From Sphingobacterium shayense (GTDB taxonomy: Bacteria; Bacteroidota; Bacteroidia; Sphingobacteriales; Sphingobacteriaceae), in NCBI RefSeq assembly GCF_013179575.1, contig NZ_JABMCQ010000001.1, positions 1 to 64,000 of the forward strand: a stretch of 64,000 nt of DNA, in the 5' to 3' direction. Under the pieces are notes generated by a model that did no database searches, had not been told where the DNA came from, and saw only the letters and a program-made list of their open reading frames with translations. The translations under genes and the position numbers were made by a program. Of this stretch, positions 1 through 64,000 are shown piece by piece (position 1 is the first letter of the stretch; each line of letters begins with the position of its first letter).

Positions 1-121
1 AGATTGTTGGAAATTGTTCCACAGTGTTTAGTTTCTCACGAAAGGTCTCGTAGAAGTCTTCTTTGTTATTGCCTTCGTTATCTGAAAGGTCTTGGATATT
101 GATATTGTTGAAATCGCTCAT
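1..121 (-). CDS. DUF493 family protein, N-terminal part (runs off the left edge)
   Basis: The first 40 codons of a minus-strand gene are present and the rest lies outside the window. The visible protein begins MSDFNNINIQDLSDNEG and continues with a segment FYETFREKLNTVEQFPT. The pattern Phe-Tyr, a charged helix and then Phe-Pro-Thr is how small DUF493 (YbeD-like) proteins begin, which are about 90-100 residues long and adopt an ACT-like fold of unknown cellular role. The start is well supported, because an AGGAGG ribosome binding site lies about 8 nt upstream, one of the few strong ones in this window. It is divergent from the LacI-type regulator. The family call rests on a short fragment and is tentative. 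Confidence 0.6.
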   Translation of the reverse strand, partial: MSDFNNINIQDLSDNEGNNKEDFYETFREKLNTVEQFPTI

Positions 122-360
122 TTATGTTCCCTCCTAATTTTGATATAATCAATAATTGTACCTATTGTGAGTACTGACGTATTGACCTTTTCTTTCGGTA
201 AGCTGAATTTTGAATCGATATGCTAAATTTTTTTTGCGTTATCCAGTTAGTTGCTAAAACAATTACCTTGCTTTTTTTGCTGCGTTTATCTCAAAAATGG
301 GTTTTATCCGAAGTAAATAGGGTATTATTTTAGTAAAAAAATGTTGACAAAAGTGTCAGT

Positions 361-380
361 CTGCTAAATATATTTAGTAG
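361..380. promoter_or_regulatory. Palindrome upstream of the LacI-type gene, candidate autoregulatory operator
   Basis: CTGCTAAATA/TATTTAGTAG is an inverted repeat in which 9 of 10 base pairs match with no spacer, the only mismatch being at the third position. It ends 22 nt before the start codon at 403. LacI-family proteins bind even-length palindromes of this size as dimers and often repress their own gene, so this is the natural operator candidate. A second smaller inverted repeat, TGACA-AAAG-TGTCA, lies just upstream at about 344-357. The role is inferred. Confidence 0.5.
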
Positions 381-402
381 ATTGCTTTTTTTAGCATTGG
401 GT

Positions 403-1398
403 ATGAAAAAACGAGTATTAATTAGCGATATCGCAAAAGCATTAGGCATTTCAGTGACAACGGTTTCCTTTATTTTAAATGATAAGGCAAAAGAAAAACG
501 GATAAGTGACGCGTTAACCAAACGGGTTTTAGATTATGTAAAGAAAGTTGGTTACAAGCCCAATCAGCTTGCAAAAAGTTTAAGAACAGGCCAAACTAAG
601 ATATTAGGTTTGTTGGTCGAAGATATTGCGAACCCTTTTTTTTCTAATGTTGCTAAATATATCGAGAGGCAAGCCTACGAAGCTGGTTATCATATAATCT
701 ATTGTAGTATGGATAATGACGAATTGAAGGCCAAAGAGTTGATTCAGCTCTTTATGGATCGACAAGTGGACGGCTTTATTATTACCCCGTCCGAGGGATT
801 AGAATCTACAATCCAGAATATTAAACAAAATAATACCCCGTTAGTCTTGTTTGACAGATTTATGCCGAATGTGGAAACTAATTATGTTGTGTCGGACAAT
901 AAGCGTGGTGCTTATGACGCTACAAAACATTTGCTGGAAGCTAAAAATAAAAGGGTGGGATTGATCTCATTATACTCTAACCAAACACAAATGAGAGATC
1001 GCCTTGATGGTTATATGGAGGCTATGGATGAGTTTCGTACGCAGTCTTTTGTAAAAAAGTTGGATCTAGATAGTCCAGATGAGGAATCTAAAGCGCAAAT
1101 TTTAGAATTTGTTGTCGACAATAATTTGGATGCAGTTTTGTTCGCGACGAATTATTTAGCAGTCGACGGTTTAAAAGCGCTTAAAGAGAATAAGATTCCG
1201 TTGCCGAAAATGGTTGCTTTTGATGAACATACTTTGTTTAAGCTGCATGATCCTTCAATTTCTGTCGTATCTCAAGATATCGAACGTTTAACTAAGGAGT
1301 TGATTTCGACACTAATATCCGAAATCGAAGGGAAATTGAAAGAGGTTCGTCAGCTTACTATTCCTTGTAGTCTTATTGTTAGGGAATCGTCTATTTAG
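403..1398 (+). CDS. LacI-family transcriptional regulator
   Basis: A 331-residue DNA-binding repressor-type protein. Residues about 4-25 form the LacI helix-turn-helix ([20 protein letters not shown]), followed by a hinge region near 45-60 ([14 protein letters not shown]) and a periplasmic-binding-protein-like sensor domain from about 60 onward ([22 protein letters not shown]). An in-frame ATG at 382 would add MLFLALG, but LacI proteins begin directly before the helix-turn-helix, so 403 is preferred. The ligand is probably a sugar, as in most of the family, but nothing nearby is a sugar gene, so the regulon cannot be read from context. The 3' end overlaps the convergent msrB gene by 8 nt. A near-perfect palindrome at 361-380 may be its own operator. 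Confidence 0.9.
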
Positions 1399-1876
1399 TT
1401 GATGGTATAAATTTCATTGAGAGCGAATTTACACAATGGCGCGTATTTTTTTTCGTAAATCGTTCGCCTTCGAAGACATGCCCAAGGTGTCCTCCGCATT
1501 TCGCGCATAGAATCTCCTCACGTCTGCCATCAGCGTCTACTTCATGACGTACAGCGCCTGCAATCTCGTCGTCGAAACTTGGCCAGCCACAGTGCGACTC
1601 GAATTTGGCACTAGAGTTATAGAGTGGAGCGTCACATCGCTTACAAACGTATGTGCCTTCGGATTTATTTTCCAGTAACTCCCCAGTAAATGGTCGTTCG
1701 GTGCCCTTGTGTACAATTATGTACTCTTCTTCTGGTGTAAGTTTATTGTATCTCGTTGTATCACTCATCTCTAGTTGTTGTGTGTTTGAAATTGTGTTGG
1801 CTCCACTGGTGTGCGGGTATTGACAGGACATGAAAACATAAAGAGCAATGACACCAATAATGTAGTATTTATACAT
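1391..1876 (-). CDS. msrB: Peptide-methionine (R)-S-oxide reductase, lipoprotein form
   Basis: Reduces methionine-R-sulfoxide in oxidised proteins back to methionine. The 161-residue protein starts with a hydrophobic signal ending in the lipobox FMSC (Cys18), so it should be a lipoprotein anchored outside the cytoplasmic membrane. The MsrB domain spans about 43-158, with zinc pairs CKRC (78-81) and CAKC (124-127), the HCGWPSF motif and the catalytic cysteine in TRHCVNS (Cys148). The full set of family residues is present. It is monocistronic and convergent with the LacI-type gene, sharing 8 nt at the 3' ends, so both stop codons sit inside the other gene. The reductant that recycles this extracytoplasmic enzyme is not encoded nearby. 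Confidence 0.95.
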
Positions 1877-2055
1877 GCTTACTAAGTTCGGAATTATTTT
1901 TAAATTCTTTGTAGATTGTTTGTCAAGAAATTGCAGGTAAATAATACCATTTTTTATCTAATTTCTTCTCTTAATTGTCCTGTAAAAAGGTGTTTTAATG
2001 CAGTTTTAAGCAAGTTATTTAGAATGGTTTTAAATTGATAATTTGAGTCATTAAA

Positions 2056-2092
2056 TTGTCAGGGATTGCTTAAATAGTTATACTTTTGTGCA
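2056..2092 (+). promoter_or_regulatory. Bacteroidota-type promoter for the act-cox respiratory operon
   Basis: TACTTTTG at 2081-2088 fits the phylum's -7 consensus TAnnTTTG, and a TTG at 2056-2058 lies 22 nt upstream, in the expected place for the -33 element. Transcription would start near 2092, about 80 nt before the preferred actA start codon. No other good promoter was seen before the long plus-strand gene series that follows. Confidence 0.55.
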
Positions 2093-2171
2093 TTGTTTGA
2101 AGGGATTAGACCGTTTGAACGACGTGTTTTAAATGTTTTATATCACAAATAAAAAGTATAAAGTGCTAAAT

Positions 2172-3455
2172 ATGAGAAATGTCTCATCTGTTTTGGGAAA
2201 ACTTGCAAAGACGATGTCAATCAGTTTGATGTTGTTGTTTGCCGTTACTATGGCGCACGCGCAGGATATTAAAGAGGGGCAAACGCTCTTTAAGTCTAAA
2301 TGTACAACGTGTCATGCGGTGTCTAAGAAGTTGGTCGGGCCGGCGTTAGCTGGAATGTCGGAAAGACACTCTGAAGAATGGCTAGTTAGTTGGATCCACA
2401 ATTCGCAAGCAATGATTGCTGCGGGAGACGAAACTGCTGTCAGATTATTCGAAGAGAATAATAAACTTGTGATGACATCCTTTACGGATTTGTCCGAAGA
2501 TCAAGTTAAAAACATCATTGCGTATGTAAAAGACGAGGAAGCAAAAGCTGCTGCTGGTCCAGCTGAAGGTGCTGGAGCCGCTGGAGGAGCTGCTAAGTCT
2601 GAAGGCGCAAACACTTTGATGATTGTCGGTTTAATAGCTATTGTAGTATTAGCTATCGCGATTATTGTTGTATTAAACCGAGTTATTCGTTCTTTAGAGA
2701 ATGTAATAGTAAACAACCAAGCTGCAATTGAAGCCGCGGAGGCTGCAAATGCCGATTATCAAGAAAATCGTTTAGCAAAATTTGCTAAAGCATTTGTAAA
2801 GAACAAAAAACTGGTTGGTTTTACGGTGTTGTTATTGGTCGTTTTGTTGTCCTTCGCTGGATGGAACACACTGTGGAACGTTGGTGTTCACCAAGGTTAC
2901 GAACCTGTACAGCCGATAAAATTCTCTCATCAAATTCATGCTGGTGCAAATCAAATTGATTGTCAATATTGTCATGGAGGAGCGTATAAATCTAAGAATG
3001 CGTCCATTCCGTCTGCGAACGTTTGTATGAACTGTCACAATACGGTAACTGCTTCGGACCATTACGATGGGGAGATTTCTCCAGAAATCGCTAAAATTTA
3101 TAAGGCGGTTGATTTTGATCCAGAAACACGCACCTACGGAGACGCCCCTAAGCCTATCGAATGGGTTAGAGTTCATAATTTGCCTGACTTTGCTTATTTT
3201 AACCACTCACAACACGTTGTCGTAGCGGGAGTTGAATGTCAAACTTGTCACGGTCCGGTTGAGACGATGGAAGAAATTTATCAATACTCACCTCTTACTA
3301 TGAAATGGTGTGTTGATTGTCACAAGACAACTGAAGTTAATTCGGATAATGCTTATTACGATCAATTGATCCAAGCACACGAGAAACTTAAGAAAGGTGA
3401 AAAGATGACTGCAGCCATGATCGGTGGTCTGGAGTGTGGTAAATGTCACTATTAA
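2172..3455 (+). CDS. actA: Alternative complex III subunit ActA, multiheme cytochrome c
   Basis: Electron-transfer subunit of alternative complex III, the quinol oxidising complex that replaces cytochrome bc1 in this phylum. The 427-residue protein has a signal peptide (to about AHA-QD), an N-terminal monoheme domain (CTTCH near 44), an Ala/Gly/Glu-rich linker, two membrane helices (about 148-168 and 214-235) and a C-terminal domain with five more CxxCH motifs (near 264, 285, 356, 380 and 422), six hemes in total. The last heme motif is only one residue from the C-terminus. An earlier in-frame ATG at 2133 would add 13 polar residues before the signal peptide, so 2172 is preferred. It is the first gene of the act-cox operon, 39 nt before actB. 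Confidence 0.93.
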   Translation: MRNVSSVLGKLAKTMSISLMLLFAVTMAHAQDIKEGQTLFKSKCTTCHAVSKKLVGPALAGMSERHSEEWLVSWIHNSQAMIAAGDETAVRLFEENNKLVMTSFTDLSEDQVKNIIAYVKDEEAKAAAGPAEGAGAAGGAAKSEGANTLMIVGLIAIVVLAIAIIVVLNRVIRSLENVIVNNQAAIEAAEAANADYQENRLAKFAKAFVKNKKLVGFTVLLLVVLLSFAGWNTLWNVGVHQGYEPVQPIKFSHQIHAGANQIDCQYCHGGAYKSKNASIPSANVCMNCHNTVTASDHYDGEISPEIAKIYKAVDFDPETRTYGDAPKPIEWVRVHNLPDFAYFNHSQHVVVAGVECQTCHGPVETMEEIYQYSPLTMKWCVDCHKTTEVNSDNAYYDQLIQAHEKLKKGEKMTAAMIGGLECGKCHY

Positions 3456-3494
3456 TAATTAATTTAGGAATACGCAATCTTATATATAGCTTAA

Positions 3495-6400
3495 ATGGAT
3501 AGCAATAAAAAATATTGGAAAGGTTTGGAAGAATTGCAACAAACGCCTGCTTTCGTAGAAAAAAGCAAAGGTGAGTTTGCCGAGCCTATTCCTGTAGAAG
3601 ATGTCTTAAATGAAGCAGGCTTAAACACGAAGACACCTCGTCGTGACTTCTTGAAAGCTTTGGGATTCGGTTTAGGCGCTGTAACATTAGCGGCTTGTAA
3701 TCGCACGCCGATACATAAAGCAGTCCCTTACGTTATCAAACCAGAGGAAATAACACCAGGTGTGCCGAATTTTTATGCTTCTTCCTTTAATGGTCAGAGT
3801 GTTTTAGTTCGTACGCGTGAGGGTCGTCCGATTTCAATTACAGCCAACCCTAATTCTATAGGGTTATCACAGGGAACTGACGCAACAACATCGGCCGCAG
3901 TCTTAGACTTATATGATATGTCTAAGTTGCAAAATCCTCAAATTGGTGGGAAAGATGTTGAGTGGTCGAAACTGGACAGTACGGTTGTTGCGGCTTTAAA
4001 CAAGGCAGCTGGAGCGGGTAAGCAAATATCTATCGTTTCGAATACAGTGAACAGCCCGTCATTACTTGCGGCGATAGCACTTTTTAAATCGAAATACCCA
4101 ACTGCAAATCATATACAAGTAGATGCAGTATCTTATAGCGGTATTATTGAGGCAAATAAGTCGAGTTTCGGCAAGGCGGTAGTTCCTTCTTATCATTTTG
4201 ACCAAGCTAGTGTCGTTGTTTCTGTAGCAGCAGATTTTTTAGGAACTTGGTTGTCAGGCGAGGAACATACACAAGATTACATTAAAAATCGAGACAGTAA
4301 ATCGCTGAAAAGTGGTAAAATGTCACGTCATATACAATTTGAGTCAGGTTTAAGTATGACCGGTTCTAATGCTGACGTGCGTATCGCTATTAAACCTTCG
4401 GAAGAAGGAGCTGTATTGATTTCATTATTTAACGCCATCACGGGGCAATCTGTTTCGGGAGGAGTTTCAAATAAGAAAGCACAAACAGCGATTACTCTGG
4501 CGGCAAAGGAATTAACGGGTAATAGAGGAAATGCACTTGTAGTTGCTGGTTCTAATGACGTTAATGTTCAATTATTAGTAAATGCGATCAACAGTTCCCT
4601 TGGTGCTTACGGTTCAATTATTGATTTAGATAATTTTTCAAAGCAATATCAAGGTTCGGATACTGATTTCCAACAGTTCTTGGCGAATGCTAGTGCAGGT
4701 CAAGTAGGAGTTGCATTTTTCTTAAATACAAATCCCTTATACGATTACATCAAGTCAGAAGATGTAACGAACGCTTTAGCGAAAGTTGATTTTACTCTTT
4801 CCTTCTCAGACCGTGCGGATGAAACGGCGTCGACTCTTAAAGCAATTGCACCAACTTCGTCCTTTTTAGAGTCGTGGGGTGATTCTTCTTCGAAAGAAGG
4901 TTTCTATACAATAGTTCAGCCTACAATCAACCCAGTATTCAACACCCGCCAGGCAGAGCAGAGCTTGCTTGTTTGGACTGGAAATACCACTAACATATAC
5001 GAATTTGTTAAAGGAAACTGGGAAGCTAATATCTTAGCAGGAACCGGTAAAACTTGGAATGATGTTTTGCAGAGTGGTTTTGTATATAAAGGCACCAATT
5101 CAGGTTCAGCATACTCAGCGAATGTCGACGTAAATGCTGTTTCAGGTGCGATTGTGTCTGCAGCGAAAGCGGTCTCTGGCGATGTTGAGTTGAAATTATA
5201 TGAGTCAACCGGTCTTCGCGATGGACGTTATGCAAATAATGCTTTCCTTCAAGAGCTTCCTGATCCGGTTTCTAAGGTAACCTGGGACAACTATGCAGCA
5301 ATAAATCCTCGATTTGCTGAAGAGTTGGGTTTAGGTGAAGATGGGCGAGTAAAAGTAGAAGCAAATGGTTACTCAATTGAGCTTCCGGTGCTTTTGCAAC
5401 CTGGCCAAGCATTAGGAACTGTTTCTATTGCATTAGGTTACGGGCGTACAAAGGTAGGTAAAGCTGGGAACGATGTGGGACAGAATGCGTTTCCATTCGC
5501 TCGTTTGGTAAATGGTTCTAAACAATTTGAGAGTAAAGCTACTGTTACTAAGGTAAGTGGCACATACCAACTGGCGCAAACGCAGACGCATCACACAATT
5601 GAAGGACGTAACATTGTCCGTGAGACAACATTTGCGAAATATCTAAAAGATCCAAATTCAGAATCTGGTCGCTTCTCGGATACACATAAAACATACGATT
5701 TATGGAATAAGTTTGAGTCTCCTGGTCACAAATGGGTTATGGCTATCGATCTCAATGCCTGTACTGGGTGCGGCTCGTGTATTGTTGCTTGTAGCGTAGA
5801 GAATAATGTTCCTGTTGTCGGACGTGACGAAGTTCGTCGCCGTCGTGAGATGCATTGGTTGCGTATTGACCGCTATTATACTTTGGAAACTTCGGAAGGT
5901 AAGTTAACGAAAGAGAAAGAGATTGCGAAAGCTAACGAATACGATTACGAGGATGTCACGGTTGTTCACCAACCAATGTTATGCCAACACTGTGATCACG
6001 CTCCTTGTGAAACAGTTTGTCCTGTTTTAGCAACGGTGCATTCCTCAGAGGGCTTGAATCATATGGCTTATAACCGTTGTTTTGGTACTCGTTACTGTGC
6101 AAACAACTGTCCGTATAAAGTTCGTCGTTTTAACTGGTTTAATTATTGGAATGATTCCCGTTTTGATAATTACTTGAATAACGAATTTACACAGTTAGTA
6201 CTTAATCCTGATGTAACTACGCGTTCACGTGGTGTTATGGAAAAATGCTCTATGTGTATTCAACGTATACAAGCTGGTAAATTACAAGCTAAAGTTGAAA
6301 ATCGTAAATTAAAAGATGGTGATGTTCAGATGGCTTGTCAACAAGCTTGTTCTGCGAACGCGATTATCTTTGGAGATGTAAACGATCCAGAATCAGAGGT

Positions 6401-6506
6401 TTCAAAAGCCTTACGTAACGAACGTGTTTATTATGTGTTAGAAGAAATCAACGTTCAACCGAACGTGGGTTACATGACGAAAGTTAGAAACACATTTGAA
6501 GCGTAA
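3495..6506 (+). CDS. actB: Alternative complex III subunit ActB, molybdopterin-oxidoreductase-like plus iron-sulfur domain
   Basis: The 1003-residue iron-sulfur subunit of alternative complex III. Residues about 47-69 hold an internal twin-arginine signal (RRDFLK at 49-54) ending in LAAC (Cys68), behind a 45-residue N-terminal extension; this is the extended Tat signal known for the family and suggests a folded, exported and possibly lipidated protein. The region to about 700 resembles a molybdopterin oxidoreductase domain, which in known complexes carries no molybdenum cofactor. From about 750 on come four cysteine groups (CTGCGSC near 754, CQHCDHAPCETVCP near 829, CFGTRYCANNCP near 862, CSMC near 917 with CQQAC near 948), matching three [4Fe-4S] and one [3Fe-4S] cluster. 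It lies between actA and actC with short gaps. Confidence 0.93.
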   Translation: MDSNKKYWKGLEELQQTPAFVEKSKGEFAEPIPVEDVLNEAGLNTKTPRRDFLKALGFGLGAVTLAACNRTPIHKAVPYVIKPEEITPGVPNFYASSFNGQSVLVRTREGRPISITANPNSIGLSQGTDATTSAAVLDLYDMSKLQNPQIGGKDVEWSKLDSTVVAALNKAAGAGKQISIVSNTVNSPSLLAAIALFKSKYPTANHIQVDAVSYSGIIEANKSSFGKAVVPSYHFDQASVVVSVAADFLGTWLSGEEHTQDYIKNRDSKSLKSGKMSRHIQFESGLSMTGSNADVRIAIKPSEEGAVLISLFNAITGQSVSGGVSNKKAQTAITLAAKELTGNRGNALVVAGSNDVNVQLLVNAINSSLGAYGSIIDLDNFSKQYQGSDTDFQQFLANASAGQVGVAFFLNTNPLYDYIKSEDVTNALAKVDFTLSFSDRADETASTLKAIAPTSSFLESWGDSSSKEGFYTIVQPTINPVFNTRQAEQSLLVWTGNTTNIYEFVKGNWEANILAGTGKTWNDVLQSGFVYKGTNSGSAYSANVDVNAVSGAIVSAAKAVSGDVELKLYESTGLRDGRYANNAFLQELPDPVSKVTWDNYAAINPRFAEELGLGEDGRVKVEANGYSIELPVLLQPGQALGTVSIALGYGRTKVGKAGNDVGQNAFPFARLVNGSKQFESKATVTKVSGTYQLAQTQTHHTIEGRNIVRETTFAKYLKDPNSESGRFSDTHKTYDLWNKFESPGHKWVMAIDLNACTGCGSCIVACSVENNVPVVGRDEVRRRREMHWLRIDRYYTLETSEGKLTKEKEIAKANEYDYEDVTVVHQPMLCQHCDHAPCETVCPVLATVHSSEGLNHMAYNRCFGTRYCANNCPYKVRRFNWFNYWNDSRFDNYLNNEFTQLVLNPDVTTRSRGVMEKCSMCIQRIQAGKLQAKVENRKLKDGDVQMACQQACSANAIIFGDVNDPESEVSKALRNERVYYVLEEINVQPNVGYMTKVRNTFEA

Positions 6507-6535
6507 ATTTTACTCTAATTTGAAATTAAAAAACT

Positions 6536-8017
6536 ATGTCATCGCATAACGAATCAATATTAAGAGAACCTTTAGTAACCGGCAAGAATATCACTTATGC
6601 TAAAGTAACAGATGATATCTTATTACCGGTTGAAAATAAACCTAACAAAGCTTGGTGGATTGGATTCACAGTAGCGGCATTGGGTGCTATGCTTTGGGTT
6701 GTCAGTGTTGGATATACCTTTTGGACAGGTATCGGCGCCTGGGGCCTAAACAAAACAGTTGGTTGGGCTTGGGATATCACTGACTTTGTATGGTGGGTAG
6801 GTATCGGTCACGCCGGAACGTTGATCTCAGCCGTACTTCTAATCTTCCGCCAAAACTGGCGTAATTCTATTAACCGCTCGGCAGAAGCAATGACTATTTT
6901 TGCCGTTATTTGTGCCGCTACTTATGTAGTTGCCCATATGGGTCGGCCATGGTTAGCTTATTGGATTTTCCCGTTGCCGAACCAATTTGGATCATTATGG
7001 GTAAACTTCAATTCTCCATTAGTTTGGGATGCTTTCGCTATCTCTACGTACTTTACAGTGTCTTTAGTTTTTTGGTATTGTGGATTGTTGCCGGATATCG
7101 CGTCAGTACGTGACCGCGCCACGGGGTTGAAACAAAAAGTTTATAGCATATTGTCTTTCGGATGGAATGGCTCTGTAAAAACTTGGCAACGTTTTGAGAT
7201 TGTCTCTCTAATATTGGCAGGTATTTCGACACCATTAGTACTTTCGGTTCACACGATTGTATCTATGGACTTTGCAACCTCAGTTATTCCTGGGTGGCAT
7301 ACTACTATCTTTCCGCCGTATTTCGTGGCAGGGGCAATTTTTTCTGGGTTCGCGATGGTACAAACGCTATTGCTAATCCTGCGTAAGGTGATGAATTTTG
7401 AAGATTACATTACGATGTTCCATATCGAATCGATGAATAAGATTATCATGGTAACTGGTTCGATTGTCGGAATTGCTTATTTGACTGAACTATTTATCGC
7501 TTGGTATTCTGGTTCTGAATATGAGATGTATGCTTTTGAGAATCGTATCGCTGGTCCCTACGCGTGGGCGTACTGGTGTATGATGACTTGTAACGTGATT
7601 TCGCCACAGTTATTCTGGTTCAAAAAAATCCGTACAAGTATCCCTATTTCTTGGATACTATCTATTGTAGTAAATATTGGGATGTGGTTTGAACGTTTTG
7701 TAATCATCGTCACTTCATTACATCGTGATTACTTACCATCTTCATGGGCGATGTTCTATCCTACATGGGTTGACGTAGGTATCTTTGTGGGTTCAATTGG
7801 GTTATTTTTTACTTTATTCTTATTGTTCTTACGTTTTTTACCGGGTATAGCCATTGCAGAGGTAAAGTTATTATTGAAATCATCATCACTGCAACAAAAG
7901 ACCAAATTGGTTCAGGAAGGTGCTTTCCCTGCAGAGCAAGTGGAATTCTTTGCGAATTCACTTGAAAAATATGATTCAGTATCAAAAGAAGATATTAACG
8001 CATTAAAACAAAAATAA
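6536..8017 (+). CDS. actC: Alternative complex III subunit ActC, NrfD/PsrC-type quinol-interacting membrane protein
   Basis: The 493-residue integral membrane subunit of the NrfD/PsrC family, predicted with about ten transmembrane helices, for example around [26 protein letters not shown] and [19 protein letters not shown]. In characterised complexes ActC holds a menaquinol site and passes electrons to the iron-sulfur clusters of ActB. The motif [16 protein letters not shown] early in the protein is the characteristic NrfD quinone-site region. The C-terminal tail from about 445 is soluble and charged. It sits 29 nt after actB and only 5 nt before actD, which argues for co-translation. ActF further on is the second subunit of the same family, and the two cannot be told apart by function here. 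Confidence 0.92.
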
Positions 8018-8022
8018 TAGCA

Positions 8023-8559
8023 ATGAGCAATACAAAATATATATTAGGTAGTTTTGCTGATCCCGACGAAATGATGCATGGGATAGATAAATTGCAAGCA
8101 AACAATATCAGCATATATGATTGTTTCACCCCAATGCCTATCCATGGAATTGAAGCAAAATTGGGTGTTAGACCGTCACGTTTACCTATTGCAGCATTTA
8201 TTTTCGGTGCACTAGGAACTTGCTTAGGTTTTAGCTTGTTGTATTTCACAATGTCATACGATTGGCCGATGAACATAGGCGGAAAACCTTCGATGCCATT
8301 ACCGAATTTTGTTCCTGTTACATTTGAGGTCACGATTTTATTGTGTGCGCTGGGTATGGTCGCTACCTTTTTCTATAGAAATCACTTATTTCCCGGTCGT
8401 GCCCCACGTGTAATGGATTTAAGAGCATCCGACGACCGTTTTATTGTAGCTGTTGATGCGAATGAGAATACAGACCACGCTCTTATCGATTCTTTGTTAA
8501 AAGAGGCTGGTGCTGTTGAAGTTAAATACAATGAAAGAAAATATGTTAGCTATGAATAA
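8023..8559 (+). CDS. actD: Alternative complex III subunit ActD, DUF3341 protein
   Basis: The 178-residue small membrane subunit of alternative complex III. The DUF3341 fold is visible as a soluble N-terminal part (YILGSFADPDEMMHGIDKL, then YDCFTPMPIHGIEAKLG), two membrane helices (about 62-83 and 104-124) and a C-terminal soluble tail ending near the membrane surface. It has no heme or cluster motif, and its role is structural in known complexes. It starts 5 nt after actC and its last codons overlap the preferred actE start by 8 nt, so actC-actD-actE look translationally coupled. Confidence 0.92.
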   Translation: MSNTKYILGSFADPDEMMHGIDKLQANNISIYDCFTPMPIHGIEAKLGVRPSRLPIAAFIFGALGTCLGFSLLYFTMSYDWPMNIGGKPSMPLPNFVPVTFEVTILLCALGMVATFFYRNHLFPGRAPRVMDLRASDDRFIVAVDANENTDHALIDSLLKEAGAVEVKYNERKYVSYE

Positions 8560-9181
8560 GAAGAATTTTCTTGGATCTGTATGCGCTGCCCTCGCTTTGG
8601 CGGCAGTAGTTTCTAGCTGTGGCGATGGTAAATCACGCGGTACAGGATGGGAATTCTCCAGAAATATGTACGATCCGATTGCATACAACCCGGATCAACC
8701 GAATAATAACTTTGAAAATAAAATTACAGCGCAGCTGCCGCCAGCAGGAACCAACCCTATCGGGTTCGAACGTTTTGAGTTCGCGAATTCCATAGAGGAG
8801 TATGAACGTGCCGGACGTGAACTAGTAAATCCACTAGTTATTACGGAGGCAAACGTGGCGCAAGGTAACGCTTTATATCAAACTCACTGTGCCGTTTGTC
8901 ATGGAAAAGAAGGTAAGGGTGATGGACCAATAACAAAAGAACGCTCTGTTGAGGATTCACGTGGATCACGTCAATTGGAAACATTCCCACCTCCACCGTC
9001 GTATCAAAAATCGGATGCTGCAAATTCATCTAGAGGAGGAGCAATGAGTGACTTAACAGATGGTAAAATCTATCACACGATTTACTATGGTCACAACTCG
9101 ATGGGATCACATGCTTCTCAATTGTCTCCGGAAGAGCGTTGGAAGGTTGTTATGTACGTACACGAATTACAAAAAAAATAA
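8552..9181 (+). CDS. actE: Alternative complex III subunit ActE, monoheme cytochrome c lipoprotein
   Basis: The 209-residue cytochrome c that carries electrons out of alternative complex III. The signal peptide MNKKNFLGSVCAALALAAVVSSC ends in a lipobox (VSSC), so the protein is a lipoprotein on the outer face of the inner membrane. One heme motif, CAVCH, lies near residue 110, followed by GKEGKGDGP; the axial methionine is probably in the YGHNSMGSHASQL region. Two in-frame upstream ATGs (8531 and 8543) exist, but they would put a charged stretch before the signal peptide. The chosen start overlaps the end of actD by 8 nt. actF follows after 19 nt. Confidence 0.9.
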   Translation: MNKKNFLGSVCAALALAAVVSSCGDGKSRGTGWEFSRNMYDPIAYNPDQPNNNFENKITAQLPPAGTNPIGFERFEFANSIEEYERAGRELVNPLVITEANVAQGNALYQTHCAVCHGKEGKGDGPITKERSVEDSRGSRQLETFPPPPSYQKSDAANSSRGGAMSDLTDGKIYHTIYYGHNSMGSHASQLSPEERWKVVMYVHELQKK

Positions 9182-9200
9182 TCTAACATCAATATAGTAA

Positions 9201-10436
9201 ATGGGAACTCACAATCATCATCACGATTATAATTTCGGCGAAAGATTTCAATTTGCTGGTATCGGTAAGATACTTAGTCTTCTTGGAATTGCTGTAGGCG
9301 TTATAGCCATTGTTATAGGCCTAATGTCAAGTGACCATATTATGGTTGAACGTACATACGCAAACCTGTTATTGATGGGTTATTATTTCACATGTGTGTG
9401 TGCAGCAGGAGCTTTTTTCGTGGCTCTTCAAATTGTAACGCAATCATCCTGGTCTGCCGGATTGATTCGTATACCACAGGCGATGGCCAGTATTTTGCCT
9501 ATCGCGTCAATTGTTTTGCTTATCATTGTTGGACTAGGGTTGTCCAGCCATAATTTATATCACCATTGGAATGCAGACGGAATTACTGATCCAAATAGCG
9601 CTAATTTCGATAAATTGGTTGCTGGGAAATCTTCTTTCTTAAATGTGCCTGGATTTTTGATTCGCCAAATCATTTTCATGGGGTCATATAGCATTTTCGC
9701 TTTTATTTTAGCGAAACTATCTTACAAAGAAGATCTGGAAGGTGGGCTAAATTCTTATAAGAAGAGCTTTAAATTATCCGCAATCTTTTTGGTTATTTTT
9801 GGTTTTACAACACCGATTTGGTCATTCGATACAGTTATGTCATTGGAAGCTCACTGGTTCTCGACAATGTTCGGGTGGTATAATTTCGCCGCAATGTGGG
9901 TAAGTGGATTAGCTGCTATTACAGTGATCGTTATTCTTGTAAAGAAGGCAGGTTACCTCGACTGGGTTAATGAAAATCATTTGCATGACTTAGGAAAGCT
10001 GATGTTTGGTTTTTCTATTTTTTGGGCATATGTTTGGTTTGCCCAATTTATTCTGATTTGGTATTCGAACATACCTGAGGAGACTGTATACTTCTACAAA
10101 AGATTTGAGCCGGAATATAAACCTTGGTTCTGGTTAAATATCATCCTTAATTTCGTAGCGCCGTTACTGCTTTTGGTCGATCGTGACACGAAACGTAAAG
10201 CTAACATAATGCTATTTGTTTCGATATTACTTTTGTGTGGGCATTGGTTAGACTATTATGTAATGATAATGCCAGGTACAGTAGATACTCACCGTGGTTT
10301 TGGTTATATAGAGATTGGAACAGCGTTAGGATTTGTCGGATTATTCACTTTCTTAGTTATGAGTAAACTGAGCAAGCATCCGTTAGGTGCTAAGCATCAT
10401 CCACTCTTAGATGAGAGTTTACATCATCAGTTATAA
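9201..10436 (+). CDS. actF: Alternative complex III subunit ActF, second NrfD-like membrane protein
   Basis: The 411-residue polytopic membrane protein, with about ten helices, related to ActC and NrfD. A histidine-rich N-terminus (NHHHDYNFGERFQF) precedes the first helix. In known complexes ActF is thought to take part in proton movement rather than holding the main quinol site. Conserved-looking segments include ANLLLMGYYFTCVCAAGAFF and FWAYVWFAQFILIWYSNIPEE, the latter with acidic residues at a helix end. It is the last act gene; coxB begins 44 nt later with no terminator in between, so complex III and the oxidase are probably transcribed together. Confidence 0.91.
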   Translation: MGTHNHHHDYNFGERFQFAGIGKILSLLGIAVGVIAIVIGLMSSDHIMVERTYANLLLMGYYFTCVCAAGAFFVALQIVTQSSWSAGLIRIPQAMASILPIASIVLLIIVGLGLSSHNLYHHWNADGITDPNSANFDKLVAGKSSFLNVPGFLIRQIIFMGSYSIFAFILAKLSYKEDLEGGLNSYKKSFKLSAIFLVIFGFTTPIWSFDTVMSLEAHWFSTMFGWYNFAAMWVSGLAAITVIVILVKKAGYLDWVNENHLHDLGKLMFGFSIFWAYVWFAQFILIWYSNIPEETVYFYKRFEPEYKPWFWLNIILNFVAPLLLLVDRDTKRKANIMLFVSILLLCGHWLDYYVMIMPGTVDTHRGFGYIEIGTALGFVGLFTFLVMSKLSKHPLGAKHHPLLDESLHHQL

Positions 10437-10480
10437 GTTCTAGTCATTAGCAATACTACGTTTAAACGTTTTTAGAAGAA

Positions 10481-11803
10481 ATGAAATTTAAAATTAATAA
10501 CAGATTCAAAGCCGTGTTGGGATGCTTATTAGCCGTAGGGTTACTTTTCTCTACACCTAGTTTTGCTCTTCAGCAAGATTCATTAGCGCAGGATTCTACG
10601 GTTACTGCAGTTGTAGATTCGTCTGCGTCAGCTGTAGTTGATTCCGCGGCGGCTCCGACGACGGATGCCACGACAGTTGCTACAGGTTCGACTGCTACTT
10701 CGGCGTCATCCAGTTCAGCGACTGTTGAACCAGTAAAACAAATTGATCCTCAGGTCTACAAAGACCTTACTTATTATGTTTTACTGTTTCTGATCATTTG
10801 TACTATTGTTGCAGTAATTGGGAAGGTATTATCCGTTTACGAGCTAACTCGTAAGATGAACGGTAGATACAATCCGTTTAGTAATAATAAGTTTCAAGGC
10901 AGTCTTTTTATTATTTTCCTTGTAGCATTTTTAGCATTCGTATACTATGGGTATGCTGTATGGGGTAGTTGGGCGTGGCGTGATGCCGCAACCGAACATG
11001 GTAAAAGTGTTGACACAATGTTTATTATCACTACCGTAATCATTACGGTTGTATTAGTGCTGGTTCACATTTTACTACTTAGTTTCCCGTACATTTATCG
11101 TATGCGCGCAAACACGAAAGCGTTTTACTACCCGCATAACGATACAATTGAAAAAATTTGGACAATTGTGCCCGCTGTCGTTTTGACGGTTTTAGTATTG
11201 TTTGGTTTCTTTACCTGGAGATCGATTACTAATGTTCCTGAGGATCTTCAAAAGTCGGCAATCCAAGTTGAGGTTATGGGAGAGCAATTCCAATGGCAAG
11301 TGCGCTATCCGGGCAATGATGGAGTAATTGGTAAACGTAATTACAAATTGACAACTCCTACAAACTCCTATGGTATTGATTTTAATGACCAAAGTTCTTG
11401 GGATGATATTCAAGCATCGGACATCGTCATACCAGTAAATAAATCGGTAAGATTCCATATTATTTCGAAAGATATTATTCACTCTTTTTATATTCCTGAT
11501 TTTCGTGTCCAAATGAACGCTGTACCAGGAATGACTAACTATTTCCAGTTTACACCGACTGTAACAACCGAAGAGATGCGTGAGCGTATGAACGATCCGA
11601 AATATGATTTTATTATGTTGTGTAATAAGATATGTGGTTCGGGTCACTTTAACATGCAGAAGAAAGTTGTTGTTGTAACCGAGGCCGAGTACAAGGAATG
11701 GTTAAGTACACAAAACAAGTATTTTACTGAAGATTTGCAGAAAGAATTTGCGGGCTTAGAGGTTCAAGAGTCGAGCCAACTTGCTTCAGCTTCACTAAAT
11801 TAA
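10481..11803 (+). CDS. coxB: Cytochrome c oxidase subunit II
   Basis: Carries the binuclear CuA centre that accepts electrons for the terminal oxidase. The 440-residue protein has a signal peptide (to about SFA-LQ), a Ser/Thr/Ala/Val-rich periplasmic linker, four hydrophobic segments (about 97-118, 142-164, 180-208 and 228-246) and the CuA domain. The metal site appears as a His in FHIISKDIIHSFYIP and the group CNKICGSGHFNM near 386-397. Most subunit II proteins have two helices, so an extra pair is present here. There is no C-terminal cytochrome c domain, so the electron donor must be a separate cytochrome, plausibly ActE. coxA follows after 26 nt. Confidence 0.94.
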   Translation: MKFKINNRFKAVLGCLLAVGLLFSTPSFALQQDSLAQDSTVTAVVDSSASAVVDSAAAPTTDATTVATGSTATSASSSSATVEPVKQIDPQVYKDLTYYVLLFLIICTIVAVIGKVLSVYELTRKMNGRYNPFSNNKFQGSLFIIFLVAFLAFVYYGYAVWGSWAWRDAATEHGKSVDTMFIITTVIITVVLVLVHILLLSFPYIYRMRANTKAFYYPHNDTIEKIWTIVPAVVLTVLVLFGFFTWRSITNVPEDLQKSAIQVEVMGEQFQWQVRYPGNDGVIGKRNYKLTTPTNSYGIDFNDQSSWDDIQASDIVIPVNKSVRFHIISKDIIHSFYIPDFRVQMNAVPGMTNYFQFTPTVTTEEMRERMNDPKYDFIMLCNKICGSGHFNMQKKVVVVTEAEYKEWLSTQNKYFTEDLQKEFAGLEVQESSQLASASLN

Positions 11804-11829
11804 TTGAAATAAGAAATTATTAAAAGAAT

Positions 11830-13707
11830 ATGTCAAGTACAGTTATATCGCACGGCGCAGCGCATCATGATGCACACAATCATCATCATGAGACATTCTT
11901 AACTAAATATATTTTTAGTCAGGATCATAAGATGATTGCGAAGCAATTTTTGATCACAGGTATTGTGATGGCGGTTTTCGCAATGGTGCTTTCTATCTTA
12001 TTCCGTATCCAACTCGCTTGGCCGGATAAGGATTTCCCAATCTTAGAAGTTTTCTTAGGAAAGTGGGCAGAAGGTGGTCGGATGAAACCCGAATTTTTCC
12101 TTTCATTAGTTACCATTCATGGTACGATGATGGTATTCTTCGTATTAACAGCTGGTCTTTCCGGTACCTTTAGTAACTTATTAATTCCCTATCAACTCGG
12201 TGCTCGCGATATGGCATCACCGTTTATGAATATGTTATCGTATTGGTTGTTCTTTACTGCCTGCGTGATCATGGTTGCGTCTTTCTTTGTTGAAAGTGGA
12301 CCAGCATCCGCTGGTTGGACGATTTATCCTCCGCTGTCAGCGGTGCCTACTTCCATTGCAGGTTCTGGCTTAGGGATGACATTATGGTTGATTAGTATGA
12401 CTTTGTTCATTGCCTCTCAGGTTATGGGCGGTGTAAACTACATTAGTACCGTTTTGAATATGCGTACTAAAGGAATGGATCTTTGGAAAATGCCTCTTAC
12501 GATTTGGGCGTTCTTTTTAACAGCGATTGTAGGGTTGTTGTCGTTTCCAGTTCTTGTATCAGCGGTTGTTCTCTTGTTTTTCGACCGTTCGGTGGGTACG
12601 TCATTTTACTTATCAGATCTAGTTGTTCAAGGACAGATTCTTCCAAATGAAGGTGGCTCTCCAATTTTATTCCAACATTTATTTTGGTTTTTAGGTCACC
12701 CAGAGGTTTATATCGTTGTAATGCCGGCACTGGGGTTAACCTCCGAGGTTATTTCTACTAATTCCCGTAAACCGATTTTCGGTTATCACGCGATGGTTTA
12801 TTCATTGGTTGGTATCACAGTTCTTTCATTCATTGTATGGGGGCACCATATGTTTGTTACTGGTATGAACCCATTTCTAGGTGGCGTGTTTATGATCACT
12901 ACGTTGATTATTGCTGTGCCTTCGGCGGTTAAAGCATTCAATTATATAGCGACGCTGTGGCGTGGTAATATACGGTTCACACCAGCAATGATGTTTGCAA
13001 TTGGGATGGTTTCATTCTTTGTTTCTGGGGGATTAACCGGTCTCTACTTAGGTAATGCAGCATTAGATATTAACTTACACGATACATACTTTGTTGTTGC
13101 TCACTTTCACCTTGTAATGGGTTCTGCATCAATTTTTGGAATGCTTTGTGGTGTTTACCACTGGTATCCGAAAATGTTTGGTAGAATGATGGATACCAAG
13201 TTAGGTTATCTACATTTTTGGTTGACGTTCATTGGAGCCTATTTAGTGTTTTTTCCAATGCACTTTATGGGGATCGATGGGGTGCCACGTCGTTACTACT
13301 CGTTTACTGCGTTTCCATTTATGGAAAAGTGGGTTTCTGTTAACTTGTTAATCACATGGGCTGCTATTGTCGCCGGTTTAGCGCAGGTTGCTTTCCTTTG
13401 GAACTTCTTTAGTTCGATTTGGAAAGGCAAGAAGGCGCCTCAAAATCCTTGGGGTTCCAACACGCTTGAATGGACGACACCTGTAGAGCATATTCATGGT
13501 AACTGGCCCGGAGAAATTCCAACCGTTTATCGTTGGCCTTATGATTATAGTAAGCCAGGTCACGATAGCGACTTTATTCCGCAAAACGTTCCACATTCAG
13601 AAACGATGAGCTCTAACATGGCGCATGATTTTGAAGGTAATGAGGATGCAATTCGTATTCAGAACGAATGGAACAAAGCTAATAATAGAGAAACTATAGA
13701 AGAGTAG
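11830..13707 (+). CDS. coxA: Cytochrome c oxidase subunit I
   Basis: The 625-residue catalytic subunit that reduces oxygen to water and pumps protons. The heme a ligand region is HGTMMVFF; the CuB/tyrosine motif is FLGHPEVYIVVMP, whose glutamate marks an A1-type heme-copper oxidase; further CuB histidines lie in WGHHMF, and HDTYFVVAHFHLVMG supplies the two remaining heme ligands. About twelve membrane helices are evident, with a His-rich N-terminus (HDAHNHHHE) and a long soluble C-terminal tail. All catalytic residues I can check are present. A perfect 9-bp stem-loop spans its stop codon (13701-13723), perhaps modulating expression of the downstream heme genes. Confidence 0.96.
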   Translation: MSSTVISHGAAHHDAHNHHHETFLTKYIFSQDHKMIAKQFLITGIVMAVFAMVLSILFRIQLAWPDKDFPILEVFLGKWAEGGRMKPEFFLSLVTIHGTMMVFFVLTAGLSGTFSNLLIPYQLGARDMASPFMNMLSYWLFFTACVIMVASFFVESGPASAGWTIYPPLSAVPTSIAGSGLGMTLWLISMTLFIASQVMGGVNYISTVLNMRTKGMDLWKMPLTIWAFFLTAIVGLLSFPVLVSAVVLLFFDRSVGTSFYLSDLVVQGQILPNEGGSPILFQHLFWFLGHPEVYIVVMPALGLTSEVISTNSRKPIFGYHAMVYSLVGITVLSFIVWGHHMFVTGMNPFLGGVFMITTLIIAVPSAVKAFNYIATLWRGNIRFTPAMMFAIGMVSFFVSGGLTGLYLGNAALDINLHDTYFVVAHFHLVMGSASIFGMLCGVYHWYPKMFGRMMDTKLGYLHFWLTFIGAYLVFFPMHFMGIDGVPRRYYSFTAFPFMEKWVSVNLLITWAAIVAGLAQVAFLWNFFSSIWKGKKAPQNPWGSNTLEWTTPVEHIHGNWPGEIPTVYRWPYDYSKPGHDSDFIPQNVPHSETMSSNMAHDFEGNEDAIRIQNEWNKANNRETIEE

Positions 13708-13723
13708 GTGTAATACCTACTCT
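13701..13723 (+). other. Stem-loop spanning the coxA stop codon
   Basis: AGAGTAGGT, loop GTAAT, ACCTACTCT is a perfect 9-bp inverted repeat that includes the coxA stop codon. No T-tract follows, so it is not a standard intrinsic terminator. It lies at the border between the structural oxidase genes and the heme A synthesis genes and could act as an mRNA processing or stabilising element. The function is inferred. Confidence 0.5.
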
Positions 13724-13760
13724 CCGTACAGTATTTTGGTAAGATAAAAGGAGAGGGTGC

Positions 13761-14804
13761 ATGTATCCAAGTGGGGAAAAGCGATTCATAAATATAAACA
13801 GACTGTCAATAGTCGTTTTATTTCTAGTCATTTTGGCAGGAGGGGTCGTTAGAAGCACGGGATCAGGCATGGGCTGTCCAGATTGGCCGAAGTGTTTTAA
13901 CCGTGTCATTCCTCCGACAGATGTTTCTCAGTTGCCTGTGGGCTATGAAGAACATTATGTTAAGGGTAGAATACAGAAAAATTTACGCTTTGCTAAGATG
14001 GTTGATTTCTTTGGATTTCCGGAATTGGCAAATAAAATTCGACATGATGAATCTATTTTGGTTCATGAAGAATTCAACGCAGCTAAAACTTGGACTGAAT
14101 ATATCAACAGACTAGTCGGTGTAGTGACTGGTTTCTGTTTATTAGCCACCGCGATTTTTTCTCTTACCTATAGAAAGGTTAAACCGACAATTGTCTGGTT
14201 AAGCGTTCTTAATCTTTTTGTAGTAATTGTACAAGCCTGGTTGGGTTCGATAGTGGTTTCAACGAATTTAATGCCTTGGATAATTACAATACATATGCTT
14301 TTAGCTTTAATTATAGTGGCGATAAGTATATATACGTTCTATTTGGCAACTACATTACGGAATTGGGACATATTGGCCAACAAACATTCAGGAATATTAA
14401 AGGCGCTTGCGATGGTTTCTTTGATAATTACGATTGTTCAAGTAATTTATGGTACCGCCGTTCGCGAGGCTATTGATCACCTAAGTGATCAAGGGGTCAG
14501 TCGAGCTTTTTGGATCGCTAATTTACCCGAAGCTTACTTTGTACACGGTATATTAGCCTATGTTGCGTTAGGGCTGACAGTGATAATGTTTTTCCTAGTA
14601 AAGAATAAATTTAGTTCATTGACATTACAAAGTAGATACGCTTGGATAGTACTAATTTTGGTTGGAATCCAGATGCTTTCTGGTATTATTCTCGCTCGTT
14701 TTGATGTACCGGCGGCAGCGCAGACAACACATTTGGTTGTAGCTAGTTTGTTTTTTGGAGCTCAGTATTATTTGATGCTTTTAATGACAAAATTGAAACG
14801 ATAG
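13761..14804 (+). CDS. ctaA: Heme A synthase
   Basis: Converts heme O to heme A, the cofactor of the oxidase encoded upstream. The 347-residue protein has about eight membrane helices in two four-helix halves. Heme-binding histidines and neighbours are visible: HEEFNAAKTWTEYINRLVGV in the first half, ITIHMLLALII, then VHGILAYVALG and TTHLVVASLFF in the second half. The N-terminal GSGMGCPDWPKC segment holds the cysteine pair typical of CtaA/COX15 proteins. A ribosome binding site AAAGGAGAG precedes the ATG, unusual for this window and perhaps needed because the gene follows a hairpin and a 53-nt gap. Confidence 0.93.
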   Translation: MYPSGEKRFININRLSIVVLFLVILAGGVVRSTGSGMGCPDWPKCFNRVIPPTDVSQLPVGYEEHYVKGRIQKNLRFAKMVDFFGFPELANKIRHDESILVHEEFNAAKTWTEYINRLVGVVTGFCLLATAIFSLTYRKVKPTIVWLSVLNLFVVIVQAWLGSIVVSTNLMPWIITIHMLLALIIVAISIYTFYLATTLRNWDILANKHSGILKALAMVSLIITIVQVIYGTAVREAIDHLSDQGVSRAFWIANLPEAYFVHGILAYVALGLTVIMFFLVKNKFSSLTLQSRYAWIVLILVGIQMLSGIILARFDVPAAAQTTHLVVASLFFGAQYYLMLLMTKLKR

Positions 14805-14874
14805 TTTGGGCAAAGATGTGGAGATTTGCGTTTTCGTATTTTAAGTTCAATAATAGATAAGGAATAGTATATTC

Positions 14875-15783
14875 ATGAAGCAATTCATTTCGGATTTTAA
14901 TAAATTAGTAAAGCTAAGGCTAACGCTAACTGTGGTTTTCTCCGCTTCAATAGCATTTTTGATTGGAGCTAAACAACAAGAGAACGTCATTTGGTTGAAT
15001 TGGCTGATTCTAACTATTGGCGGATTCCTGGTTACAGGCTCTGCGAATGGTTTTAACGAGATCATAGAAAAGGATCTAGACAGACTCATGAAACGTACAG
15101 CTGATCGTCCATTACCAACCGGACGAATGACAACAGGTCAGGCGCTAGTGTTGAGTTTATTTATGGGGTTGTTTGGTACGTTGTTGCTCGTTCGATTGAA
15201 CTTTTTAGCCGGCTTGCTATCTGTATTTTCGATTATTTTATACGCTTTTGTGTATACACCGTTGAAGCAAAAATCGCCGATAGCTGTGTTTGTCGGAGCA
15301 TTTCCTGGAGCATTACCTCCGTTGATTGGATATTATGCAGCGTTTAAATCTGCGGGTTTTGGTTTTGAGTATACAGCGGTAAGTGAAGCCGCTATTGTGA
15401 TAACACCGTGGGTCCTTTTTTTAATTCAGTTTTTCTGGCAATTTCCCCATTTTTGGGCGATAGCATGGGTAGCTGATGACGATTACAAAAATGCCGGTTT
15501 TAGGTTACTACCTACGACCAAAAAGGATTCGATTTCAGCCTGGATGATTTTTATTTCAGCGCTGATAATGGTTCCTGCGGGATTTTTGCCATGGTACTAC
15601 GGATTTGGAGGTACACTGTTTACGATTGCTTCATTGGTCGGTGGGCTGGTGTTTACGTACTACGGATTCCAACATTTGCGTCACAAAACGGATGAAACTG
15701 CAAGAAAGGTGATGTTTACGTCCTTCTTGTATCTACCGTTGACGCAGTTAATTTTATTATTTGATTTTATTCCCTTTAAATAG
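14875..15783 (+). CDS. ctaB: Protoheme IX farnesyltransferase (heme O synthase)
   Basis: Adds a farnesyl group to heme B to make heme O, the substrate of CtaA. The 302-residue UbiA-family membrane protein has the active-site Asp cluster NGFNEIIEKDLDRLMKRTADRPLPTGR near 60-85, the second Asp-containing loop VADDDYKNAGFRLLP, and about nine helices. The order ctaA-ctaB between oxidase subunit genes is usual for this phylum. The coding region ends at 15783 and the next ATG begins at 15784 (TAG-ATG), so translation of the following subunit III gene is probably coupled to it. Confidence 0.95.
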   Translation: MKQFISDFNKLVKLRLTLTVVFSASIAFLIGAKQQENVIWLNWLILTIGGFLVTGSANGFNEIIEKDLDRLMKRTADRPLPTGRMTTGQALVLSLFMGLFGTLLLVRLNFLAGLLSVFSIILYAFVYTPLKQKSPIAVFVGAFPGALPPLIGYYAAFKSAGFGFEYTAVSEAAIVITPWVLFLIQFFWQFPHFWAIAWVADDDYKNAGFRLLPTTKKDSISAWMIFISALIMVPAGFLPWYYGFGGTLFTIASLVGGLVFTYYGFQHLRHKTDETARKVMFTSFLYLPLTQLILLFDFIPFK

Positions 15784-16368
15784 ATGGAAAAGACGGGCTT
15801 CAGTACGGAAGAGGTGATTCAATCGCGTAAGGCAAAGAAATTTAATCTTTGGCTGGGAATGATTGGAATGTTTATGATGTTTGCCGCATTATCTAGTGGT
15901 TTTATTGTATATACTGCTAGCGGCGTGGACAAAGGGATTAAAACTATTTTACCAAATATTTTTATTTGGAGTACTATAGTAATCGTTGTGAGTAGTATAA
16001 CATTGCACCTAGCCTATCAGGCGGCAAAAGCTGAAAAGCTGGGGAAGCAGAGATTGCTATTAATTGCCACTTTCGCGCTAGGTGTTGCCTTTTTTTGCAT
16101 GCAATATCATGCATGGACTGTATTAGTATCTAGGGAAATCTACTTTATAAACAGCAATGCTTCGCAATCCTTTATTTATATATTTACTGGACTGCATCTT
16201 GCACATATTGTTGCGGGTTTGATCGTATTGGTTAGATGTTTTATCGGGGCGACGAACGCAGTTCCCTTTCAAGACAACCAATTCCGCATGAATTTAGCCG
16301 TTATTTTTTGGCATTTTCTCGATCTTCTATGGATTTATATTTATGTTTTCTTACTTTTGAATCAATAA
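15784..16368 (+). CDS. Cytochrome c oxidase subunit III-type protein, first copy
   Basis: A 194-residue membrane protein with five hydrophobic segments, ending FWHFLDLLWIYIYVFLLLNQ. The HFLDLLWIYIYV signature near the C-terminus and the FTGLHLAHIVAGLI helix identify it as a heme-copper oxidase subunit III, in the short (five-helix) class seen in caa3 and bo3 oxidases. Subunit III has no redox centre and stabilises subunit I. It directly abuts ctaB (0 nt) and is 9 nt from a second, longer subunit III gene; tandem subunit III genes at this place occur in other Bacteroidota. Confidence 0.9.
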   Translation: MEKTGFSTEEVIQSRKAKKFNLWLGMIGMFMMFAALSSGFIVYTASGVDKGIKTILPNIFIWSTIVIVVSSITLHLAYQAAKAEKLGKQRLLLIATFALGVAFFCMQYHAWTVLVSREIYFINSNASQSFIYIFTGLHLAHIVAGLIVLVRCFIGATNAVPFQDNQFRMNLAVIFWHFLDLLWIYIYVFLLLNQ

Positions 16369-16377
16369 TAGTAAAAA

Positions 16378-17115
16378 ATGAGTACAACAACTGTATCGCA
16401 ATTAGATAAGGTAAAAGACGGCCCTTGGAATGGTGGGAAGTCACCTTGGAACTTAGAGTATGGAAAAATCATGATGTGGTTTTTCTTGGTGTCGGATGCA
16501 TTTACCTTTTCAGCGTTTCTACTTTATTACGGCGCGCAAAAGTTTGCACAGCCGACGTGGATTGACGCAGATAAGATTTTTCAATCTATCCCCGGTATCG
16601 CCGAATCCGGACAACCACTGGTGTTTGTCGGTATTATGACCTTTATTTTGATTATGTCGTCTGTGACGATGGTTTTGGCTGTAGACGCTGGACATCGAAA
16701 TCAAAAACAAGAGGTCGTAAAATGGATGTTGTGGACTATCTTGGGTGGTCTTTGTTTCTTAGGTTGTCAAGCTATTGAGTGGACCCACTTGCATCATCAA
16801 GGTTTTTGGTTTGGTAGAAATCCGGGTACTGGTCTTGAAGGTGATGCGTTAGTTGAAGCATTGTCTCCGTATTTTACGAAAGATATATCTTATACCGCTG
16901 CGCTGCAATTTTCCAATTTGTTTTTTACAATTACTGGGTTCCATGGTTTTCACGTGTCAATCGGCGTACTATTGAATATTATTATACTATGTATGACGTT
17001 AAATAATACGTTTGAGCAGCGCGGAACCTATTTGATGGTGGAGAAAGTTGGTCTATATTGGCACTTTGTCGATTTAGTGTGGGTATTTGTATTTACGTTC
17101 TTCTACTTAATCTAA
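16378..17115 (+). CDS. Cytochrome c oxidase subunit III-type protein, second copy
   Basis: A 245-residue polytopic membrane protein in the same family as its upstream neighbour. Visible signatures are MMWFFLVSDAFTFSAFLLYYGA (first helix with the conserved serine/aspartate pair), AIEWTHLHHQG, FFTITGFHGFHVSIGV and the C-terminal WHFVDLVWVFVFTFFYLI. The GFHGFHV and WHFVDLVW motifs are those of canonical subunit III. The extra length relative to the first copy comes from a loop around 130-165 (GFWFGRNPGTGLEGDALVEA). Subunit IV follows after 33 nt. Confidence 0.92.
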   Translation: MSTTTVSQLDKVKDGPWNGGKSPWNLEYGKIMMWFFLVSDAFTFSAFLLYYGAQKFAQPTWIDADKIFQSIPGIAESGQPLVFVGIMTFILIMSSVTMVLAVDAGHRNQKQEVVKWMLWTILGGLCFLGCQAIEWTHLHHQGFWFGRNPGTGLEGDALVEALSPYFTKDISYTAALQFSNLFFTITGFHGFHVSIGVLLNIIILCMTLNNTFEQRGTYLMVEKVGLYWHFVDLVWVFVFTFFYLI

Positions 17116-17148
17116 TTGATTTATCTTATTAAAATTTAAACAGCAGAC

Positions 17149-17529
17149 ATGTCACACCATAACGAAAATATAGCGTCAGCGCACGATCATCACGAACATG
17201 CGGGAATGGATAAAAAAGGAATATGGAGAGTATTCTTCATACTACTAGCATTAACCGCACTGGAGTTTTTAATTGCGCTTGGTTTTGTTCACCATTGGGG
17301 TATTCTTGAAAAAGGACCGGTTTTAAACGCTATTTATATTGTACTTACGCTGATTAAAGCGTTCTACATTGTAGCATACTTTATGCATTTGAAATTTGAG
17401 AAATCTGGATTTATTGTTTGTTGTAGTATTGGATTCTTGTTTATCGTTTACTTTATAGTATTATTGTTAATAGAAGGCGAGTACCTACTACATCATTTGC
17501 AGTCACATCCACTTTTTCCGCATAGTTAA
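17149..17529 (+). CDS. Cytochrome c oxidase subunit IV-type protein
   Basis: A 126-residue small subunit of the prokaryotic subunit IV (CyoD/CtaF-like) family. A His-rich N-terminus (HHNENIASAHDHHEHAG) leads into three helices: IWRVFFILLALTALEFLIALGF, AIYIVLTLIKAFYIVAYFMHL and FIVCCSIGFLFIVYFIVLLLI. The middle helix with KAFYIVAYFMHL is the family's most recognisable part. It helps assemble or stabilise the subunit I-III core. The His-rich end could bind metal, but histidines of this kind also occur at the start of coxA and actF here, so this is not specific. Confidence 0.88.
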   Translation: MSHHNENIASAHDHHEHAGMDKKGIWRVFFILLALTALEFLIALGFVHHWGILEKGPVLNAIYIVLTLIKAFYIVAYFMHLKFEKSGFIVCCSIGFLFIVYFIVLLLIEGEYLLHHLQSHPLFPHS

Positions 17530-17548
17530 CTTATAGAGGAGGAGCTAA

Positions 17549-18283
17549 GTGAGTAATAAAACTCAACGAAGTAATTCAAAATTAATTATCCTGGCATTAA
17601 TATTACTAGTGCCAGGATTTTTATATATAGCAGTCAATAGACTTGGCTCAAATCAGTACGTTTCTTTGCCCATTTTTGGAGAAAAATCGCTTAGTGGAGA
17701 GATGAAACGTAACTGGGGGCGCGAATATCCTGATACAATCTATCATACAGTGCCGGCCGTGAAATTTTTAGATGCAAGTGGGAATTCAATTTTGTTTCCT
17801 GCGCAAGACAGCTGTGTTTCTGTGGTACACCTTTTTTACACGCAGGATTCCTCGTTTTCTAGGTTGATTACGGATAAGGCGTTTCAGATTGCTGATAAAT
17901 TCAAGGAGAATCCTTATGTAAAGGTGTATTCAATTTCGGTATCTCCGAAAGATAATAAATTTACAGTCGACGCATTTATTACACCTTATCGAAGCCATAT
18001 AGCAAAAAACTGGAATGTATTATATGGATCGTCTGTCGATATCTTCTCATACGCCCGAAAATCGCTGTTGATAGATGCGATGAGCGACCCTACCGACAGC
18101 GAAAGGTTTCTCATCAGTAACAAGTTGGTGCTTTTAGATTCGAAATCTAGACTACGTGGATTTTATGATTCGAGCCTAAAGGGAGAGATAGATAGACTTG
18201 AGGACGAAATTAAATTATTGATGGTAGAGGAAATAAGAAATAGACCTGCGAAATTAAAATTGAAACAACATGGCGATGACTGA
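17549..18283 (+). CDS. SCO1/SenC-like thioredoxin-fold protein lacking the copper ligands
   Basis: A 244-residue membrane-anchored protein (one N-terminal helix, about 11-28) in the position where SCO copper chaperones sit in oxidase operons. The fold is recognisable: a beta strand VVHLFYTQDSSFSRLI where SCO proteins have FFxxCPxxCP, a middle segment VKVYSISVSPKDNKFTVDAF, and a C-terminal NKLVLLDSKSRLRGFYDSS matching the SCO strand-turn. The CxxxC pair is replaced by QDSSF and the copper-binding histidine before the LVLLD strand is absent, so all three copper ligands are missing. It starts with GTG behind a strong GAGGAGGAG ribosome binding site. Its role may be scaffold-like. DUF420 overlaps its 3' end. 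Confidence 0.75.
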   Translation: MSNKTQRSNSKLIILALILLVPGFLYIAVNRLGSNQYVSLPIFGEKSLSGEMKRNWGREYPDTIYHTVPAVKFLDASGNSILFPAQDSCVSVVHLFYTQDSSFSRLITDKAFQIADKFKENPYVKVYSISVSPKDNKFTVDAFITPYRSHIAKNWNVLYGSSVDIFSYARKSLLIDAMSDPTDSERFLISNKLVLLDSKSRLRGFYDSSLKGEIDRLEDEIKLLMVEEIRNRPAKLKLKQHGDD

Positions 18284-18812
18284 AGAGGAAAAAAAGTATA
18301 AAAATTGGATTATCGTATTATCTATCGTTATACCAGTAGCAGTTGCACTTCTTTTTGGAATTAACCTACCCAAAATGGGTTATGATGTAGAACCTTTGAG
18401 TTTTCTTCCCCCCATCTACGCGACGATTAACGGGGTTACAGCGGTTTTACTCGTAGCTGCTGTTACGGCCATTAAGCGCGGCAATCAAAAGTTACATGAA
18501 CGGTTGATTAAGTTATGCATAGGGTGTTCGATTGCTTTCTTATTGATGTATGTAGCCTACCATATGACCTCTGAGTCAACGAAGTATCTTGGACAAGGTA
18601 ATATGAAGTATTTATATTATTTTATTCTTATTAGCCATATTATATTATCGGTTGTGGTTATACCTTTTGTGCTTATTACATTCGTTCGTGGAATTGCAGG
18701 TGCATATGAGAGACATAAGAAATTAGCTCGTATTACCTATCCACTTTGGCTGTATGTCGCCGTAACCGGAGTAATCGTTTATATCATGATTTCGCCGTAT
18801 TATGTACATTAA
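18270..18812 (+). CDS. DUF420 family membrane protein
   Basis: A 180-residue protein with five membrane helices, beginning after a charged start (MAMTEEEKKYKNW) with IIVLSIVIPVAVALLFGI. DUF420 (CtaG/YozB-like) proteins occur at the end of cytochrome oxidase operons and are linked to oxidase assembly, although their biochemical role is not established. Visible motifs are LPPIYATINGVTAVLLV, KLHERLIKLCIGCSIAFLLMYVAYH and RIAGAYERHKKLARITYPLWLYVAVTG-like stretches with conserved histidines. It overlaps the SCO-like gene by 14 nt (8 nt if ATG at 18276 is used). It is the last gene of the respiratory operon. Confidence 0.88.
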   Translation: MAMTEEEKKYKNWIIVLSIVIPVAVALLFGINLPKMGYDVEPLSFLPPIYATINGVTAVLLVAAVTAIKRGNQKLHERLIKLCIGCSIAFLLMYVAYHMTSESTKYLGQGNMKYLYYFILISHIILSVVVIPFVLITFVRGIAGAYERHKKLARITYPLWLYVAVTGVIVYIMISPYYVH

Positions 18813-18817
18813 GACCT

Positions 18818-18825
18818 TATATTTG
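18818..18825 (+). promoter_or_regulatory. TAnnTTTG box 4 nt before the start of the next gene (leaderless layout)
   Basis: TATATTTG lies just downstream of the DUF420 stop codon, and only four bases (TAGC) separate it from the ATG at 18830. In this phylum transcription begins about 4 nt after this box, which would place the first base of the mRNA on or next to the start codon. Confidence 0.5.
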
Positions 18826-18829
18826 TAGC

Positions 18830-19294
18830 ATGAAAAGAGTCTGGATTTACCAAAGTGATCGATTTTTTAGTCTATCTGCAAAGAAGCGAATAGAAGAGAT
18901 ATTGATAGATTTTGTAACCCAATGGACAGCCCACGGTAATCAATTGGCTGGATCCTTTGAGATCCGATATAACATGTTTATTGTGTTAACCGTAGATGAG
19001 TCAAAAGCAATGGTTACGGGCTGTTCGATTGACAAATCTGTACATTTATTAAAAAAAATTGAAGACGAGTTAGGAATAGGGCTGTTTGATAGGCTTTCTG
19101 TTGCTTATCGGAATCCATTAGACCAGGGTGAGATAAAATTGGTAAGTCGTAGTGAATTTGAAAAATCAATAGAGGATGGAGAAGTCAATCAAAATACGAT
19201 TGTTTTTAATAATATGGTTACTACGCGGGAGGAATTGGCTACAAATTGGGAGATTCCTCTAAAAGATAGTTGGCATAGTAAGGTGTTTTTATAA
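18830..19294 (+). CDS. Conserved Bacteroidota protein (often labelled ABC transporter ATPase, without such motifs)
   Basis: A 154-residue soluble protein, MKRVWIYQSDRFFS onward. It has no Walker motifs, signal peptide or membrane segment, so the label ABC ATPase used for similar proteins in databases is not supported. A regular alpha/beta pattern is visible, with segments SFEIRYNMFIVLTVDE, VTGCSIDKSVHLLKKIEDEL and NTIVFNNMVTTREELATNW. Longer in-frame codons upstream (to 18746) lie inside the DUF420 gene in another frame, and a promoter box sits directly before 18830, so 18830 is taken as the start. It ends 23 nt before a strong terminator. The function is unknown. Confidence 0.8.
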   Translation: MKRVWIYQSDRFFSLSAKKRIEEILIDFVTQWTAHGNQLAGSFEIRYNMFIVLTVDESKAMVTGCSIDKSVHLLKKIEDELGIGLFDRLSVAYRNPLDQGEIKLVSRSEFEKSIEDGEVNQNTIVFNNMVTTREELATNWEIPLKDSWHSKVFL

Positions 19295-19317
19295 CCTAGT
19301 CGACAATTATTATATGG

Positions 19318-19350
19318 AACGTCCCCACTTGATTGAAAAGTGGGGACGTT
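19318..19350. terminator. Bidirectional intrinsic terminator between convergent genes
   Basis: AACGTCCCCACTT, 7-nt loop, AAGTGGGGACGTT is a perfect 13-bp stem followed by ATTTTAT. It serves the plus-strand 154-residue protein gene and minus-strand pckA, whose stop codon begins 4 nt away at 19354. Confidence 0.9.
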
Positions 19351-19353
19351 ATT

Positions 19354-20973
19354 TTATATAGGTATGACGCTGGTTCTAGGGGAGGCAGTTTTGATCTCTT
19401 CACTAGCTACGGCATTATATTGATCAAAATTCTTTATAAACAACATAGATAATTTCTCAGCTTGTAAATCATATGCGGCTTTATCCTCCCAGGTATCTCG
19501 CGGATTCAAGACTTCCGATGGAACGTTTGGACACATTTGAGGGATCAAAATACCGAAATTTGGATGTGGTTGATACATCTGGTTTTCCAGTTCACCATTT
19601 AATGCGGCCTCCACCATTGCTCGGGTATACTGTAGGCTTATCCGTTTTCCAGTTCCATATGCACCGCCGGTCCAACCTGTGTTGACAAGCCAAACGTTTA
19701 CTTCGGGATGTTTTTCTAATTTTTCACCTAGCAATTCAGCGTACTGAGTCGGGTGCGCCGGAAGGAAAACCCGTCCAAAACAGGCCGAAAATGTCGACTG
19801 GGGTTCCGTAACCCCCACCTCTGTGCCAGCTACTTTTGCAGTGTATCCTGAAATGAAATGGTACATCGCTTGAGGTACGGTGAGTTTTGAAATTGGAGGG
19901 AGTACACCGAAAGCATCACACGTCAGGAAAAATATATTTTTTGGAATTTGGCCAATTGAATTCGGTTTTGCGTTGTCTATATGTGTGATAGGATACGCTG
20001 CACGAGTGTTTTCGGTAATACTGGAATTTTCGTAATCCACTTCGTTGGTGTTTGGATAAAAACACACATTTTCAAGTAAGGTTGGGTGTTTAATTGCGGC
20101 GAATATCTGTGGTTCTTTTTTTGCACTTAGGTCGATGCATTTGGCATAGCACCCGCCTTCGAAATTGAAAACCACTTCTTCTGCCCACCCATGTTCGTCG
20201 TCCCCGATAAGCCGTCGATTTATATCTGCCGAAAGGGTTGTTTTTCCTGTGCCACTGAGTCCAAAGAAAAGTGCGACGTCTCCATTAGCTCCTTCGTTTG
20301 CTGAACAATGCATGGGGAGTACCTGATACTCGTGTGGCAATAAAAAATTTAAGACTGAAAATATCCCTTTTTTCATTTCACCAGTATAGGCTGATCCAGC
20401 GATCAAAATTATCTTTTTACTAAAATTCACAATCGTGAAGTTTTCCTGGCGTGTACCATCTAGTATCGGGTCCGCCAAAAATTCGGGAACTTGTAACACG
20501 ACCCACTCTTGTTGATAGAATTCAAGATCTTCTATTGATGGCCGTAAAAAGAGGTGGTGACAAAATAAATTAGCCCAAGGTGTAGTATTAATAACGGTTA
20601 CGTTTATCCGATAGGCCGGGTCAGCTCCGGCATAACAATGCCGTACCCAGACGTCTTTGTCCTTGATGTACGTACTCATTTTATCGAGTAACTTATCGAA
20701 TATTAACCCCGAAATTGGAATGTTAACTTCTCCCCAGTCAATGATGTCTTTCGAGTAGTCATCGTTGACGATAAATTTATCTTTTGGAGATCTGCCGGTG
20801 AATTTTCCGGTTTGAATACAAAGTGCACCTGTGTCACTTATCTCGCCTAACTGACGCGCTAACGTTTGTTTAACTAAGGTGTCAGCGTCAAGTTGAAAAA
20901 AAACGTTTTTAGCTAATGTTTGTATTTCACTTGTAACGCTAAGCGGATTTGGATTTTGGATGTCCATAACCAT
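19354..20973 (-). CDS. pckA: Phosphoenolpyruvate carboxykinase (ATP)
   Basis: Converts oxaloacetate and ATP to phosphoenolpyruvate, CO2 and ADP, the entry step of gluconeogenesis. The 539-residue length is normal for the family. The P-loop is FGLSGTGKTTLS near 245; the metal and substrate sites include IGDDEHGW, FNFEGGCYAK and the C-terminal NTGWTGGAYGTGKRI. An ATG six bases downstream (20967, MDIQNPN) is an equally possible start. The gene stands alone between a strong terminator (19318-19350) and a 200-nt upstream region with repeated CGTTAA-type motifs and an inverted repeat that may carry nutritional control. Confidence 0.96.
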   Translation of the reverse strand: MVMDIQNPNPLSVTSEIQTLAKNVFFQLDADTLVKQTLARQLGEISDTGALCIQTGKFTGRSPKDKFIVNDDYSKDIIDWGEVNIPISGLIFDKLLDKMSTYIKDKDVWVRHCYAGADPAYRINVTVINTTPWANLFCHHLFLRPSIEDLEFYQQEWVVLQVPEFLADPILDGTRQENFTIVNFSKKIILIAGSAYTGEMKKGIFSVLNFLLPHEYQVLPMHCSANEGANGDVALFFGLSGTGKTTLSADINRRLIGDDEHGWAEEVVFNFEGGCYAKCIDLSAKKEPQIFAAIKHPTLLENVCFYPNTNEVDYENSSITENTRAAYPITHIDNAKPNSIGQIPKNIFFLTCDAFGVLPPISKLTVPQAMYHFISGYTAKVAGTEVGVTEPQSTFSACFGRVFLPAHPTQYAELLGEKLEKHPEVNVWLVNTGWTGGAYGTGKRISLQYTRAMVEAALNGELENQMYQPHPNFGILIPQMCPNVPSEVLNPRDTWEDKAAYDLQAEKLSMLFIKNFDQYNAVASEEIKTASPRTSVIPI

Positions 20974-21173
20974 ATCATAATTTGTTTTATGGCGCTAAGT
21001 TAGGGAGAATATAAACACGAAAAACGTGTTGGATCGTTTTCGTTAAGAATTGAACAAAATCGATGAATCGTTAAAAATTGCTCATTAAAACCGCTTGTTG
21101 ATAAAAAACATGTTAACGCTACCAACCAACGATTGTGAACGTTTTAATGAAAAAATACTAATAATAATTTTTT
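20974..21173. promoter_or_regulatory. Upstream region of pckA with direct and inverted repeats
   Basis: This 200-nt gap holds an inverted repeat AACACG-AAAAA-CGTGTT (21014-21030) and two direct copies of CGTTAAnAATTG (21041-21052 and 21069-21080), 28 nt apart. These are candidate regulator sites for pckA, whose homologues are controlled by carbon supply. No clear TAnnTTTG box for pckA was found, which would fit an activator-dependent promoter. The role is inferred. Confidence 0.35.
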
Positions 21174-22073
21174 TTATAGATATTCGAGCGAACTTTCTTC
21201 GTTTTTTACCGTTAATGATGCTTCGAGTCCAAGGATTATTGCGCGATTATCACTGATATGTCCGGCGGGAAAAGAGAAGCAGACAGGGTAACTATATTCC
21301 TGAACTTTATCCATAATTATTTCTTCGATCCTTTGGCCGAATGGAGGGTCACTATCTTTAAGTGAAGTAAATCCTCCCACTATCAATCCTGCGAGGTTAG
21401 ACAGCTTACCCGCTCGTTTTAATGTCCACAACATTCTATCAATATTGTAGTGTGGTTCGCCCACGTCTTCAATGAACAAAATCTTCCCGTCGTAACTTCC
21501 GTCTGAAGGTGAAGCGAGGATGCTATGCAAAATCGCTAAATTTCCGCCGATAAGACGACCCTGAGCGCTGCCGTTTCTATTTGGATAATCTGTCTGTTTA
21601 TATTTTATGTCCACGGACTCTCCAAATAGCGCGTTATGGAGTGTGTTTAAAGCTTCTTTACTACTGTCTTCGAAGGATTTGGGCATTTGGCCGTGAATCG
21701 TTGCAACCTCTACCACGTTATGGAAGTGCGAGTGCAGAACCGTTATGTCACTGAATCCAATTAGCCATTTGGGGTTCTTTTTGAATCGCTCAAGGTTGAG
21801 TGAGTCGATAATGCGGACACTACCGTATCCTCCGCGCGCGGCGAAAATTGCTTTCATCTCCGGGTTATCCAAAGCATGTTGTAAATCAACAGCGCGTTCG
21901 GTATCAGTACCTGCAAACTGATTAAACTGTGCCGAAACCGTAGATCCGATATGGACCTTTAAGCCCCAATTTGTTAGCACTTGAATTGCATTTTCAATAT
22001 TACCTTTTATGTAGCTCGCAGGACATACAATTGCGACGGTATCTCCCTTTTTAAGAAATTCAGGTATTTTCAT
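21174..22073 (-). CDS. LD-carboxypeptidase (peptidase family S66)
   Basis: Removes the terminal D-alanine from tetrapeptides of peptidoglycan during murein recycling. The 299-residue protein contains the S66 signature ARGGYGSVRI, the nucleophile serine in LIGFSDITVLHS, the glutamate in ILFIEDVGEPHYNIDRML and the histidine in SFPAGHISDNRAIILG, giving a complete Ser-Glu-His triad. A GTG nine bases upstream (22082) is in frame, but the ATG at 22073 (MKIPEFLKKGDTVAIVCPASY) matches how family members begin. There is no signal peptide, so the enzyme acts in the cytoplasm. It is divergent from metG. Confidence 0.93.
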   Translation of the reverse strand: MKIPEFLKKGDTVAIVCPASYIKGNIENAIQVLTNWGLKVHIGSTVSAQFNQFAGTDTERAVDLQHALDNPEMKAIFAARGGYGSVRIIDSLNLERFKKNPKWLIGFSDITVLHSHFHNVVEVATIHGQMPKSFEDSSKEALNTLHNALFGESVDIKYKQTDYPNRNGSAQGRLIGGNLAILHSILASPSDGSYDGKILFIEDVGEPHYNIDRMLWTLKRAGKLSNLAGLIVGGFTSLKDSDPPFGQRIEEIIMDKVQEYSYPVCFSFPAGHISDNRAIILGLEASLTVKNEESSLEYL

Positions 22074-22104
22074 TCTGTTCACTTATTTTACCCGCAAATT
22101 GAGT

Positions 22105-22112
22105 TATCTTTG
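22105..22112 (+). promoter_or_regulatory. TAnnTTTG promoter box for metG
   Basis: TATCTTTG fits the -7 consensus and would start transcription near 22116, about 57 nt before the TTG start codon of metG. No matching TTG was seen 17-23 nt further upstream. Confidence 0.45.
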
Positions 22113-22172
22113 TCAAACAAACAAGTTTTTTGTTTTTTTTAGTCGTTTATAATATATTAAAATCGTTATACG

Positions 22173-24242
22173 TTGAGTATCTTATCTAAAAATCGCTTTA
22201 CTGTTACTTCTGCCTTGCCCTACGCAAACGGACCACTTCACATAGGACACCTTGCTGGAGCATATATACCCGGAGATATTTTTGTTCGTTTTTTACGGTT
22301 AAACAATAAGGATGTTGTCTATGTCTGTGGTTCTGACGAGCATGGTGCTGCAATTACCATAAAAGCTAAAAGAGAAGGGGTAACACCAAAAGAAATTATT
22401 GATAAATATAACTTTCAAATAAAGGAAAGTTTTGAAGAGTTTGGTATCGATTTCGATATTTATCATAGGACTTCGGAGCAGATTCATCATCAGCTTTCTC
22501 AAGAATTCTTTTTGAACCTTTATGAAAAGGGTGAGTTTATAGAAAAATTCTCGGAGCAATATTACGATGAGGAATATAATCAGTTCCTCGCCGATCGATA
22601 TATCGTCGGTACTTGCCCGCATTGCCATAATGAAGGTGCGTACGGGGATCAATGTGAGAAATGTGGTACCTCCTTAAATCCCACAGATTTAATTAATCCT
22701 AAATCAACTTTGAGTGGACGAACACCAATATTAAAAGAAACAAAACATTGGTATCTACCGCTGGATAAGTATCAACCCTGGTTGGAAAAATGGTTGATTG
22801 AAGGTAAAAGAAGTCAACTAAAATCCAATGTTTTCGGTCAATGCCAGTCATGGCTCAAATCCGGCCTGCAGCCTAGGTCTATGACTCGCGACTTAGATTG
22901 GGGCGTTGATGTTCCTTTGGAAGAAGCAAAAGGTAAGAAACTTTATGTTTGGCTAGACGCTCCTATTGGCTATATCTCTGCGACCAAACAATGGGCATTA
23001 GATAACGGTAAAAACTGGGAGCATTATTGGAAAACTCAAAGAGATAGCGAAAAAGATTCTACGCTAATACATTTTATTGGTAAGGATAATATCGTTTTTC
23101 ATTGTATTATCTTTCCTGCAATATTACACGCGCATGGTGATTATATTTTGCCTGAAAATGTACCGGCAAATGAGTTTTTGAATTTAGAGGGAGATAAATT
23201 ATCAACCTCCAGAAATCACGCTGTTTGGTTGCATGAGTATCTCGAAGAATTTCCGGGTAAACAGGACGAGCTACGGTATGTCCTTACGTCGATTCTGCCG
23301 GAGACCTCGGATAGTGAATTCACGTGGAAGGATTTTCAGTCACGTGTTAATAATGAACTCGTAGCAATACTAGGGAATTTCGTTAATCGCGTCATGGTTC
23401 TTTCTCATAAGTATTTTGGAGGAGCAGTGCAAATTGGATCACCCCTTACCCAAACCGATAATGAAGTACTTTCAACTCTTGCTATTTTTCCTAAAGAGAT
23501 TGAGCAGTCTGTTTCACAATACCGTTTCCGAGAGGCGTTGTCCAACTTTATGAATGTCGCGCGATTAGGCAATAAATACTTAGCTGACGAAGAACCATGG
23601 AAGGTTTATAAAGACGATCCAGATCGTGTTAAAACGGTGCTTTACGTAGCCTCGCAGATTGTAGCGAACTTAGCGTTATTCGCACAACCATTTTTACCCA
23701 AAACAGCTAAAAAGCTTTTTGCAATGCTGAACGTGTCTCCAAAAGGATGGGATCTGGCTGGCAATAAGGAAATTATTCCGCAACACCATATCTTAGGGGA
23801 AGCACAGTTATTGTTTGAAAAGATAACAGACGATCAGGTGGAACTTCAGCTGCAAAAGTTGGCTACCGCAAAGGCAGCAAATGTTGTAAACAATACTCCA
23901 GCAAGTGATGCAAAGAGTAATATTAGCTACGAAGAATTTCTGACGATGGATATCCGTGTGGGGACTATCCTAGATGCAGAAAAAGTAGCTAAAACTAAAA
24001 AGCTTCTAAGATTAACTGTCGATACTGGAATCGATCAACGAACCGTTGTTTCGGGAATTGCAGAATATTTTACTCCAGAAGAAATTGTGGGGAGACAGGT
24101 CTCTATATTAGTGAATTTAGAGCCGCGAGAGATCAAAGGCATCCAGTCCCAAGGTATGATTCTTATGGCGGAAGATGCTGACGGAAGGCTGGATTTTGTC
24201 GCTCCTACTACGGCAATTAAAACTGGAAGTACGGTGCGTTAA
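22173..24242 (+). CDS. metG: Methionyl-tRNA synthetase with C-terminal tRNA-binding domain
   Basis: Charges tRNA-Met, including the initiator. The 689-residue protein shows the class I HIGH motif (PLHIGHLAGA near 20-27), a zinc knuckle pair CPHC and CEKC near 147-165, the KMSKS equivalent KLSTS near 345, and from about 585 an EMAP-type tRNA-binding domain (FLTMDIRVGTILDAEKV). The start is TTG (TTG AGT ATC): no ATG or GTG exists in frame upstream of the HIGH motif, and the residues SKNRFTVTSALPYANGPLHIGH are those at the N-terminus of relatives, so a TTG start is the best reading. Two hairpins follow the stop codon. Confidence 0.95.
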   Translation: MSILSKNRFTVTSALPYANGPLHIGHLAGAYIPGDIFVRFLRLNNKDVVYVCGSDEHGAAITIKAKREGVTPKEIIDKYNFQIKESFEEFGIDFDIYHRTSEQIHHQLSQEFFLNLYEKGEFIEKFSEQYYDEEYNQFLADRYIVGTCPHCHNEGAYGDQCEKCGTSLNPTDLINPKSTLSGRTPILKETKHWYLPLDKYQPWLEKWLIEGKRSQLKSNVFGQCQSWLKSGLQPRSMTRDLDWGVDVPLEEAKGKKLYVWLDAPIGYISATKQWALDNGKNWEHYWKTQRDSEKDSTLIHFIGKDNIVFHCIIFPAILHAHGDYILPENVPANEFLNLEGDKLSTSRNHAVWLHEYLEEFPGKQDELRYVLTSILPETSDSEFTWKDFQSRVNNELVAILGNFVNRVMVLSHKYFGGAVQIGSPLTQTDNEVLSTLAIFPKEIEQSVSQYRFREALSNFMNVARLGNKYLADEEPWKVYKDDPDRVKTVLYVASQIVANLALFAQPFLPKTAKKLFAMLNVSPKGWDLAGNKEIIPQHHILGEAQLLFEKITDDQVELQLQKLATAKAANVVNNTPASDAKSNISYEEFLTMDIRVGTILDAEKVAKTKKLLRLTVDTGIDQRTVVSGIAEYFTPEEIVGRQVSILVNLEPREIKGIQSQGMILMAEDADGRLDFVAPTTAIKTGSTVR

Positions 24243-24264
24243 CAGCGGCTCACGTTAATAATAT

Positions 24265-24296
24265 AACACCATCTTCGTTTATACGAAGATGGTGTT
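24265..24296 (+). terminator. Intrinsic terminator of metG
   Basis: A 14-bp stem AACACCATCTTCGT / ACGAAGATGGTGTT with loop TTAT, followed by TTTATTTAATTTTTTT. It sits 22 nt after the metG stop codon. Confidence 0.88.
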
Positions 24297-24319
24297 TTTA
24301 TTTAATTTTTTTCATAAAA

Positions 24320-24346
24320 AAACCTGAAGCGGGGAGCTTCAGGTTT
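24320..24346. terminator. Second hairpin with T-tracts on both sides
   Basis: AAACCTGAAGC, loop GGGGA, GCTTCAGGTTT forms an 11-bp stem. T-runs follow it on both strands, so it can stop transcription arriving from metG and from brnQ, whose stop codon lies at 24503. It is followed by a 90-nt stretch without a recognised gene. Confidence 0.75.
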
Positions 24347-24502
24347 TTCACTAACTAACCAATTATTAACCTAAATTATGAATTACTATTATAACTGCAA
24401 TTTAGGCTCCTATATTGTATATGGTACCTTCTATTAACAAAATTTAACAAAAACGAGCCATGATTACATGTTTAATAATGTTTTTGTGTGAAGCGGGACA
24501 GA
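24347..24502. other. Unassigned intergenic stretch with a 19-codon reading frame
   Basis: Between the hairpin and brnQ lies the segment CACTAACTAACCAATTATTAACC, then CTAAATT and an ATG at 24378 that opens a 19-codon frame ending at 24437 (MNYYYNCNLGSYIVYGTFY). The arrangement resembles the leader of an outer-membrane receptor gene in this phylum, but no such gene follows. It may be a remnant, a small RNA or chance. I cannot assign it. Confidence 0.25.
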
Positions 24503-25801
24503 TTATTTGACATGTTGCATGTCATTTTTTCTTCTAAAAAATAGCGCCAAAATAAAAAATAGGAGTGAGGGCATGACCCACCCCAGATCGTATTTGAAAA
24601 GTGGTATTTTGTTAAGGATCAAAAGTTGGGAATCACCTAGAAAGCCTAATATTTTCAATAAATTTAATACGGCGATAATCGTTGAAGCACTAATCGCAGC
24701 GATATAAGGCTCTTTTGATTTGATCCAACGTCCGAAGACAACAATATATAATACGAGGGTTATGACTATGGGGTAAACGAACGCCAGAGGAGGGTATGCA
24801 AACCTGATTATATCATCCACGCCGATTACAGCTAATATTCCTGAGATTAGGCATGATACCGTCACTAAAAATTTGTATCCTAACCTGCCATTTGTCAACT
24901 CACTGAAAAATGTGCCCACAGCTGACGTTAATGCTATTGCTGTAGTTAAACAAGCTAAAGCAATACTAATTGAAATAGCCAAAGTTCCATTGTCGCCAAA
25001 AATACTTCTAGAAATTAGGAGCAGCAACTCTGACCTGGTTAAAGAATTGTCTGTTACGCCGGAAGTTGCTCCCAGGTATATTAAGCCTCCATATATGAAA
25101 AGTAGGCATGCTGCGGCAAGTACTCCTGAAGCGATGACAACTTTGTTCTTATCGTTAATAGACTTGTATCCCTTTGCCTTGGCGGCAGAGATAATAATAC
25201 CAGCAAAGATGACAGATGCCAGTACGTCTAAGGTTTGATAACCTTCAGTGAACCCCAACGTGAAAGACTGTACCGCTGTGATACCCTGTTCGGTAGAAGT
25301 AGACACGGGATCTATAATACCTTTGACAATTAATACACTCAGTATAATTAATAGGAATGGGGTTAAGATGTTCCCAACTAAGTCGACTACTTTACTAGGT
25401 ACAATGGAGAAACACCAGACTACGATAAAGAAGATGACGGATGCCCAAATCGAACTGCTTTGTGGAAATGAGGGAAGAATTCCAACCTCAAAAGTTGTCG
25501 CTGCTGTTCTCGGTATCGCGATTAGCGGTCCTATGCACACCATAATGACAGTCCCTAGAATGGCTGCCAGCTTTTTGTTTACGCGATGTCCGAGGTCGTT
25601 AAAATTTTCCCCAGAATTTGTAACGGCTAAAACGCCTGTAAATGGAAGAAGGATTCCCGATATACCGAATGCGAATATCGTCACCCAAATATGGTCGCCG
25701 ATCTGCAGCCCAATATAAGGCGGAAGAAGTAAGTTTCCTGCCCCAAAAAACATGGCAAAAAGAGCAAAACCTATTGTTAGTATATCTCTAATTTTTCTCA
25801 A
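24503..25801 (-). CDS. brnQ: Branched-chain amino acid transporter, carrier protein II family
   Basis: Sodium- or proton-coupled uptake of leucine, isoleucine and valine. The 432-residue protein has about twelve membrane helices and starts MRKIRDILTIGFALFAMFFGAGNLLLPPYIG, where FGAGNLxxPP is the BrnQ signature in the first helix. GGLIYLGATSG and FTEGYQTLDVLASVIFAGII are further family segments. The start codon is TTG; no in-frame ATG lies upstream and the next one (inside helix 1) would remove the signature, so TTG is preferred. The gene appears monocistronic, ending before the double-sided hairpin at 24320-24346. The last residues (FFRRKNDMQHVK) are cytoplasmic and basic. Confidence 0.93.
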   Translation of the reverse strand: MRKIRDILTIGFALFAMFFGAGNLLLPPYIGLQIGDHIWVTIFAFGISGILLPFTGVLAVTNSGENFNDLGHRVNKKLAAILGTVIMVCIGPLIAIPRTAATTFEVGILPSFPQSSSIWASVIFFIVVWCFSIVPSKVVDLVGNILTPFLLIILSVLIVKGIIDPVSTSTEQGITAVQSFTLGFTEGYQTLDVLASVIFAGIIISAAKAKGYKSINDKNKVVIASGVLAAACLLFIYGGLIYLGATSGVTDNSLTRSELLLLISRSIFGDNGTLAISISIALACLTTAIALTSAVGTFFSELTNGRLGYKFLVTVSCLISGILAVIGVDDIIRFAYPPLAFVYPIVITLVLYIVVFGRWIKSKEPYIAAISASTIIAVLNLLKILGFLGDSQLLILNKIPLFKYDLGWVMPSLLFFILALFFRRKNDMQHVK

Positions 25802-25830
25802 AATATAATATTAATATGTTAATAATTTGG

Positions 25831-26670
25831 TTAGAATAACAAATCAACGAGTTGTTTTGCTTCTTTGACATCGTGTACGCGCAATAGTTGAACGCCTTTG
25901 TTAAGCAAAAGTGTGTTTAAGGCAATGGTCCCTGTTAATGCTTCTTGTGCAGTAATACCAAGCTTTTTGTAGATCATCGATTTACGTGAAATACCACCCA
26001 TTATCGGAAAGCCAAAGTATTGTAATTCATCTACTCGATGTATTAGTTCAAAGTTCTGGTCGATTGTTTTTGCAAATCCATAACCAGGATCTAGAATGAT
26101 ATCACGAACGCCTAGTGAACGAAGTTCGGCAATCTGTTCGCCAAAAAACGTTGCGACGTCCAAAACTATATCATTATAGGTGGTAAGCTGTTGCATATTT
26201 TCAGGTACTCCTCGCATGTGCATCAACACATAAGGAACTTGTAACCTCGCCACTGTTGAGAACATATTTTCATCAAGAGTCCCTCCCGATATATCATTAA
26301 TAATGTGCGCACCTGCGCGAACGGATGCTTCTGCGACATCTGCGCGAAACGTATCTATGGATAATATAACATCGGGATAACGCCTTGTTAGTTCTTCAAT
26401 AATAGGTAGTGCGCGGTGAGCTTCTTGTTCTGAGCTAATTAGTTTTGCCCCAGGGCGTGACGAATACCCACCAATATCTATGATGTCTGCACCATTTTCT
26501 AATAATTCCTGTGCTTTTTGTATAGCTTGTTCTGTTTCGTTATGTTGCCCTCCGTCGAAAAAAGAATCTGGCGTTACATTTAATATGCCCATAATTAAGG
26601 GCTTTTCAAAAGTAAGTAACTTTCCGTTTGCTACAATAGATTGGGAGGAAGTAGTGTTAAGATGTTTCAT
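25831..26670 (-). CDS. folP: Dihydropteroate synthase
   Basis: Joins 6-hydroxymethyl-dihydropterin pyrophosphate to p-aminobenzoate to make dihydropteroate in folate synthesis. The 279-residue protein has the motifs IMGILNVTPDSFFDGG, GADIIDIGGYSSRPGA, the Asp in LSIDTFRADVA, INDISGG, the DPGYGFAKT loop and the C-terminal RVHDVKEAKQL, so the pterin and pyrophosphate sites are complete. A longer frame begins at 26718, but a CAAATATA (TATATTTG on the minus strand) box at 26684-26691 lies between the two starts, so transcription must begin near 26680 and the ATG at 26670 is the real start, with a very short leader. Confidence 0.95.
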   Translation of the reverse strand: MKHLNTTSSQSIVANGKLLTFEKPLIMGILNVTPDSFFDGGQHNETEQAIQKAQELLENGADIIDIGGYSSRPGAKLISSEQEAHRALPIIEELTRRYPDVILSIDTFRADVAEASVRAGAHIINDISGGTLDENMFSTVARLQVPYVLMHMRGVPENMQQLTTYNDIVLDVATFFGEQIAELRSLGVRDIILDPGYGFAKTIDQNFELIHRVDELQYFGFPIMGGISRKSMIYKKLGITAQEALTGTIALNTLLLNKGVQLLRVHDVKEAKQLVDLLF

Positions 26671-26683
26671 CACATATATATAA

Positions 26684-26691
26684 CAAATATA
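26684..26691 (-). promoter_or_regulatory. TAnnTTTG box of folP
   Basis: On the minus strand the sequence reads TATATTTG, 13 nt before the ATG at 26670, predicting a leader of roughly 10 nt. It decides between the two possible folP starts. Confidence 0.55.
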
Positions 26692-26734
26692 TTGAAAATC
26701 GGCGTACACCGTTTCCAAATTAAAGGGGGGGACA

Positions 26735-26765
26735 AAAGGTTATTTCCTGCTCGGAAATAACCTTT
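26735..26765 (-). terminator. Hairpin downstream of the DUF4920 gene
   Basis: AAAGGTTATTTCC, loop TGCTC, GGAAATAACCTTT is a perfect 13-bp stem located 28 nt after the stop of the minus-strand DUF4920 gene. Its last base pairs supply a short T-run (CCTTTTG) on the minus strand. It should close the dapD-sua5-DUF4920 series before folP. Confidence 0.75.
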
Positions 26766-26793
26766 GTAAGATTTTCTGTTTACAAATAGAAGC

Positions 26794-27270
26794 TTAATTC
26801 AATACAACGACCCCGTCGGCCACAATACTAATGTCTTCACGTGGTTTGTCTATTTTCGCGATCTCATCTTTTGAAGCTCCTTTATCTTCCGCATAATGTT
26901 TTAACCATTCTACAGAAGTTTGTTTTACTTTTGCACGGCCTTCAATTGCAATATTTTTTCCTACCAGATCTTGAGGTACAAAATAAGCATAGTCTGTAAA
27001 ACGTACGAGAACTGTCTCCCCGCTTTCACGTTTTAATGTCAGAAAACAACCTTTTTTTTTGCACACTTCAACAACTTCACCTTTTATCTTGCCATTGAAT
27101 TTGTCTGCCGATTTCAATTTCTTAGCTAACTCTACAACGGAAATCGCTTCAGTAGAATCTATTTTTTTGCCGTATTGTACACCTTTTTTAGCGGGCGTAA
27201 GTGCTTGCTGAGCGAAGCTTAATTGCAAAGTTGCGATTATAGAAACAATTAGAGTCAAATTTTTTTTCAT
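26794..27270 (-). CDS. DUF4920 domain protein, exported
   Basis: A 158-residue secreted protein with a signal peptide (MKKNLTLIVSIIATLQLSFA, cleavage before QQALT). The rest is a small OB-like domain of the DUF4920 family, seen in GKIKGEVVEVCKKKGCFLTLKRE, where two cysteines (VCKKKGC) could form a disulfide or bind metal, and in DYAYFVPQDLVGKNIAIEGRAKV. The function is not known; homologues are small periplasmic proteins of Bacteroidota. It follows the Sua5-type gene by 9 nt on the same strand and is probably in its operon, although the functions show no obvious link. A terminator lies downstream. Confidence 0.82.
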   Translation of the reverse strand: MKKNLTLIVSIIATLQLSFAQQALTPAKKGVQYGKKIDSTEAISVVELAKKLKSADKFNGKIKGEVVEVCKKKGCFLTLKRESGETVLVRFTDYAYFVPQDLVGKNIAIEGRAKVKQTSVEWLKHYAEDKGASKDEIAKIDKPREDISIVADGVVVLN

Positions 27271-27279
27271 TTGTACCTT

Positions 27280-27861
27280 TTATTTACGTAAAAACTCGAA
27301 CTTCCCACTTGGATCGAGCTTCATAACGGTTGAAGATTTTCCGTCTACAGTGATATCTTGTCCGTATTGTACAACATAATCGACCCCGTTGATTATTTCC
27401 TGAGAAATTTCATCGAAATTTGCGGGAGACCTATCGCCACTGATATTTGCAGAGGTAGACACTATTGGTTTTCGAAATCGTTGGAGCAATTGTTCGCAGA
27501 ACGGATGATTTACGATTCGTATACCAATGCTACCGTCTTCTGCTATTACGTTCGGAGCAAGGTTCTTTGCGTTAGAGTAGACGATTGTCAGTGGTTTTGA
27601 GGAATACTCAATTAACTCGTAAGCAACTTCCGGGATCTCTCGTACGTAGCTCGTTAATTGGTTGTCATTATGTAAAAGGATGATCATGCTTTTTGTGCTA
27701 TCTCTGCCTTTTAAAGCGTATACTTTACGTACTGCTTCTTCATTAGTCGCATCGCAGCCAATTCCCCATATCGTATCGGTTGGACAAAGAATTAAGCCAC
27801 CATTTCTTAATGTATCCAGGGCTTGGCTCAGATCTTCTTTACCTACTAATGCGTGGTCCAT
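27280..27861 (-). CDS. L-threonylcarbamoyladenylate synthase (Sua5/YrdC/TsaC type)
   Basis: Makes threonylcarbamoyl-AMP from threonine, bicarbonate and ATP, the first step in the t6A37 modification of tRNAs that read ANN codons. The 193-residue protein is a single YrdC domain: LRNGGLILCPTDTIWGIGCDATN near 17-39, KGRDSTKSMIILL, and the basic and serine-rich segment GSIGIRIVNHP followed by PIVSTSANISGDRSP near 133-147, the standard nucleotide and threonine site. The second YrdC-domain protein of this window (61269-61889) lacks the SANISG form, so this one is the likely TsaC. Its ATG overlaps the dapD stop by one base (TAATG). Confidence 0.9.
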   Translation of the reverse strand: MDHALVGKEDLSQALDTLRNGGLILCPTDTIWGIGCDATNEEAVRKVYALKGRDSTKSMIILLHNDNQLTSYVREIPEVAYELIEYSSKPLTIVYSNAKNLAPNVIAEDGSIGIRIVNHPFCEQLLQRFRKPIVSTSANISGDRSPANFDEISQEIINGVDYVVQYGQDITVDGKSSTVMKLDPSGKFEFLRK

Positions 27862-28682
27862 TAAACAGCGACATTATGTTCACGTAAAGCATCATTTAAC
27901 GACGTCTTCTTATCGGTTGATTCTTTACGGGTTCCTATGATCAACGCACAAGGTACTTGGTATTCACCTGCTGGGAATTTTTTAGTGTACGATCCTGGTA
28001 TAACAACAGAACGGGCAGGTACATAACCTTTGTATTCAATAGGCTCGTCACCAGAGACATCGATGATTTTTGTGGAGGCCGTTAACACGACGTTGGCCCC
28101 AAGTACGGCCTCAGTTTCGACACGAATCCCCTCAACGACAATAGCACGTGAGCCAACAAAAACATTGTCCTCGATTACCACAGGAGCTGCCTGGACAGGT
28201 TCAAGAACACCACCAATGCCCACGCCACCACTTAGGTGTACGTGTTTACCGATCTGAGCGCAAGATCCTACCGTAGCCCAAGTGTCAACCATGGTGCCTT
28301 CGTCGACAAATGCGCCAATATTCACGTATGACGGCATCATAATCACACCTTTAGCTAGATAAGCTCCGTAACGAGCGCTCGCTCCAGGAACCACACGAAC
28401 GCCTAATTTTTTGAAGTTCGTTTTTAGCTTCATTTTGTCGTGATAAATAAAAGGACCATTGTCTATTTCCTGCATGTCGCGGATAGGGAAATACAAAATA
28501 ACAGCTTTTTTAATCCAATCATTGACGTGCCAACGCGTTCCGATCAATTCAGCGACGCGAAGGTCACCTTCATCTAACCGGTCGATAACCATATTGATGG
28601 CTTCGAAGTATTCCTTATAAGTTAATAATTGCCTGTCTTCCCAGGCCTCCTCAACAAGTTTTTGTAATTTTTGTACTTCCAT
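27861..28682 (-). CDS. dapD: Tetrahydrodipicolinate N-succinyltransferase
   Basis: Transfers succinyl from succinyl-CoA to tetrahydrodipicolinate in the succinylase branch of lysine and diaminopimelate synthesis. With the start at 28682 (MEVQKLQKLVEEAWEDR) the protein is 273 residues, like E. coli DapD; an in-frame start at 28793 would add 37 residues without counterpart in the family. The left-handed beta-helix is clear: VIMMPSYVNIGAFVDEGTMV, DTWATVGSCAQIGKHVHLSGG, VGIGGVLEPVQAAP, VIEDNVFVGSRAIVVEG. The C-terminus ends with ASLNDALREHNVAV-like residues. It is first in an operon with the TAATG-coupled Sua5-type gene. Confidence 0.95.
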   Translation of the reverse strand: MEVQKLQKLVEEAWEDRQLLTYKEYFEAINMVIDRLDEGDLRVAELIGTRWHVNDWIKKAVILYFPIRDMQEIDNGPFIYHDKMKLKTNFKKLGVRVVPGASARYGAYLAKGVIMMPSYVNIGAFVDEGTMVDTWATVGSCAQIGKHVHLSGGVGIGGVLEPVQAAPVVIEDNVFVGSRAIVVEGIRVETEAVLGANVVLTASTKIIDVSGDEPIEYKGYVPARSVVIPGSYTKKFPAGEYQVPCALIIGTRKESTDKKTSLNDALREHNVAV

Positions 28683-28826
28683 TTCTAATTGATGCGCTTC
28701 GCGGTGTAAAATATTCATGCATGTTGGAGCCCTGAGCGCAAAGTTGTAGGGTACCGACATACATACAAATATTATAATTTTTTGTTTAATCACAGCCTAT
28801 ATTCGTTAATATTACGCTATTTGACG

Positions 28827-28834
28827 TATTTTTG
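28827..28834 (+). promoter_or_regulatory. TAnnTTTG box 3 nt before the S4-domain gene (leaderless layout)
   Basis: TATTTTTG, then TGT, then ATG at 28838. The predicted transcription start falls on or next to the start codon. Confidence 0.5.
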
Positions 28835-28837
28835 TGT

Positions 28838-29245
28838 ATGGCAGCGGAAACCGAAAAACTTCGTATTGATAAATATTTATGGTCCATTCGTCTATTTAAA
28901 ACACGCAGTTTAGCGACAGACGCTTGTAGGGCTGGAAGGATTAAACTTAATGGGCAGAATATTAAGCCGTCTTATTTGGTGAAAATTGGAGAGGTTTATA
29001 GCGTTCAAAAAGGTATTGAACGAAAGATAATAAAAGTAATTGGACTGCTCGAACGTCGAGTTGATGCTAAAACAGCGGTCCAGTTTTACGAAGATCAAAC
29101 ACCTGAGGAAGAAACATACGCCTTTAAATCTGTGTTCCACGCGCCTGTACTCAAAAGAGATCGGGGGACAGGTAGGCCAACCAAAAAGGACAGGCGAGAA
29201 ATCGACGATCTCACTTCAGACTGGCTCGGTGAAGACCAAGGGTAG
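28838..29245 (+). CDS. S4-domain RNA-binding protein, HslR type
   Basis: A 135-residue RNA-binding protein. The S4 domain occupies about 6-75: KLRIDKYLWSIRLFKTRSLATDACRAGRIKLNGQNIKPSYLVKIGEVYSV. A basic tail follows (KRDRGTGRPTKKDRREIDDL) and it matches Hsp15/HslR proteins, which bind free 50S subunits carrying stalled peptidyl-tRNA. The start is ATG at 28838; a TTG at 28832 in the same frame overlaps the promoter box and is unlikely. The gene is transcribed alone and ends 7 nt before the convergent mtgA, with no terminator visible in between. Confidence 0.88.
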   Translation: MAAETEKLRIDKYLWSIRLFKTRSLATDACRAGRIKLNGQNIKPSYLVKIGEVYSVQKGIERKIIKVIGLLERRVDAKTAVQFYEDQTPEEETYAFKSVFHAPVLKRDRGTGRPTKKDRREIDDLTSDWLGEDQG

Positions 29246-29252
29246 GCCAAGC

Positions 29253-29996
29253 TTAATCTGGAATCTTATAATAGTTTAAGTAACGAACGATACTATTTGC
29301 TCTGCGGTTAACGTATGCAGATGGACGTCTAGCATCCCATTTATTGGGACTCGGAAGAATCGCTATAATAAGAGCCGCTTGTTTTTTACTGAGGCTAATT
29401 GCCGATTTATAGAAATAATACTTCGAGGCGGCCTCGGCACCGTAGACACCTTGTCCCATTTCAATTACGTTAAGGTAAACCTCTAAGATGCGTTTTTTGC
29501 TCCAAAAGACCTCAATCAATACTGTAAAATAGCTTTCTAAACCTTTTCTTAACCAAGATCTTTCTGGCCATAAAAAAACATTTTTTGCCACTTGTTGACT
29601 TATAGTACTACCTCCACGTAGTTTTTTGCCAGCTTTATTTTTTAGGAATGCTTCTCTTATTGCTTGCGTGTCAAAACCATGGTGTGTTAAAAAATGAGCA
29701 TCTTCTCCAGCAATCGCTGCTCGTTTCAAGTTGTCCGAAATATTCTCATAATCTACCCATTTCTTATCGATTTTCCATTCTTTTCCTGTTGATTTACGTT
29801 CAAAGCCTCGTTTGAGTTGTAAATAAGTGATAGGTGGATTCATGAAAATCAAAAGAACGACCCAAAAGATGCTAAAGATGAAAAATGCTACTGTCACGCG
29901 AGCAATCCAGAGACCAATTAACTGTAGTCCGTTATGTCGCTTACTCGTTTTTTTTCTATTGTTTCGTTTTTTTGTGTTGCCTCGTTTAATAGCCAT
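29253..29996 (-). CDS. mtgA: Monofunctional biosynthetic peptidoglycan transglycosylase
   Basis: Polymerises lipid II into glycan strands outside the membrane. The 247-residue protein has a very basic N-terminus (KRGNTKKRNNRKKTSKRH), one anchor helix near 30-55 and the family 51 glycosyltransferase domain: the catalytic glutamate in GEDAHFLTHHGFD, then GGSTISQQVAKNVFLWPERSWLRKG and EVYLNVIEMGQGVYGAEAASKYYF with the second acidic residue. There is no transpeptidase domain. A TTG at 30017 is in frame but falls inside a TAGATTTG promoter box (30015-30022), so the ATG at 29996 is the start, giving a leader of about 15 nt. Confidence 0.94.
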   Translation of the reverse strand: MAIKRGNTKKRNNRKKTSKRHNGLQLIGLWIARVTVAFFIFSIFWVVLLIFMNPPITYLQLKRGFERKSTGKEWKIDKKWVDYENISDNLKRAAIAGEDAHFLTHHGFDTQAIREAFLKNKAGKKLRGGSTISQQVAKNVFLWPERSWLRKGLESYFTVLIEVFWSKKRILEVYLNVIEMGQGVYGAEAASKYYFYKSAISLSKKQAALIIAILPSPNKWDARRPSAYVNRRANSIVRYLNYYKIPD

Positions 29997-30014
29997 CCCT
30001 ATTGGTTTGTACCA

Positions 30015-30022
30015 CAAATCTA
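30015..30022 (-). promoter_or_regulatory. TAnnTTTG box of mtgA
   Basis: The minus strand reads TAGATTTG, with its last base 18 nt before the ATG at 29996. It rules out an upstream TTG as the start. Confidence 0.5.
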
Positions 30023-30210
30023 GGGCATTTTTTTTATAAGAAAGAGATAATGCAAAAGATTTGGGCTTTCTGTTTTTGGTAGGAACTAAGTTTTCTTTTT
30101 AATATACAAAGTGTATTTTATGATTTTATGCTGCGGAAAACATCGTCGTGAATGTTTGTCAAAGCGATGCATTTAGCGTATTTTTACGGCTTACTAAAAA
30201 TGGAGTTCAA

Positions 30211-32817
30211 TTGGCCAAAGCGAAGAAACAAACGCCTTTAATGCTGCAATATAATACGATAAAGGCGAAATATCCCGGCACGTTATTACTGTTTAGAGTT
30301 GGTGATTTTTATGAGACATTTGGAGAAGATGCAATTAAAGCATCAGGAATTTTAGGTATCGTTCTCACAAAACGCGGGAACGGATCTGAATCCGAAACCG
30401 CATTGGCAGGTTTTCCTCATCATTCGCTTGAAACCTATCTCCCTAAATTGGTGCGTGCAGGGCAGAGGGTCGCTATATGTGATCAGTTAGAAGATCCAAA
30501 ACAAACCAAAACAATTGTTAAACGAGGTGTTACCGAACTGGTGACGCCAGGTGTATCCTATAACGACAACATCATAAAACAAAAATCGAATAACTATCTT
30601 GCCTCTGTGTTTAGTGATAAAGGTGGTGTCGGTATTTCTTTTTTGGATCTCTCCACGGGTGAATTTTTGGTAGCTCAAGGGGATGTTAATTATGTTGATA
30701 AATTACTCCAGAGCTTTAAGCCAAGTGAAGTAATAATGCCAAAAAAGCAGTATAAGGAGTTTCTAGAACAATACGGGAGTCACTATTATACATACACCTT
30801 GGACGAATGGCCTTATACAGGTGATTACGCGATCGAGGGCTTGCTGAAACATTTTCAGGTGAATTCGATGAAGGGTTTTGGAATCGAACGGATGCCAATA
30901 GGTACGTTAGCTGCGGGTGTTGCTTTACATTATTTAAATGAAACAGAGCATCGAAATCTTCAACATATATCGAATATATCCAGAATTGAAGAGGACAAAT
31001 ATATGTGGCTCGATCGTTTTACTATTCGGAATCTCGAATTAATAGGATCAACTAACGAAAATGCAGTTATTCTTTCCGATGTATTGGATCAAACCGCATC
31101 TCCGATGGGGGCGCGCTTGTTAAAGCGTTGGATGGTTATGCCGTTGAAAGATACGACAGCTATTCAGCAAAGATTGGATATTGTAGAATATTTTGATAAT
31201 GATAGAGATCTTCGCGACAAGTTAATAAAGGAGATTGCGCAGGTAGGTGATTTAGAACGCTTGATTTCGAAAATTGGACTTCAGAAGGCAAATCCTCGAG
31301 AAATTATTCAGTTGAAGCGAGCGCTATACGCTGTTGAGAAGTTAAAGGTTTTGACCAATATTGAAAATTCTAACGTGTTGTCTTCGATGTCCGCACAACT
31401 GGATATTTGTGAAGTTATCCGTCAAAAGATCGAGGAAAGAATGCAGCCCGATCCTCCGGTCGCACTGAACAAAGGGAAAGTAATTAGTGACGGTATTGAC
31501 GAGGAATTGGATTACTTACGTAAAGTGGCTTTTGGTGGAAAAGGTTATCTGTTAGAAATTCAAAAGCGTGAATCAGAAGCTACTGGGATACAGTCGTTAA
31601 AAATTGCGTTTAACAATGTTTTTGGTTATTATTTAGAAGTGACTAATACGCACCGAGATAAGGTGCCTGCCGAGTGGATTAGAAAGCAGACCCTTGTTAA
31701 TGCTGAGCGCTACATCACCGAGGAATTAAAAGAATATGAAGAACAGATTTTAGGAGCAGAAGAGAAAATACAAGCAATAGAAAATCGTCTGTATGCTGAT
31801 CTTTTGGTTGAGATCGCTTGCTATATTAAGCCAATACAGCTCAACGCTCAAGTTATTGCTAAATTAGACGTTCTATTGAACTTTGCATGGATCGCAGAAA
31901 AAAATTACTACACAAAACCTTTCGTGTCTGATAGTAAGACACTTGATATAAAAGGAGGGAGACACCCGGTTATTGAGAAAAATCTTCCCATTGGTGAAGA
32001 ATATATTACTAATGACACTTTTCTAGATCCCCAAACGCAACAGGTTATAATTATCACGGGGCCGAACATGGCTGGTAAGTCAGCTTTACTTCGGCAGACT
32101 GGGTTAATCGTGTTGATGGCACAAATAGGAAGTTTTGTACCAGCGAAAGAAGCGAATATAGGTGTAGTGGATAAAATATTTACGCGTGTTGGTGCTTCTG
32201 ATAATCTTTCTTCGGGTGAATCGACTTTTATGGTTGAGATGAACGAAACGGCCAGTATTATGAACAATCTTTCCGACCGGTCACTAATTTTGCTAGATGA
32301 AATTGGGCGAGGGACAAGTACTTATGACGGGATTTCGATCGCCTGGGCAATCGCCGAATATTTGCATAATCACCCTACTTGTCGTGCGAAGACGTTGTTT
32401 GCCACGCATTATCATGAGCTCAATGAACTTACTAATTCGATGTCCCGGATAAAAAACTACAATGTGTCGGTCAAGGAATTGAATAACAAAGTGATTTTCC
32501 TTCGAAAGCTGGTGCCTGGGGGATCGGAACATAGTTTTGGAATTCATGTTGCCAAGCTGGCTGGTATGCCTAATAAACTTTTGGGACGCGCTAATGAGAT
32601 TTTAAAACGTCTGGAACAGGAACGGACGGGTGGAGAGCAAATTAAAGATAGTATGCGGAAGATGCAAAAGCAGGCTTATCAGTTACAGATGTTTTCTATT
32701 GACGATCCAATTTTGGCGAAAATTAGAGATATGTTAAATAATTTAGACGTTAACGTGTTGACACCTGTGGAAGCATTGATGAAACTTGATGAAATCCAAC
32801 GGCTTTTAAAGAATTGA
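30211..32817 (+). CDS. mutS: DNA mismatch repair protein MutS
   Basis: Recognises mismatches and small loops in DNA and starts repair. The 868-residue protein begins (L/M)AKAKKQTPLMLQYNTIKAKYPG, with the mismatch-binding GDFYETFGEDA motif (Phe-x-Glu) near 35-45. The ATPase domain has Walker A ITGPNMAGKSALLRQTG near 620, DNLSSGESTFMVEMNE, Walker B LILLDEIGRGTSTYDG and the ATHYHEL histidine loop. The start is most likely TTG at 30211, preceded by GGAG, because relatives begin at this lysine-rich stretch; an ATG at 30148 in the same frame would add 21 residues unlike the family. It is monocistronic, divergent from mtgA, and no mutL is nearby. Confidence 0.95.
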   Translation: MAKAKKQTPLMLQYNTIKAKYPGTLLLFRVGDFYETFGEDAIKASGILGIVLTKRGNGSESETALAGFPHHSLETYLPKLVRAGQRVAICDQLEDPKQTKTIVKRGVTELVTPGVSYNDNIIKQKSNNYLASVFSDKGGVGISFLDLSTGEFLVAQGDVNYVDKLLQSFKPSEVIMPKKQYKEFLEQYGSHYYTYTLDEWPYTGDYAIEGLLKHFQVNSMKGFGIERMPIGTLAAGVALHYLNETEHRNLQHISNISRIEEDKYMWLDRFTIRNLELIGSTNENAVILSDVLDQTASPMGARLLKRWMVMPLKDTTAIQQRLDIVEYFDNDRDLRDKLIKEIAQVGDLERLISKIGLQKANPREIIQLKRALYAVEKLKVLTNIENSNVLSSMSAQLDICEVIRQKIEERMQPDPPVALNKGKVISDGIDEELDYLRKVAFGGKGYLLEIQKRESEATGIQSLKIAFNNVFGYYLEVTNTHRDKVPAEWIRKQTLVNAERYITEELKEYEEQILGAEEKIQAIENRLYADLLVEIACYIKPIQLNAQVIAKLDVLLNFAWIAEKNYYTKPFVSDSKTLDIKGGRHPVIEKNLPIGEEYITNDTFLDPQTQQVIIITGPNMAGKSALLRQTGLIVLMAQIGSFVPAKEANIGVVDKIFTRVGASDNLSSGESTFMVEMNETASIMNNLSDRSLILLDEIGRGTSTYDGISIAWAIAEYLHNHPTCRAKTLFATHYHELNELTNSMSRIKNYNVSVKELNNKVIFLRKLVPGGSEHSFGIHVAKLAGMPNKLLGRANEILKRLEQERTGGEQIKDSMRKMQKQAYQLQMFSIDDPILAKIRDMLNNLDVNVLTPVEALMKLDEIQRLLKN

Positions 32818-32895
32818 TTTCTATCATTTTATTTGCGACGAGGGAACTATTGAAACGAAGAAATAAATAAGTTAACATGGCAGCGTTACACTTCT

Positions 32896-34056
32896 TTAAA
32901 ACCTTAGGAACATTTGTAAACTTGCGTAGTTTGGCTGAATGCTCGTTAGGAGATTTTTATCCCAATCGTACGGGATGTAATGGTAAGCACCCTCAACACC
33001 TATATATTTCTTTTTTGCAAGGTGTCTCATAAACGATACCCCTAGCGTAGTACGCATGGTGTTTACATTGTGATAGCGGATACTACTTGTTCCTTGATCG
33101 TAATCATCATAGTAGTAATCGTCATAGTAATAGCTATCTGTCACCTCCGATAAGCCTGTGTTGGTCGTTTCATAATATAAACCGATTTTTGGGGCAATAA
33201 TAAATTTGTCATTGTCAAATATTTTATAGCCTAAGTTTCCCCCAAACCCAAGGCTGACGGTAGAATTAACTGTTTGTACTTCATCATACAGCACATAGTC
33301 AAATGCTCGATCGTTTGAATTTACGCGGAATTTCACACCCAATTCATAAAGGAATTGAGAAGATAACTTGGAAGAGTACATAAAAGAAAACGTCGGATTT
33401 GTTTTGAAAAGTGGATCCTTCCCTGTGATAGGAAATTCTATCCCACCGTATATAATTAACCCGCCTCGTTCTTTATAGGTCTTGTGTTCTTTGGGTTTGT
33501 TGAGCGTTGTTGATCTTGGTGTTTCAGTATGATAAGATTGATAAAATGCTTCGATATTGTCAGAAAATAATAGCGCTATTTTTCGCTCCTGGTCTGTAAG
33601 GTTATAAGCTGTAGAGTTTAGTAAGGCGGCCGATTTAAGCTTTACGAGTGAATCGATAGGATGATTTAAAGGGACGTGGTTGAAATCCGATTTGTTGTTT
33701 TTATAGATCGATCTATATTCCGGTTCAACACTATAATCCCAACGCATGACGAGGCTTTCCTGATAGTTCTTGCTAAGATAATCAGCAATCAACGCGCCCG
33801 CAGAAATTTTTTCTATTAACGCTCGCAGGATACGTAATCGTTGGGTGAATTCACTTTGCCCACAACTACTTTCTATAGTTCCTAGTACAGATTCTAAGTT
33901 AGAAAAGTCATTTTTGTCAACCATAATAACAAGCTTTTCCAAAGAGATTTGTGTGATTTGATCGCAGTCCTGTAATGGCACAGTCGTTCTGGCTTGAACA
34001 ACCGTCGACAAAATGACGAGATTAAAAAAAAGAAGGAGCGTTACAAATTTGTTCAT
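32896..34056 (-). CDS. Predicted outer-membrane beta-barrel protein of unknown function
   Basis: A 386-residue exported protein with a signal peptide (to about VVQARTTV). The first 200 residues are soluble and helical, with YLSKNYQESLVMRWDYSVEPEYRSIYKNN. From about 205 there is an amphipathic strand pattern (GGLIIYGGIEFPITG, PTFSFMYSSKLSSQFLYELGVKF, TVSLGFGGNLGYKIF, FIIAPKIGLYYET, ASLQMFLRF) ending in an aromatic C-terminal residue, as expected for a barrel. Its most unusual part is a Tyr/Asp-rich loop (SYYYDDYYYDDYDQG) near 305-320. The gene stands alone between mutS and the divergent trmN6-type gene. I do not recognise a named family. Confidence 0.7.
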   Translation of the reverse strand: MNKFVTLLLFFNLVILSTVVQARTTVPLQDCDQITQISLEKLVIMVDKNDFSNLESVLGTIESSCGQSEFTQRLRILRALIEKISAGALIADYLSKNYQESLVMRWDYSVEPEYRSIYKNNKSDFNHVPLNHPIDSLVKLKSAALLNSTAYNLTDQERKIALLFSDNIEAFYQSYHTETPRSTTLNKPKEHKTYKERGGLIIYGGIEFPITGKDPLFKTNPTFSFMYSSKLSSQFLYELGVKFRVNSNDRAFDYVLYDEVQTVNSTVSLGFGGNLGYKIFDNDKFIIAPKIGLYYETTNTGLSEVTDSYYYDDYYYDDYDQGTSSIRYHNVNTMRTTLGVSFMRHLAKKKYIGVEGAYHYIPYDWDKNLLTSIQPNYASLQMFLRF

Positions 34057-34138
34057 ATTGAGTAATTCAATGCTAAAGTACTGATTATATTCGAGTTTTT
34101 TTACGTTCGTTATCTCCGTTAGAGTTCTAATTTAATTA

Positions 34139-34146
34139 TAACTTTG
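34139..34146 (+). promoter_or_regulatory. TAnnTTTG box 5 nt before the methyltransferase gene (leaderless layout)
   Basis: TAACTTTG, then ACGTA, then ATG at 34152. The predicted start of the mRNA is within a base or two of the start codon. Confidence 0.5.
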
Positions 34147-34151
34147 ACGTA

Positions 34152-34859
34152 ATGAAATCAATTTTTCGTTTTAAGCAGTTTCAGGTTGACCAAAGCAATT
34201 GTGCTATGAAAATCAATACCGATGGTGTTTTACTTGGTGGTATGATTGAACCGTATAGTGCGGAACGTATTCTAGACATAGGAACCGGTACGGGGGTAAT
34301 TGCAATGATGCTTGCCCAAAAGTTCCCAGGGGCGGTTGTCCATGGTGTGGAGATAGATACTGCGGCGAGCAGGCAAGCGGGGTTGAACTTTGAAAACTCA
34401 ATCTTTAATAATAGATTGGAGGTTATTTCCGGTTCTTTTCAAGATATGCGTCCCGATTCGGATTATGATTTAATCGTATCAAATCCTCCTTTTTATACGA
34501 ATTCCTTACATACCCCCGATGCTAGAAAAACGCAAGCAAAGCATGCTGACAGCATTTTCTTTGAGTCCTTAATTGATTTTGTTGATCAGAATTTGTCTTC
34601 CAACGGGAGGTTTTATTGTGTTTTGCCAACTTTAACGGCGCGATACGTTACTGAAGTGTTGCTGCCAAAATCAAAATTGTATTACCGCGGAGCGACTAAT
34701 ATCTCGTCGTTTCATGGAGCCCCAAGTATACGTACCGTGATCCAGCTTGGTAAGGAAGAATCCTCTTTTGAGAATGGTGAACTGGTTATCTATGCATCCA
34801 AAGGTGTTTACACGGTTGAATATAGAGAGTTACTGAAACCGTATTTTTTAAATTTTTAG
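34152..34859 (+). CDS. trmN6: tRNA1(Val) adenine-37 N6-methyltransferase type protein
   Basis: A 235-residue SAM-dependent methyltransferase of the YfiC/TrmN6 group, which methylates A37 of tRNA1-Val. The N-terminal segment FRFKQFQVDQSNCAMKINTDGVLLGG is typical of this group. SAM motif I is ILDIGTGTGVIAMMLAQKFPGAVVHGVEID and the catalytic loop is VSNPPFYTNSLHTPD (NPPF/Y, the signature for N6-adenine methylation). The tail FHGAPSIRTVIQLGKEE is also seen in homologues. It is two bases from the phosphoesterase gene downstream, with which it forms a short operon. Related enzymes with other targets cannot be fully excluded. Confidence 0.9.
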   Translation: MKSIFRFKQFQVDQSNCAMKINTDGVLLGGMIEPYSAERILDIGTGTGVIAMMLAQKFPGAVVHGVEIDTAASRQAGLNFENSIFNNRLEVISGSFQDMRPDSDYDLIVSNPPFYTNSLHTPDARKTQAKHADSIFFESLIDFVDQNLSSNGRFYCVLPTLTARYVTEVLLPKSKLYYRGATNISSFHGAPSIRTVIQLGKEESSFENGELVIYASKGVYTVEYRELLKPYFLNF

Positions 34860-34861
34860 CT

Positions 34862-35356
34862 ATGAGAAAAATTGGACTTCTGTCTGATACACATGGATTT
34901 CTGGATGATGCAGTGTTTAAACACTTTGAAAATTGTGATGAGATTTGGCATGCAGGCGATTTTGGAAATTTGGAGATTGTCGGTAGACTGTCTAGATTTA
35001 AGTCCTTTCGAGGTGTGTGGGGGAATATCGACGACAAAGCAATACGGATGGTATGTCCGGAACATCAACGCTTTCAATGTGAAGATGTCGATGTGTGGAT
35101 AACGCATATAGGGGGGTACCCTGGTCGTTATTCGTCGTTGATTAAGGATGAATTAGTTAAGAACCCGCCTAAATTATTCATTTGTGGGCATTCGCATATT
35201 TTGAAGGTCCAATACGATCCAAAATATGATTTATTACATATTAACCCTGGCGCTGCCGGAAAGGTTGGTTGGCATACGGTGAGAACTTTAGTCAGATTTG
35301 ATATTGATAGGGATAAAGTTTCGAATTTGCAGGTGATTGAAATTGGCCCACGATAG
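34862..35356 (+). CDS. YfcE-type metallophosphoesterase
   Basis: A 164-residue calcineurin-like phosphodiesterase. Metal-binding motifs are complete: IGLLSDTHG near 4-11 (DxH), HAGDF (GD), WGNIDD (GNxD, aspartate instead of the usual H next to it), WITHIGGYPGR and FICGHSHILKV (GHxH) and INPGAAG at the end. MJ0936/YfcE-like members hydrolyse phosphodiesters in vitro; the natural substrate is not known. It starts two bases after the methyltransferase gene and ends one base before the convergent MerR-type gene. A possible tRNA-linked role rests only on this gene order. Confidence 0.87.
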   Translation: MRKIGLLSDTHGFLDDAVFKHFENCDEIWHAGDFGNLEIVGRLSRFKSFRGVWGNIDDKAIRMVCPEHQRFQCEDVDVWITHIGGYPGRYSSLIKDELVKNPPKLFICGHSHILKVQYDPKYDLLHINPGAAGKVGWHTVRTLVRFDIDRDKVSNLQVIEIGPR

Positions 35357-35357
35357 A

Positions 35358-35693
35358 TTAGAGACTGTCGCGAACTTCCACTAAGAACGATTTAAGTCGT
35401 TCAAGAGAATCTATCACGCGTTGATTCTCTTTTACTTCGTTTTTGTTGGAACGTAAAAATTCACGAGCACCTTGAAGTGTATATCCCTTATCTTTCACGA
35501 GGTTAAAGATAATTTTTAGATTAGAGATGTCATCAGGTGTAAACAAACGGTTTCCTTTTTTGTTTTTCTTTGGCTGAAGGATATCAAACTCGCGTTCATA
35601 AAAGCGTATTTGTGAAGCATTGACCTCGAACATTTCAGTAACTTCACCCATTGTGTAGTATAATTTATTTATTTCACGTTCTTTGTACGGCAT
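35358..35693 (-). CDS. MerR-family transcriptional regulator, single-domain type
   Basis: A 111-residue DNA-binding protein consisting of the MerR winged helix (YTMGEVTEMFEVNASQIRFYEREFDILQPKKNKKGNRLFTPDDI) and a short helical dimerisation tail with no ligand-binding domain. No effector-site cysteines are present. Such minimal MerR proteins are common in this phylum and their signals are unknown. A TATATTTG box at 35714-35721 on the minus strand precedes it by 20 nt. The stop is one base from the convergent phosphoesterase gene, so both mRNAs must end inside the other gene or beyond. Confidence 0.9.
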   Translation of the reverse strand: MPYKEREINKLYYTMGEVTEMFEVNASQIRFYEREFDILQPKKNKKGNRLFTPDDISNLKIIFNLVKDKGYTLQGAREFLRSNKNEVKENQRVIDSLERLKSFLVEVRDSL

Positions 35694-35713
35694 AGTTTTG
35701 TTATCTCCTTTAA

Positions 35714-35721
35714 CAAATATA
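35714..35721 (-). promoter_or_regulatory. TAnnTTTG box of the MerR-type gene
   Basis: The minus strand reads TATATTTG, predicting a leader of about 17 nt before the ATG at 35693. Confidence 0.5.
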
Positions 35722-35801
35722 CAATGTATGTTTGGTATTCAAAATTTTTCCGAGAATGAATATTTTTTTTGAATTTTGAGAAAACCAAAGCAAGGAAATA
35801 G

Positions 35802-36188
35802 ATGGCTGTCGTTAAAAAAAATGTGGGTTTAAAAAAGGGGATAGTGGTCGTTAGTCCGTTTTGGACCAATTTGTTTTCTGCAGGCAAAGCCTCGGCAGTA
35901 ACAATATTTCCTTTTATTTTTTTACAAAGCGAATCATTCACGAAGGATTTGGTCTTACTAAATCATGAACGCATCCACATTAAACAAGCTATCGAATTGA
36001 TGATAATTCCTTTTTATATTTGGTATCTACTGGAGTTTTTGATTCGTTATAGTCAGTTTCGAAACTTCAGGCGTGCCTATTATAATATCAGCTTTGAGCG
36101 GGAAGCTTATAGAAATCAAAACAATATTAATTACTGTGAAGGTCGAAAAGTCTGGGGTTTTTTGAAATATTTAAAAGAGCAATTCTGA
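35802..36188 (+). CDS. Short HExxH membrane-associated protein, possible zinc metallopeptidase
   Basis: A 128-residue protein with the zinc-peptidase motif HERIH near 55-59 (LLNHERIHIKQAIEL), a following hydrophobic stretch IPFYIWYLLEFLIRY and the acidic motif NISFEREAYRNQNN near 98-110 whose glutamate is well placed as a third metal ligand. This layout, HExxH then ExxA, recalls the core of M48/M56 peptidases, but without the rest of those domains. I do not know a named function. It lies between the MerR-type gene (divergent) and a hairpin. The start ATG at 35802 gives a basic N-terminus (MAVVKKNVGLKKG). Confidence 0.65.
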   Translation: MAVVKKNVGLKKGIVVVSPFWTNLFSAGKASAVTIFPFIFLQSESFTKDLVLLNHERIHIKQAIELMIIPFYIWYLLEFLIRYSQFRNFRRAYYNISFEREAYRNQNNINYCEGRKVWGFLKYLKEQF

Positions 36189-36229
36189 ATATCAGGAAGT
36201 AAAAAGAAAAACCCGCATCGTCAGAGTAG

Positions 36230-36266
36230 AATGCCCCCAGAAAGTGTCTAACTTTTTGGGGGCATT
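36230..36266. terminator. Strong hairpin between convergent genes
   Basis: AATGCCCCCAGAAAGT, 5-nt loop, ACTTTTTGGGGGCATT is a 16-bp stem with a single G-T pair. It lies between the HExxH gene and minus-strand accD. No clear T-tract follows directly on either strand, so it may be a terminator or a 3'-end stabiliser. Confidence 0.6.
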
Positions 36267-36289
36267 GCATTTCTGTGATATGTATATTT

Positions 36290-37132
36290 TTAGTTCAGCA
36301 TTCTTAAAAACGCTGCGACCTTCGATTTTAGATGACGACGATCAACAATGAAATCTAAAAAGCCGTGTTCCAATACAAACTCTGAAGTCTGGAACCCTTT
36401 AGGTAAATCTTTCTTGATTGTCTCTTTAATAACCCGCGGTCCTGCAAACCCTATAAGAGCCCCCGGCTCGGCGATATTGATGTCACCCAGCATCGCATAG
36501 GATGCCGTAACCCCACCTGTCGTGGGATCCGTTAGTAAACAGACGTATGGAAGTTTCGCTTTTGATAATAGAGCCAATTTAGCAGATGTTTTTGCCATTT
36601 GCATAAGCGAGAAGGCGGCTTCCATCATACGTGCTCCGCCTGATTTCGAAATCAACATAAACGGTAGTTTGTGTTCTATACAATAATCGATTGAACGAGC
36701 AATCTTTTCACCCACCACTGACCCCATCGAACCACCGATAAATGTAAAGTCCATACAAGCGATTACGATGTCTTTCCCTTCCATTTTACCATGGCCACAC
36801 CGAATCGCGTCTTTGAGGCCTGTTTTTGCTTGACTATCGGCTAACCGCGTTGGGTAAGGTTTCGTGTCTGAAAATTTAAGAGGATCCCCTGAGGTAAGGT
36901 TTCCAAATAGTTCAGTGAAATTATTATCGTCAAATAGAACAGAGAAGTATGCCGTTGAACCGATACGAATATGGTAATCACAATATTGACAAACATATTT
37001 GTTCTCAATTTGTTCACTATTCAGTAATGGCTTTTTACAGTTTGGGCATTTATTCCACATACCGTCAGGAGCTTCCTTTTTATTTTCGGTTGCAGTGTTA
37101 ATACCTGCTTTATTTCTTTTAAACCAACTCAT
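36290..37132 (-). CDS. accD: Acetyl-CoA carboxylase carboxyltransferase, beta subunit
   Basis: Together with AccA transfers the carboxyl group from biotin to acetyl-CoA to make malonyl-CoA for fatty acid synthesis. The 280-residue protein has the N-terminal four-cysteine zinc finger CPNC and CQYC (near 28-53) and the crotonase-like domain with [43 protein letters not shown] and [18 protein letters not shown], including the oxyanion-hole glycines. There is no accA nearby. The region after its start is free of genes up to the SRP RNA. Confidence 0.96.
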
Positions 37133-37333
37133 AAGTTTTGCTAATTCGGACTACAAATAAACGAAAAATATCGTAAAAAGTAATATTGCGAGTTATCGAA
37201 CGTTTTTATAAATATTTTGGAGTTCTTCAGGTGGTCAACCGATATACTGTTTTCCGAAACTTGTTGGTTTAACCGGTTTTCACGATAAAAAATCGGTGTC
37301 GCTTTTCTCATGTCATTATTAAAAAGTCACAAA
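37133..37333. other. Intergenic stretch, nothing recognised apart from an AT-rich region
   Basis: Between accD and the SRP RNA terminator I see only AT-rich sequence with small palindromes (for instance GGTTTAACC). No promoter consensus for accD was found in the right place. Confidence 0.3.
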
Positions 37334-37336
37334 AAA

Positions 37337-37352
37337 AGCGCAACTAAGCGCT
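37337..37352 (-). terminator. Terminator of the SRP RNA
   Basis: On the minus strand AGCGC, loop TTAGTT, GCGCT is followed by a run of T residues. It lies just beyond the 3' end of the SRP RNA. Confidence 0.75.
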
Positions 37353-37372
37353 AAAGAACCCTCTTAAAAAAA

Positions 37373-37473
37373 GAAGGGCAAGCTACTCCTATCGCACCGC
37401 TCAACCAAATACCCTTGCTTTGTTCCCAACCTGGGGGAGTCAATGGGAGCTGGTCGTAGGAGACTTGCCCAGC
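37373..37473 (-). ncRNA. ffs: Small signal recognition particle RNA (4.5S type)
   Basis: The RNA component of the signal recognition particle, which binds Ffh and guides membrane proteins to the translocon. Read on the minus strand, GGGCAAG at the 5' end pairs with CTTGCCC at the 3' end, and between them the conserved apex is present: CCCCCAGG, TTG, the GGAA tetraloop, CAAAGCA, AGGG. Apex spacing from CAGG to AGCA is 18 nt, the same as in E. coli 4.5S RNA. A TACTTTTG promoter box lies directly in front (37475-37482) and a hairpin plus T-run follows. The exact ends are uncertain by a few bases. Confidence 0.88.
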
Positions 37474-37474
37474 A

Positions 37475-37482
37475 CAAAAGTA
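37475..37482 (-). promoter_or_regulatory. TAnnTTTG box of the SRP RNA
   Basis: The minus strand reads TACTTTTG. Transcription would start near 37471, matching the first base pairs of the SRP RNA closing stem. Confidence 0.6.
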
Positions 37483-37552
37483 GCAAAAAATTAGATGTAT
37501 GGAAAATTTTTTGAATGACTTTCTGTACAGGCTTGATTGTCAGTCTGCAAAA

Positions 37553-37780
37553 TTACATTTTGGTCTTGTCGTATTCTCCTTTTAAAGCGTAATAGCCGAA
37601 TATAGCCATGCCTATACTTATAATTGGGGTAAGGATAAACAAAATAATAATTCCAAATACTAAGTCTTCCTGGTGCCCAGTACTCAATTTGGGCACACCG
37701 AACTGGAAAATGCAGAAGTAGGCCGTGAGGATTGCAAGAATGATCCAAAGGACTCCAAATATTTTTTTTATACTTTCCAT
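37553..37780 (-). CDS. Small two-helix membrane protein next to the MFS transporter (DUF6814-like)
   Basis: A 75-residue protein with two membrane helices (KIFGVLWIILAILTAYFCIFQFG and LVFGIIILFILTPIISIGMAIFGYYAL) separated by a short hydrophilic loop (VPKLSTGHQED). It begins 5 nt after the stop of the MFS gene on the same strand, so the two are probably one operon, and a partner role for the transporter is a reasonable inference. Similar small proteins accompany MHS-type transporters in related genomes and are listed as DUF6814; I assign this from memory with moderate certainty. The last residues (GEYDKTKM) are cytoplasmic. Confidence 0.7.
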   Translation of the reverse strand: MESIKKIFGVLWIILAILTAYFCIFQFGVPKLSTGHQEDLVFGIIILFILTPIISIGMAIFGYYALKGEYDKTKM

Positions 37781-37785
37781 ATTAA

Positions 37786-39324
37786 TTAGTCTTTAACAGT
37801 ATTAGCAGTCATGTTTTTAGTGATATAAAGTGCCCCGATAATAAAACATACAGCCGATATAATAATAGGATACCACAGTCCCTCCAAATAGTATGTCGGA
37901 TTTCCTTGTGATTGTGCATTACTAGCAAGATATGTTGATACCGCCGGAAGTAAACCACCAAAGATTCCATTTCCAATGTGATAGGGGAGTGACATAGATG
38001 TATAACGTATCTTTACGGGGAAAATTTCAACAAGAAATGCCGCAATTGGTCCGTAGACCATAGTAATATAAAGAATCTGGACAAAGATCAGAGCAACCAG
38101 CAGGGCATATTTGCTACCGGAAATTGTTACTAAGCTTTTTGTTGTGATTTGGGGGGCGGTCTCGTTTAATTCTGCGTCACCGGGGTTCAAAAGTTGTTGA
38201 CTAGTGGTAACAATTAGCTTGGTTCCGTCAGTATATTCTGTAGTATATTTTTTTATTTCTTCCTTTCCTTGGGCTGTGGAAAGCGTTTCGGAGCTTTCTG
38301 CACGAGCATCAATAATTTCAGTTTTGTGCTCGATATTGGTGATTTGATACATGGCTTCATATATCGGTCGGTAAGTGAGCAAAGCCAAGAGCATCCCCGT
38401 TAACATGATCCATTTTCGGCCAATTTTGTCACTTAGACGGCCACAGACAACAAAAAATGGGGTTCCAATAAGCAAGGCAATTCCTAGTATGAGATCCGCT
38501 TGGTCACTATCTAAAAACATAACCGTTTTCATGAAGCTCATTGAGTAGAATTGCCCAGTGTACCAAACGACACCTTGTCCCATTGCAGCTCCGAAGAGTG
38601 CTAATAAGACGAATTTTAAATTATATTTATTGCCGAAACTTTCCTTTAGCGGGTTTGTCGCAGTTTTGCCTTCGGATTTCGCTTTCGCGAACTCTGGCGA
38701 TTCATCCATATTTCTACGTATAAGGTAGGACACATATACCATGATTATCGACAGTATAAAGGGGACACGCCAGCCCCAATTATCGAATTGCTCATCTGTC
38801 AAACAGAATCTTGTTAATAAAATGACAACTAGGGAGATGAATAACCCGAATGTTGCAGTAGTTTGTATCCATGAGGTCCAGTATCCTCTTTGGCCTTCAG
38901 GACTGTGTTCTGCAACATAGGTTGCCGCTCCTCCATATTCACCGCCGAGAGCCAATCCTTGGAGAAGTCGTAATACCAAGACAATCAAAGGTGCGAAAAA
39001 GCCTATAGATTCATAGCTTGGTGTGATCCCGATGAGAAACGTAGCTCCTCCCATCAGTATTAAAGTGACCATAAAGGTGTATTTCCGGCCGATTAGATCT
39101 CCTAAACGGCCGAAAAATAGTGCGCCGAAAGGACGGACAACGAAACCGGCTGCAAAAGTTGCTAACGTCGATAAGAATGCGGCCGTAGGGTTTTCTGCGG
39201 GGAAAAATTTTGTTGAAAGCACTACGGACAGGCTTCCGAAAATGAAGAAATCGTACCACTCAATGAGCGTACCCAAAGAGGAGGCTCCAATTACTTTCCA
39301 TAGGGATTTCTTATTAGTTTGCAT
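37786..39324 (-). CDS. MFS transporter, metabolite:proton symporter (MHS) family
   Basis: A 512-residue twelve-helix transporter. The start MQTNKKSLWKVIGASSLGTLIEWYDFFIFGSL holds the IEWYDF signature of the MHS group (ProP/KgtP/ShiA relatives), and GRLGDLIGRKYTFM and GRLSDKIGRKWIML are the two MFS loop motifs. Substrates in this group are organic acids or osmolytes; nothing here tells which. A hydrophilic insertion of about 75 residues sits between helices near 325-400 (HKTEIIDARAESSETLSTAQ...), far longer than usual for the family, and probably forms an outside or inside soluble domain. The DUF6814-like protein follows after 5 nt. Confidence 0.9.
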   Translation of the reverse strand: MQTNKKSLWKVIGASSLGTLIEWYDFFIFGSLSVVLSTKFFPAENPTAAFLSTLATFAAGFVVRPFGALFFGRLGDLIGRKYTFMVTLILMGGATFLIGITPSYESIGFFAPLIVLVLRLLQGLALGGEYGGAATYVAEHSPEGQRGYWTSWIQTTATFGLFISLVVILLTRFCLTDEQFDNWGWRVPFILSIIMVYVSYLIRRNMDESPEFAKAKSEGKTATNPLKESFGNKYNLKFVLLALFGAAMGQGVVWYTGQFYSMSFMKTVMFLDSDQADLILGIALLIGTPFFVVCGRLSDKIGRKWIMLTGMLLALLTYRPIYEAMYQITNIEHKTEIIDARAESSETLSTAQGKEEIKKYTTEYTDGTKLIVTTSQQLLNPGDAELNETAPQITTKSLVTISGSKYALLVALIFVQILYITMVYGPIAAFLVEIFPVKIRYTSMSLPYHIGNGIFGGLLPAVSTYLASNAQSQGNPTYYLEGLWYPIIISAVCFIIGALYITKNMTANTVKD

Positions 39325-39528
39325 ACACAGGTTAGGTTTACTTGTTATTTAACAGTTTATATTTTTATAAGGATGTTACTCCGAGAAATAATTAGGGGGA
39401 ATGCGTATAAAACAAATAGGTTTTAAAATATTTATATCGATCCCGTCCGTAATTAGACTTGTTTATAATCGGAACTCTAAAATTAAGAATTTTGATTAAA
39501 AATCCTAACTTTGAACAAAAAAATAGAT
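39325..39528. promoter_or_regulatory. Divergent promoter region of the MFS gene and the 85-residue protein gene
   Basis: In this 204-nt gap a TAACTTTG box (39506-39513) lies 15 nt before the ATG at 39529 and fits the plus-strand gene. For the MFS gene I see no matching box. The rest is AT-rich. Confidence 0.4.
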
Positions 39529-39786
39529 ATGGAATTAAAAGGAGCTGAAGAGCCATTTGATATAGAGATAGATAACGTCGTCTATTCTGTATTCCCCGAG
39601 GAGAAAGATGTGTATGTTGTTTTTAAAGAGGGGCGGGAATATATAAAGCTCTTGAAGGACACGGAAAATTCTTGGTTGATGTTGAATCCCGAAACTGAAC
39701 TTCCGATGTTTGGAATGGATGAAGAGGTAGACCGAATAGGAAAAAAAATTAATGAGGAACTGCGTCTGGGTTCTGATCGCAAGTAA
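39529..39786 (+). CDS. Small acidic conserved protein of unknown function
   Basis: An 85-residue soluble, acidic protein (MELKGAEEPFDIEIDNVVYSVFPEEKDVYVVFKEGREY...). It looks like one small beta-rich unit with strands FDIEIDNVVYSVFPE, VYVVFKEG and YIKLLKD, then a helix DEEVDRIGKKINEELR. There is no signal peptide, membrane helix or catalytic motif. An upstream TTG at 39511 is in frame but lies in the promoter box (39506-39513), so the ATG at 39529 is chosen. The function is unknown. A hairpin with a T-run follows (39793-39822). Confidence 0.65.
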   Translation: MELKGAEEPFDIEIDNVVYSVFPEEKDVYVVFKEGREYIKLLKDTENSWLMLNPETELPMFGMDEEVDRIGKKINEELRLGSDRK

Positions 39787-39792
39787 ATTATT

Positions 39793-39822
39793 AAAAGCGC
39801 TTTACATTTGTAGAACGCTTTT
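39793..39822. terminator. Hairpin terminator between the 85-residue protein gene and rsmG
   Basis: AAAAGCG and CGCTTTT close a stem whose inner part TTTACA/TGTAGA pairs with one mismatch beside it; a run of six T residues follows on the plus strand. It serves the convergent genes 39529-39786 and rsmG. Confidence 0.7.
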
Positions 39823-39844
39823 TTATCCAATGAAGTTCTTGTAA

Positions 39845-40480
39845 TTACATTGGAATGTATACTATATATTTAGTGTCAAAGAAATCTTCCTGAAAGTAAT
39901 CGGCTAGTCGGTGTAGCTCAGCTTTTAAGTTGGCTTCTTTTATTTCTTCTTTTAAATCTCCGCCCTTGAGGTATAAAATTCCGTTAGGTAAGGCATTTTT
40001 ATCTTTTTTTTCAAACTTATTTCTAACCCAGGGGATAAAATCAGCTAAACGTGTAACAGCTCTGGAAACAACAAAATCGTATTTGTAATCCAATACTTCT
40101 GCACGTATGTGATCTGCTTCGATATTTTTGAGCCCGATAGCGGCGGCTACCTCGCGCACGACTTTTATTTTCTTTCCGATCGAATCTACCAAATGGAATT
40201 GAACTTCAGGGAAAAGTATAGCCAGGGGTATACCCGGGAACCCTCCGCCGGTACCGACGTCTAGAATTCTAGTGCCGGAAGTAAATTCGCTTACAAATTT
40301 TGCAATGCCTAGGGAGTGTAGTACGTGGTGTAAGTAAAGACTCTCGATATCTTTCCGGGACACAACATTTATCTGGTCATTCCAAAATGGATATACCTCC
40401 GCTAGTTGTGCAAACTGTTCTTTCTGGTCGTCTGTTAATTTTGGAAAATACTTATAAATGATATCTACTGTAGGATTCAT
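39845..40480 (-). CDS. rsmG: 16S rRNA (guanine527-N7)-methyltransferase
   Basis: Methylates G527 of 16S rRNA, a modification linked to streptomycin response. The 211-residue protein has SAM motif I ILDVGTGGGFPGIPLAILFPEVQFHLVDSIGKK near 75-105, the family segment FWNDQINVVSRKDIESLYLHHVLHSLG and the catalytic-site region FVVSRAVTRLADFIPW. All RsmG/GidB marks are in place. The C-terminal tail (HRLADYFQEDFFDTKYIVYIPM) is a little longer than the minimum. The upstream glycosyltransferase ends 36 nt before its start on the same strand, so the two may be co-transcribed. Confidence 0.95.
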   Translation of the reverse strand: MNPTVDIIYKYFPKLTDDQKEQFAQLAEVYPFWNDQINVVSRKDIESLYLHHVLHSLGIAKFVSEFTSGTRILDVGTGGGFPGIPLAILFPEVQFHLVDSIGKKIKVVREVAAAIGLKNIEADHIRAEVLDYKYDFVVSRAVTRLADFIPWVRNKFEKKDKNALPNGILYLKGGDLKEEIKEANLKAELHRLADYFQEDFFDTKYIVYIPM

Positions 40481-40516
40481 ATGTTTTTAATTAAATTGAC
40501 GTGGAACTAAGGAGAA

Positions 40517-41662
40517 TTACTTCCAAGCTATTTCTTTTTTATTGCGGTTAAATACCCCGTTGATGCAAATATAGAAATAGTAAAACAGATCTAATATCGG
40601 CAGCCAAAGTAAAAGATCATGAACCCCCAATTTTCGGTAAATACTATTGAAAATAATAAGTTGGCCGAGGAGCCGTATTAAATACGCGCCAACGGGAATA
40701 TACCAAAGGGAGGGGTAAATAAGAACGCATACGACTATCATTATATAAAATAATAACGCTGAAACAAGTTGTGCAGCTAGCATGCGTTTATGGCGGCCTT
40801 TGTATAGCGTCGATGCTCCAGAGTGCCGTGCTTTTTGTCTATAATAGGCTTTCCATGTTTCCTTGGGTCCAGAGTAGACATGAGCATTCTGATGGATTGC
40901 AAGGTTGACGTTGTTGCGGGTAGCATTTTGGTTAACAAACAGATCGTCGTCTCCAGATTTGATATGCATGTGTTTTGTGAAACCTTTAGATTTAAAAAAC
41001 AGCGATTTTTTATAAGCGAGGTTTCGCCCAACAGCCATATAGGCATTTCTTTTCAAAGCGTACGAAATGTAGCTCATTGCGGTGTGTGTGGTTTCGAACC
41101 GTATTATCTTGTTAAGAAAGCCCGGAAGTTTAAAATATGGTGAATATCCCAAAATAATTTCCTTTTCCTTCGTGAAAGCACCTGCCATTTCGCTAATCCA
41201 TCTTGAATTTATCGGCTGGCAGTCCGCATCGGTAAAGAGAAGATGGTCGTATCTCGCTCCTTTTATTCCCATAGTGAGCGTAAATTTCTTGGTATTCTTC
41301 AGTCTTATATGTTCTTTAATCTCAATTACTTTTAATCTTTCGGGATATTTGCTAATAAATTCCTTTAGAACCCACTTCGTGTCGTCGCTCGAGCAATCGT
41401 CGACAACTATAACCTCATATTCTGGATATTCTTGTTGTAAAATGTCTGGTAAAAATTGTCGTAAGTTATCCTGCTCGTTGAAGGCTGAAATAATAATGCT
41501 TATCGGTGGTTTAAAATCATTTTCCTGATGGGATTTGATTTTATGTACAGCAAGTTTGCCGTATACGAATAAGATATAATAAAGCTGTACAAGTAATAAT
41601 AGTCCTAGTATTCCTAATGGAATATAAGGTATATACGGAGTAAATTGTTCGAGTTCTACCAT
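40517..41662 (-). CDS. Membrane-anchored family 2 glycosyltransferase
   Basis: A 381-residue glycosyltransferase with one N-terminal helix (YIPLGILGLLLLVQLYYILFVYG), a GT-A catalytic domain and two to three C-terminal helices (MLAAQLVSALLFYIMIVVCVL, YIPVGAYLIRLLGQLIIFNSIY). Motifs are PISIIISAFNEQDNL, the nucleotide aspartates IVVDDCSSDDT, the DxD-type FTDADCQP, the acceptor region SGDDDLFVN and QKARHSG, in place of the QxxRW of processive enzymes. It is likely to build a surface polysaccharide or glycolipid; sugar and acceptor are unknown. A TATCTTTG box on the minus strand (41673-41680) ends 11 nt before the ATG, giving an almost absent leader. Confidence 0.9.
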   Translation of the reverse strand: MVELEQFTPYIPYIPLGILGLLLLVQLYYILFVYGKLAVHKIKSHQENDFKPPISIIISAFNEQDNLRQFLPDILQQEYPEYEVIVVDDCSSDDTKWVLKEFISKYPERLKVIEIKEHIRLKNTKKFTLTMGIKGARYDHLLFTDADCQPINSRWISEMAGAFTKEKEIILGYSPYFKLPGFLNKIIRFETTHTAMSYISYALKRNAYMAVGRNLAYKKSLFFKSKGFTKHMHIKSGDDDLFVNQNATRNNVNLAIHQNAHVYSGPKETWKAYYRQKARHSGASTLYKGRHKRMLAAQLVSALLFYIMIVVCVLIYPSLWYIPVGAYLIRLLGQLIIFNSIYRKLGVHDLLLWLPILDLFYYFYICINGVFNRNKKEIAWK

Positions 41663-41672
41663 AATATAGGCT

Positions 41673-41680
41673 CAAAGATA
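41673..41680 (-). promoter_or_regulatory. TAnnTTTG box of the glycosyltransferase gene
   Basis: The minus strand reads TATCTTTG, ten bases before the ATG at 41662, predicting a leader of only about 6-7 nt. Confidence 0.5.
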
Positions 41681-41764
41681 AGGTGTTATTTGAAGATATC
41701 GGGGGGAATTAGTTAAGTTTTATTAAGAAATTAGTCCATGCTCGTTTCCTTCTGTTTTTTATCC

Positions 41765-41772
41765 TATTTTTG
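41765..41772 (+). promoter_or_regulatory. TAnnTTTG box of tgt
   Basis: TATTTTTG, 34 nt before the tgt ATG at 41807. It is divergent from the glycosyltransferase promoter in the same 144-nt gap. Confidence 0.5.
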
Positions 41773-41806
41773 CAGTGATTAAAAAAAAGAGGGTACCACT
41801 AGATAT

Positions 41807-42937
41807 ATGAAATTTACGCTTCAAGCACAAGATAATGGGTCCAAGGCTCGTGCAGGGATTTTGGAAACTGCGCACGGGAATATCCAAACGCCAATATTTA
41901 TGCCTGTAGGTACCGCCGGTACTGTTAAAGCAGTTCATCAGCGTGAACTTGTGGAAGATATACAGGCACAAATAATTTTGGGCAACACTTACCATTTGTA
42001 TCTCCGTCCGGGTCTTGACGTATTGAATAAAGCAGGCGGATTACATAAGTTTATAAATTGGGAGCGGCCTATTTTAACGGATTCAGGTGGATACCAAGTG
42101 TATTCCTTAACCGAAGTACGTAAGATTAAAGAAGAAGGGGTGACTTTTCGGTCGCATATTGACGGGTCGAAACACTTATTTACTCCTGAAAATGTAATGG
42201 ACACGCAGCGTATAATCGGTGCCGATATCATAATGGCTTTCGACGAGTGTACGCCATATCCCTGCGATTATAGGTATGCTCGCCGTTCGTTGGACATGAC
42301 TCACCGTTGGCTTAAACGGTGCGTAGATCGTTTTGATACCACTGATCCTCTTTATGGATATGAACAAACATTATTCCCTATCGTGCAAGGCTCCGTCTAT
42401 AAAGATTTACGGGAGAAATCCGCGGAAGTAATTGCTTCTTTCAATAGAGATGGTAATGCGATTGGAGGGCTTTCTGTAGGAGAACCTGCTGAAGAGATGT
42501 ATGCGATGACCGAAGTTGTCACCAATATTCTGCCGGAAGATAAACCAAGATACTTGATGGGGGTCGGTACTCCAGTGAATTTGCTGGAAAATATTGCTTT
42601 AGGTATCGATATGTTTGATTGTGTGATGCCCACTCGAAATGCCCGGAACGGGATGTTATTTACACAAAATGGTATCATCAACATAAAAAATGAGAAGTGG
42701 AAAGACGATTTTTCTCCGATTGAGGCAGAAAGTGACCTATTGGTCGATCAAATCCATACGAAGGCATATCTACGGCATCTAATCAGATCTCAAGAGATAC
42801 TTGGTGCGCAAATTGCTTCCTTGCACAATTTGCATTTCTATCTTTGGTTAGTAAACCAGGCACGGGAAAAAATTATAGATGGGACTTTCTATCCGTGGAA
42901 GGAAAAAATGGTGAAAATATTAGGGCAAAGATTGTAA
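41807..42937 (+). CDS. tgt: tRNA-guanine transglycosylase (queuosine pathway)
   Basis: Exchanges guanine 34 of GUN tRNAs for the queuine precursor preQ1. The 376-residue length is normal. Catalytic motifs are LTDSGGYQVYSL near 92 (usually GGFQVFSL), the substrate pocket GGLSVGEPAEEMY and the nucleophile aspartate in MFDCVMPTRNARNG near 264. The C-terminal zinc motif CxCxxC...H of most family members is not present: the matching segment reads FSPIEAESDLLVDQIHTKAYLRHLIRSQ with no cysteine. I believe relatives in this phylum share this loss, so the enzyme is likely functional. lptF/G-type permease follows after 37 nt. Confidence 0.93.
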   Translation: MKFTLQAQDNGSKARAGILETAHGNIQTPIFMPVGTAGTVKAVHQRELVEDIQAQIILGNTYHLYLRPGLDVLNKAGGLHKFINWERPILTDSGGYQVYSLTEVRKIKEEGVTFRSHIDGSKHLFTPENVMDTQRIIGADIIMAFDECTPYPCDYRYARRSLDMTHRWLKRCVDRFDTTDPLYGYEQTLFPIVQGSVYKDLREKSAEVIASFNRDGNAIGGLSVGEPAEEMYAMTEVVTNILPEDKPRYLMGVGTPVNLLENIALGIDMFDCVMPTRNARNGMLFTQNGIINIKNEKWKDDFSPIEAESDLLVDQIHTKAYLRHLIRSQEILGAQIASLHNLHFYLWLVNQAREKIIDGTFYPWKEKMVKILGQRL

Positions 42938-42974
42938 CTTCGGAAACTGTAAAGAAGGTTACGGAACAAGATTT

Positions 42975-44057
42975 ATGAATATCATCGATCGCTATATCAT
43001 TAAAAAATACCTCAGTACGTTTATATTTACTGTAGGTATCTTTATTGTTGTTATTGTCGTTTTCGATGTGTCGGAAAAGCTTGATGATTTCTTAAAAAAT
43101 AAGGCGCCAATGTCGAAGGTCTTTTTCGAATATTATGCCTTAGGGAGTATTCCTTTTTTTCTTAATATGCTCACCCCTTTGATTAACTTTATCGCGGTAA
43201 TTTTTTTTACTTCGAAAATGGCGGATCAGACAGAGATCGTTCCTATTTTAAGTGGTGGAATGAGTTTCAATCGTTTCTTGCGACCTTATCTCTTTTCGGC
43301 AGGAATAATTTTCGCGTTTACTTTTGTTTCAAATATTTGGATTATTCCATATACGAATAAGATCAAGGTTAATTTTGAAAATGTATACGTAAAGCCTCAA
43401 AAAGTAAGTACCTCGACGCTATCCACACATATGCAAATTGATTCTAATACTTATGTGTACATCGATAATTTTGATACTAAACGGAATATCGGTTATAATT
43501 TCTCGATGGAAAAATTTGAGGGCGATAGACTAATAGAGAAGTTGATGGCCCAGCGAATAACCTGGGATTCTACAGCTACGAAGTGGAAGATAGAAGATTA
43601 CAGTATTCGTTTTATTGACGGTCTAGATGAAAAAATGGAGAAGGGTAGTTCACGTGATACAACATTAGATATGTTACCGCGCGATTTTGAAGTATATGAC
43701 AATGTTTTCACTGCAATGGATACGAAGGAACTGAATCAGCGAATTCGAAAGGAGGAAACGCGAGGAACGGGAATGATGACGGACTTACTGCTGGAAAAGT
43801 ATAAACGTTATATTGGTCCATTCTCTGCTTTTATTCTAACTTTAATGGGGGTATCTCTTTCTTCGAAAAAAGTACGAGGAGGAATTGGCCTTTCATTAGG
43901 AATCGGAATTGCCCTTAGTTTTACATACTTGGTGCTCGTACAGTTTTCGACTATGTTTTCCTTAAAGGGAGGTTTGCCACCACTTATTGCAATATTAATC
44001 CCCAATGTACTATTTCTACTGCTAGGATTGTGGCTGAAATATAAAGCTCCAAAATAA
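42975..44057 (+). CDS. LptF/LptG-family permease
   Basis: A 360-residue inner-membrane subunit of the ABC system that extracts lipopolysaccharide and pushes it to the outer membrane. The N-terminal helix is preceded by MNIIDRYIIKKYLSTFIFTVGIF, typical of YjgP/YjgQ proteins; further helices are ALGSIPFFLNMLTPLINFIAVIFF and FSAGIIFAFTFVSNIWIIPY, then a large periplasmic beta domain (about 130-265) and three helices at the end. It belongs with the OstA-like gene elsewhere in the window in the same pathway. Whether it is F or G cannot be decided. EamA-family gene follows after 2 nt. Confidence 0.9.
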   Translation: MNIIDRYIIKKYLSTFIFTVGIFIVVIVVFDVSEKLDDFLKNKAPMSKVFFEYYALGSIPFFLNMLTPLINFIAVIFFTSKMADQTEIVPILSGGMSFNRFLRPYLFSAGIIFAFTFVSNIWIIPYTNKIKVNFENVYVKPQKVSTSTLSTHMQIDSNTYVYIDNFDTKRNIGYNFSMEKFEGDRLIEKLMAQRITWDSTATKWKIEDYSIRFIDGLDEKMEKGSSRDTTLDMLPRDFEVYDNVFTAMDTKELNQRIRKEETRGTGMMTDLLLEKYKRYIGPFSAFILTLMGVSLSSKKVRGGIGLSLGIGIALSFTYLVLVQFSTMFSLKGGLPPLIAILIPNVLFLLLGLWLKYKAPK

Positions 44058-44059
44058 TC

Positions 44060-44971
44060 ATGATTCTTCCTTCCGTTAATAAGAATGTCCTTATTTTACA
44101 TTTAACCGTGTTAGTCTGGGGATTCACCGGTATACTTGGTGAACTTATATCTGTGTCCGCGCTCCATCTAGTCTGGTACCGGGTGGTTATCGCGGCACTT
44201 TCTTTATTTATTTACTTTATTATAATTGGAAAATCAGTTCAGGTTACTAAGCAAAAGCTTATTCAAATTGTATTGGTTGGAGGAATTGTCGGATTGCATT
44301 GGGTACTGTTCTTTTATGCGATCAAGATTTCGACCGTTTCGGTAACCTTGGTCACATTATCTGCAACCACACTTTTCACCTCGATTCTTGAGCCCATTAT
44401 TAATCGGAAAAAGATAGCGAAAACAGATGTTGGTGTTGGACTTATTATCCTTTTCGGTATTTATCTGATATTCAAGTTCGAGTTTCAATATGTTTGGGGG
44501 ATAGTAAGCGGATTATCTTGTGCACTCTTTGCTAGTATTTTTTCAATTTTGAATGCACGCATGGTTAAACACACGAGTCCAACCATTATAACATTCTATG
44601 AAATGTTAGGTGCATTTCTTTGCGTTTCACTAATTATGTTGGCTACAGGTAAGTTCGATGAGAATATGTGGTTAATCGGAATGGACTGGGTATATTTATT
44701 ACTTTTAGGGGTTGTATGTACAGCTGTCGCCTATGTATTAGGGGTAGCAGTGATGAAGGAACTGAGTGCATTTACAGTGGCTCTAACCACAAATATGGAG
44801 CCGGTTTATGGGATAATATTAGCTATTCTCGTTTTTGGAAATAAAGAAACGATGAGTACTGGTTTCTATGTCGGGGCGGTAATTGTTTTAGGCGCGGTCT
44901 TCTTATATCCATACATCAAAACTAAACTAGAAAATAAGGAACGCTCATTAATAAATCGAAAATTACATTGA
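44060..44971 (+). CDS. EamA/DMT-family transporter
   Basis: A 303-residue protein of ten membrane helices with two EamA repeats, for instance HLTVLVWGFTGILGELISVSALHLVWYRV near 12-40, VTLSATTLFTSILEPIINRKKI and VALTTNMEPVYGIILAILVFGNKE. Members of this family export or import small metabolites; the substrate cannot be inferred. It starts two bases after the LptF/G-type gene and is presumably co-transcribed, but no shared role is obvious. A terminator follows at 44979-45003. The C-terminal residues (KTKLENKERSLINRKLH) form a basic cytoplasmic tail. Confidence 0.9.
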   Translation: MILPSVNKNVLILHLTVLVWGFTGILGELISVSALHLVWYRVVIAALSLFIYFIIIGKSVQVTKQKLIQIVLVGGIVGLHWVLFFYAIKISTVSVTLVTLSATTLFTSILEPIINRKKIAKTDVGVGLIILFGIYLIFKFEFQYVWGIVSGLSCALFASIFSILNARMVKHTSPTIITFYEMLGAFLCVSLIMLATGKFDENMWLIGMDWVYLLLLGVVCTAVAYVLGVAVMKELSAFTVALTTNMEPVYGIILAILVFGNKETMSTGFYVGAVIVLGAVFLYPYIKTKLENKERSLINRKLH

Positions 44972-44978
44972 TTCAGAA

Positions 44979-45003
44979 AAAAACCGGAATGAATCCGGTT
45001 TTT
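44979..45003. terminator. Bidirectional terminator between the EamA gene and gltD
   Basis: AAAAACCGGA, loop ATGAA, TCCGGTTTTT is a perfect 10-bp stem with A/T runs on both sides. It ends both the plus-strand tgt-lptF/G-eamA operon and the minus-strand gltBD operon. Confidence 0.88.
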
Positions 45004-45022
45004 ATTGATACTAAATATGAAA

Positions 45023-46489
45023 CTAAGCGTATGAGACTGATTTATCCTTGCATTCAAGTTCTGAGTAACCCATAAGGTACTCATCCACTTTTCTTGCACA
45101 TTCTCGACCTTCAGAAATCGCCCACACTACAAGTGATTGGCCACGACGCATATCGCCTGCTACGAAGACATTGTCTACTGAGGTCTTATATTCTCCTTCT
45201 TTTGCATCCACATTTCCTCGATCGCTAAGTTTTACACCCAACTGTTGAAGTAATCCATCATGCTGAGGGTGGAGAAAACCCATGGCTAATGTAACAAGCT
45301 GACATGGAAGTTCACGTTGTGATCCTTCTACCTCTTTGAATTTTGTTGGTCGTCCGAGATGGTCCACCTCCCATTCTAAATCTACTACTAAGGCGGCCCG
45401 TACATTTCCGTTTTGGTCGCCAAGAAATTCTTTAGTACTAATGCTCCAATGTCGTTGGCAGCCTTCCTCATGAGAGGTTGTTGTTTTTAACAACATCGGA
45501 TAGGTCGGCCACGGCATAGCATCAGTCCGCTGTGTTGGAGGCTGTGGCATTAGCTCAAACTGTGTTACGCTTGCTGCCCCATGACGGTTTGAAGTTCCTA
45601 CGCAATCAGATCCAGTATCGCCTCCGCCGATTACTAAAACATCCTTTGCCGCGGCATGAATTTCTTCGACTTCAATGGGTGAGTTACCGACACGTTTATT
45701 TTGCTGTTTTAAGAATTCCATTGCATAATGGACGCCTTTTAGATCGCGACCCGGAATTGGTAAGTCGCGTGGAATAGTCGAACCACCAGATAAAACGACA
45801 GCATCGTATTCCTTAAGCTCACTGGTAGGAACATTCGCCCCCACTTCCGAATTGGTTCGGAATTCAATTCCCGATCGTTCCATGATTTCTATCCGACGAT
45901 CGATTATCGTTTTATCAAGTTTAAAGTCAGGTATCCCGTAACGTAATAATCCTCCAACTTTGTCATCACGTTCATAAAGTACAACGTCGTGACCTGCTTT
46001 GTTCAATTGTGCAGCAGCAGCTAGACCAGCCGGTCCTCCACCCACTACGGCAACACGTTTTCCAGTTTTGATGTATGACTGGTTTGGTTGTACAAAATTG
46101 TTCTTATAGGCGATCTCGATGATATGTTTTTCTATTTCTTCGATCGCTACCGGAGATTTGTTAATACCGAGTACACAAGCCGCCTCACATGGTGCCGGAC
46201 AAATCCGGCCAGTGAATTCCGGAAAGTTATTTGTCGAAACGAGTATATTATACGCTTCTTCCCAACGTGCATCATAAACGGCGTCATTGAACTCTGGAAT
46301 AACGTTGCCTAGCGGGCACCCAGAATGGCAAAAAGGGATGCCGCAATTCATACAACGTGCCGCCTGATCGTTTAATTGTTCTGTGGAATATGGTTGGACA
46401 AATTCCTGATAATTTTGTTTTCTATTTTCTACAGAGTCTTTCTGAGGAAGTGCTCTCTCAAATTCTAAAAATCCTGTTGGTTTTCCCAT
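45023..46489 (-). CDS. gltD: Glutamate synthase, small subunit
   Basis: Passes electrons from NADPH through FAD to the large subunit. The 488-residue protein has N-terminal iron-sulfur cysteines [24 protein letters not shown] near 42-58, FAD motif [24 protein letters not shown] near 148, and an NADPH motif [23 protein letters not shown] near 285. The closing segment [25 protein letters not shown] is the usual FAD contact. It sits 20 nt after gltB behind a GGAGGAAC ribosome binding site, and both genes are read from one promoter upstream of gltB. Confidence 0.96.
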
Positions 46490-46509
46490 TATATGTTCCT
46501 CCTCTTAGA

Positions 46510-49500
46510 TTAAGCTTCGATTAATTTTTTACGCAATACATTTTTATATTCGCGAGGGAAAACTTTTACAAATTTACCCTTCTGTTGTGTCCAGTTTTCC
46601 AATATGAAATTCGCCCTGTCACTGTTTGTCAAGTTGGTGTGTCGTTTTAATAATGCAATAATCGCTGTCTCATCTTCTGTGTCCAGAGGGTCAAGGTCAA
46701 CCATCTCTTGATTACAGTTTTCACGGAAATCGCCAGCGATGTCATATATCCATGCGATTCCTCCGCTCATACCTGCCGCAAAGTTTCGACCGGTTTGTCC
46801 TAATATTAATGCACGTCCACCTGTCATATATTCGCAACCATGGTCCCCGATTCCTTCAACGACGGCAGTAGCTCCAGAGTTTCGCACAGCAAAACGCTCA
46901 CCAGCCATACCGTTAATGAACAAGTGACCCGAGGTCGCCCCGTAAAGAGCTACATTGCCGATGATAATATTATCGTGGGCTGTTAAAGGGCTGTCCGCGG
47001 TCGGGTAGATAGCTAGCTGTGCGCCCGATAAACCTTTTCCGACATAGTCATTAGCTTCACCTTCAAGTTCAAAAGAAAGGCCTTTTGCACCAAAAGCGCC
47101 GAATGATTGACCAGCGGATCCTTCGAATTTAAAGTTGATGGTATTGTCTGGTAAACCTTCTGCGCCATAATTCTTGGAAACTTCGTTGGAGAGCATGGTT
47201 CCAATAGTACGGTCAGTGTTTTTTACCTTGAACGTTCCAAATACTGGTAATTTTGATTCTAACGCGGTTTTCGCTTGTGTTAGTAATCCCCAATCGAGGA
47301 TCATGCTTAATCCGTGGTCTTGTTCCTGTGTGTTATGCAAACTTTCTGAGGGTTCGTTTCTTGCAACATAAAGGATTTTCGAAAAATCGACTTTTGATGC
47401 TTTCCAGTGATCAATATTTTCGCGTTTTTTTAAGAATTGTGCACGACCAACCATTTCGTTAATAGTACGGAATCCCAATTGTGCCATTGTCTCGCGTATT
47501 TCTTCAGCCAAGAAGCGGAATAGATTTACAATATCTTCGGGTTTACCTGAGAATAATTTTTGTAGTTCAGGATCTTGTGTGGCTACGCCAACAGGACACG
47601 TATTCAAATGACATTTACGCATCATAATACACCCACCTGCAATTAGTGCTGCAGTAGCGACTCCCCATTCTTCGGCTCCAAGTAATGTGGCGATGACAAT
47701 GTCTTTTCCTGTTTTCATTTGGCCATCAGCCTGTAAAACAACACGGCTACGAAGTTTGTTGTGAACCAACGTTTGGTGAGCTTCAGCTAGTCCTAGTTCC
47801 CACGGTAATCCGGCATGTTTGATCGAACTTACAGGAGATGCGCCTGTCCCTCCATCGAACCCGGCGATTAAGATCACATCAGCATGCGCCTTAGCAACAC
47901 CTGCAGCGATAGTTCCAACACCTGCCTTGGATACTAACTTCACGTTTATTCTTGCTTTTCGATTTGCATTCTTTAAATCGAAGATTAGTTGGGCTAAGTC
48001 CTCGATGGAATAGATATCGTGATGAGGGGGAGGAGAGATTAGACCGACTCCTGGAGTTGCATGGCGAAGTCTAGCAATAAAATCGTTAACCTTGTGCCCA
48101 GGGAGTTGACCGCCTTCTCCTGGCTTAGCACCTTGTGCCATTTTTATTTGTATTTCATCAGCTTCGGTAAGGTAGTGGGAAGTTACTCCGAAACGGGCCG
48201 AAGCAACTTGTTTGATAGCTGACCGCATAGAATCTCCGTTCGGTAAACGCTCAAAGCGGGCGGCGTCTTCACCTCCCTCACCAGTATTACTTTTTGCACC
48301 GATGCGGTTCATTGCAATGGCTAACGTGCTATGAGCCTGAGTCGAAATCGATCCCATGGACATCGCGCCAGTAGCAAACCTTTTCATGATGTTTTCAATA
48401 GGTTCTACTTCATTAATTGGAACCGGTGTGCGGTGTTTTGCGAAGTCTAGTAACCCCCGTAGGGTGAACATGCGTTCTTTTTGATTATTTATGATCGAAG
48501 CATATTGTTTGTATGATTCGTAGTCATTTCCACGACAGGCCTTTTGTAGTAAATGTACGGTCTCTGGGCTCCATAAATGCCCTTCGCCGCGACGCTTCCA
48601 CTGATAGATACCACCTTCAGGGAGTAGTTTCTTCTCTGTACGAGATTCTCCAAATGCACGCCAGTGTTTTGCAAGCGATTCTTTCGCTATATCATCAAGC
48701 GTTAGCCCACCAATACGAGAAACCGAGCCACAGAAGTATTTGTCAACTACCGATATGTCGATTCCTAGTACTTCAAAAATTTGTGCGCCGTGGTAGGACT
48801 GTAACGTTGAAATGCCCATTTTAGAAAAGATCTTCAAGAGCCCTGAACATATTGCCTTAACATAGTTCTTCTTTAAATCTTCCCAATCCAACTCGGTGTC
48901 AATTTGTCCAAGTTCTTTCATTGTCCGTATAGAGGCTAAAGCCATATAGGGGTTGATTGCTGTGGCTCCAAAGGCTAAAAGGCAAGCAAAATGATGTACT
49001 TCCCAAACATCACCAGCCTCCACCACTAAACCGACAGCTCCTCGATTTCCGGTCTTTATTAAGTGATGGTGTACAGCGGATACCGCGAGTATAGATGGTA
49101 TCGCTGCGTGTTGTGAATCTATGGCACGATCGGAAAGAATAATCACTTCGAATCCATCACGTACTGCATCATCTGCATAACGGCAAAGACGTTCAATTCC
49201 GGCTTCCAAAGAGCCGGGTTTCCCATCTGCCTTGAAATATAACTGTAAAGTTTTTGCCTGGAATATTCCGGTATCAATGGAACGAAGTTTTTCTAATTCA
49301 CTCGAAGTTAGAATTGGATGCTCCAGTGTAACGCAATGACAGAATTTTTTATCCTCAATTAAGATGTTACCAGCGTTCCCTATAAACGTCGCTAAACTCA
49401 TAACTAGTCGTTCACGAATAGGATCTATCGGCGGGTTCGTTACTTGAGCGAAAAATTGCTTGAAGTAGCTAGAAAGGTGTTGTGGTTGATCCGAAAGTAT

Positions 49501-51024
49501 CGCTAACGGAACATCGGTTCCCATGGAACCAATCGGCTCATAGCCAGTTAAGGCCATCGGTGTAAGGATAGTTTCAAGATCCTCTCTCGAGTAACCGAAG
49601 GATTGTTGGTATTTGAAAACGGACTCTTTTTTCAGATAGGTATAAGTAACCCGAGGAGTTTCCAACTCGTCCATTCGAATCTTATATCGATCGATCCAAT
49701 CACCGTAAGGTTGTTTATTTATCAGCTCGTTTTTGATATCTTCATCGGAACGTATACATCCTTGTTGCATATCTACAACGAATATTTTTCCAGGTTGTTG
49801 ACGTCCTTTTTTTATGATAATACTTTCAGGAATAGGAAGTGCACCCGCTTCGGAGGCGACGATTACGCGTTCGTCAGATGTGACTGCATAGCGTAAAGGA
49901 CGAAGTCCATTGCGATCGAGCGTTGCACCAATAATTTTCCCATCCGTGAAGCATAATGCAGCAGGTCCGTCCCAAGGTTCCATCAATGTAGCATGATATT
50001 CGTAAAATGCTTTTTTTAGAGGATCCATTTGTGTATTGCCATCCCAGGCTTCTGGTACCAGCATCAACATGACGTGTGGTAGACTGCGACCCGTATGTAA
50101 TAAGAGTTCAACGACATTGTCCAAACACGCTGAATCCGATTGTCCGCGATCAACTACAGGAAGTAGTATTTCCATCTCCTCGTCGGAAAAATAAGGGGAT
50201 GATAATGATCGCGCTCCCGCGTAAAACCAGTTTAAGTTACCGGTAAGTGTATTGATTTCTCCATTATGGGCAATGTTGCGAAACGGCTGAGCCAATGACC
50301 AAGAAGGGAAAGTGTTCGTTGAAAATCTGGAGTGCACAAGTCCAAAAGCTGAAACAACGCGAGGGTCACGTAGATCCTCAAAGTAGGAACCAACCTGATA
50401 TGTTGTCAACTGACCTTTGTAAATTATTGTTTGACACGATAACGAAGCGATATATAATGGTAACGGATATTCTTGGTGTTCTTTTACTTTTTGGATGATC
50501 AAACGTCGTAATACAAATAATTTTCGTTCGAAATCTTCAGTGGTTGAAACGCCATCTGGACGAGAAACAAAAAATTGAACGATTTCCGGTTCTGCACCCA
50601 ACGCCGTAACTCCAATTCCGTCGCGATTCACCGGTACATCTCGGAACCCAAGAAATTTCATTCCACGGTCTTCTGTCGCCTCGATAATAGCATTACGACA
50701 AATCGCGTTCGTTTCTTCATCTTTGGGAAGAAACAACATTCCTGTGCCGTAATATCCCGGTTCTTCTAGTTGAATTCCAATGTTGATACATTCCTCCCAC
50801 AAAAATTCGTGTGGCAATTGGATCATTATACCTGCACCGTCTCCGCTTTCAGGATCACAGCCACAAGCGCCTCTGTGCTCCATGTTTTCGAGCATAGTTA
50901 ACGCATCTTTTACTTGTTGATGTGATTTTTCTCCCTTGATGTGTGCCACAAAACCTACTCCACAAGCGTCGTGTTCAAAGTCGGGATTATACAATCCTTG
51001 TTCCGGTAATCTTTCGTTTATCAT
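46510..51024 (-). CDS. gltB: Glutamate synthase, large subunit
   Basis: Makes two glutamates from glutamine and 2-oxoglutarate and so completes ammonia assimilation with glutamine synthetase. The 1504-residue protein follows the family order: class II amidotransferase with the N-terminal nucleophile cysteine in HDACGVGFVAH (Cys21, implying removal of about 20 residues), central domain, FMN/2-oxoglutarate synthase domain (IKMAQGAKPGEGGQLPGHKV near 955) with 3Fe-4S ligands CIMMRKCHLNTCPVGVATQ near 1120, and the C-terminal beta-helix (GNVALYGATSGHLFINGMAGERFAVRNSGA). The start is preceded by GAGGAGAAG. Confidence 0.97.
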   Translation of the reverse strand: MINERLPEQGLYNPDFEHDACGVGFVAHIKGEKSHQQVKDALTMLENMEHRGACGCDPESGDGAGIMIQLPHEFLWEECINIGIQLEEPGYYGTGMLFLPKDEETNAICRNAIIEATEDRGMKFLGFRDVPVNRDGIGVTALGAEPEIVQFFVSRPDGVSTTEDFERKLFVLRRLIIQKVKEHQEYPLPLYIASLSCQTIIYKGQLTTYQVGSYFEDLRDPRVVSAFGLVHSRFSTNTFPSWSLAQPFRNIAHNGEINTLTGNLNWFYAGARSLSSPYFSDEEMEILLPVVDRGQSDSACLDNVVELLLHTGRSLPHVMLMLVPEAWDGNTQMDPLKKAFYEYHATLMEPWDGPAALCFTDGKIIGATLDRNGLRPLRYAVTSDERVIVASEAGALPIPESIIIKKGRQQPGKIFVVDMQQGCIRSDEDIKNELINKQPYGDWIDRYKIRMDELETPRVTYTYLKKESVFKYQQSFGYSREDLETILTPMALTGYEPIGSMGTDVPLAILSDQPQHLSSYFKQFFAQVTNPPIDPIRERLVMSLATFIGNAGNILIEDKKFCHCVTLEHPILTSSELEKLRSIDTGIFQAKTLQLYFKADGKPGSLEAGIERLCRYADDAVRDGFEVIILSDRAIDSQHAAIPSILAVSAVHHHLIKTGNRGAVGLVVEAGDVWEVHHFACLLAFGATAINPYMALASIRTMKELGQIDTELDWEDLKKNYVKAICSGLLKIFSKMGISTLQSYHGAQIFEVLGIDISVVDKYFCGSVSRIGGLTLDDIAKESLAKHWRAFGESRTEKKLLPEGGIYQWKRRGEGHLWSPETVHLLQKACRGNDYESYKQYASIINNQKERMFTLRGLLDFAKHRTPVPINEVEPIENIMKRFATGAMSMGSISTQAHSTLAIAMNRIGAKSNTGEGGEDAARFERLPNGDSMRSAIKQVASARFGVTSHYLTEADEIQIKMAQGAKPGEGGQLPGHKVNDFIARLRHATPGVGLISPPPHHDIYSIEDLAQLIFDLKNANRKARINVKLVSKAGVGTIAAGVAKAHADVILIAGFDGGTGASPVSSIKHAGLPWELGLAEAHQTLVHNKLRSRVVLQADGQMKTGKDIVIATLLGAEEWGVATAALIAGGCIMMRKCHLNTCPVGVATQDPELQKLFSGKPEDIVNLFRFLAEEIRETMAQLGFRTINEMVGRAQFLKKRENIDHWKASKVDFSKILYVARNEPSESLHNTQEQDHGLSMILDWGLLTQAKTALESKLPVFGTFKVKNTDRTIGTMLSNEVSKNYGAEGLPDNTINFKFEGSAGQSFGAFGAKGLSFELEGEANDYVGKGLSGAQLAIYPTADSPLTAHDNIIIGNVALYGATSGHLFINGMAGERFAVRNSGATAVVEGIGDHGCEYMTGGRALILGQTGRNFAAGMSGGIAWIYDIAGDFRENCNQEMVDLDPLDTEDETAIIALLKRHTNLTNSDRANFILENWTQQKGKFVKVFPREYKNVLRKKLIEA

Positions 51025-51324
51025 CTTCTCCTCAAAATATTTGGTTGCTAATATACGAATAAAAATTAGTTTTTATTGTAAATATTGTAAATTAAATTCG
51101 ATAATGTTATTTTATTGATAAATTTAGCCTGTTTTTTTATTGATATTGTATTCTCTTTTGCTGGAATGTGGTTCGAGTGAATATCCTTCTGCTATTAGAC
51201 TAGCACAGCGAATAAACCTAGGCGCAGTTTATCCTTAATTTAAGGGACGTAGTTTGAACCAACTGCGGAGGACTAATAACAAGGGGAATTTGTATATTAG
51301 CTCGTTCAAAAAGTATTCATTTTT
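51025..51324. promoter_or_regulatory. Divergent regulatory region with nested inverted repeats
   Basis: This 300-nt gap separates gltB and the epimerase-like gene. At 51223-51229 and 51261-51267 CGCAGTT and AACTGCG form an inverted repeat enclosing the perfect palindrome CCTTAA-T-TTAAGG (51233-51245). Together they could fold as a two-hairpin element or serve as binding sites for a nitrogen regulator. No TAnnTTTG box was seen on either strand. Confidence 0.4.
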
Positions 51325-52422
51325 ATGAAAATCACAGAAGTAAAAGTCTTTCGTTTAAGCATACCAATGGAGCCATTTGTTATTGCAACAGGAACGATGG
51401 ATTATGCACAAAACATATTTATTCAGATCCGCACCGATACGGAACATTACGGCGTAGGGGAATGCTCTGCCTTCCCGATGATCGTTGGAGAAACGCAGGA
51501 TACATGTTTGGTGCTAGCGCGTGATTTTGGTAGGATATTAAAGGGAAAAAACCCATTAATGATTCATGAGCGTATGGCTGAGCTGGCTTTATATATCGCT
51601 GGGAACAGTACAGTGAAGTCTGCATTTGACATGGCTTTGTATGACCTTGCTGCAAAATACGCTGGTGTTCCCTTGTATCGGTTTTTAGGAGGAAAGCCTC
51701 GAGAAATTATTACAGACATTACATTAGGAATCGGTGAACCATCGGTAATGGCTCAAAAAGCCTCTCTGTTAAAGGAGCGAGGTGCTGAAGCTTTAAAAGT
51801 TAAACTAGGTAAATATCCGCAAGATGATATTATGCGAATTCGTGAAATTCGAAAAGCCGTTGGATTTGATATTCCTATTCGCATCGACGCAAATCAAGGA
51901 TGGTCCTATGAGGATGCTGTTGAAACTCTTCGAGGGCTAGAGCCGTTTAAGATCCAATTTTGTGAACAGCCAATGCGTACTTACAATGATCATCGTTTAT
52001 CCGAATTACGTACCCAAACCATTATACCGATTATGGCGGATGAATCTGTATACTCCTGGCACGATGCCGAACGCCTCTGTCGGCAAGATGGTTGTGATTA
52101 TATAAATATTAAGTTTTCCAAGTCATCTGGAATAGCGGAGTCGTTGAGAATACAAACTGTGGCTGCGGAGTATAACGTGCCATGTATGATCGGAGGAATG
52201 CTTGAATCCCGTTTAGCCTTAGCTGCAAAAGTTCACTTTGCATATGCTGCGCCCAATGTGAAGTTTTTCGATCTTGACACGTGTATGGTTGGTCACTTGG
52301 AGGATCCAGTTATTGGCGGTGCGCAATATGACGGTTATCGTGTTTCTATAAAAGATTCCCCAGGAATAGGTGCTGATGTTGAGCAATCGTTCCTTGATAG
52401 GTGTGAATCCTGGACTGTATAA
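51325..52422 (+). CDS. Enolase-superfamily dipeptide epimerase (L-Ala-D/L-Glu epimerase-like)
   Basis: A 365-residue enzyme of the muconate lactonising subgroup. Catalytic parts are EALKVKLGK near 157 (KxK), the metal ligands IRIDANQGW, FCEQPM and IMADESVY, the second base lysine in INIKFSKSSG, and the C-terminal FFDLDTC, whose DxD is typical of dipeptide epimerases. So it most likely changes the configuration of the C-terminal residue in a dipeptide from cell-wall recycling. It is preceded by a regulatory region and followed, 149 nt on, by a deoxyhypusine-synthase-like gene; I see no link in function between these. Confidence 0.87.
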   Translation: MKITEVKVFRLSIPMEPFVIATGTMDYAQNIFIQIRTDTEHYGVGECSAFPMIVGETQDTCLVLARDFGRILKGKNPLMIHERMAELALYIAGNSTVKSAFDMALYDLAAKYAGVPLYRFLGGKPREIITDITLGIGEPSVMAQKASLLKERGAEALKVKLGKYPQDDIMRIREIRKAVGFDIPIRIDANQGWSYEDAVETLRGLEPFKIQFCEQPMRTYNDHRLSELRTQTIIPIMADESVYSWHDAERLCRQDGCDYINIKFSKSSGIAESLRIQTVAAEYNVPCMIGGMLESRLALAAKVHFAYAAPNVKFFDLDTCMVGHLEDPVIGGAQYDGYRVSIKDSPGIGADVEQSFLDRCESWTV

Positions 52423-52571
52423 ACGTGTCCATAAAGTGTTTGTCTTCTCTGAAGATCTATTAACTTTCTAAAAGGGAGATCTAATGATCAGTATGAGTAT
52501 GTTCACTCCAGTATTGTATGGCAAATCGTTCCGATTATGTATCTTTGTTTCAGAATTGAAAATTTGAAACT
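52423..52571. promoter_or_regulatory. Promoter region of the deoxyhypusine-synthase-like gene
   Basis: TATCTTTG at 52540-52547 lies 24 nt before the ATG at 52572; TTG at 52514-52516 is 23 nt further upstream, fitting the -33 element. Two AGATCT sites frame the first part of the gap but nothing else is seen. Confidence 0.5.
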
Positions 52572-53552
52572 ATGAGTACACAAAAAGGTCCTATTTCCCA
52601 ATTTTTGGAGAAAAATTATCTGCATTTCAATGCCGCCGCGATGGTTGATGCGGCTAAAGGATATGAAACTCACCTATTAGAAGGTGGAAAGATGCTAATT
52701 TCGTTGGGCGGTGCAATGAGTACGGCAGAATTAGGGATTTCACTCGCTGAGATGATTCGTCAAGATAAAGTTCATATTATTTCATGTACAGGGGCGAACT
52801 TGGAAGAAGACGTAATGAATCTAGTTGCACATTCACACTATAAGCGTGTTCCTAACTACCGTGATCTGACACCAGAACAAGAACGGGAATTGCTTGATCA
52901 GCACTTTAATCGTGTAACTGATACTTGTATTCCAGAAGAGGAAGCGTTCCGTCGCTTGCAAAAGCATTTGGAACACGTTTGGAATACAGCGGAGCAGAAA
53001 GGTGAACGCTATCTTCCACACGAATATCTCTACCAAGTCGTAAACTCTGGTGTGTTAGAGCAATATTATGAGATTGATCCGAAGGATTCTTGGATTGTTG
53101 CTGCCGCCGAGAAAAACTTACCTATTGTATGTCCAGGATGGGAAGACTCTACGACCGGTAATATTTTTGCTTCGAACGTAATTAAAGGTAAATTAAAAGC
53201 AAGCACCGTGAAGTCTGGTATCGAATATATGATTTATTTAACGGAATGGTATCGCGCTAATTCTGGAGGTAAAGGAGTGGGGTTCTTTCAAATTGCAGGT
53301 GGTATTTCCGGAGATTTTCCAATTTGTGTTGTGCCAATGATGTACCAAGATTTGGAGTGGGAAGACGTTCCTTTTTGGGCTTATTTCTGTCAAATTTCAG
53401 ATTCTACAACCTCATATGGGTCATATTCTGGAGCAGTTCCAAATGAAAAAATTACGTGGGGAAAATTAGATATTGATACGCCTAAGTTCGTAGTTGAGTC
53501 TGATGCAACAATCGTTGCCCCGTTGATTTTTGCTTACGTATTAGGACAATAA
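52572..53552 (+). CDS. Deoxyhypusine synthase-like protein
   Basis: A 326-residue homologue of deoxyhypusine synthase, the NAD-dependent enzyme that in eukaryotes and archaea moves an aminobutyl group from spermidine to a lysine of eIF5A. Recognisable pieces are LISLGGAMSTAELGISLAEMIRQ (NAD site), IISCTGANLEEDVMNLV, FFQIAGGISGDFPICVVPM, SYSGAVPNEKITWGKLD, where the lysine of WGK is the active-site residue, and FVVESDATIVAPLIFAYVL. Bacteria do not have eIF5A, and some bacterial homologues make homospermidine or act on agmatine-like substrates, so the substrate here is open. It stands alone with its own promoter and terminator. Confidence 0.9.
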   Translation: MSTQKGPISQFLEKNYLHFNAAAMVDAAKGYETHLLEGGKMLISLGGAMSTAELGISLAEMIRQDKVHIISCTGANLEEDVMNLVAHSHYKRVPNYRDLTPEQERELLDQHFNRVTDTCIPEEEAFRRLQKHLEHVWNTAEQKGERYLPHEYLYQVVNSGVLEQYYEIDPKDSWIVAAAEKNLPIVCPGWEDSTTGNIFASNVIKGKLKASTVKSGIEYMIYLTEWYRANSGGKGVGFFQIAGGISGDFPICVVPMMYQDLEWEDVPFWAYFCQISDSTTSYGSYSGAVPNEKITWGKLDIDTPKFVVESDATIVAPLIFAYVLGQ

Positions 53553-53569
53553 TTTTTTAATTTATAGAA

Positions 53570-53618
53570 TTGGAGCTCCTTAGTGCTATCTACTTGAAAC
53601 TAGGGGGTGCTTTTTTTG
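53570..53618 (+). terminator. Terminator of the deoxyhypusine-synthase-like gene
   Basis: GAGCTCCTTAGT and ACTAGGGGGTGCT form a roughly 10-bp stem with wobble pairs around a long loop, followed by seven T residues. A GTG inside the 3' arm (53607) is therefore not a credible start for the next gene. Confidence 0.65.
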
Positions 53619-53633
53619 AAAAAGGATTGGTTG

Positions 53634-54164
53634 ATGAACTTAATAACAAAAAACCCTATTGCACTCCAAACTTTAATGAGTGAAGCTCTGTTTTCAATTA
53701 GGGAAGAGGTTAAAGACAGTTCGACTGGTCAATCATTACAGACTGCCTCTGTTGAGCCGTTGAGCGCAAAGGATCTTTTTGAGTACCGTGGCGATCGGAC
53801 CACAGGGGTATTGTTTATTCTTCGTTATCCTCAATATCCTTATTTTTCTCCTGAAGCTGAAGCTGCTTTCGTGAAAACCATTGGCGCCCTGAATTTGACG
53901 ATGGCAAACGTCGCTATCGTGAATTTGGCTAATCCTGATAATCCAAATGATTGGAAGCTTATCATGGAATTTTTTCAACCCAAGAAAATAACTTTACTTG
54001 GGGTTGATCCTAGGTCGTTAAAATTACCGTTAATAGCGCATAACTCTTATATGAAGGGTCGCGTGTCCGTTGTTTTTAACACCTTTAGTTTCGAAGAAAT
54101 GTTTTCTGACCTGTCCAAGAAGAAGCTTTTCTGGAATGAATTTAAGACATTTATTGGAGCCTAA
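53634..54164 (+). CDS. Conserved protein of unknown function
   Basis: A 176-residue soluble protein beginning MNLITKNPIALQTLMSEALFSI. It has no signal peptide, membrane segment or metal motif. The alternating pattern of beta strands and helices in its middle (TGVLFILRYPQYPYFSPEAEAAF, IVNLANPDNPNDWKLIMEFFQPKKITLLGVDPRSLK, VVFNTFSFEEMFSDLSKKKLFWNEFK) recalls the small uracil-DNA-glycosylase-like fold of the DNA polymerase III psi subunit; this is a guess from pattern only. A GTG-started longer frame (from 53607) overlaps a terminator, so the ATG at 53634 is used. The next gene, rdgB, is on the same strand 44 nt on. Confidence 0.55.
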   Translation: MNLITKNPIALQTLMSEALFSIREEVKDSSTGQSLQTASVEPLSAKDLFEYRGDRTTGVLFILRYPQYPYFSPEAEAAFVKTIGALNLTMANVAIVNLANPDNPNDWKLIMEFFQPKKITLLGVDPRSLKLPLIAHNSYMKGRVSVVFNTFSFEEMFSDLSKKKLFWNEFKTFIGA

Positions 54165-54208
54165 AATTTGAGGAGCATCGACTAACTTATAATTACAATT
54201 TCAAAAAA

Positions 54209-54784
54209 ATGCTCGAATTAGTATTTGCGACTAACAATGCGCATAAACTTCAGGAAGTACAAGCCATTATTGAAGATAAGTTTTTTTTAAAATCGTTGGC
54301 CGATATTGGTTGTACAGACGATATCCCCGAAACTGGAACAACGTTTTTTGAGAACGCAAAGCAGAAGACCGATTTTTTAGTGAATAAATACGGTTTTTTT
54401 TGTTTTGGAGATGATTCGGGTCTCGAAATTGATGCTTTAAATGGTGAGCCCGGAGTTTATTCTGCGAGGTACTCAGGGACGCGTGATATGGACAAAAATA
54501 TAGGTTTAGTGTTGTCTAAGTTACGAGGGGTGACAAATAGAGCAGCGCGCTTTAAAACCGTAATTTCCCTTTATTTAAACGAACAGCAATATTTTTTCGA
54601 AGGATCAATTGAAGGGGTGATTATTGATAGGCTACGTGGAACTTCTGGTTTCGGTTATGACCCTATTTTTATTCCAGACGGGCATGATCAAACCTTTGCT
54701 GAGATGTCTGCAGAACAGAAAAATTCAATAAGTCATCGGGCAATTGCAGTTCAGAAATTAGCTGACTTTTTAAAGCACTTCTAA
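54209..54784 (+). CDS. rdgB: Non-canonical purine NTP pyrophosphatase
   Basis: Hydrolyses dITP, ITP and XTP to their monophosphates and so keeps deaminated purines out of DNA. The 191-residue protein starts MLELVFATNNAHKLQEVQAI; ATNNxxKxxE is the substrate-binding signature. GDDSGLEIDALNGEPGVYSARYSG near 71-93 provides the metal aspartates and the base-specificity residues, and GFGYDPIFIPDG with FAEMSAEQKNSISHRAIA closes the active site. All HAM1/RdgB motifs are present. A strong hairpin that also lies in the end of the next, convergent gene follows. Confidence 0.95.
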   Translation: MLELVFATNNAHKLQEVQAIIEDKFFLKSLADIGCTDDIPETGTTFFENAKQKTDFLVNKYGFFCFGDDSGLEIDALNGEPGVYSARYSGTRDMDKNIGLVLSKLRGVTNRAARFKTVISLYLNEQQYFFEGSIEGVIIDRLRGTSGFGYDPIFIPDGHDQTFAEMSAEQKNSISHRAIAVQKLADFLKHF

Positions 54785-54811
54785 GAGTCGTTGTGTTGAA
54801 ATTTGAAATTC

Positions 54812-54855
54812 AAACGGCAAAAAACAACTAATTTAATAGCTGTTTTTTGCCGTTT
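54812..54855. terminator. Terminator shared by rdgB and the OstA-like gene, one arm inside the latter's coding end
   Basis: AAACGGCAAAAAACA and TGTTTTTTGCCGTTT form a perfect 15-bp stem around a 14-nt loop, followed by TTC. The stop codon of the minus-strand OstA-like gene is at 54828-54830, so the right arm codes for its residues NGKKQ. Confidence 0.8.
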
Positions 54856-57263
54856 TTCGATGTATCAGATTGTTGCTTTATTTTTATTGGAGGTTTGGCT
54901 ATGATTGTTTTTCTTGTTAATGTATCGGAGTTTAGCAATTCTGCTGAACTATGATCCGACGTAGTGTCTTTGATAGATGACTTTTGTGATTGATCAGGAA
55001 CGTCGTCGTTAAGGTCTATCTCTTGCGGTTCAGGAGTGTTTTTTGTATTGTCTGAGGCTTCCTGCATAGGGCTACGGACGATCTCTCGTTTTCGATTGAT
55101 CATGTCTTCTTTTGACTTTGGTCTATCTTGAGGTCGCCAAGTAAATCCGGGTAGGACCTCGTTTTCTTGTGTCACGAGTCTAAATGGATATACCCGTTGA
55201 TCAACTTTACGGATTGTTATATAGTCAATTATTTTTTTGTTTTCCATCTTTATCTTGATACGGGCTCCGCGATCGTGAAACATCTCTGTGATGGTATTCG
55301 TCGAATCATTGGTTGAAAAAATTAGATTTTCAGCATTTCCGTCAACATATAAGCGATCGATTGCGTTATTGGCAAAGAACGCTGTAATTTTCCTACCTTT
55401 TAATTGGTTAAATTTCAATGTGTCTAGCACCGCGTTTACCATGAATGCATTGCCAACCAACAGTGCATTGTCTAACCTCTGGTTTAATGCTTGCATGTAA
55501 ATGGTGTCCGATGAAATCTGTGACCCTTCTGCCCAGATCATCGGTCGACCCATAAATCGGAACATGGAATCCGCCATGCCATAATATACCGAATCCGCAA
55601 CGGCTTGGAGATCTGACTTGAACATTCGAACGTTATAATACGCCTTGACAATTCTTGTGCGTGCTGTGTCGAGATAGGCTGGATTACTGGTGTCCGGAGT
55701 GACTGTATCTGTCGTCTGTGCAGTAATAAGGGCGTTGTTGATTATGCTGTCAGCCTGTGCCGCGTGTGGGATTATCGCTTTTCTTCTGATGATGGAATCT
55801 TGTTTCATCGCCGAACTTATTGCGATATCTGTGTCTTTTGCGACATGAACTGGTGGAGTGGTTTCTGTTTTAGTGATACTCTTATTTTTTTCGTTGTGAG
55901 TCGTATCTGATTGAGGTTTAGATATAACGTTTGAAAGGTTGGCATCTAGATGAACACTATCAGTTCGTAACGTATACGCCGTATTTTTTGTTGTTGAATC
56001 TGTTGCTAGGCTATCATTCTGAAAATCTGTATAATCGTCCTCGTTTCCATAATCAATTTCGTCATCGATTTCAATGGCTCCGCCATTTCTGTCTAAATTG
56101 AAATTGAGTGCCACATAGTCTTTTAGCATGATCATCTGTGAATACAGGGTGTCCGCGGTCATATATACCGAATCTACTGTGCTTGCCTCTTTTTTCACGC
56201 TGGACACAGCTAAAGTGGAACTTTTATTACTCACGCTGTCTTGCGAAATTTCTATTGGAGGGGGGGGATTAGCTTCGACCGTCTTGTTTTCCGGTAAACG
56301 CAAACTTGCCGTGGTATCGATAATGGTTTTATTGGAGTCAGTTCCTGGCGAGTCATTTTTAACGACAGTAATAATTAATGGTTTGTCGGTCATTGTAATG
56401 GACTCGCTTGATTGATCATATAATCCGTAGCCTCCATAAGCGTAGAATTTGTCGATGGTGTCTACAAAAACAACATTATTATAGGCCTTACCAATCCCTG
56501 TAGCTCGATCGTAATATAAACTATCTCCCTTAAGGAATTTAGAGCCGCTGTTATACAGGTTATTTAATGAAAATTTTGCGATACCATTCTCTGTTTGATA
56601 ATTTCCTTTTTCTGTGTATAGGTTCTCGCCTGCGTTTCCTTTGATGTCTGTCGGGCCGAAAAAATAGGTAGTTCGCTGTGTAGAATTATAACGCATGGTA
56701 TCTGTATAGATTTTTACGTCTGGAGAGCGAACAACAACTTTATTTCTAAAATACGCATCTTGAGAGCGCTCGAAGTAATATCCGTTTTTTGAAGTGATTG
56801 TGTCAGTGCCGGTGATTATACGTCCCCCACCGGTATAGGTGCCAATCTGATCACGCATTTTGTATACCAAATGGTTGGTGGTTAGCGTCGATCCTTTATC
56901 CACCATTCGTACACTATTGGTTAAGGTTGCGATTTGTGGCGCTGCATTATAATGCAATTTATCCGAATAAATAACAGTTCCTGAAGGTTGTGTAATTACA
57001 ACATTTCCAAAGGCTTCGAAAAACTGTCTTTTTAACTCGTCTTCATACATGTAACTGCTGTCTGCGGAAAGCGTGCTTCCTTTATGCTCGAAAACACCAT
57101 TATAGTATATCGAACGCCCCGTTTTGGAGTTGATAATTACGTTGCGGGATGAAATAAGCGTGAGACGATCCTCTGTTGTGCCGGGACGTTGAGAGCCAGG
57201 GTTCTGAGCGTAGGCGCAGAAAATACTGAATACGCAGAGGATCGAAAGTATATAATGATTCAC
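54828..57263 (-). CDS. OstA-like protein (LptA/LptD N-terminal-like repeats)
   Basis: A large secreted protein (811 residues) with a signal peptide (MNHYILSILCVFSIFCAYA). Residues about 30-300 are a series of OstA repeats: LTLISSRNVIINSKTGRSIYYNG, HYNAAPQIATLTNSV, SKNGYYFERSQDAYFRNKV, GNYQTENGIAKF, a beta-jellyroll pattern like LptA and the N-terminus of LptD, which bind lipopolysaccharide in transit. The middle (about 310-530) is a Ser/Thr/Lys/Asp-rich linker; then another repeat set (MADSMFRFMGRPMIW, GNAFMVNAVLD) and a proline-rich tail. The start codon is GTG, 5 nt after a TATTTTTG promoter box. It is probably the LPS-bridge protein of this phylum. Confidence 0.85.
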   Translation of the reverse strand: MNHYILSILCVFSIFCAYAQNPGSQRPGTTEDRLTLISSRNVIINSKTGRSIYYNGVFEHKGSTLSADSSYMYEDELKRQFFEAFGNVVITQPSGTVIYSDKLHYNAAPQIATLTNSVRMVDKGSTLTTNHLVYKMRDQIGTYTGGGRIITGTDTITSKNGYYFERSQDAYFRNKVVVRSPDVKIYTDTMRYNSTQRTTYFFGPTDIKGNAGENLYTEKGNYQTENGIAKFSLNNLYNSGSKFLKGDSLYYDRATGIGKAYNNVVFVDTIDKFYAYGGYGLYDQSSESITMTDKPLIITVVKNDSPGTDSNKTIIDTTASLRLPENKTVEANPPPPIEISQDSVSNKSSTLAVSSVKKEASTVDSVYMTADTLYSQMIMLKDYVALNFNLDRNGGAIEIDDEIDYGNEDDYTDFQNDSLATDSTTKNTAYTLRTDSVHLDANLSNVISKPQSDTTHNEKNKSITKTETTPPVHVAKDTDIAISSAMKQDSIIRRKAIIPHAAQADSIINNALITAQTTDTVTPDTSNPAYLDTARTRIVKAYYNVRMFKSDLQAVADSVYYGMADSMFRFMGRPMIWAEGSQISSDTIYMQALNQRLDNALLVGNAFMVNAVLDTLKFNQLKGRKITAFFANNAIDRLYVDGNAENLIFSTNDSTNTITEMFHDRGARIKIKMENKKIIDYITIRKVDQRVYPFRLVTQENEVLPGFTWRPQDRPKSKEDMINRKREIVRSPMQEASDNTKNTPEPQEIDLNDDVPDQSQKSSIKDTTSDHSSAELLNSDTLTRKTIIAKPPIKIKQQSDTSKNGKKQLLN

Positions 57264-57360
57264 GATGGCAAAAATAACTAATTAATTAGCAAATTTTTGT
57301 TAAAGGATAAATTTTCATAAGAAATACTTTTGGTCAAATTTAAAATTTTAACTTTGGTAT
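57264..57360. promoter_or_regulatory. Divergent promoters of ostA-like and tilS, both with leaderless layout
   Basis: The minus strand has TATTTTTG (57269-57276) followed by CCATC and GTG at 57263. The plus strand has TAACTTTG (57349-57356) followed by GTAT and ATG at 57361. In both directions the box leaves only 4-5 nt before the start codon, so each mRNA would begin on or next to it. Confidence 0.6.
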
Positions 57361-58692
57361 ATGCACATCATGACCCGGTTTCGAAAATATCTACAGAACC
57401 CACTTTCAGTGGGGCTTAAAGATAAGATTTTACTTGCGGTCAGTGGTGGCCGTGACTCGATGCTCATGGCCCACCTTTTCTTGGATGCAGGATATAATTG
57501 TATAATTCTGCATTGTAATTTCGGTCTACGAGGACTAGATTCTGACTTAGATGAGCAGTTGGTTGTTGATTTTGCTAAAAAGAGGGGAGTGAGCTATGTG
57601 ATTGAGCATTTTCAGACGAAAAAATATGCTGCCGAGCGTTGCCTTTCTATACAGATGGCTGCTCGTGAGTTACGATATAAGTGGTTTGAGCAAAAGCGTC
57701 AGGAGCTACACGGGGAATGGATTGCTGTGGCCCAGCACCGTAACGATCATATTGAAACAGCATTTTTAAACTTATGTCGTGGGACAGGACTTGTTGGTTT
57801 GCAAGGGATATTGCCGCGACGAGGACATATCATTCGACCCTTACTGTTTGTTGGGTCCCAAGAGATTACTGAAGAAGTCAATCGTCTCGAAATTCCTTTC
57901 CGAGACGATCAATCCAATTTCTCTACTAAGTACTTGCGAAATAAGCTTAGGCTAGACATTCTTCCAAAATTTAAAGAGCTTACTCCGGAATTTGAGAACA
58001 TTATGGTGGAGAATATGGATAGATTTCACCAGTCTGTTCAGCTTTTAGAATATTTCGTTAAACCAATTCGCGTAAAGCTCTTTCAGAGGGATGGCGAGTT
58101 ATACACGATCAACAGAGAAGCTTTACGTGACTATATTGACAACACGCCGCTGATGTATGAGCTATTTCGTGAATTTGACTTCGCTCCTGAAGTGTTAAAG
58201 GATTTACAAGTTAATTTCGATGGAATTGCAGGAAAGGTTTTCCAATCGAGAAAATACGAACTTTTGCTCGATAGAGAGTATTTGAGGATGCGTCCCAGGC
58301 AGAGTGAGCTTGTCGAAAGCCCAACGATATATTTGAATGAAAACACGAATCAAGTGTCTTTCTCCGGTGAGCGTTTTTTCGTAACCACGAGTGAAGATCG
58401 ACATATTCTATCTGACAAGTCTATCGCCCAAATTGATTATGATCTTCTTATATTTCCACTGCAGTTACGGTTATGGCAATTTGGGGACGTATTTTATCCC
58501 CTAGGAATGACAGGAAAGAAGAAAGTAAGCGATTTTTTTGTTCAGCAAAAGTTAGATTTGTTTCAGAAGAAACGTGTTCCGATATTAGTAAATGGAAATG
58601 GTGATATAATTTGGATAGCCAAATATCGGTTAGATAATCGATATCGCATTACCGAACGCACAAGAAAAGTATATATTATAGAATCCAATTAG
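57361..58692 (+). CDS. tilS: tRNA(Ile)-lysidine synthetase
   Basis: Changes C34 of tRNA-Ile (CAU anticodon) to lysidine, allowing AUA reading. The 443-residue protein shows the PP-loop LLAVSGGRDSMLMAHLF near 27-43, the nucleophile region VAQHRNDHIETAFLNLCRGTGLVGLQG, the RPLLFV...ITEEVNRLEIPFRDDQSNFS, where the DxSN motif continues, and a C-terminal ferredoxin-like domain with LWQFGDVFYPLGMTGKKKVSDFFVQQK. All TilS motifs are present. The ATG at 57361 lies directly after a promoter box; a second ATG at 57370 (MTRFRKYL) is an alternative. Confidence 0.95.
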   Translation: MHIMTRFRKYLQNPLSVGLKDKILLAVSGGRDSMLMAHLFLDAGYNCIILHCNFGLRGLDSDLDEQLVVDFAKKRGVSYVIEHFQTKKYAAERCLSIQMAARELRYKWFEQKRQELHGEWIAVAQHRNDHIETAFLNLCRGTGLVGLQGILPRRGHIIRPLLFVGSQEITEEVNRLEIPFRDDQSNFSTKYLRNKLRLDILPKFKELTPEFENIMVENMDRFHQSVQLLEYFVKPIRVKLFQRDGELYTINREALRDYIDNTPLMYELFREFDFAPEVLKDLQVNFDGIAGKVFQSRKYELLLDREYLRMRPRQSELVESPTIYLNENTNQVSFSGERFFVTTSEDRHILSDKSIAQIDYDLLIFPLQLRLWQFGDVFYPLGMTGKKKVSDFFVQQKLDLFQKKRVPILVNGNGDIIWIAKYRLDNRYRITERTRKVYIIESN

Positions 58693-58697
58693 GCATT

Positions 58698-59189
58698 ATG
58701 GGTGGACATTATCTTTTTCAGGAAAAGCAATATTTAGGGCGAGATGCAACATGGATTAGTGTACGTTTAATCTTAGTATTGTTTTGTTTTATCGCAAGCT
58801 ATTTGAATATAGAGCACCTACCATCTCAGCAATTATTCTTTATTGTTGGAGTAGGAATTATTATCGTGTCAATGCTGATGATATATATGGTGCATTACAA
58901 AACGGTTATAGATGGTAAATTTTTAATATTAAGTGGACTTTGGTCATCGAAATTGGTTAAAATTGATCTCTTTAATATAAAGAAGGTCGAGCTCAGACCC
59001 TATAGCACATTTATTTTTAATAATCCTGTATATAACTTACATAAAAACGGTAAAATCCGGTTTTACTCTGGAGGAAAAGATGCTATTTGGCTGACAGATA
59101 AGGATGGATTGGTGTATATTATTGGTTCTCACAAAGCTGAGGAATTCGCACGAGCGATACAGGAAGCTATACGAAAGTTAAATAGTTAA
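58698..59189 (+). CDS. Membrane protein with PH-like C-terminal domain
   Basis: A 163-residue protein with two hydrophobic helices (ISVRLILVLFCFIASYLNI and LFFIVGVGIIIVSMLMIYMV) and a C-terminal beta-rich domain (YKTVIDGKFLILSGLWSSKLVKIDLFNIKKVELRPYST, then LTDKDGLVYIIGSH, ending in the helix KAEEFARAIQEAIRKLNS). The strand-then-helix order is that of a bacterial pleckstrin-homology-like domain, as in YdbT-type proteins. Five bases separate it from tilS, so both probably share an mRNA. I do not know a specific function. Confidence 0.65.
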   Translation: MGGHYLFQEKQYLGRDATWISVRLILVLFCFIASYLNIEHLPSQQLFFIVGVGIIIVSMLMIYMVHYKTVIDGKFLILSGLWSSKLVKIDLFNIKKVELRPYSTFIFNNPVYNLHKNGKIRFYSGGKDAIWLTDKDGLVYIIGSHKAEEFARAIQEAIRKLNS

Positions 59190-59330
59190 CGCTCGTTCGG
59201 GCAAATGACATGTGATTTTTCGTGCTAGATCGTTGATAGTGGTTAATTAATGTTAACCAAGCTCTTGCTGACATTCTATTGACGGAACTTTTATCGGATT
59301 TTTATTATTTTTGGTACAAAGGTTTTAGAT

Positions 59331-59645
59331 ATGGCATTTTTGAAATTTATAGCAATTTTCTTTATTATATTTTACGCAGTCCGATTTTTATTGCGCTTGG
59401 TAATGCCCTTTGCATTACGTAAGGTTACTGAGCGATTGATGCGTAACGCTCAACAATCTTCTGCAGGTGGGAGAACTGGACAATATCAGTATACTAGCAG
59501 CGATCCTTATAGTCAATTTAAACAGCAGGCTAAACCCAAACATGAAGGAGAGGTTCGCGTTGACTATGTACCAGTTGAAGAAAGCAAACCGCGAAAAGGT
59601 ACCGAAACTGCCGGCGAGTTTGTTGATTTTGAAGAAGTGAAATAA
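59331..59645 (+). CDS. DUF4834-like small membrane protein
   Basis: A 104-residue protein with one N-terminal membrane helix (FLKFIAIFFIIFYAVRFLLRLVMPFAL) and a disordered, charged, Gln/Lys-rich tail ending in a conserved-looking motif (EGEVRVDYVPVEE...AGEFVDFEEVK). This matches DUF4834 proteins of this phylum, whose role is unknown. TATTTTTG at 59306-59313 is its probable promoter, 18 nt before the ATG. recF follows 89 nt on with its own possible promoter box (TAATTTTG, 59708-59715). Confidence 0.75.
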   Translation: MAFLKFIAIFFIIFYAVRFLLRLVMPFALRKVTERLMRNAQQSSAGGRTGQYQYTSSDPYSQFKQQAKPKHEGEVRVDYVPVEESKPRKGTETAGEFVDFEEVK

Positions 59646-59734
59646 TCCGCGTTATACATAGATTCAGCTATTTGTTTTAAACTTAATAGATAGTGGTATA
59701 CATTTGTTAATTTTGCTACTTATTTTGGTATACC

Positions 59735-60838
59735 ATGTGGTTGAAGCAACTCTCTGTTTTAAATTTTAAAAATTATTCGGAAACTTTTCTTGAATTTATA
59801 CCTCAGGTAAACGCCTTTTCCGGTGCCAACGGTGCAGGAAAAACGAACTTACTCGACGCTATTCATTACTTGGCGCTGTGTAAATCCTATTTTAATCCTA
59901 TCGACTCTCAACATATCAAAAAAGGTTTAGACTGGTTCATGGTCCAAGGTACCTTTCAGAAGAACGACGTGTCGGATATCGTTGCTTGTAGCTTAAAGCG
60001 GAATCAAAAAAAACAGTTTAAAAAAAACAAAAAGGATTATATCCGCTTAGCCGATCACATAGGACAGTTTCCAATAGTTATGATTTCCCCGAATGACACT
60101 TCTATTATTGTTGAAGGAAGTGAGGAACGTCGAAAATTCATAGACAATGTAGTTTCACAGACGGATAATTTTTATCTAGACCTATTAATACAGTATAACA
60201 AGATCCTCTTACAGCGTAACACGTTGCTAAAGCAGGTTCGTGAAAAAGGTATGCTGGACTTAGGACTATTTGAGATATTAAACTTTCAACTTACGGAAGT
60301 GGGGGAACGTATTTTTAATAGAAGAAAGGAATTTATGTTAGAGTTCCTTCCAGAATTTCAGCGTTACTACCAATATTTGAGTGCCGATGCCGAACTGGTT
60401 ACCCTAACTTACGAATCCCCACTGATGGAGAATGATATGGAATCACTTCTTCGAATTAATTTTGAGAAGGACCGTGCTTTAGAACGGACATCTCAAGGAA
60501 TCCATAAAGATGACTTATTATTTACGATTCACGATGGAATGCCGCTTAAAAAATTTGGTTCCCAAGGCCAACAAAAATCATTTTTGATTGCTCTAAAACT
60601 CGCTCAGTATAGTTATCTACGTGACAAGAAGAGTACAAAACCTCTATTGCTCTTAGACGATATATTTGATAAGCTTGACGAACATCGTACTAAAAAACTT
60701 ATGCAGTTGGTTTCTGACGACGAATTTGGGCAGATCTTTCTTACAGATACGGATGGGAAAAGAATTAAGCGAATTTTTGACGAAATAGCTCAGCCAATTT
60801 GTATTTTTGAAGTTAAAGGAGGTGCGATCGATGTATAA
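59735..60838 (+). CDS. recF: DNA replication and repair protein RecF
   Basis: An SMC-like ATPase that helps load RecA at single-strand gaps. The 367-residue protein has Walker A FSGANGAGKTNLLDAIHYLAL near 29-47, the ABC-type signature GSQGQQKSFLIALKLAQY near 284 and Walker B LLLLDDIFDKLDEHR near 306, so all ATPase parts are present. It is separated from dnaA/dnaN but lies in an arrangement common in this phylum, directly before a DUF721 gene whose start overlaps its stop by 8 nt (GATGTATAA). Confidence 0.95.
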   Translation: MWLKQLSVLNFKNYSETFLEFIPQVNAFSGANGAGKTNLLDAIHYLALCKSYFNPIDSQHIKKGLDWFMVQGTFQKNDVSDIVACSLKRNQKKQFKKNKKDYIRLADHIGQFPIVMISPNDTSIIVEGSEERRKFIDNVVSQTDNFYLDLLIQYNKILLQRNTLLKQVREKGMLDLGLFEILNFQLTEVGERIFNRRKEFMLEFLPEFQRYYQYLSADAELVTLTYESPLMENDMESLLRINFEKDRALERTSQGIHKDDLLFTIHDGMPLKKFGSQGQQKSFLIALKLAQYSYLRDKKSTKPLLLLDDIFDKLDEHRTKKLMQLVSDDEFGQIFLTDTDGKRIKRIFDEIAQPICIFEVKGGAIDV

Positions 60839-61145
60839 AAAGAAATTTGATGAGATCCCGACACGAGATGACGTTGGAATTAAGGTAGCGATTGAAAAGT
60901 GGATTGACGTATATCGTTTACGGTCGAAATTTGACGAATCCTCTATTGTTGGCGCTTGGCCAGCTATCATTGGAAAAGCGATTGCTAATCGTACACAAAA
61001 AATATATATTCACGAGAAAAAGCTTTTTGTAAAGGTGGAATCAGCGGTTATAAAAAACGAGCTTGCTATGATGCGTAGACAAATTATTGGTCGGGTTAAT
61101 GAATATGTTGGGCATGTTATCATTGAAGAGTTTATAATTTTATAG
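60831..61145 (+). CDS. DUF721 protein, DciA-like
   Basis: A 104-residue protein, MYKKKFDEIPTRDDVGIKVAIEKW. DUF721 is the domain of DciA, the helicase-loading factor that predates DnaC/DnaI in most bacteria; the core is WPAIIGKAIANRTQKIYIHEKKLFVKVESAVIKNELAMMRRQIIGRVNEYVG, in which WPAIIGKAIANRT matches the family signature. The position next to recF, with 8 nt overlap, points to a role in replication. A longer frame from 60807 would run further into recF and is unlikely. Assignment as the helicase loader is an inference from family knowledge. Confidence 0.85.
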   Translation: MYKKKFDEIPTRDDVGIKVAIEKWIDVYRLRSKFDESSIVGAWPAIIGKAIANRTQKIYIHEKKLFVKVESAVIKNELAMMRRQIIGRVNEYVGHVIIEEFIIL

Positions 61146-61268
61146 CCCTCTGATTAACTATTACTGAAGGAGCGAACATAGATCCGCGGCGTCTTAACAA
61201 GAATATTTTTGCCTCATTACAAAAGCCATAATCTACTTTTGTTTCAAATGAATTTGTTATATTCGGGT

Positions 61269-61889
61269 TTAAAGGTAATCTTCGATATCGCCCTTACCTT
61301 CACGAATAACTTCGAAATCACCAGAGGTAACATCGATCACCGTTGAAGCGACGTTGTCACCATAACCGCCGTCTATAACAAGATCTACCAATTCTTTATA
61401 TTTTTCGTGTATAAGTTCCGGATCAGTCGAATATTCGATTATCTCATCCTCGTCATGAATGGAAGAGGTGATGATAGGGTTGCCCAATTCTTTTACAATT
61501 TCCCGAACAATATTATTATTTGGAACGCGAATACCAACTGTTTTTTTCTTAGAACTAAGTAGTTTCGGTACTTGCCCACTGGCATTGAAAATAAACGTAA
61601 AAGGACCTGGTAAAGCCTTCTTTAACACTCGAAAGACAGTTGTGTCAAATGGTTTTGTGAAGCTTGATATCTCGGTAAGATCATAGCAGATGAACGAAAG
61701 ATTTGATTTATCAGGATTTAATCCGCGTATTTGGCATACACGTTCAATTGCTTTATGGTTGGTTATATCACAGCCAATTCCATACACGGTATCCGTAGGG
61801 TAGATAATTACTCCTCCTTTTTTTAATATGTCCACAGCTTGAGCTATTGCTTTAGCGTTCGGATTGTCTTCGTATATTTTTATTAGCAT
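61269..61889 (-). CDS. YciO-type YrdC-domain protein
   Basis: A 206-residue protein with one YrdC domain: DILKKGGVIIYPTDTVYGIGCDITN near 20-43, RGLNPDKSNLSFICYDL, KKALPGPFTFIFNASG, KTVGIRVPNNNIVREI and NPIITSSIHDEDEI. It is the YciO group rather than the t6A enzyme, because the serine-rich loop reads TSSIHD instead of STSANISG. YciO proteins have been linked to translation and nucleotide binding, but no agreed activity exists. It lies downstream of asnS on the same strand, after a terminator hairpin. The window contains a second YrdC-domain gene at 27280-27861, which is the likely t6A enzyme. Confidence 0.87.
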   Translation of the reverse strand: MLIKIYEDNPNAKAIAQAVDILKKGGVIIYPTDTVYGIGCDITNHKAIERVCQIRGLNPDKSNLSFICYDLTEISSFTKPFDTTVFRVLKKALPGPFTFIFNASGQVPKLLSSKKKTVGIRVPNNNIVREIVKELGNPIITSSIHDEDEIIEYSTDPELIHEKYKELVDLVIDGGYGDNVASTVIDVTSGDFEVIREGKGDIEDYL

Positions 61890-61914
61890 GGTTTGTTGTT
61901 TTTATAATAACAAA

Positions 61915-61944
61915 GATCCCCATGAAGTGTTTTTCATGAGGATC
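61915..61944. terminator. Hairpin between asnS and the YciO-type gene
   Basis: GATCCCCATGAA, 6-nt loop, TTCATGAGGATC forms a 12-bp stem with one mismatch. On the minus strand TTTGTTATTATAAAAA follows. It may end the asnS transcript. Confidence 0.65.
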
Positions 61945-61956
61945 ATACTTTATTCG

Positions 61957-63402
61957 TTAAAACTCCGCATTTTTAGGGGATCGTGGGAATGGGATAACAT
62001 CTCTTATGTTTGTCATTCCTGTCACGAAAAGAACCAATCTTTCAAATCCGACCCCAAAACCTGAGTGCGGTGCTGAACCAAAGCGGCGTGTATCAAGAAA
62101 CCAGTCCATTTCTTCCTCTGGAATTCCAACTTCTTCCATCCTCGCTAATAATTTATCTAAGTTTTCCTCGCGTTGCGAGCCTCCAACCATCTCTCCAATT
62201 CCCGGAAACAAGATATCCATCGCACGAACAGTATGGCGTCCCAAAGCGTCCGGTTCATTTTGTTTCATGTAGAACGATTTTATTTCTCGAGGATAATCGG
62301 TTAAAATTACGGGCTTTTTAAAATGTTTCTCAACGAGATAGCGTTCGTGCTCAGATTGCAAGTCAGCTCCCCATTCGTTGATTAAATATTTGAATTGTTT
62401 CTTTTGATTCGGTTTGCTACGTTTCAGAATTTCTATAGCGTCTGAATAGGTAACGCGCTCAAAATCGTTCGATAGGACGAAATTTAATTTTTCTACCAAG
62501 TTATATTCTGAGCGTTCAGTTTGTGGTTTAGATTTTTCTTCTTCCAGCAATCTGTTTTTTAATAATTCGATTTCATCTGGACAATTTTCTAAAGCGTATC
62601 TGATGACATACTTTAATAAATCTTCGGCGAGATCCATGTTGTCGTCTAACTCATAAAATGCCATTTCTGGTTCTATCATCCAGAACTCCGCTAAATGGCG
62701 GGTTGTGTTTGAATTTTCGGCACGGAAAGTAGGGCCAAAGGTATAGATATTTCCAAATGCCATCGCAGCTAGTTCGCCTTCAAGCTGGCCTGAAACGGTA
62801 AGGTTTGTAGATTTGCCAAAGAAATCTTCTTTAAAGTCGATTTCTCCAGTTTCCGTTCGTGGTGGATTATCAAGGTCTAACGTAGTTACACGGAACATTT
62901 CGCCTGCACCTTCAGCGTCAGACCCCGTAATTATTGGAGTGTGCATATATACAAACTCTCGGTCATTGAAGAATTTATGTACCGCAAACGAAAGGGCATT
63001 GCGTATTTTGAAAACTGCATTAAATGTACCCGTTCTAAAGCGTAAGTGAGCAATTTCGCGTAAAAATTCTAAACTGTGTTTTTTGGGTTGAAGTGGATAT
63101 TTTTCCGGATCTGAATCGCCTAATATTTGTAGGTCTACAACTTTAATTTCGACCCGTTGACCTTTTCCTAAAGATTCGATTAGTCGACCCCGTACACGAA
63201 TAGCCGCACCGGTAGTGATACGTTTTAATAAGGCGTCTTCTGTATTTTCAAAATCAACCACTGCTTGTATATTATGAATTGTAGAGCCATCGTTGATCGC
63301 AATAAACTGATTATTTCTGAAAGTTCTTACCCAACCTTTAACAATAATGTCTTTGTCAAACTCTTCTGATTGTAATAGTTTTTTAATACGTGTGTGTTCC
63401 AT
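61957..63402 (-). CDS. asnS: Asparaginyl-tRNA synthetase
   Basis: Charges tRNA-Asn. The 481-residue protein begins with an OB-fold anticodon domain ([23 protein letters not shown]) and continues with the class II core: motif 2 with [29 protein letters not shown] near 224-252, motif 3 with [29 protein letters not shown] near the end. The asparagine-specific form (HLAEFWM) distinguishes it from aspartyl enzymes. The promoter is probably TATTTTTG on the minus strand at 63446-63453, giving a leader of about 40 nt. Confidence 0.96.
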
Positions 63403-63445
63403 TTTAAATAATAATAATCGTCGATTCTCTAGATTTCACAGGTTA

Positions 63446-63453
63446 CAAAAATA
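63446..63453 (-). promoter_or_regulatory. TAnnTTTG box of asnS
   Basis: The minus strand reads TATTTTTG, 43 nt before the asnS ATG. Confidence 0.5.
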
Positions 63454-63569
63454 GCGTATTATTTCCTAAATACGCCATTGGTGGGTTAAAAGAATACAAC
63501 GGTTGTTTAATTTAAATTTAATTTCGGCTGAATGATGTTTCGCCAATTGATGGTTTTTATGTATATCAA

Positions 63570-63600
63570 AAAAAGCCCTTGGAATTTCCAAAGGCTTTTT
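63570..63600 (-). terminator. Terminator of sucC
   Basis: On the minus strand AAAAAGCCTTTGG, 5-nt loop, CCAAGGGCTTTTT is a 13-bp stem with one wobble pair and a run of T residues at its end. It lies 18 nt after the sucC stop codon. Confidence 0.85.
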
Positions 63601-63617
63601 AAATATGTGTTTTGAGA

Positions 63618-64000
63618 TTAGTTCGCTAGAACCTTTGTTACAAGTTCCGCAGCTTCTTTTAATTGGATAGCTGAATAAACTTTCAAACCTGACTCATCAA
63701 TTAATTTTTTAGCTTCTGCAGCATTTGTACCTTGAAGACGTACAATAATCGGTACTGGAATGTTTCCAATCTCTTGATAAGCATCAATAACGCCTTGTGC
63801 AACACGATCACAGCGAACAATTCCACCGAATATATTTATCAAGATTGCTTTTACATTTGGATCTTTCAAAATAATGTTGAAACCGGCTTTTACAGTTTCT
63901 GCATTTGCAGTACCACCAACGTCTAAGAAGTTTGCGGGTTCACCACCAGCAATCTTAATGATATCCATCGTCGCCATTGCTAAACCGGCCCCGTTTACCA
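63618..64000 (-). CDS. sucC: Succinyl-CoA synthetase beta subunit, C-terminal part (runs off the right edge)
   Basis: The last 126 residues of the beta subunit that, with SucD, converts succinyl-CoA to succinate with ATP or GTP formation in the citric acid cycle. The visible sequence opens within the nucleotide site [29 protein letters not shown] and holds the second conserved loop [20 protein letters not shown], followed by [24 protein letters not shown]. These are near-invariant in the family. The start and N-terminal ATP-grasp domain are beyond the window. sucD is not downstream, so it must be elsewhere. Confidence 0.95.

Follow-up and report, generated by a model that had tools for sequence, protein, structure and literature searches.

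The divergent tilS and ostA-like genes of Sphingobacterium shayense raise the question of whether two mRNAs leaving one intergenic region can both begin at their start codons, one at AUG and the other at GUG. In the window, meaning the whole 64,000-nt stretch of DNA that was analyzed, the predicted leaderless tilS gene runs from an ATG on the forward strand (57361..58692), and a domain search of its 443-aa ORF identified ATP_bind_3 (PP-loop ATPase; PF01171, E 3e-41) and TilS_C (PF11734, E 3e-9) domains. The ostA-like gene, likewise predicted leaderless, lies on the minus strand (54828..57263) and starts with the GTG at 57263; its 811-aa ORF is of the LptA/LptC type, with OstA_2 (PF13100, E 7e-35) and LptD_N (PF03968, E 5e-8) domains. 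The preliminary description had placed a box 4-5 nt before the start codon on each strand, and we confirmed this spacing. On the forward strand, the box TAACTTTG (57349..57356) is followed by the 4-nt spacer GTAT (57357..57360) and the ATG, while on the minus strand, the box TATTTTTG (57269..57276, reading 57276-57269) is followed by the 5-nt spacer CCATC (57264..57268, reading 57268-57264) and the GTG. The two genes have in common the stretch between the boxes (57277..57348), which contains TTAACA at 57298-57303 on the minus strand, 21 nt upstream of the ostA-like box. tilS has a further in-frame ATG at 57370, which we discounted because 57361 is the start that aligns with relatives.

Both boxes match exactly the TAnnTTTG -7 box of the sigma-ABfr (-33/-7) promoter. 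Published reports are cited here from excerpts; in these, probable promoters of Flavobacterium johnsoniae start transcription 4-5 nt after the box (PMC6847099), and the box of F. psychrophilum sits at -12 to -5 (PMC9723704). By the F. johnsoniae rule, the predicted leaders are 0-1 nt long: tilS transcription would start at the A of the ATG and ostA-like transcription at the G of the GTG or 1 nt earlier. With a 5-nt spacer and if the G at -5 is strict, the ostA-like mRNA would carry one extra 5' nucleotide. We therefore propose, and consider highly probable from the sequence comparisons below, a sigma-ABfr-type promoter for each gene, with 4 nt between the -7 box and the start codon at tilS and 5 nt at ostA-like. 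Both mRNAs would then have the start codon as their 5' end, or one extra nucleotide in front of it, and translation would begin on the 5'-terminal AUG or GUG with no leader. TTTG at a fixed -33 distance showed no clear enrichment among 46 box-adjacent and 134 leadered boxes, and F. johnsoniae also shows the -33 element weakly in the excerpted report (PMC6847099). A search of the Sphingobacterium and Pedobacter literature on transcription starts and leaderless genes found neither transcription start sites nor N-termini determined in any Sphingobacteriaceae.

If the mRNAs lack leaders, the distance from promoter to start codon should be kept while the spacer letters vary, and this is what we found for both genes. 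For tilS, the box lies 3-5 nt before the ATG in 65 of the 67 named loci (4 nt in 57, 3 nt in 6, 5 nt in 2, and no box in 2), in 35 of 36 genomes of the genus, and in 19 of 22 loci from other genera of the family. Within the genus, its 4-nt spacers take 20 distinct forms among 31 rows, with T or C as the last base in 28. The ostA-like start falls 4-6 nt past the box in all 67 named loci (5 nt in 60, 4 nt in 6, 6 nt in 1), many of which are near-identical clade members; the box is the same octamer in 66 and TACTTTTG in one, and the start codon is GTG in 65. This layout is kept in 48 of the 51 loci read from 21 other Sphingobacteriaceae genera, where GTG accounts for 42 of the 48 boxed starts, and it is rare outside the family. 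The 5-nt ostA-like spacers of the genus comprise 16 distinct sequences among 33 rows, all ending in C or T, as do 66 of the 67 spacers of the named loci. The mostly pyrimidine last base within the genus matches the expectation for a pyrimidine-purine start point, but this signature is lost outside Sphingobacterium, where the last base is often G or A (11/19 tilS and 20/48 ostA-like loci). A search of genome contigs with tilS as the sole query retrieved no relatives. The preliminary description had held that conserved 5' leaders in relatives would count against its reading of both mRNAs as starting at the start codon; no such leaders were seen, the box lying 3-6 nt from the start in nearly all loci that were read, and the comparison with relatives thus supports that reading. 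By contrast, leadered genes lack such a constant distance, as in a seryl-type tRNA synthetase gene whose box lies at 21-29 nt.

A different reading accepts the boxes as real but has the main transcripts start further upstream, so that the dominant mRNAs would have a normal leader and the box-adjacent start would contribute little. Consistent with this, TTAACA stands at the same place before the ostA-like box in 42 of the 67 named loci, the window holds a box with a single mismatch, AAAATTTG, 21 nt before the ostA-like box when counted from first base to first base, and the leaderless shares given in excerpts of published work are low (5.5% in F. psychrophilum, PMC9723704; ~3.7% of 5' UTRs <10 nt in Bacteroides thetaiotaomicron, PMC7366714). 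However, TTAACA is absent from the remaining 25 named loci, and leadered genes show no comparable fixed spacing. Moreover, loci whose two starts lie 369-1398 nt apart (L004, L005, L010, L025 and L028) retain the box, its spacing and the start codon, even where the sequence before the ostA-like box has been replaced (L004, L005 and L010). We consider upstream starts unlikely as the main source of these mRNAs.

Far less probable is an ostA-like start other than the GTG, with translation beginning upstream in frame and the "box" being coding sequence. Upstream in-frame start codons, which we examined and judged less likely, precede the GTG in 25 of the 67 named loci (ATG in 5, namely L162, L166, L167, L196 and L197; GTG in 15 loci of one clade, 15 codons up; TTG in 5) and in 14 of 48 loci from other genera, and in L244, an ATG directly precedes the GTG. 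On the other hand, neither the window, between the upstream in-frame stop and the GTG at 57263, nor the other 42 named loci have any ATG, GTG or TTG in this frame. Read as codons, the box keeps its third-position letters unchanged, while the residue preceding V varies freely; a signal-peptide-like stretch, with a basic residue within a few codons, starts right at the GTG as judged by eye; and ATG takes the exact position of the GTG in L160, L168, g28 and g46. Although many named loci are near-identical, the idea that the spacing reflects inheritance alone, through slow change at a junction where box and start are under no constraint to stay close, is hardly credible given the 16 and 20 distinct spacers, the seven box octamers seen before ostA-like across genera, tilS protein identities to the window copy of only 45-55% within the genus and 34-47% in other genera, and the well-mixed A/G third positions in ostA-like.

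The leaderless arrangement that we favor for tilS and ostA-like also appears elsewhere in the genome. The preliminary description had suggested a genome-wide comparison of box-to-start distances, which we carried out on 1,114 predicted genes (1.483 Mb) from the Sphingobacterium genome studied and G027. The in-frame distance peaks at 3-5 nt, with 46 of 309 cases compared to 8.5 in the out-of-frame control; four of the 46 are the tilS and ostA-like genes of the two genomes. At 3, 4 and 5 nt, there are 9, 24 and 13 in-frame cases compared to 1, 4.5 and 3 per frame in the control, and the nine distances from 6 to 14 nt together hold 31. A pyrimidine stands just before the start in 22/24 cases at 4 nt, 10/13 at 5 nt and 7/9 at 3 nt, compared to 7/13 at 18 nt. 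Since a count of the box followed by 4 nt and GTG across the whole genome, without gene context, gave no excess (42 compared to 44 in the reversed control), we used only in-frame, gene-aware counts. Because of the in-frame peak over the control, leaderless genes look like a small but real class in this sample.

As a lead, tRNA-synthetase genes may be in excess among box-adjacent genes. Three of nine synthetase groups, which we take to be of the Gln-, Glu- and Gly-type, are box-adjacent, each in 5 of 6 genomes, although the gene list that prompted the idea already contained two of these three groups. The remaining groups are leadered or have no box within 60 nt. In Mycobacterium tuberculosis, tRNA-synthetase genes are often leaderless in the excerpted data, which give 7 of the 14 that have a primary TSS (PMC3898074).

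The preliminary description had called a leaderless GTG gene unusual, which holds in part. GTG is a minority among the 46 box-adjacent starts (ATG 40, GTG 4, TTG 2; small numbers), and two of the four are ostA-like itself. On the other hand, it is conserved in most genera of the family that were read, and it recurs in truA, where 20 of 30 loci have the box, 4 nt and GTG, the copy in the Sphingobacterium genome studied being ambiguous because of an overlapping ATG. At A/G third positions in 12 conserved K/E/Q columns of ostA-like, the minor letter makes up 14-48%, compared to 2/67 at the start codon. Since the start codon is so much less mixed, GTG does not look like drift and appears to be under selection, probably as a way of keeping the amount of ostA-like protein low and fixed. 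In M. smegmatis, leaderless GTG and ATG perform about equally, whereas the same excerpted report quotes less than 10% of ATG for E. coli (PMC4633059), so that its function in Bacteroidota is an assumption here.

Leaderless mRNAs, GUG included, are already known elsewhere. The proposed starts resemble the mycobacterial leaderless RTG genes (M. tuberculosis and M. smegmatis), whose transcripts start at the ATG or GTG and need no start signal beyond that 5'-terminal codon, but they use the Bacteroidota -7 box. RNA-seq, ribosome profiling and reporters, as excerpted, put the mycobacterial class at 26% of the genes that have a primary TSS (PMC3898074, PMC4633059), compared to ~4% of our gene sample on sequence alone. 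The mycobacterial rule admits ATG and GTG but not TTG at leaderless starts; our tally of 40 ATG, 4 GTG and 2 TTG points the same way, on small numbers. In Deinococcus-Thermus, the -10 region adjoins the ORF to give leaderless mRNA, as proposed here, although this is a different phylum in which the pattern is common according to the paper's title (PMC12340547) and not a minority as in Sphingobacterium. Closer at hand, F. johnsoniae (13% of leaders <=10 nt; PMC6847099), F. psychrophilum and B. thetaiotaomicron have a leaderless minority with the same box and a similar share; the excerpts of these reports (PMC6847099, PMC9723704, PMC7366714) give a small fraction with few genes named and no family-wide conserved gene or GUG case. 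Our literature search, mostly of titles and abstract openings with subscription papers and preprints outside its scope, found no conserved leaderless GUG genes named for Sphingobacteriaceae. Of the 37 Bacteroidetes/Chlorobi genomes in a survey for Pribnow-like signals, as excerpted, only 1 was reported to have leaderless genes (PMC3160421), a low count that may be explained by the different box of this phylum. Bacteroidota ribosomes, according to excerpted reports, do not use Shine-Dalgarno sequences (PMC6847099, PMC10783764).

We offer tentatively, as an idea we would sooner doubt than accept, that Sphingobacteriaceae have a standing leaderless RUG class in which one selected letter serves both to initiate transcription and to open the start codon. 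G would then be kept over ATG in ostA-like (~18 genera) and partly in truA, as leaderless GUG would set a low translation tied to initiation-factor and 70S levels. If true, lipopolysaccharide transport together with tRNA charging and modification (TilS, TruA, and the Gln-, Glu-, Gly-, His- and Phe-type tRNA synthetases) would be coupled to the state of ribosomes that work without Shine-Dalgarno sequences. Gene finders may misplace GTG starts of the ostA-like type. With an AUG/GUG pair conserved in a single intergenic region and natural ATG variants in relatives, the locus would allow leaderless initiation, and what GUG costs, to be tested directly.

The two divergent starts lie within 57263-57361 of the window. 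On the plus strand, the tilS box TAACTTTG, a TAnnTTTG -7 promoter element, occupies 57349-57356 and is followed by GTAT and then an ATG at 57361; on the minus strand, the ostA-like box TATTTTTG (57276-57269) is followed by CCATC and then a GTG at 57263, from which an 811-aa OstA_2 protein is encoded. The spacings and start codons in the preliminary description (4 nt and ATG for tilS, 5 nt and GTG for ostA-like) are therefore correct, and we found no further in-frame start codon upstream of the ostA-like GTG in the window. According to PMC6847099 and PMC9723704, probable promoters of F. johnsoniae have the box 4 or 5 nt from the start with its G at -5 (241 of 434 candidates, retained for having that spacing), and in F. 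psychrophilum this box occupies positions -12 to -5, both species belonging to another family of the phylum than Sphingobacteriaceae. Applied to the window, the Flavobacterium spacing predicts a leader of 0 nt for tilS and 0 or 1 nt for ostA-like.

Leaderless transcription with initiation at a 5'-terminal AUG or GUG is the likeliest reading of this layout. RNA polymerase would begin each transcript at the start codon, and the ribosome would initiate on the terminal AUG of tilS or GUG of ostA-like; as the work rests on sequence, we infer all steps past the promoter for both genes. PMC4633059 describes 5'-end ATG and GTG as similarly effective in M. smegmatis and a leaderless GTG as reaching <10% of ATG in E. 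coli.

To place the two genes against the genome, we predicted genes with a simple caller in 1.483 Mb from our own genome and a second one (G027). Among the 1,114 genes obtained, 309 boxes had a start in frame; distances of 3, 4 and 5 nt together account for 46 of the 309 (40 ATG, 4 GTG and 2 TTG), 4 of the 46 being tilS and ostA-like, once in each genome. The out-of-frame control at 3-5 nt gives 8.5 per frame, the nine distances from 6 to 14 nt hold 31 boxes in total, and a second, broad hump lies at ~16-22 nt. A pyrimidine precedes the start in 7/9 cases at 3 nt, 22/24 at 4 nt, 10/13 at 5 nt and 7/13 at 18 nt. With 46 starts in 1,114 genes, the box-adjacent class comes to ~4 per 100 genes by sequence, background not subtracted, which is close to the leaderless or short-leader share of 3.7-5.5% given for other Bacteroidota in PMC9723704 and PMC7366714. 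Elsewhere in the window, an S4-domain protein (28838-29245, plus strand; box at 3 nt) and a small-domain methyltransferase (34152-34859, plus strand; box at 5 nt) also have a box-adjacent ATG.

Across 36 Sphingobacterium genomes (our own and 35 others), the tilS box lies 4 nt from the ATG in 31, 5 nt in 3 and 3 nt in 1, and was not detected in one genome (L026). Matching the exact octamer TATTTTTG for ostA-like puts the box at 5 nt from the start in 33/36 and at 4 nt in 3/36; 34 of these starts are GTG and two are ATG. There are 20 distinct spacers among 31 tilS rows and 16 among 33 ostA-like rows, with T or C as the final base in 28/31 and 33/33, respectively. A second set, 67 named loci from a search with the genus ostA-like proteins (63 with a Sphingobacterium title; Sphingobacterium sp. 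JB170 is nearest, at 94%), was read for TAnnTTTG and partly overlaps the first, so the counts are not additive. Here the ostA-like distance is 5 nt in 60 loci, 4 nt in 6 and 6 nt in 1, with GTG in 65, ATG in 2 and a final T or C in 66/67; the tilS distance is 4 nt in 57, 3 nt in 6 and 5 nt in 2, with no box in 2/67 (L146, L165) and a final T or C in 55/65 boxed loci.

In L026 (genome G017), where tilS has no adjoining box, TAACTTTG followed by 5 nt and ATG stands ~110 nt further up, which looks like a promoter that has become detached from tilS. In L004, L005, L006, L009 and L010, the starts are ~370-445 nt apart, both promoters are retained, and a hairpin-like ACAACTTTTTTCTAAAAAAAGTTGT stands immediately upstream of the tilS promoter. 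TTAACA (window 57298-57303, minus strand) precedes the ostA-like box by exactly 21 nt, as in 42/67 named loci, and TTTGC lies 12 nt before that box in 37/67; these may represent a -35-like or regulator element.

Two of the four box-adjacent GTG starts in the two-genome sample are ostA-like; the remaining two belong to a ubiX-like gene and to truA, and in both an ATG follows three or four codons after the GTG. For truA, matched in 36 genomes with 30 loci taken (L310-L339), box + 4 nt + GTG recurs in 20/30 genus loci (in our own genome at G000:C326:18762-18776), making it a second gene of this kind; 9/30 have ATG at 9 nt and 1/30 has no box. An in-frame ATG stands within five codons downstream in 4 of the 20 GTG loci, immediately before the GTG in 2 (own genome, L327) and five codons upstream in 2, with no nearby ATG in 12. 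At 12 conserved K/E/Q columns of the ostA-like gene, the minor letter of A/G third positions makes up 14-48% (65 of 67 rows, after exclusion of two that gave a stop when read at fixed length), and the ATG start of 2/67 named loci corresponds to one change on the tree (65 rows). From these mixed third positions, set against the near-invariant start G, we infer that GTG is kept by selection in ostA-like. Extra in-frame start codons upstream of the ostA-like start, present in 25/67 named loci and 14/48 other-genus loci, argue against a simple picture of this GTG.

As a contrast, we read tRNA synthetase genes in six Sphingobacterium genomes (L340-L393), which, beyond their Pfam domain, we take to be of Ser, Lys, Gln, Glu and Gly type. 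The box lies 21-29 nt before the seryl-type start in 5/6 genomes (none in 1/6) and 25-31 nt before the lysyl-type start in 6/6, whereas Gln- and Glu-type genes have a box-adjacent ATG at 4-5 nt (5/6 each) and the Gly-type gene at 5-6 nt (5/6). From these distances, the box-adjacent or leadered state looks gene-specific and inherited. His- and Phe-type genes are likewise box-adjacent in G027, and a similar tendency of tRNA synthetase genes toward leaderlessness is described for M. tuberculosis in PMC3898074.

Beyond the genus, ostA-like matches were obtained in 129 genomes of other Sphingobacteriaceae, and we examined 51 of these loci, drawn from 21 genera. TAnnTTTG stands 4-6 nt before the start in 48/51 (29, 17 and 2 at 4, 5 and 6 nt), the start being GTG in 42 and, in genera g28 and g46, ATG in 6. 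The three loci without this match are the two of g34 and that of g36, where TAATTTTA stands 4 nt before a GTG. The 42 boxed GTG loci thus place exact box plus GTG in 17 of 21 other genera, besides Sphingobacterium. Among 22 tilS loci from 20 other genera of the family, the box is 3-6 nt before ATG in 19 (misses L303, L306, L308), and the divergent neighbour is a boxed or near-boxed ostA-like start in 21; in L288, the two matches sit on different contigs. Outside Sphingobacterium, the preference for a pyrimidine just before the start is lost (tilS 8/19, ostA-like 28/48). Of 20 loci from 20 further families, 3 (L250, L255, L261) have a box 5-7 nt ahead of one of the first four ostA-like starts, with ATG in each, and in two additional families the box precedes an ATG by 5 nt (L044) and 8 nt (L048); tilS has a 4-nt box in 3/20 other-family loci (L038, L044 with GTG, L048). 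Common in the family and scarce in other families, the layout is therefore mainly a trait of Sphingobacteriaceae.
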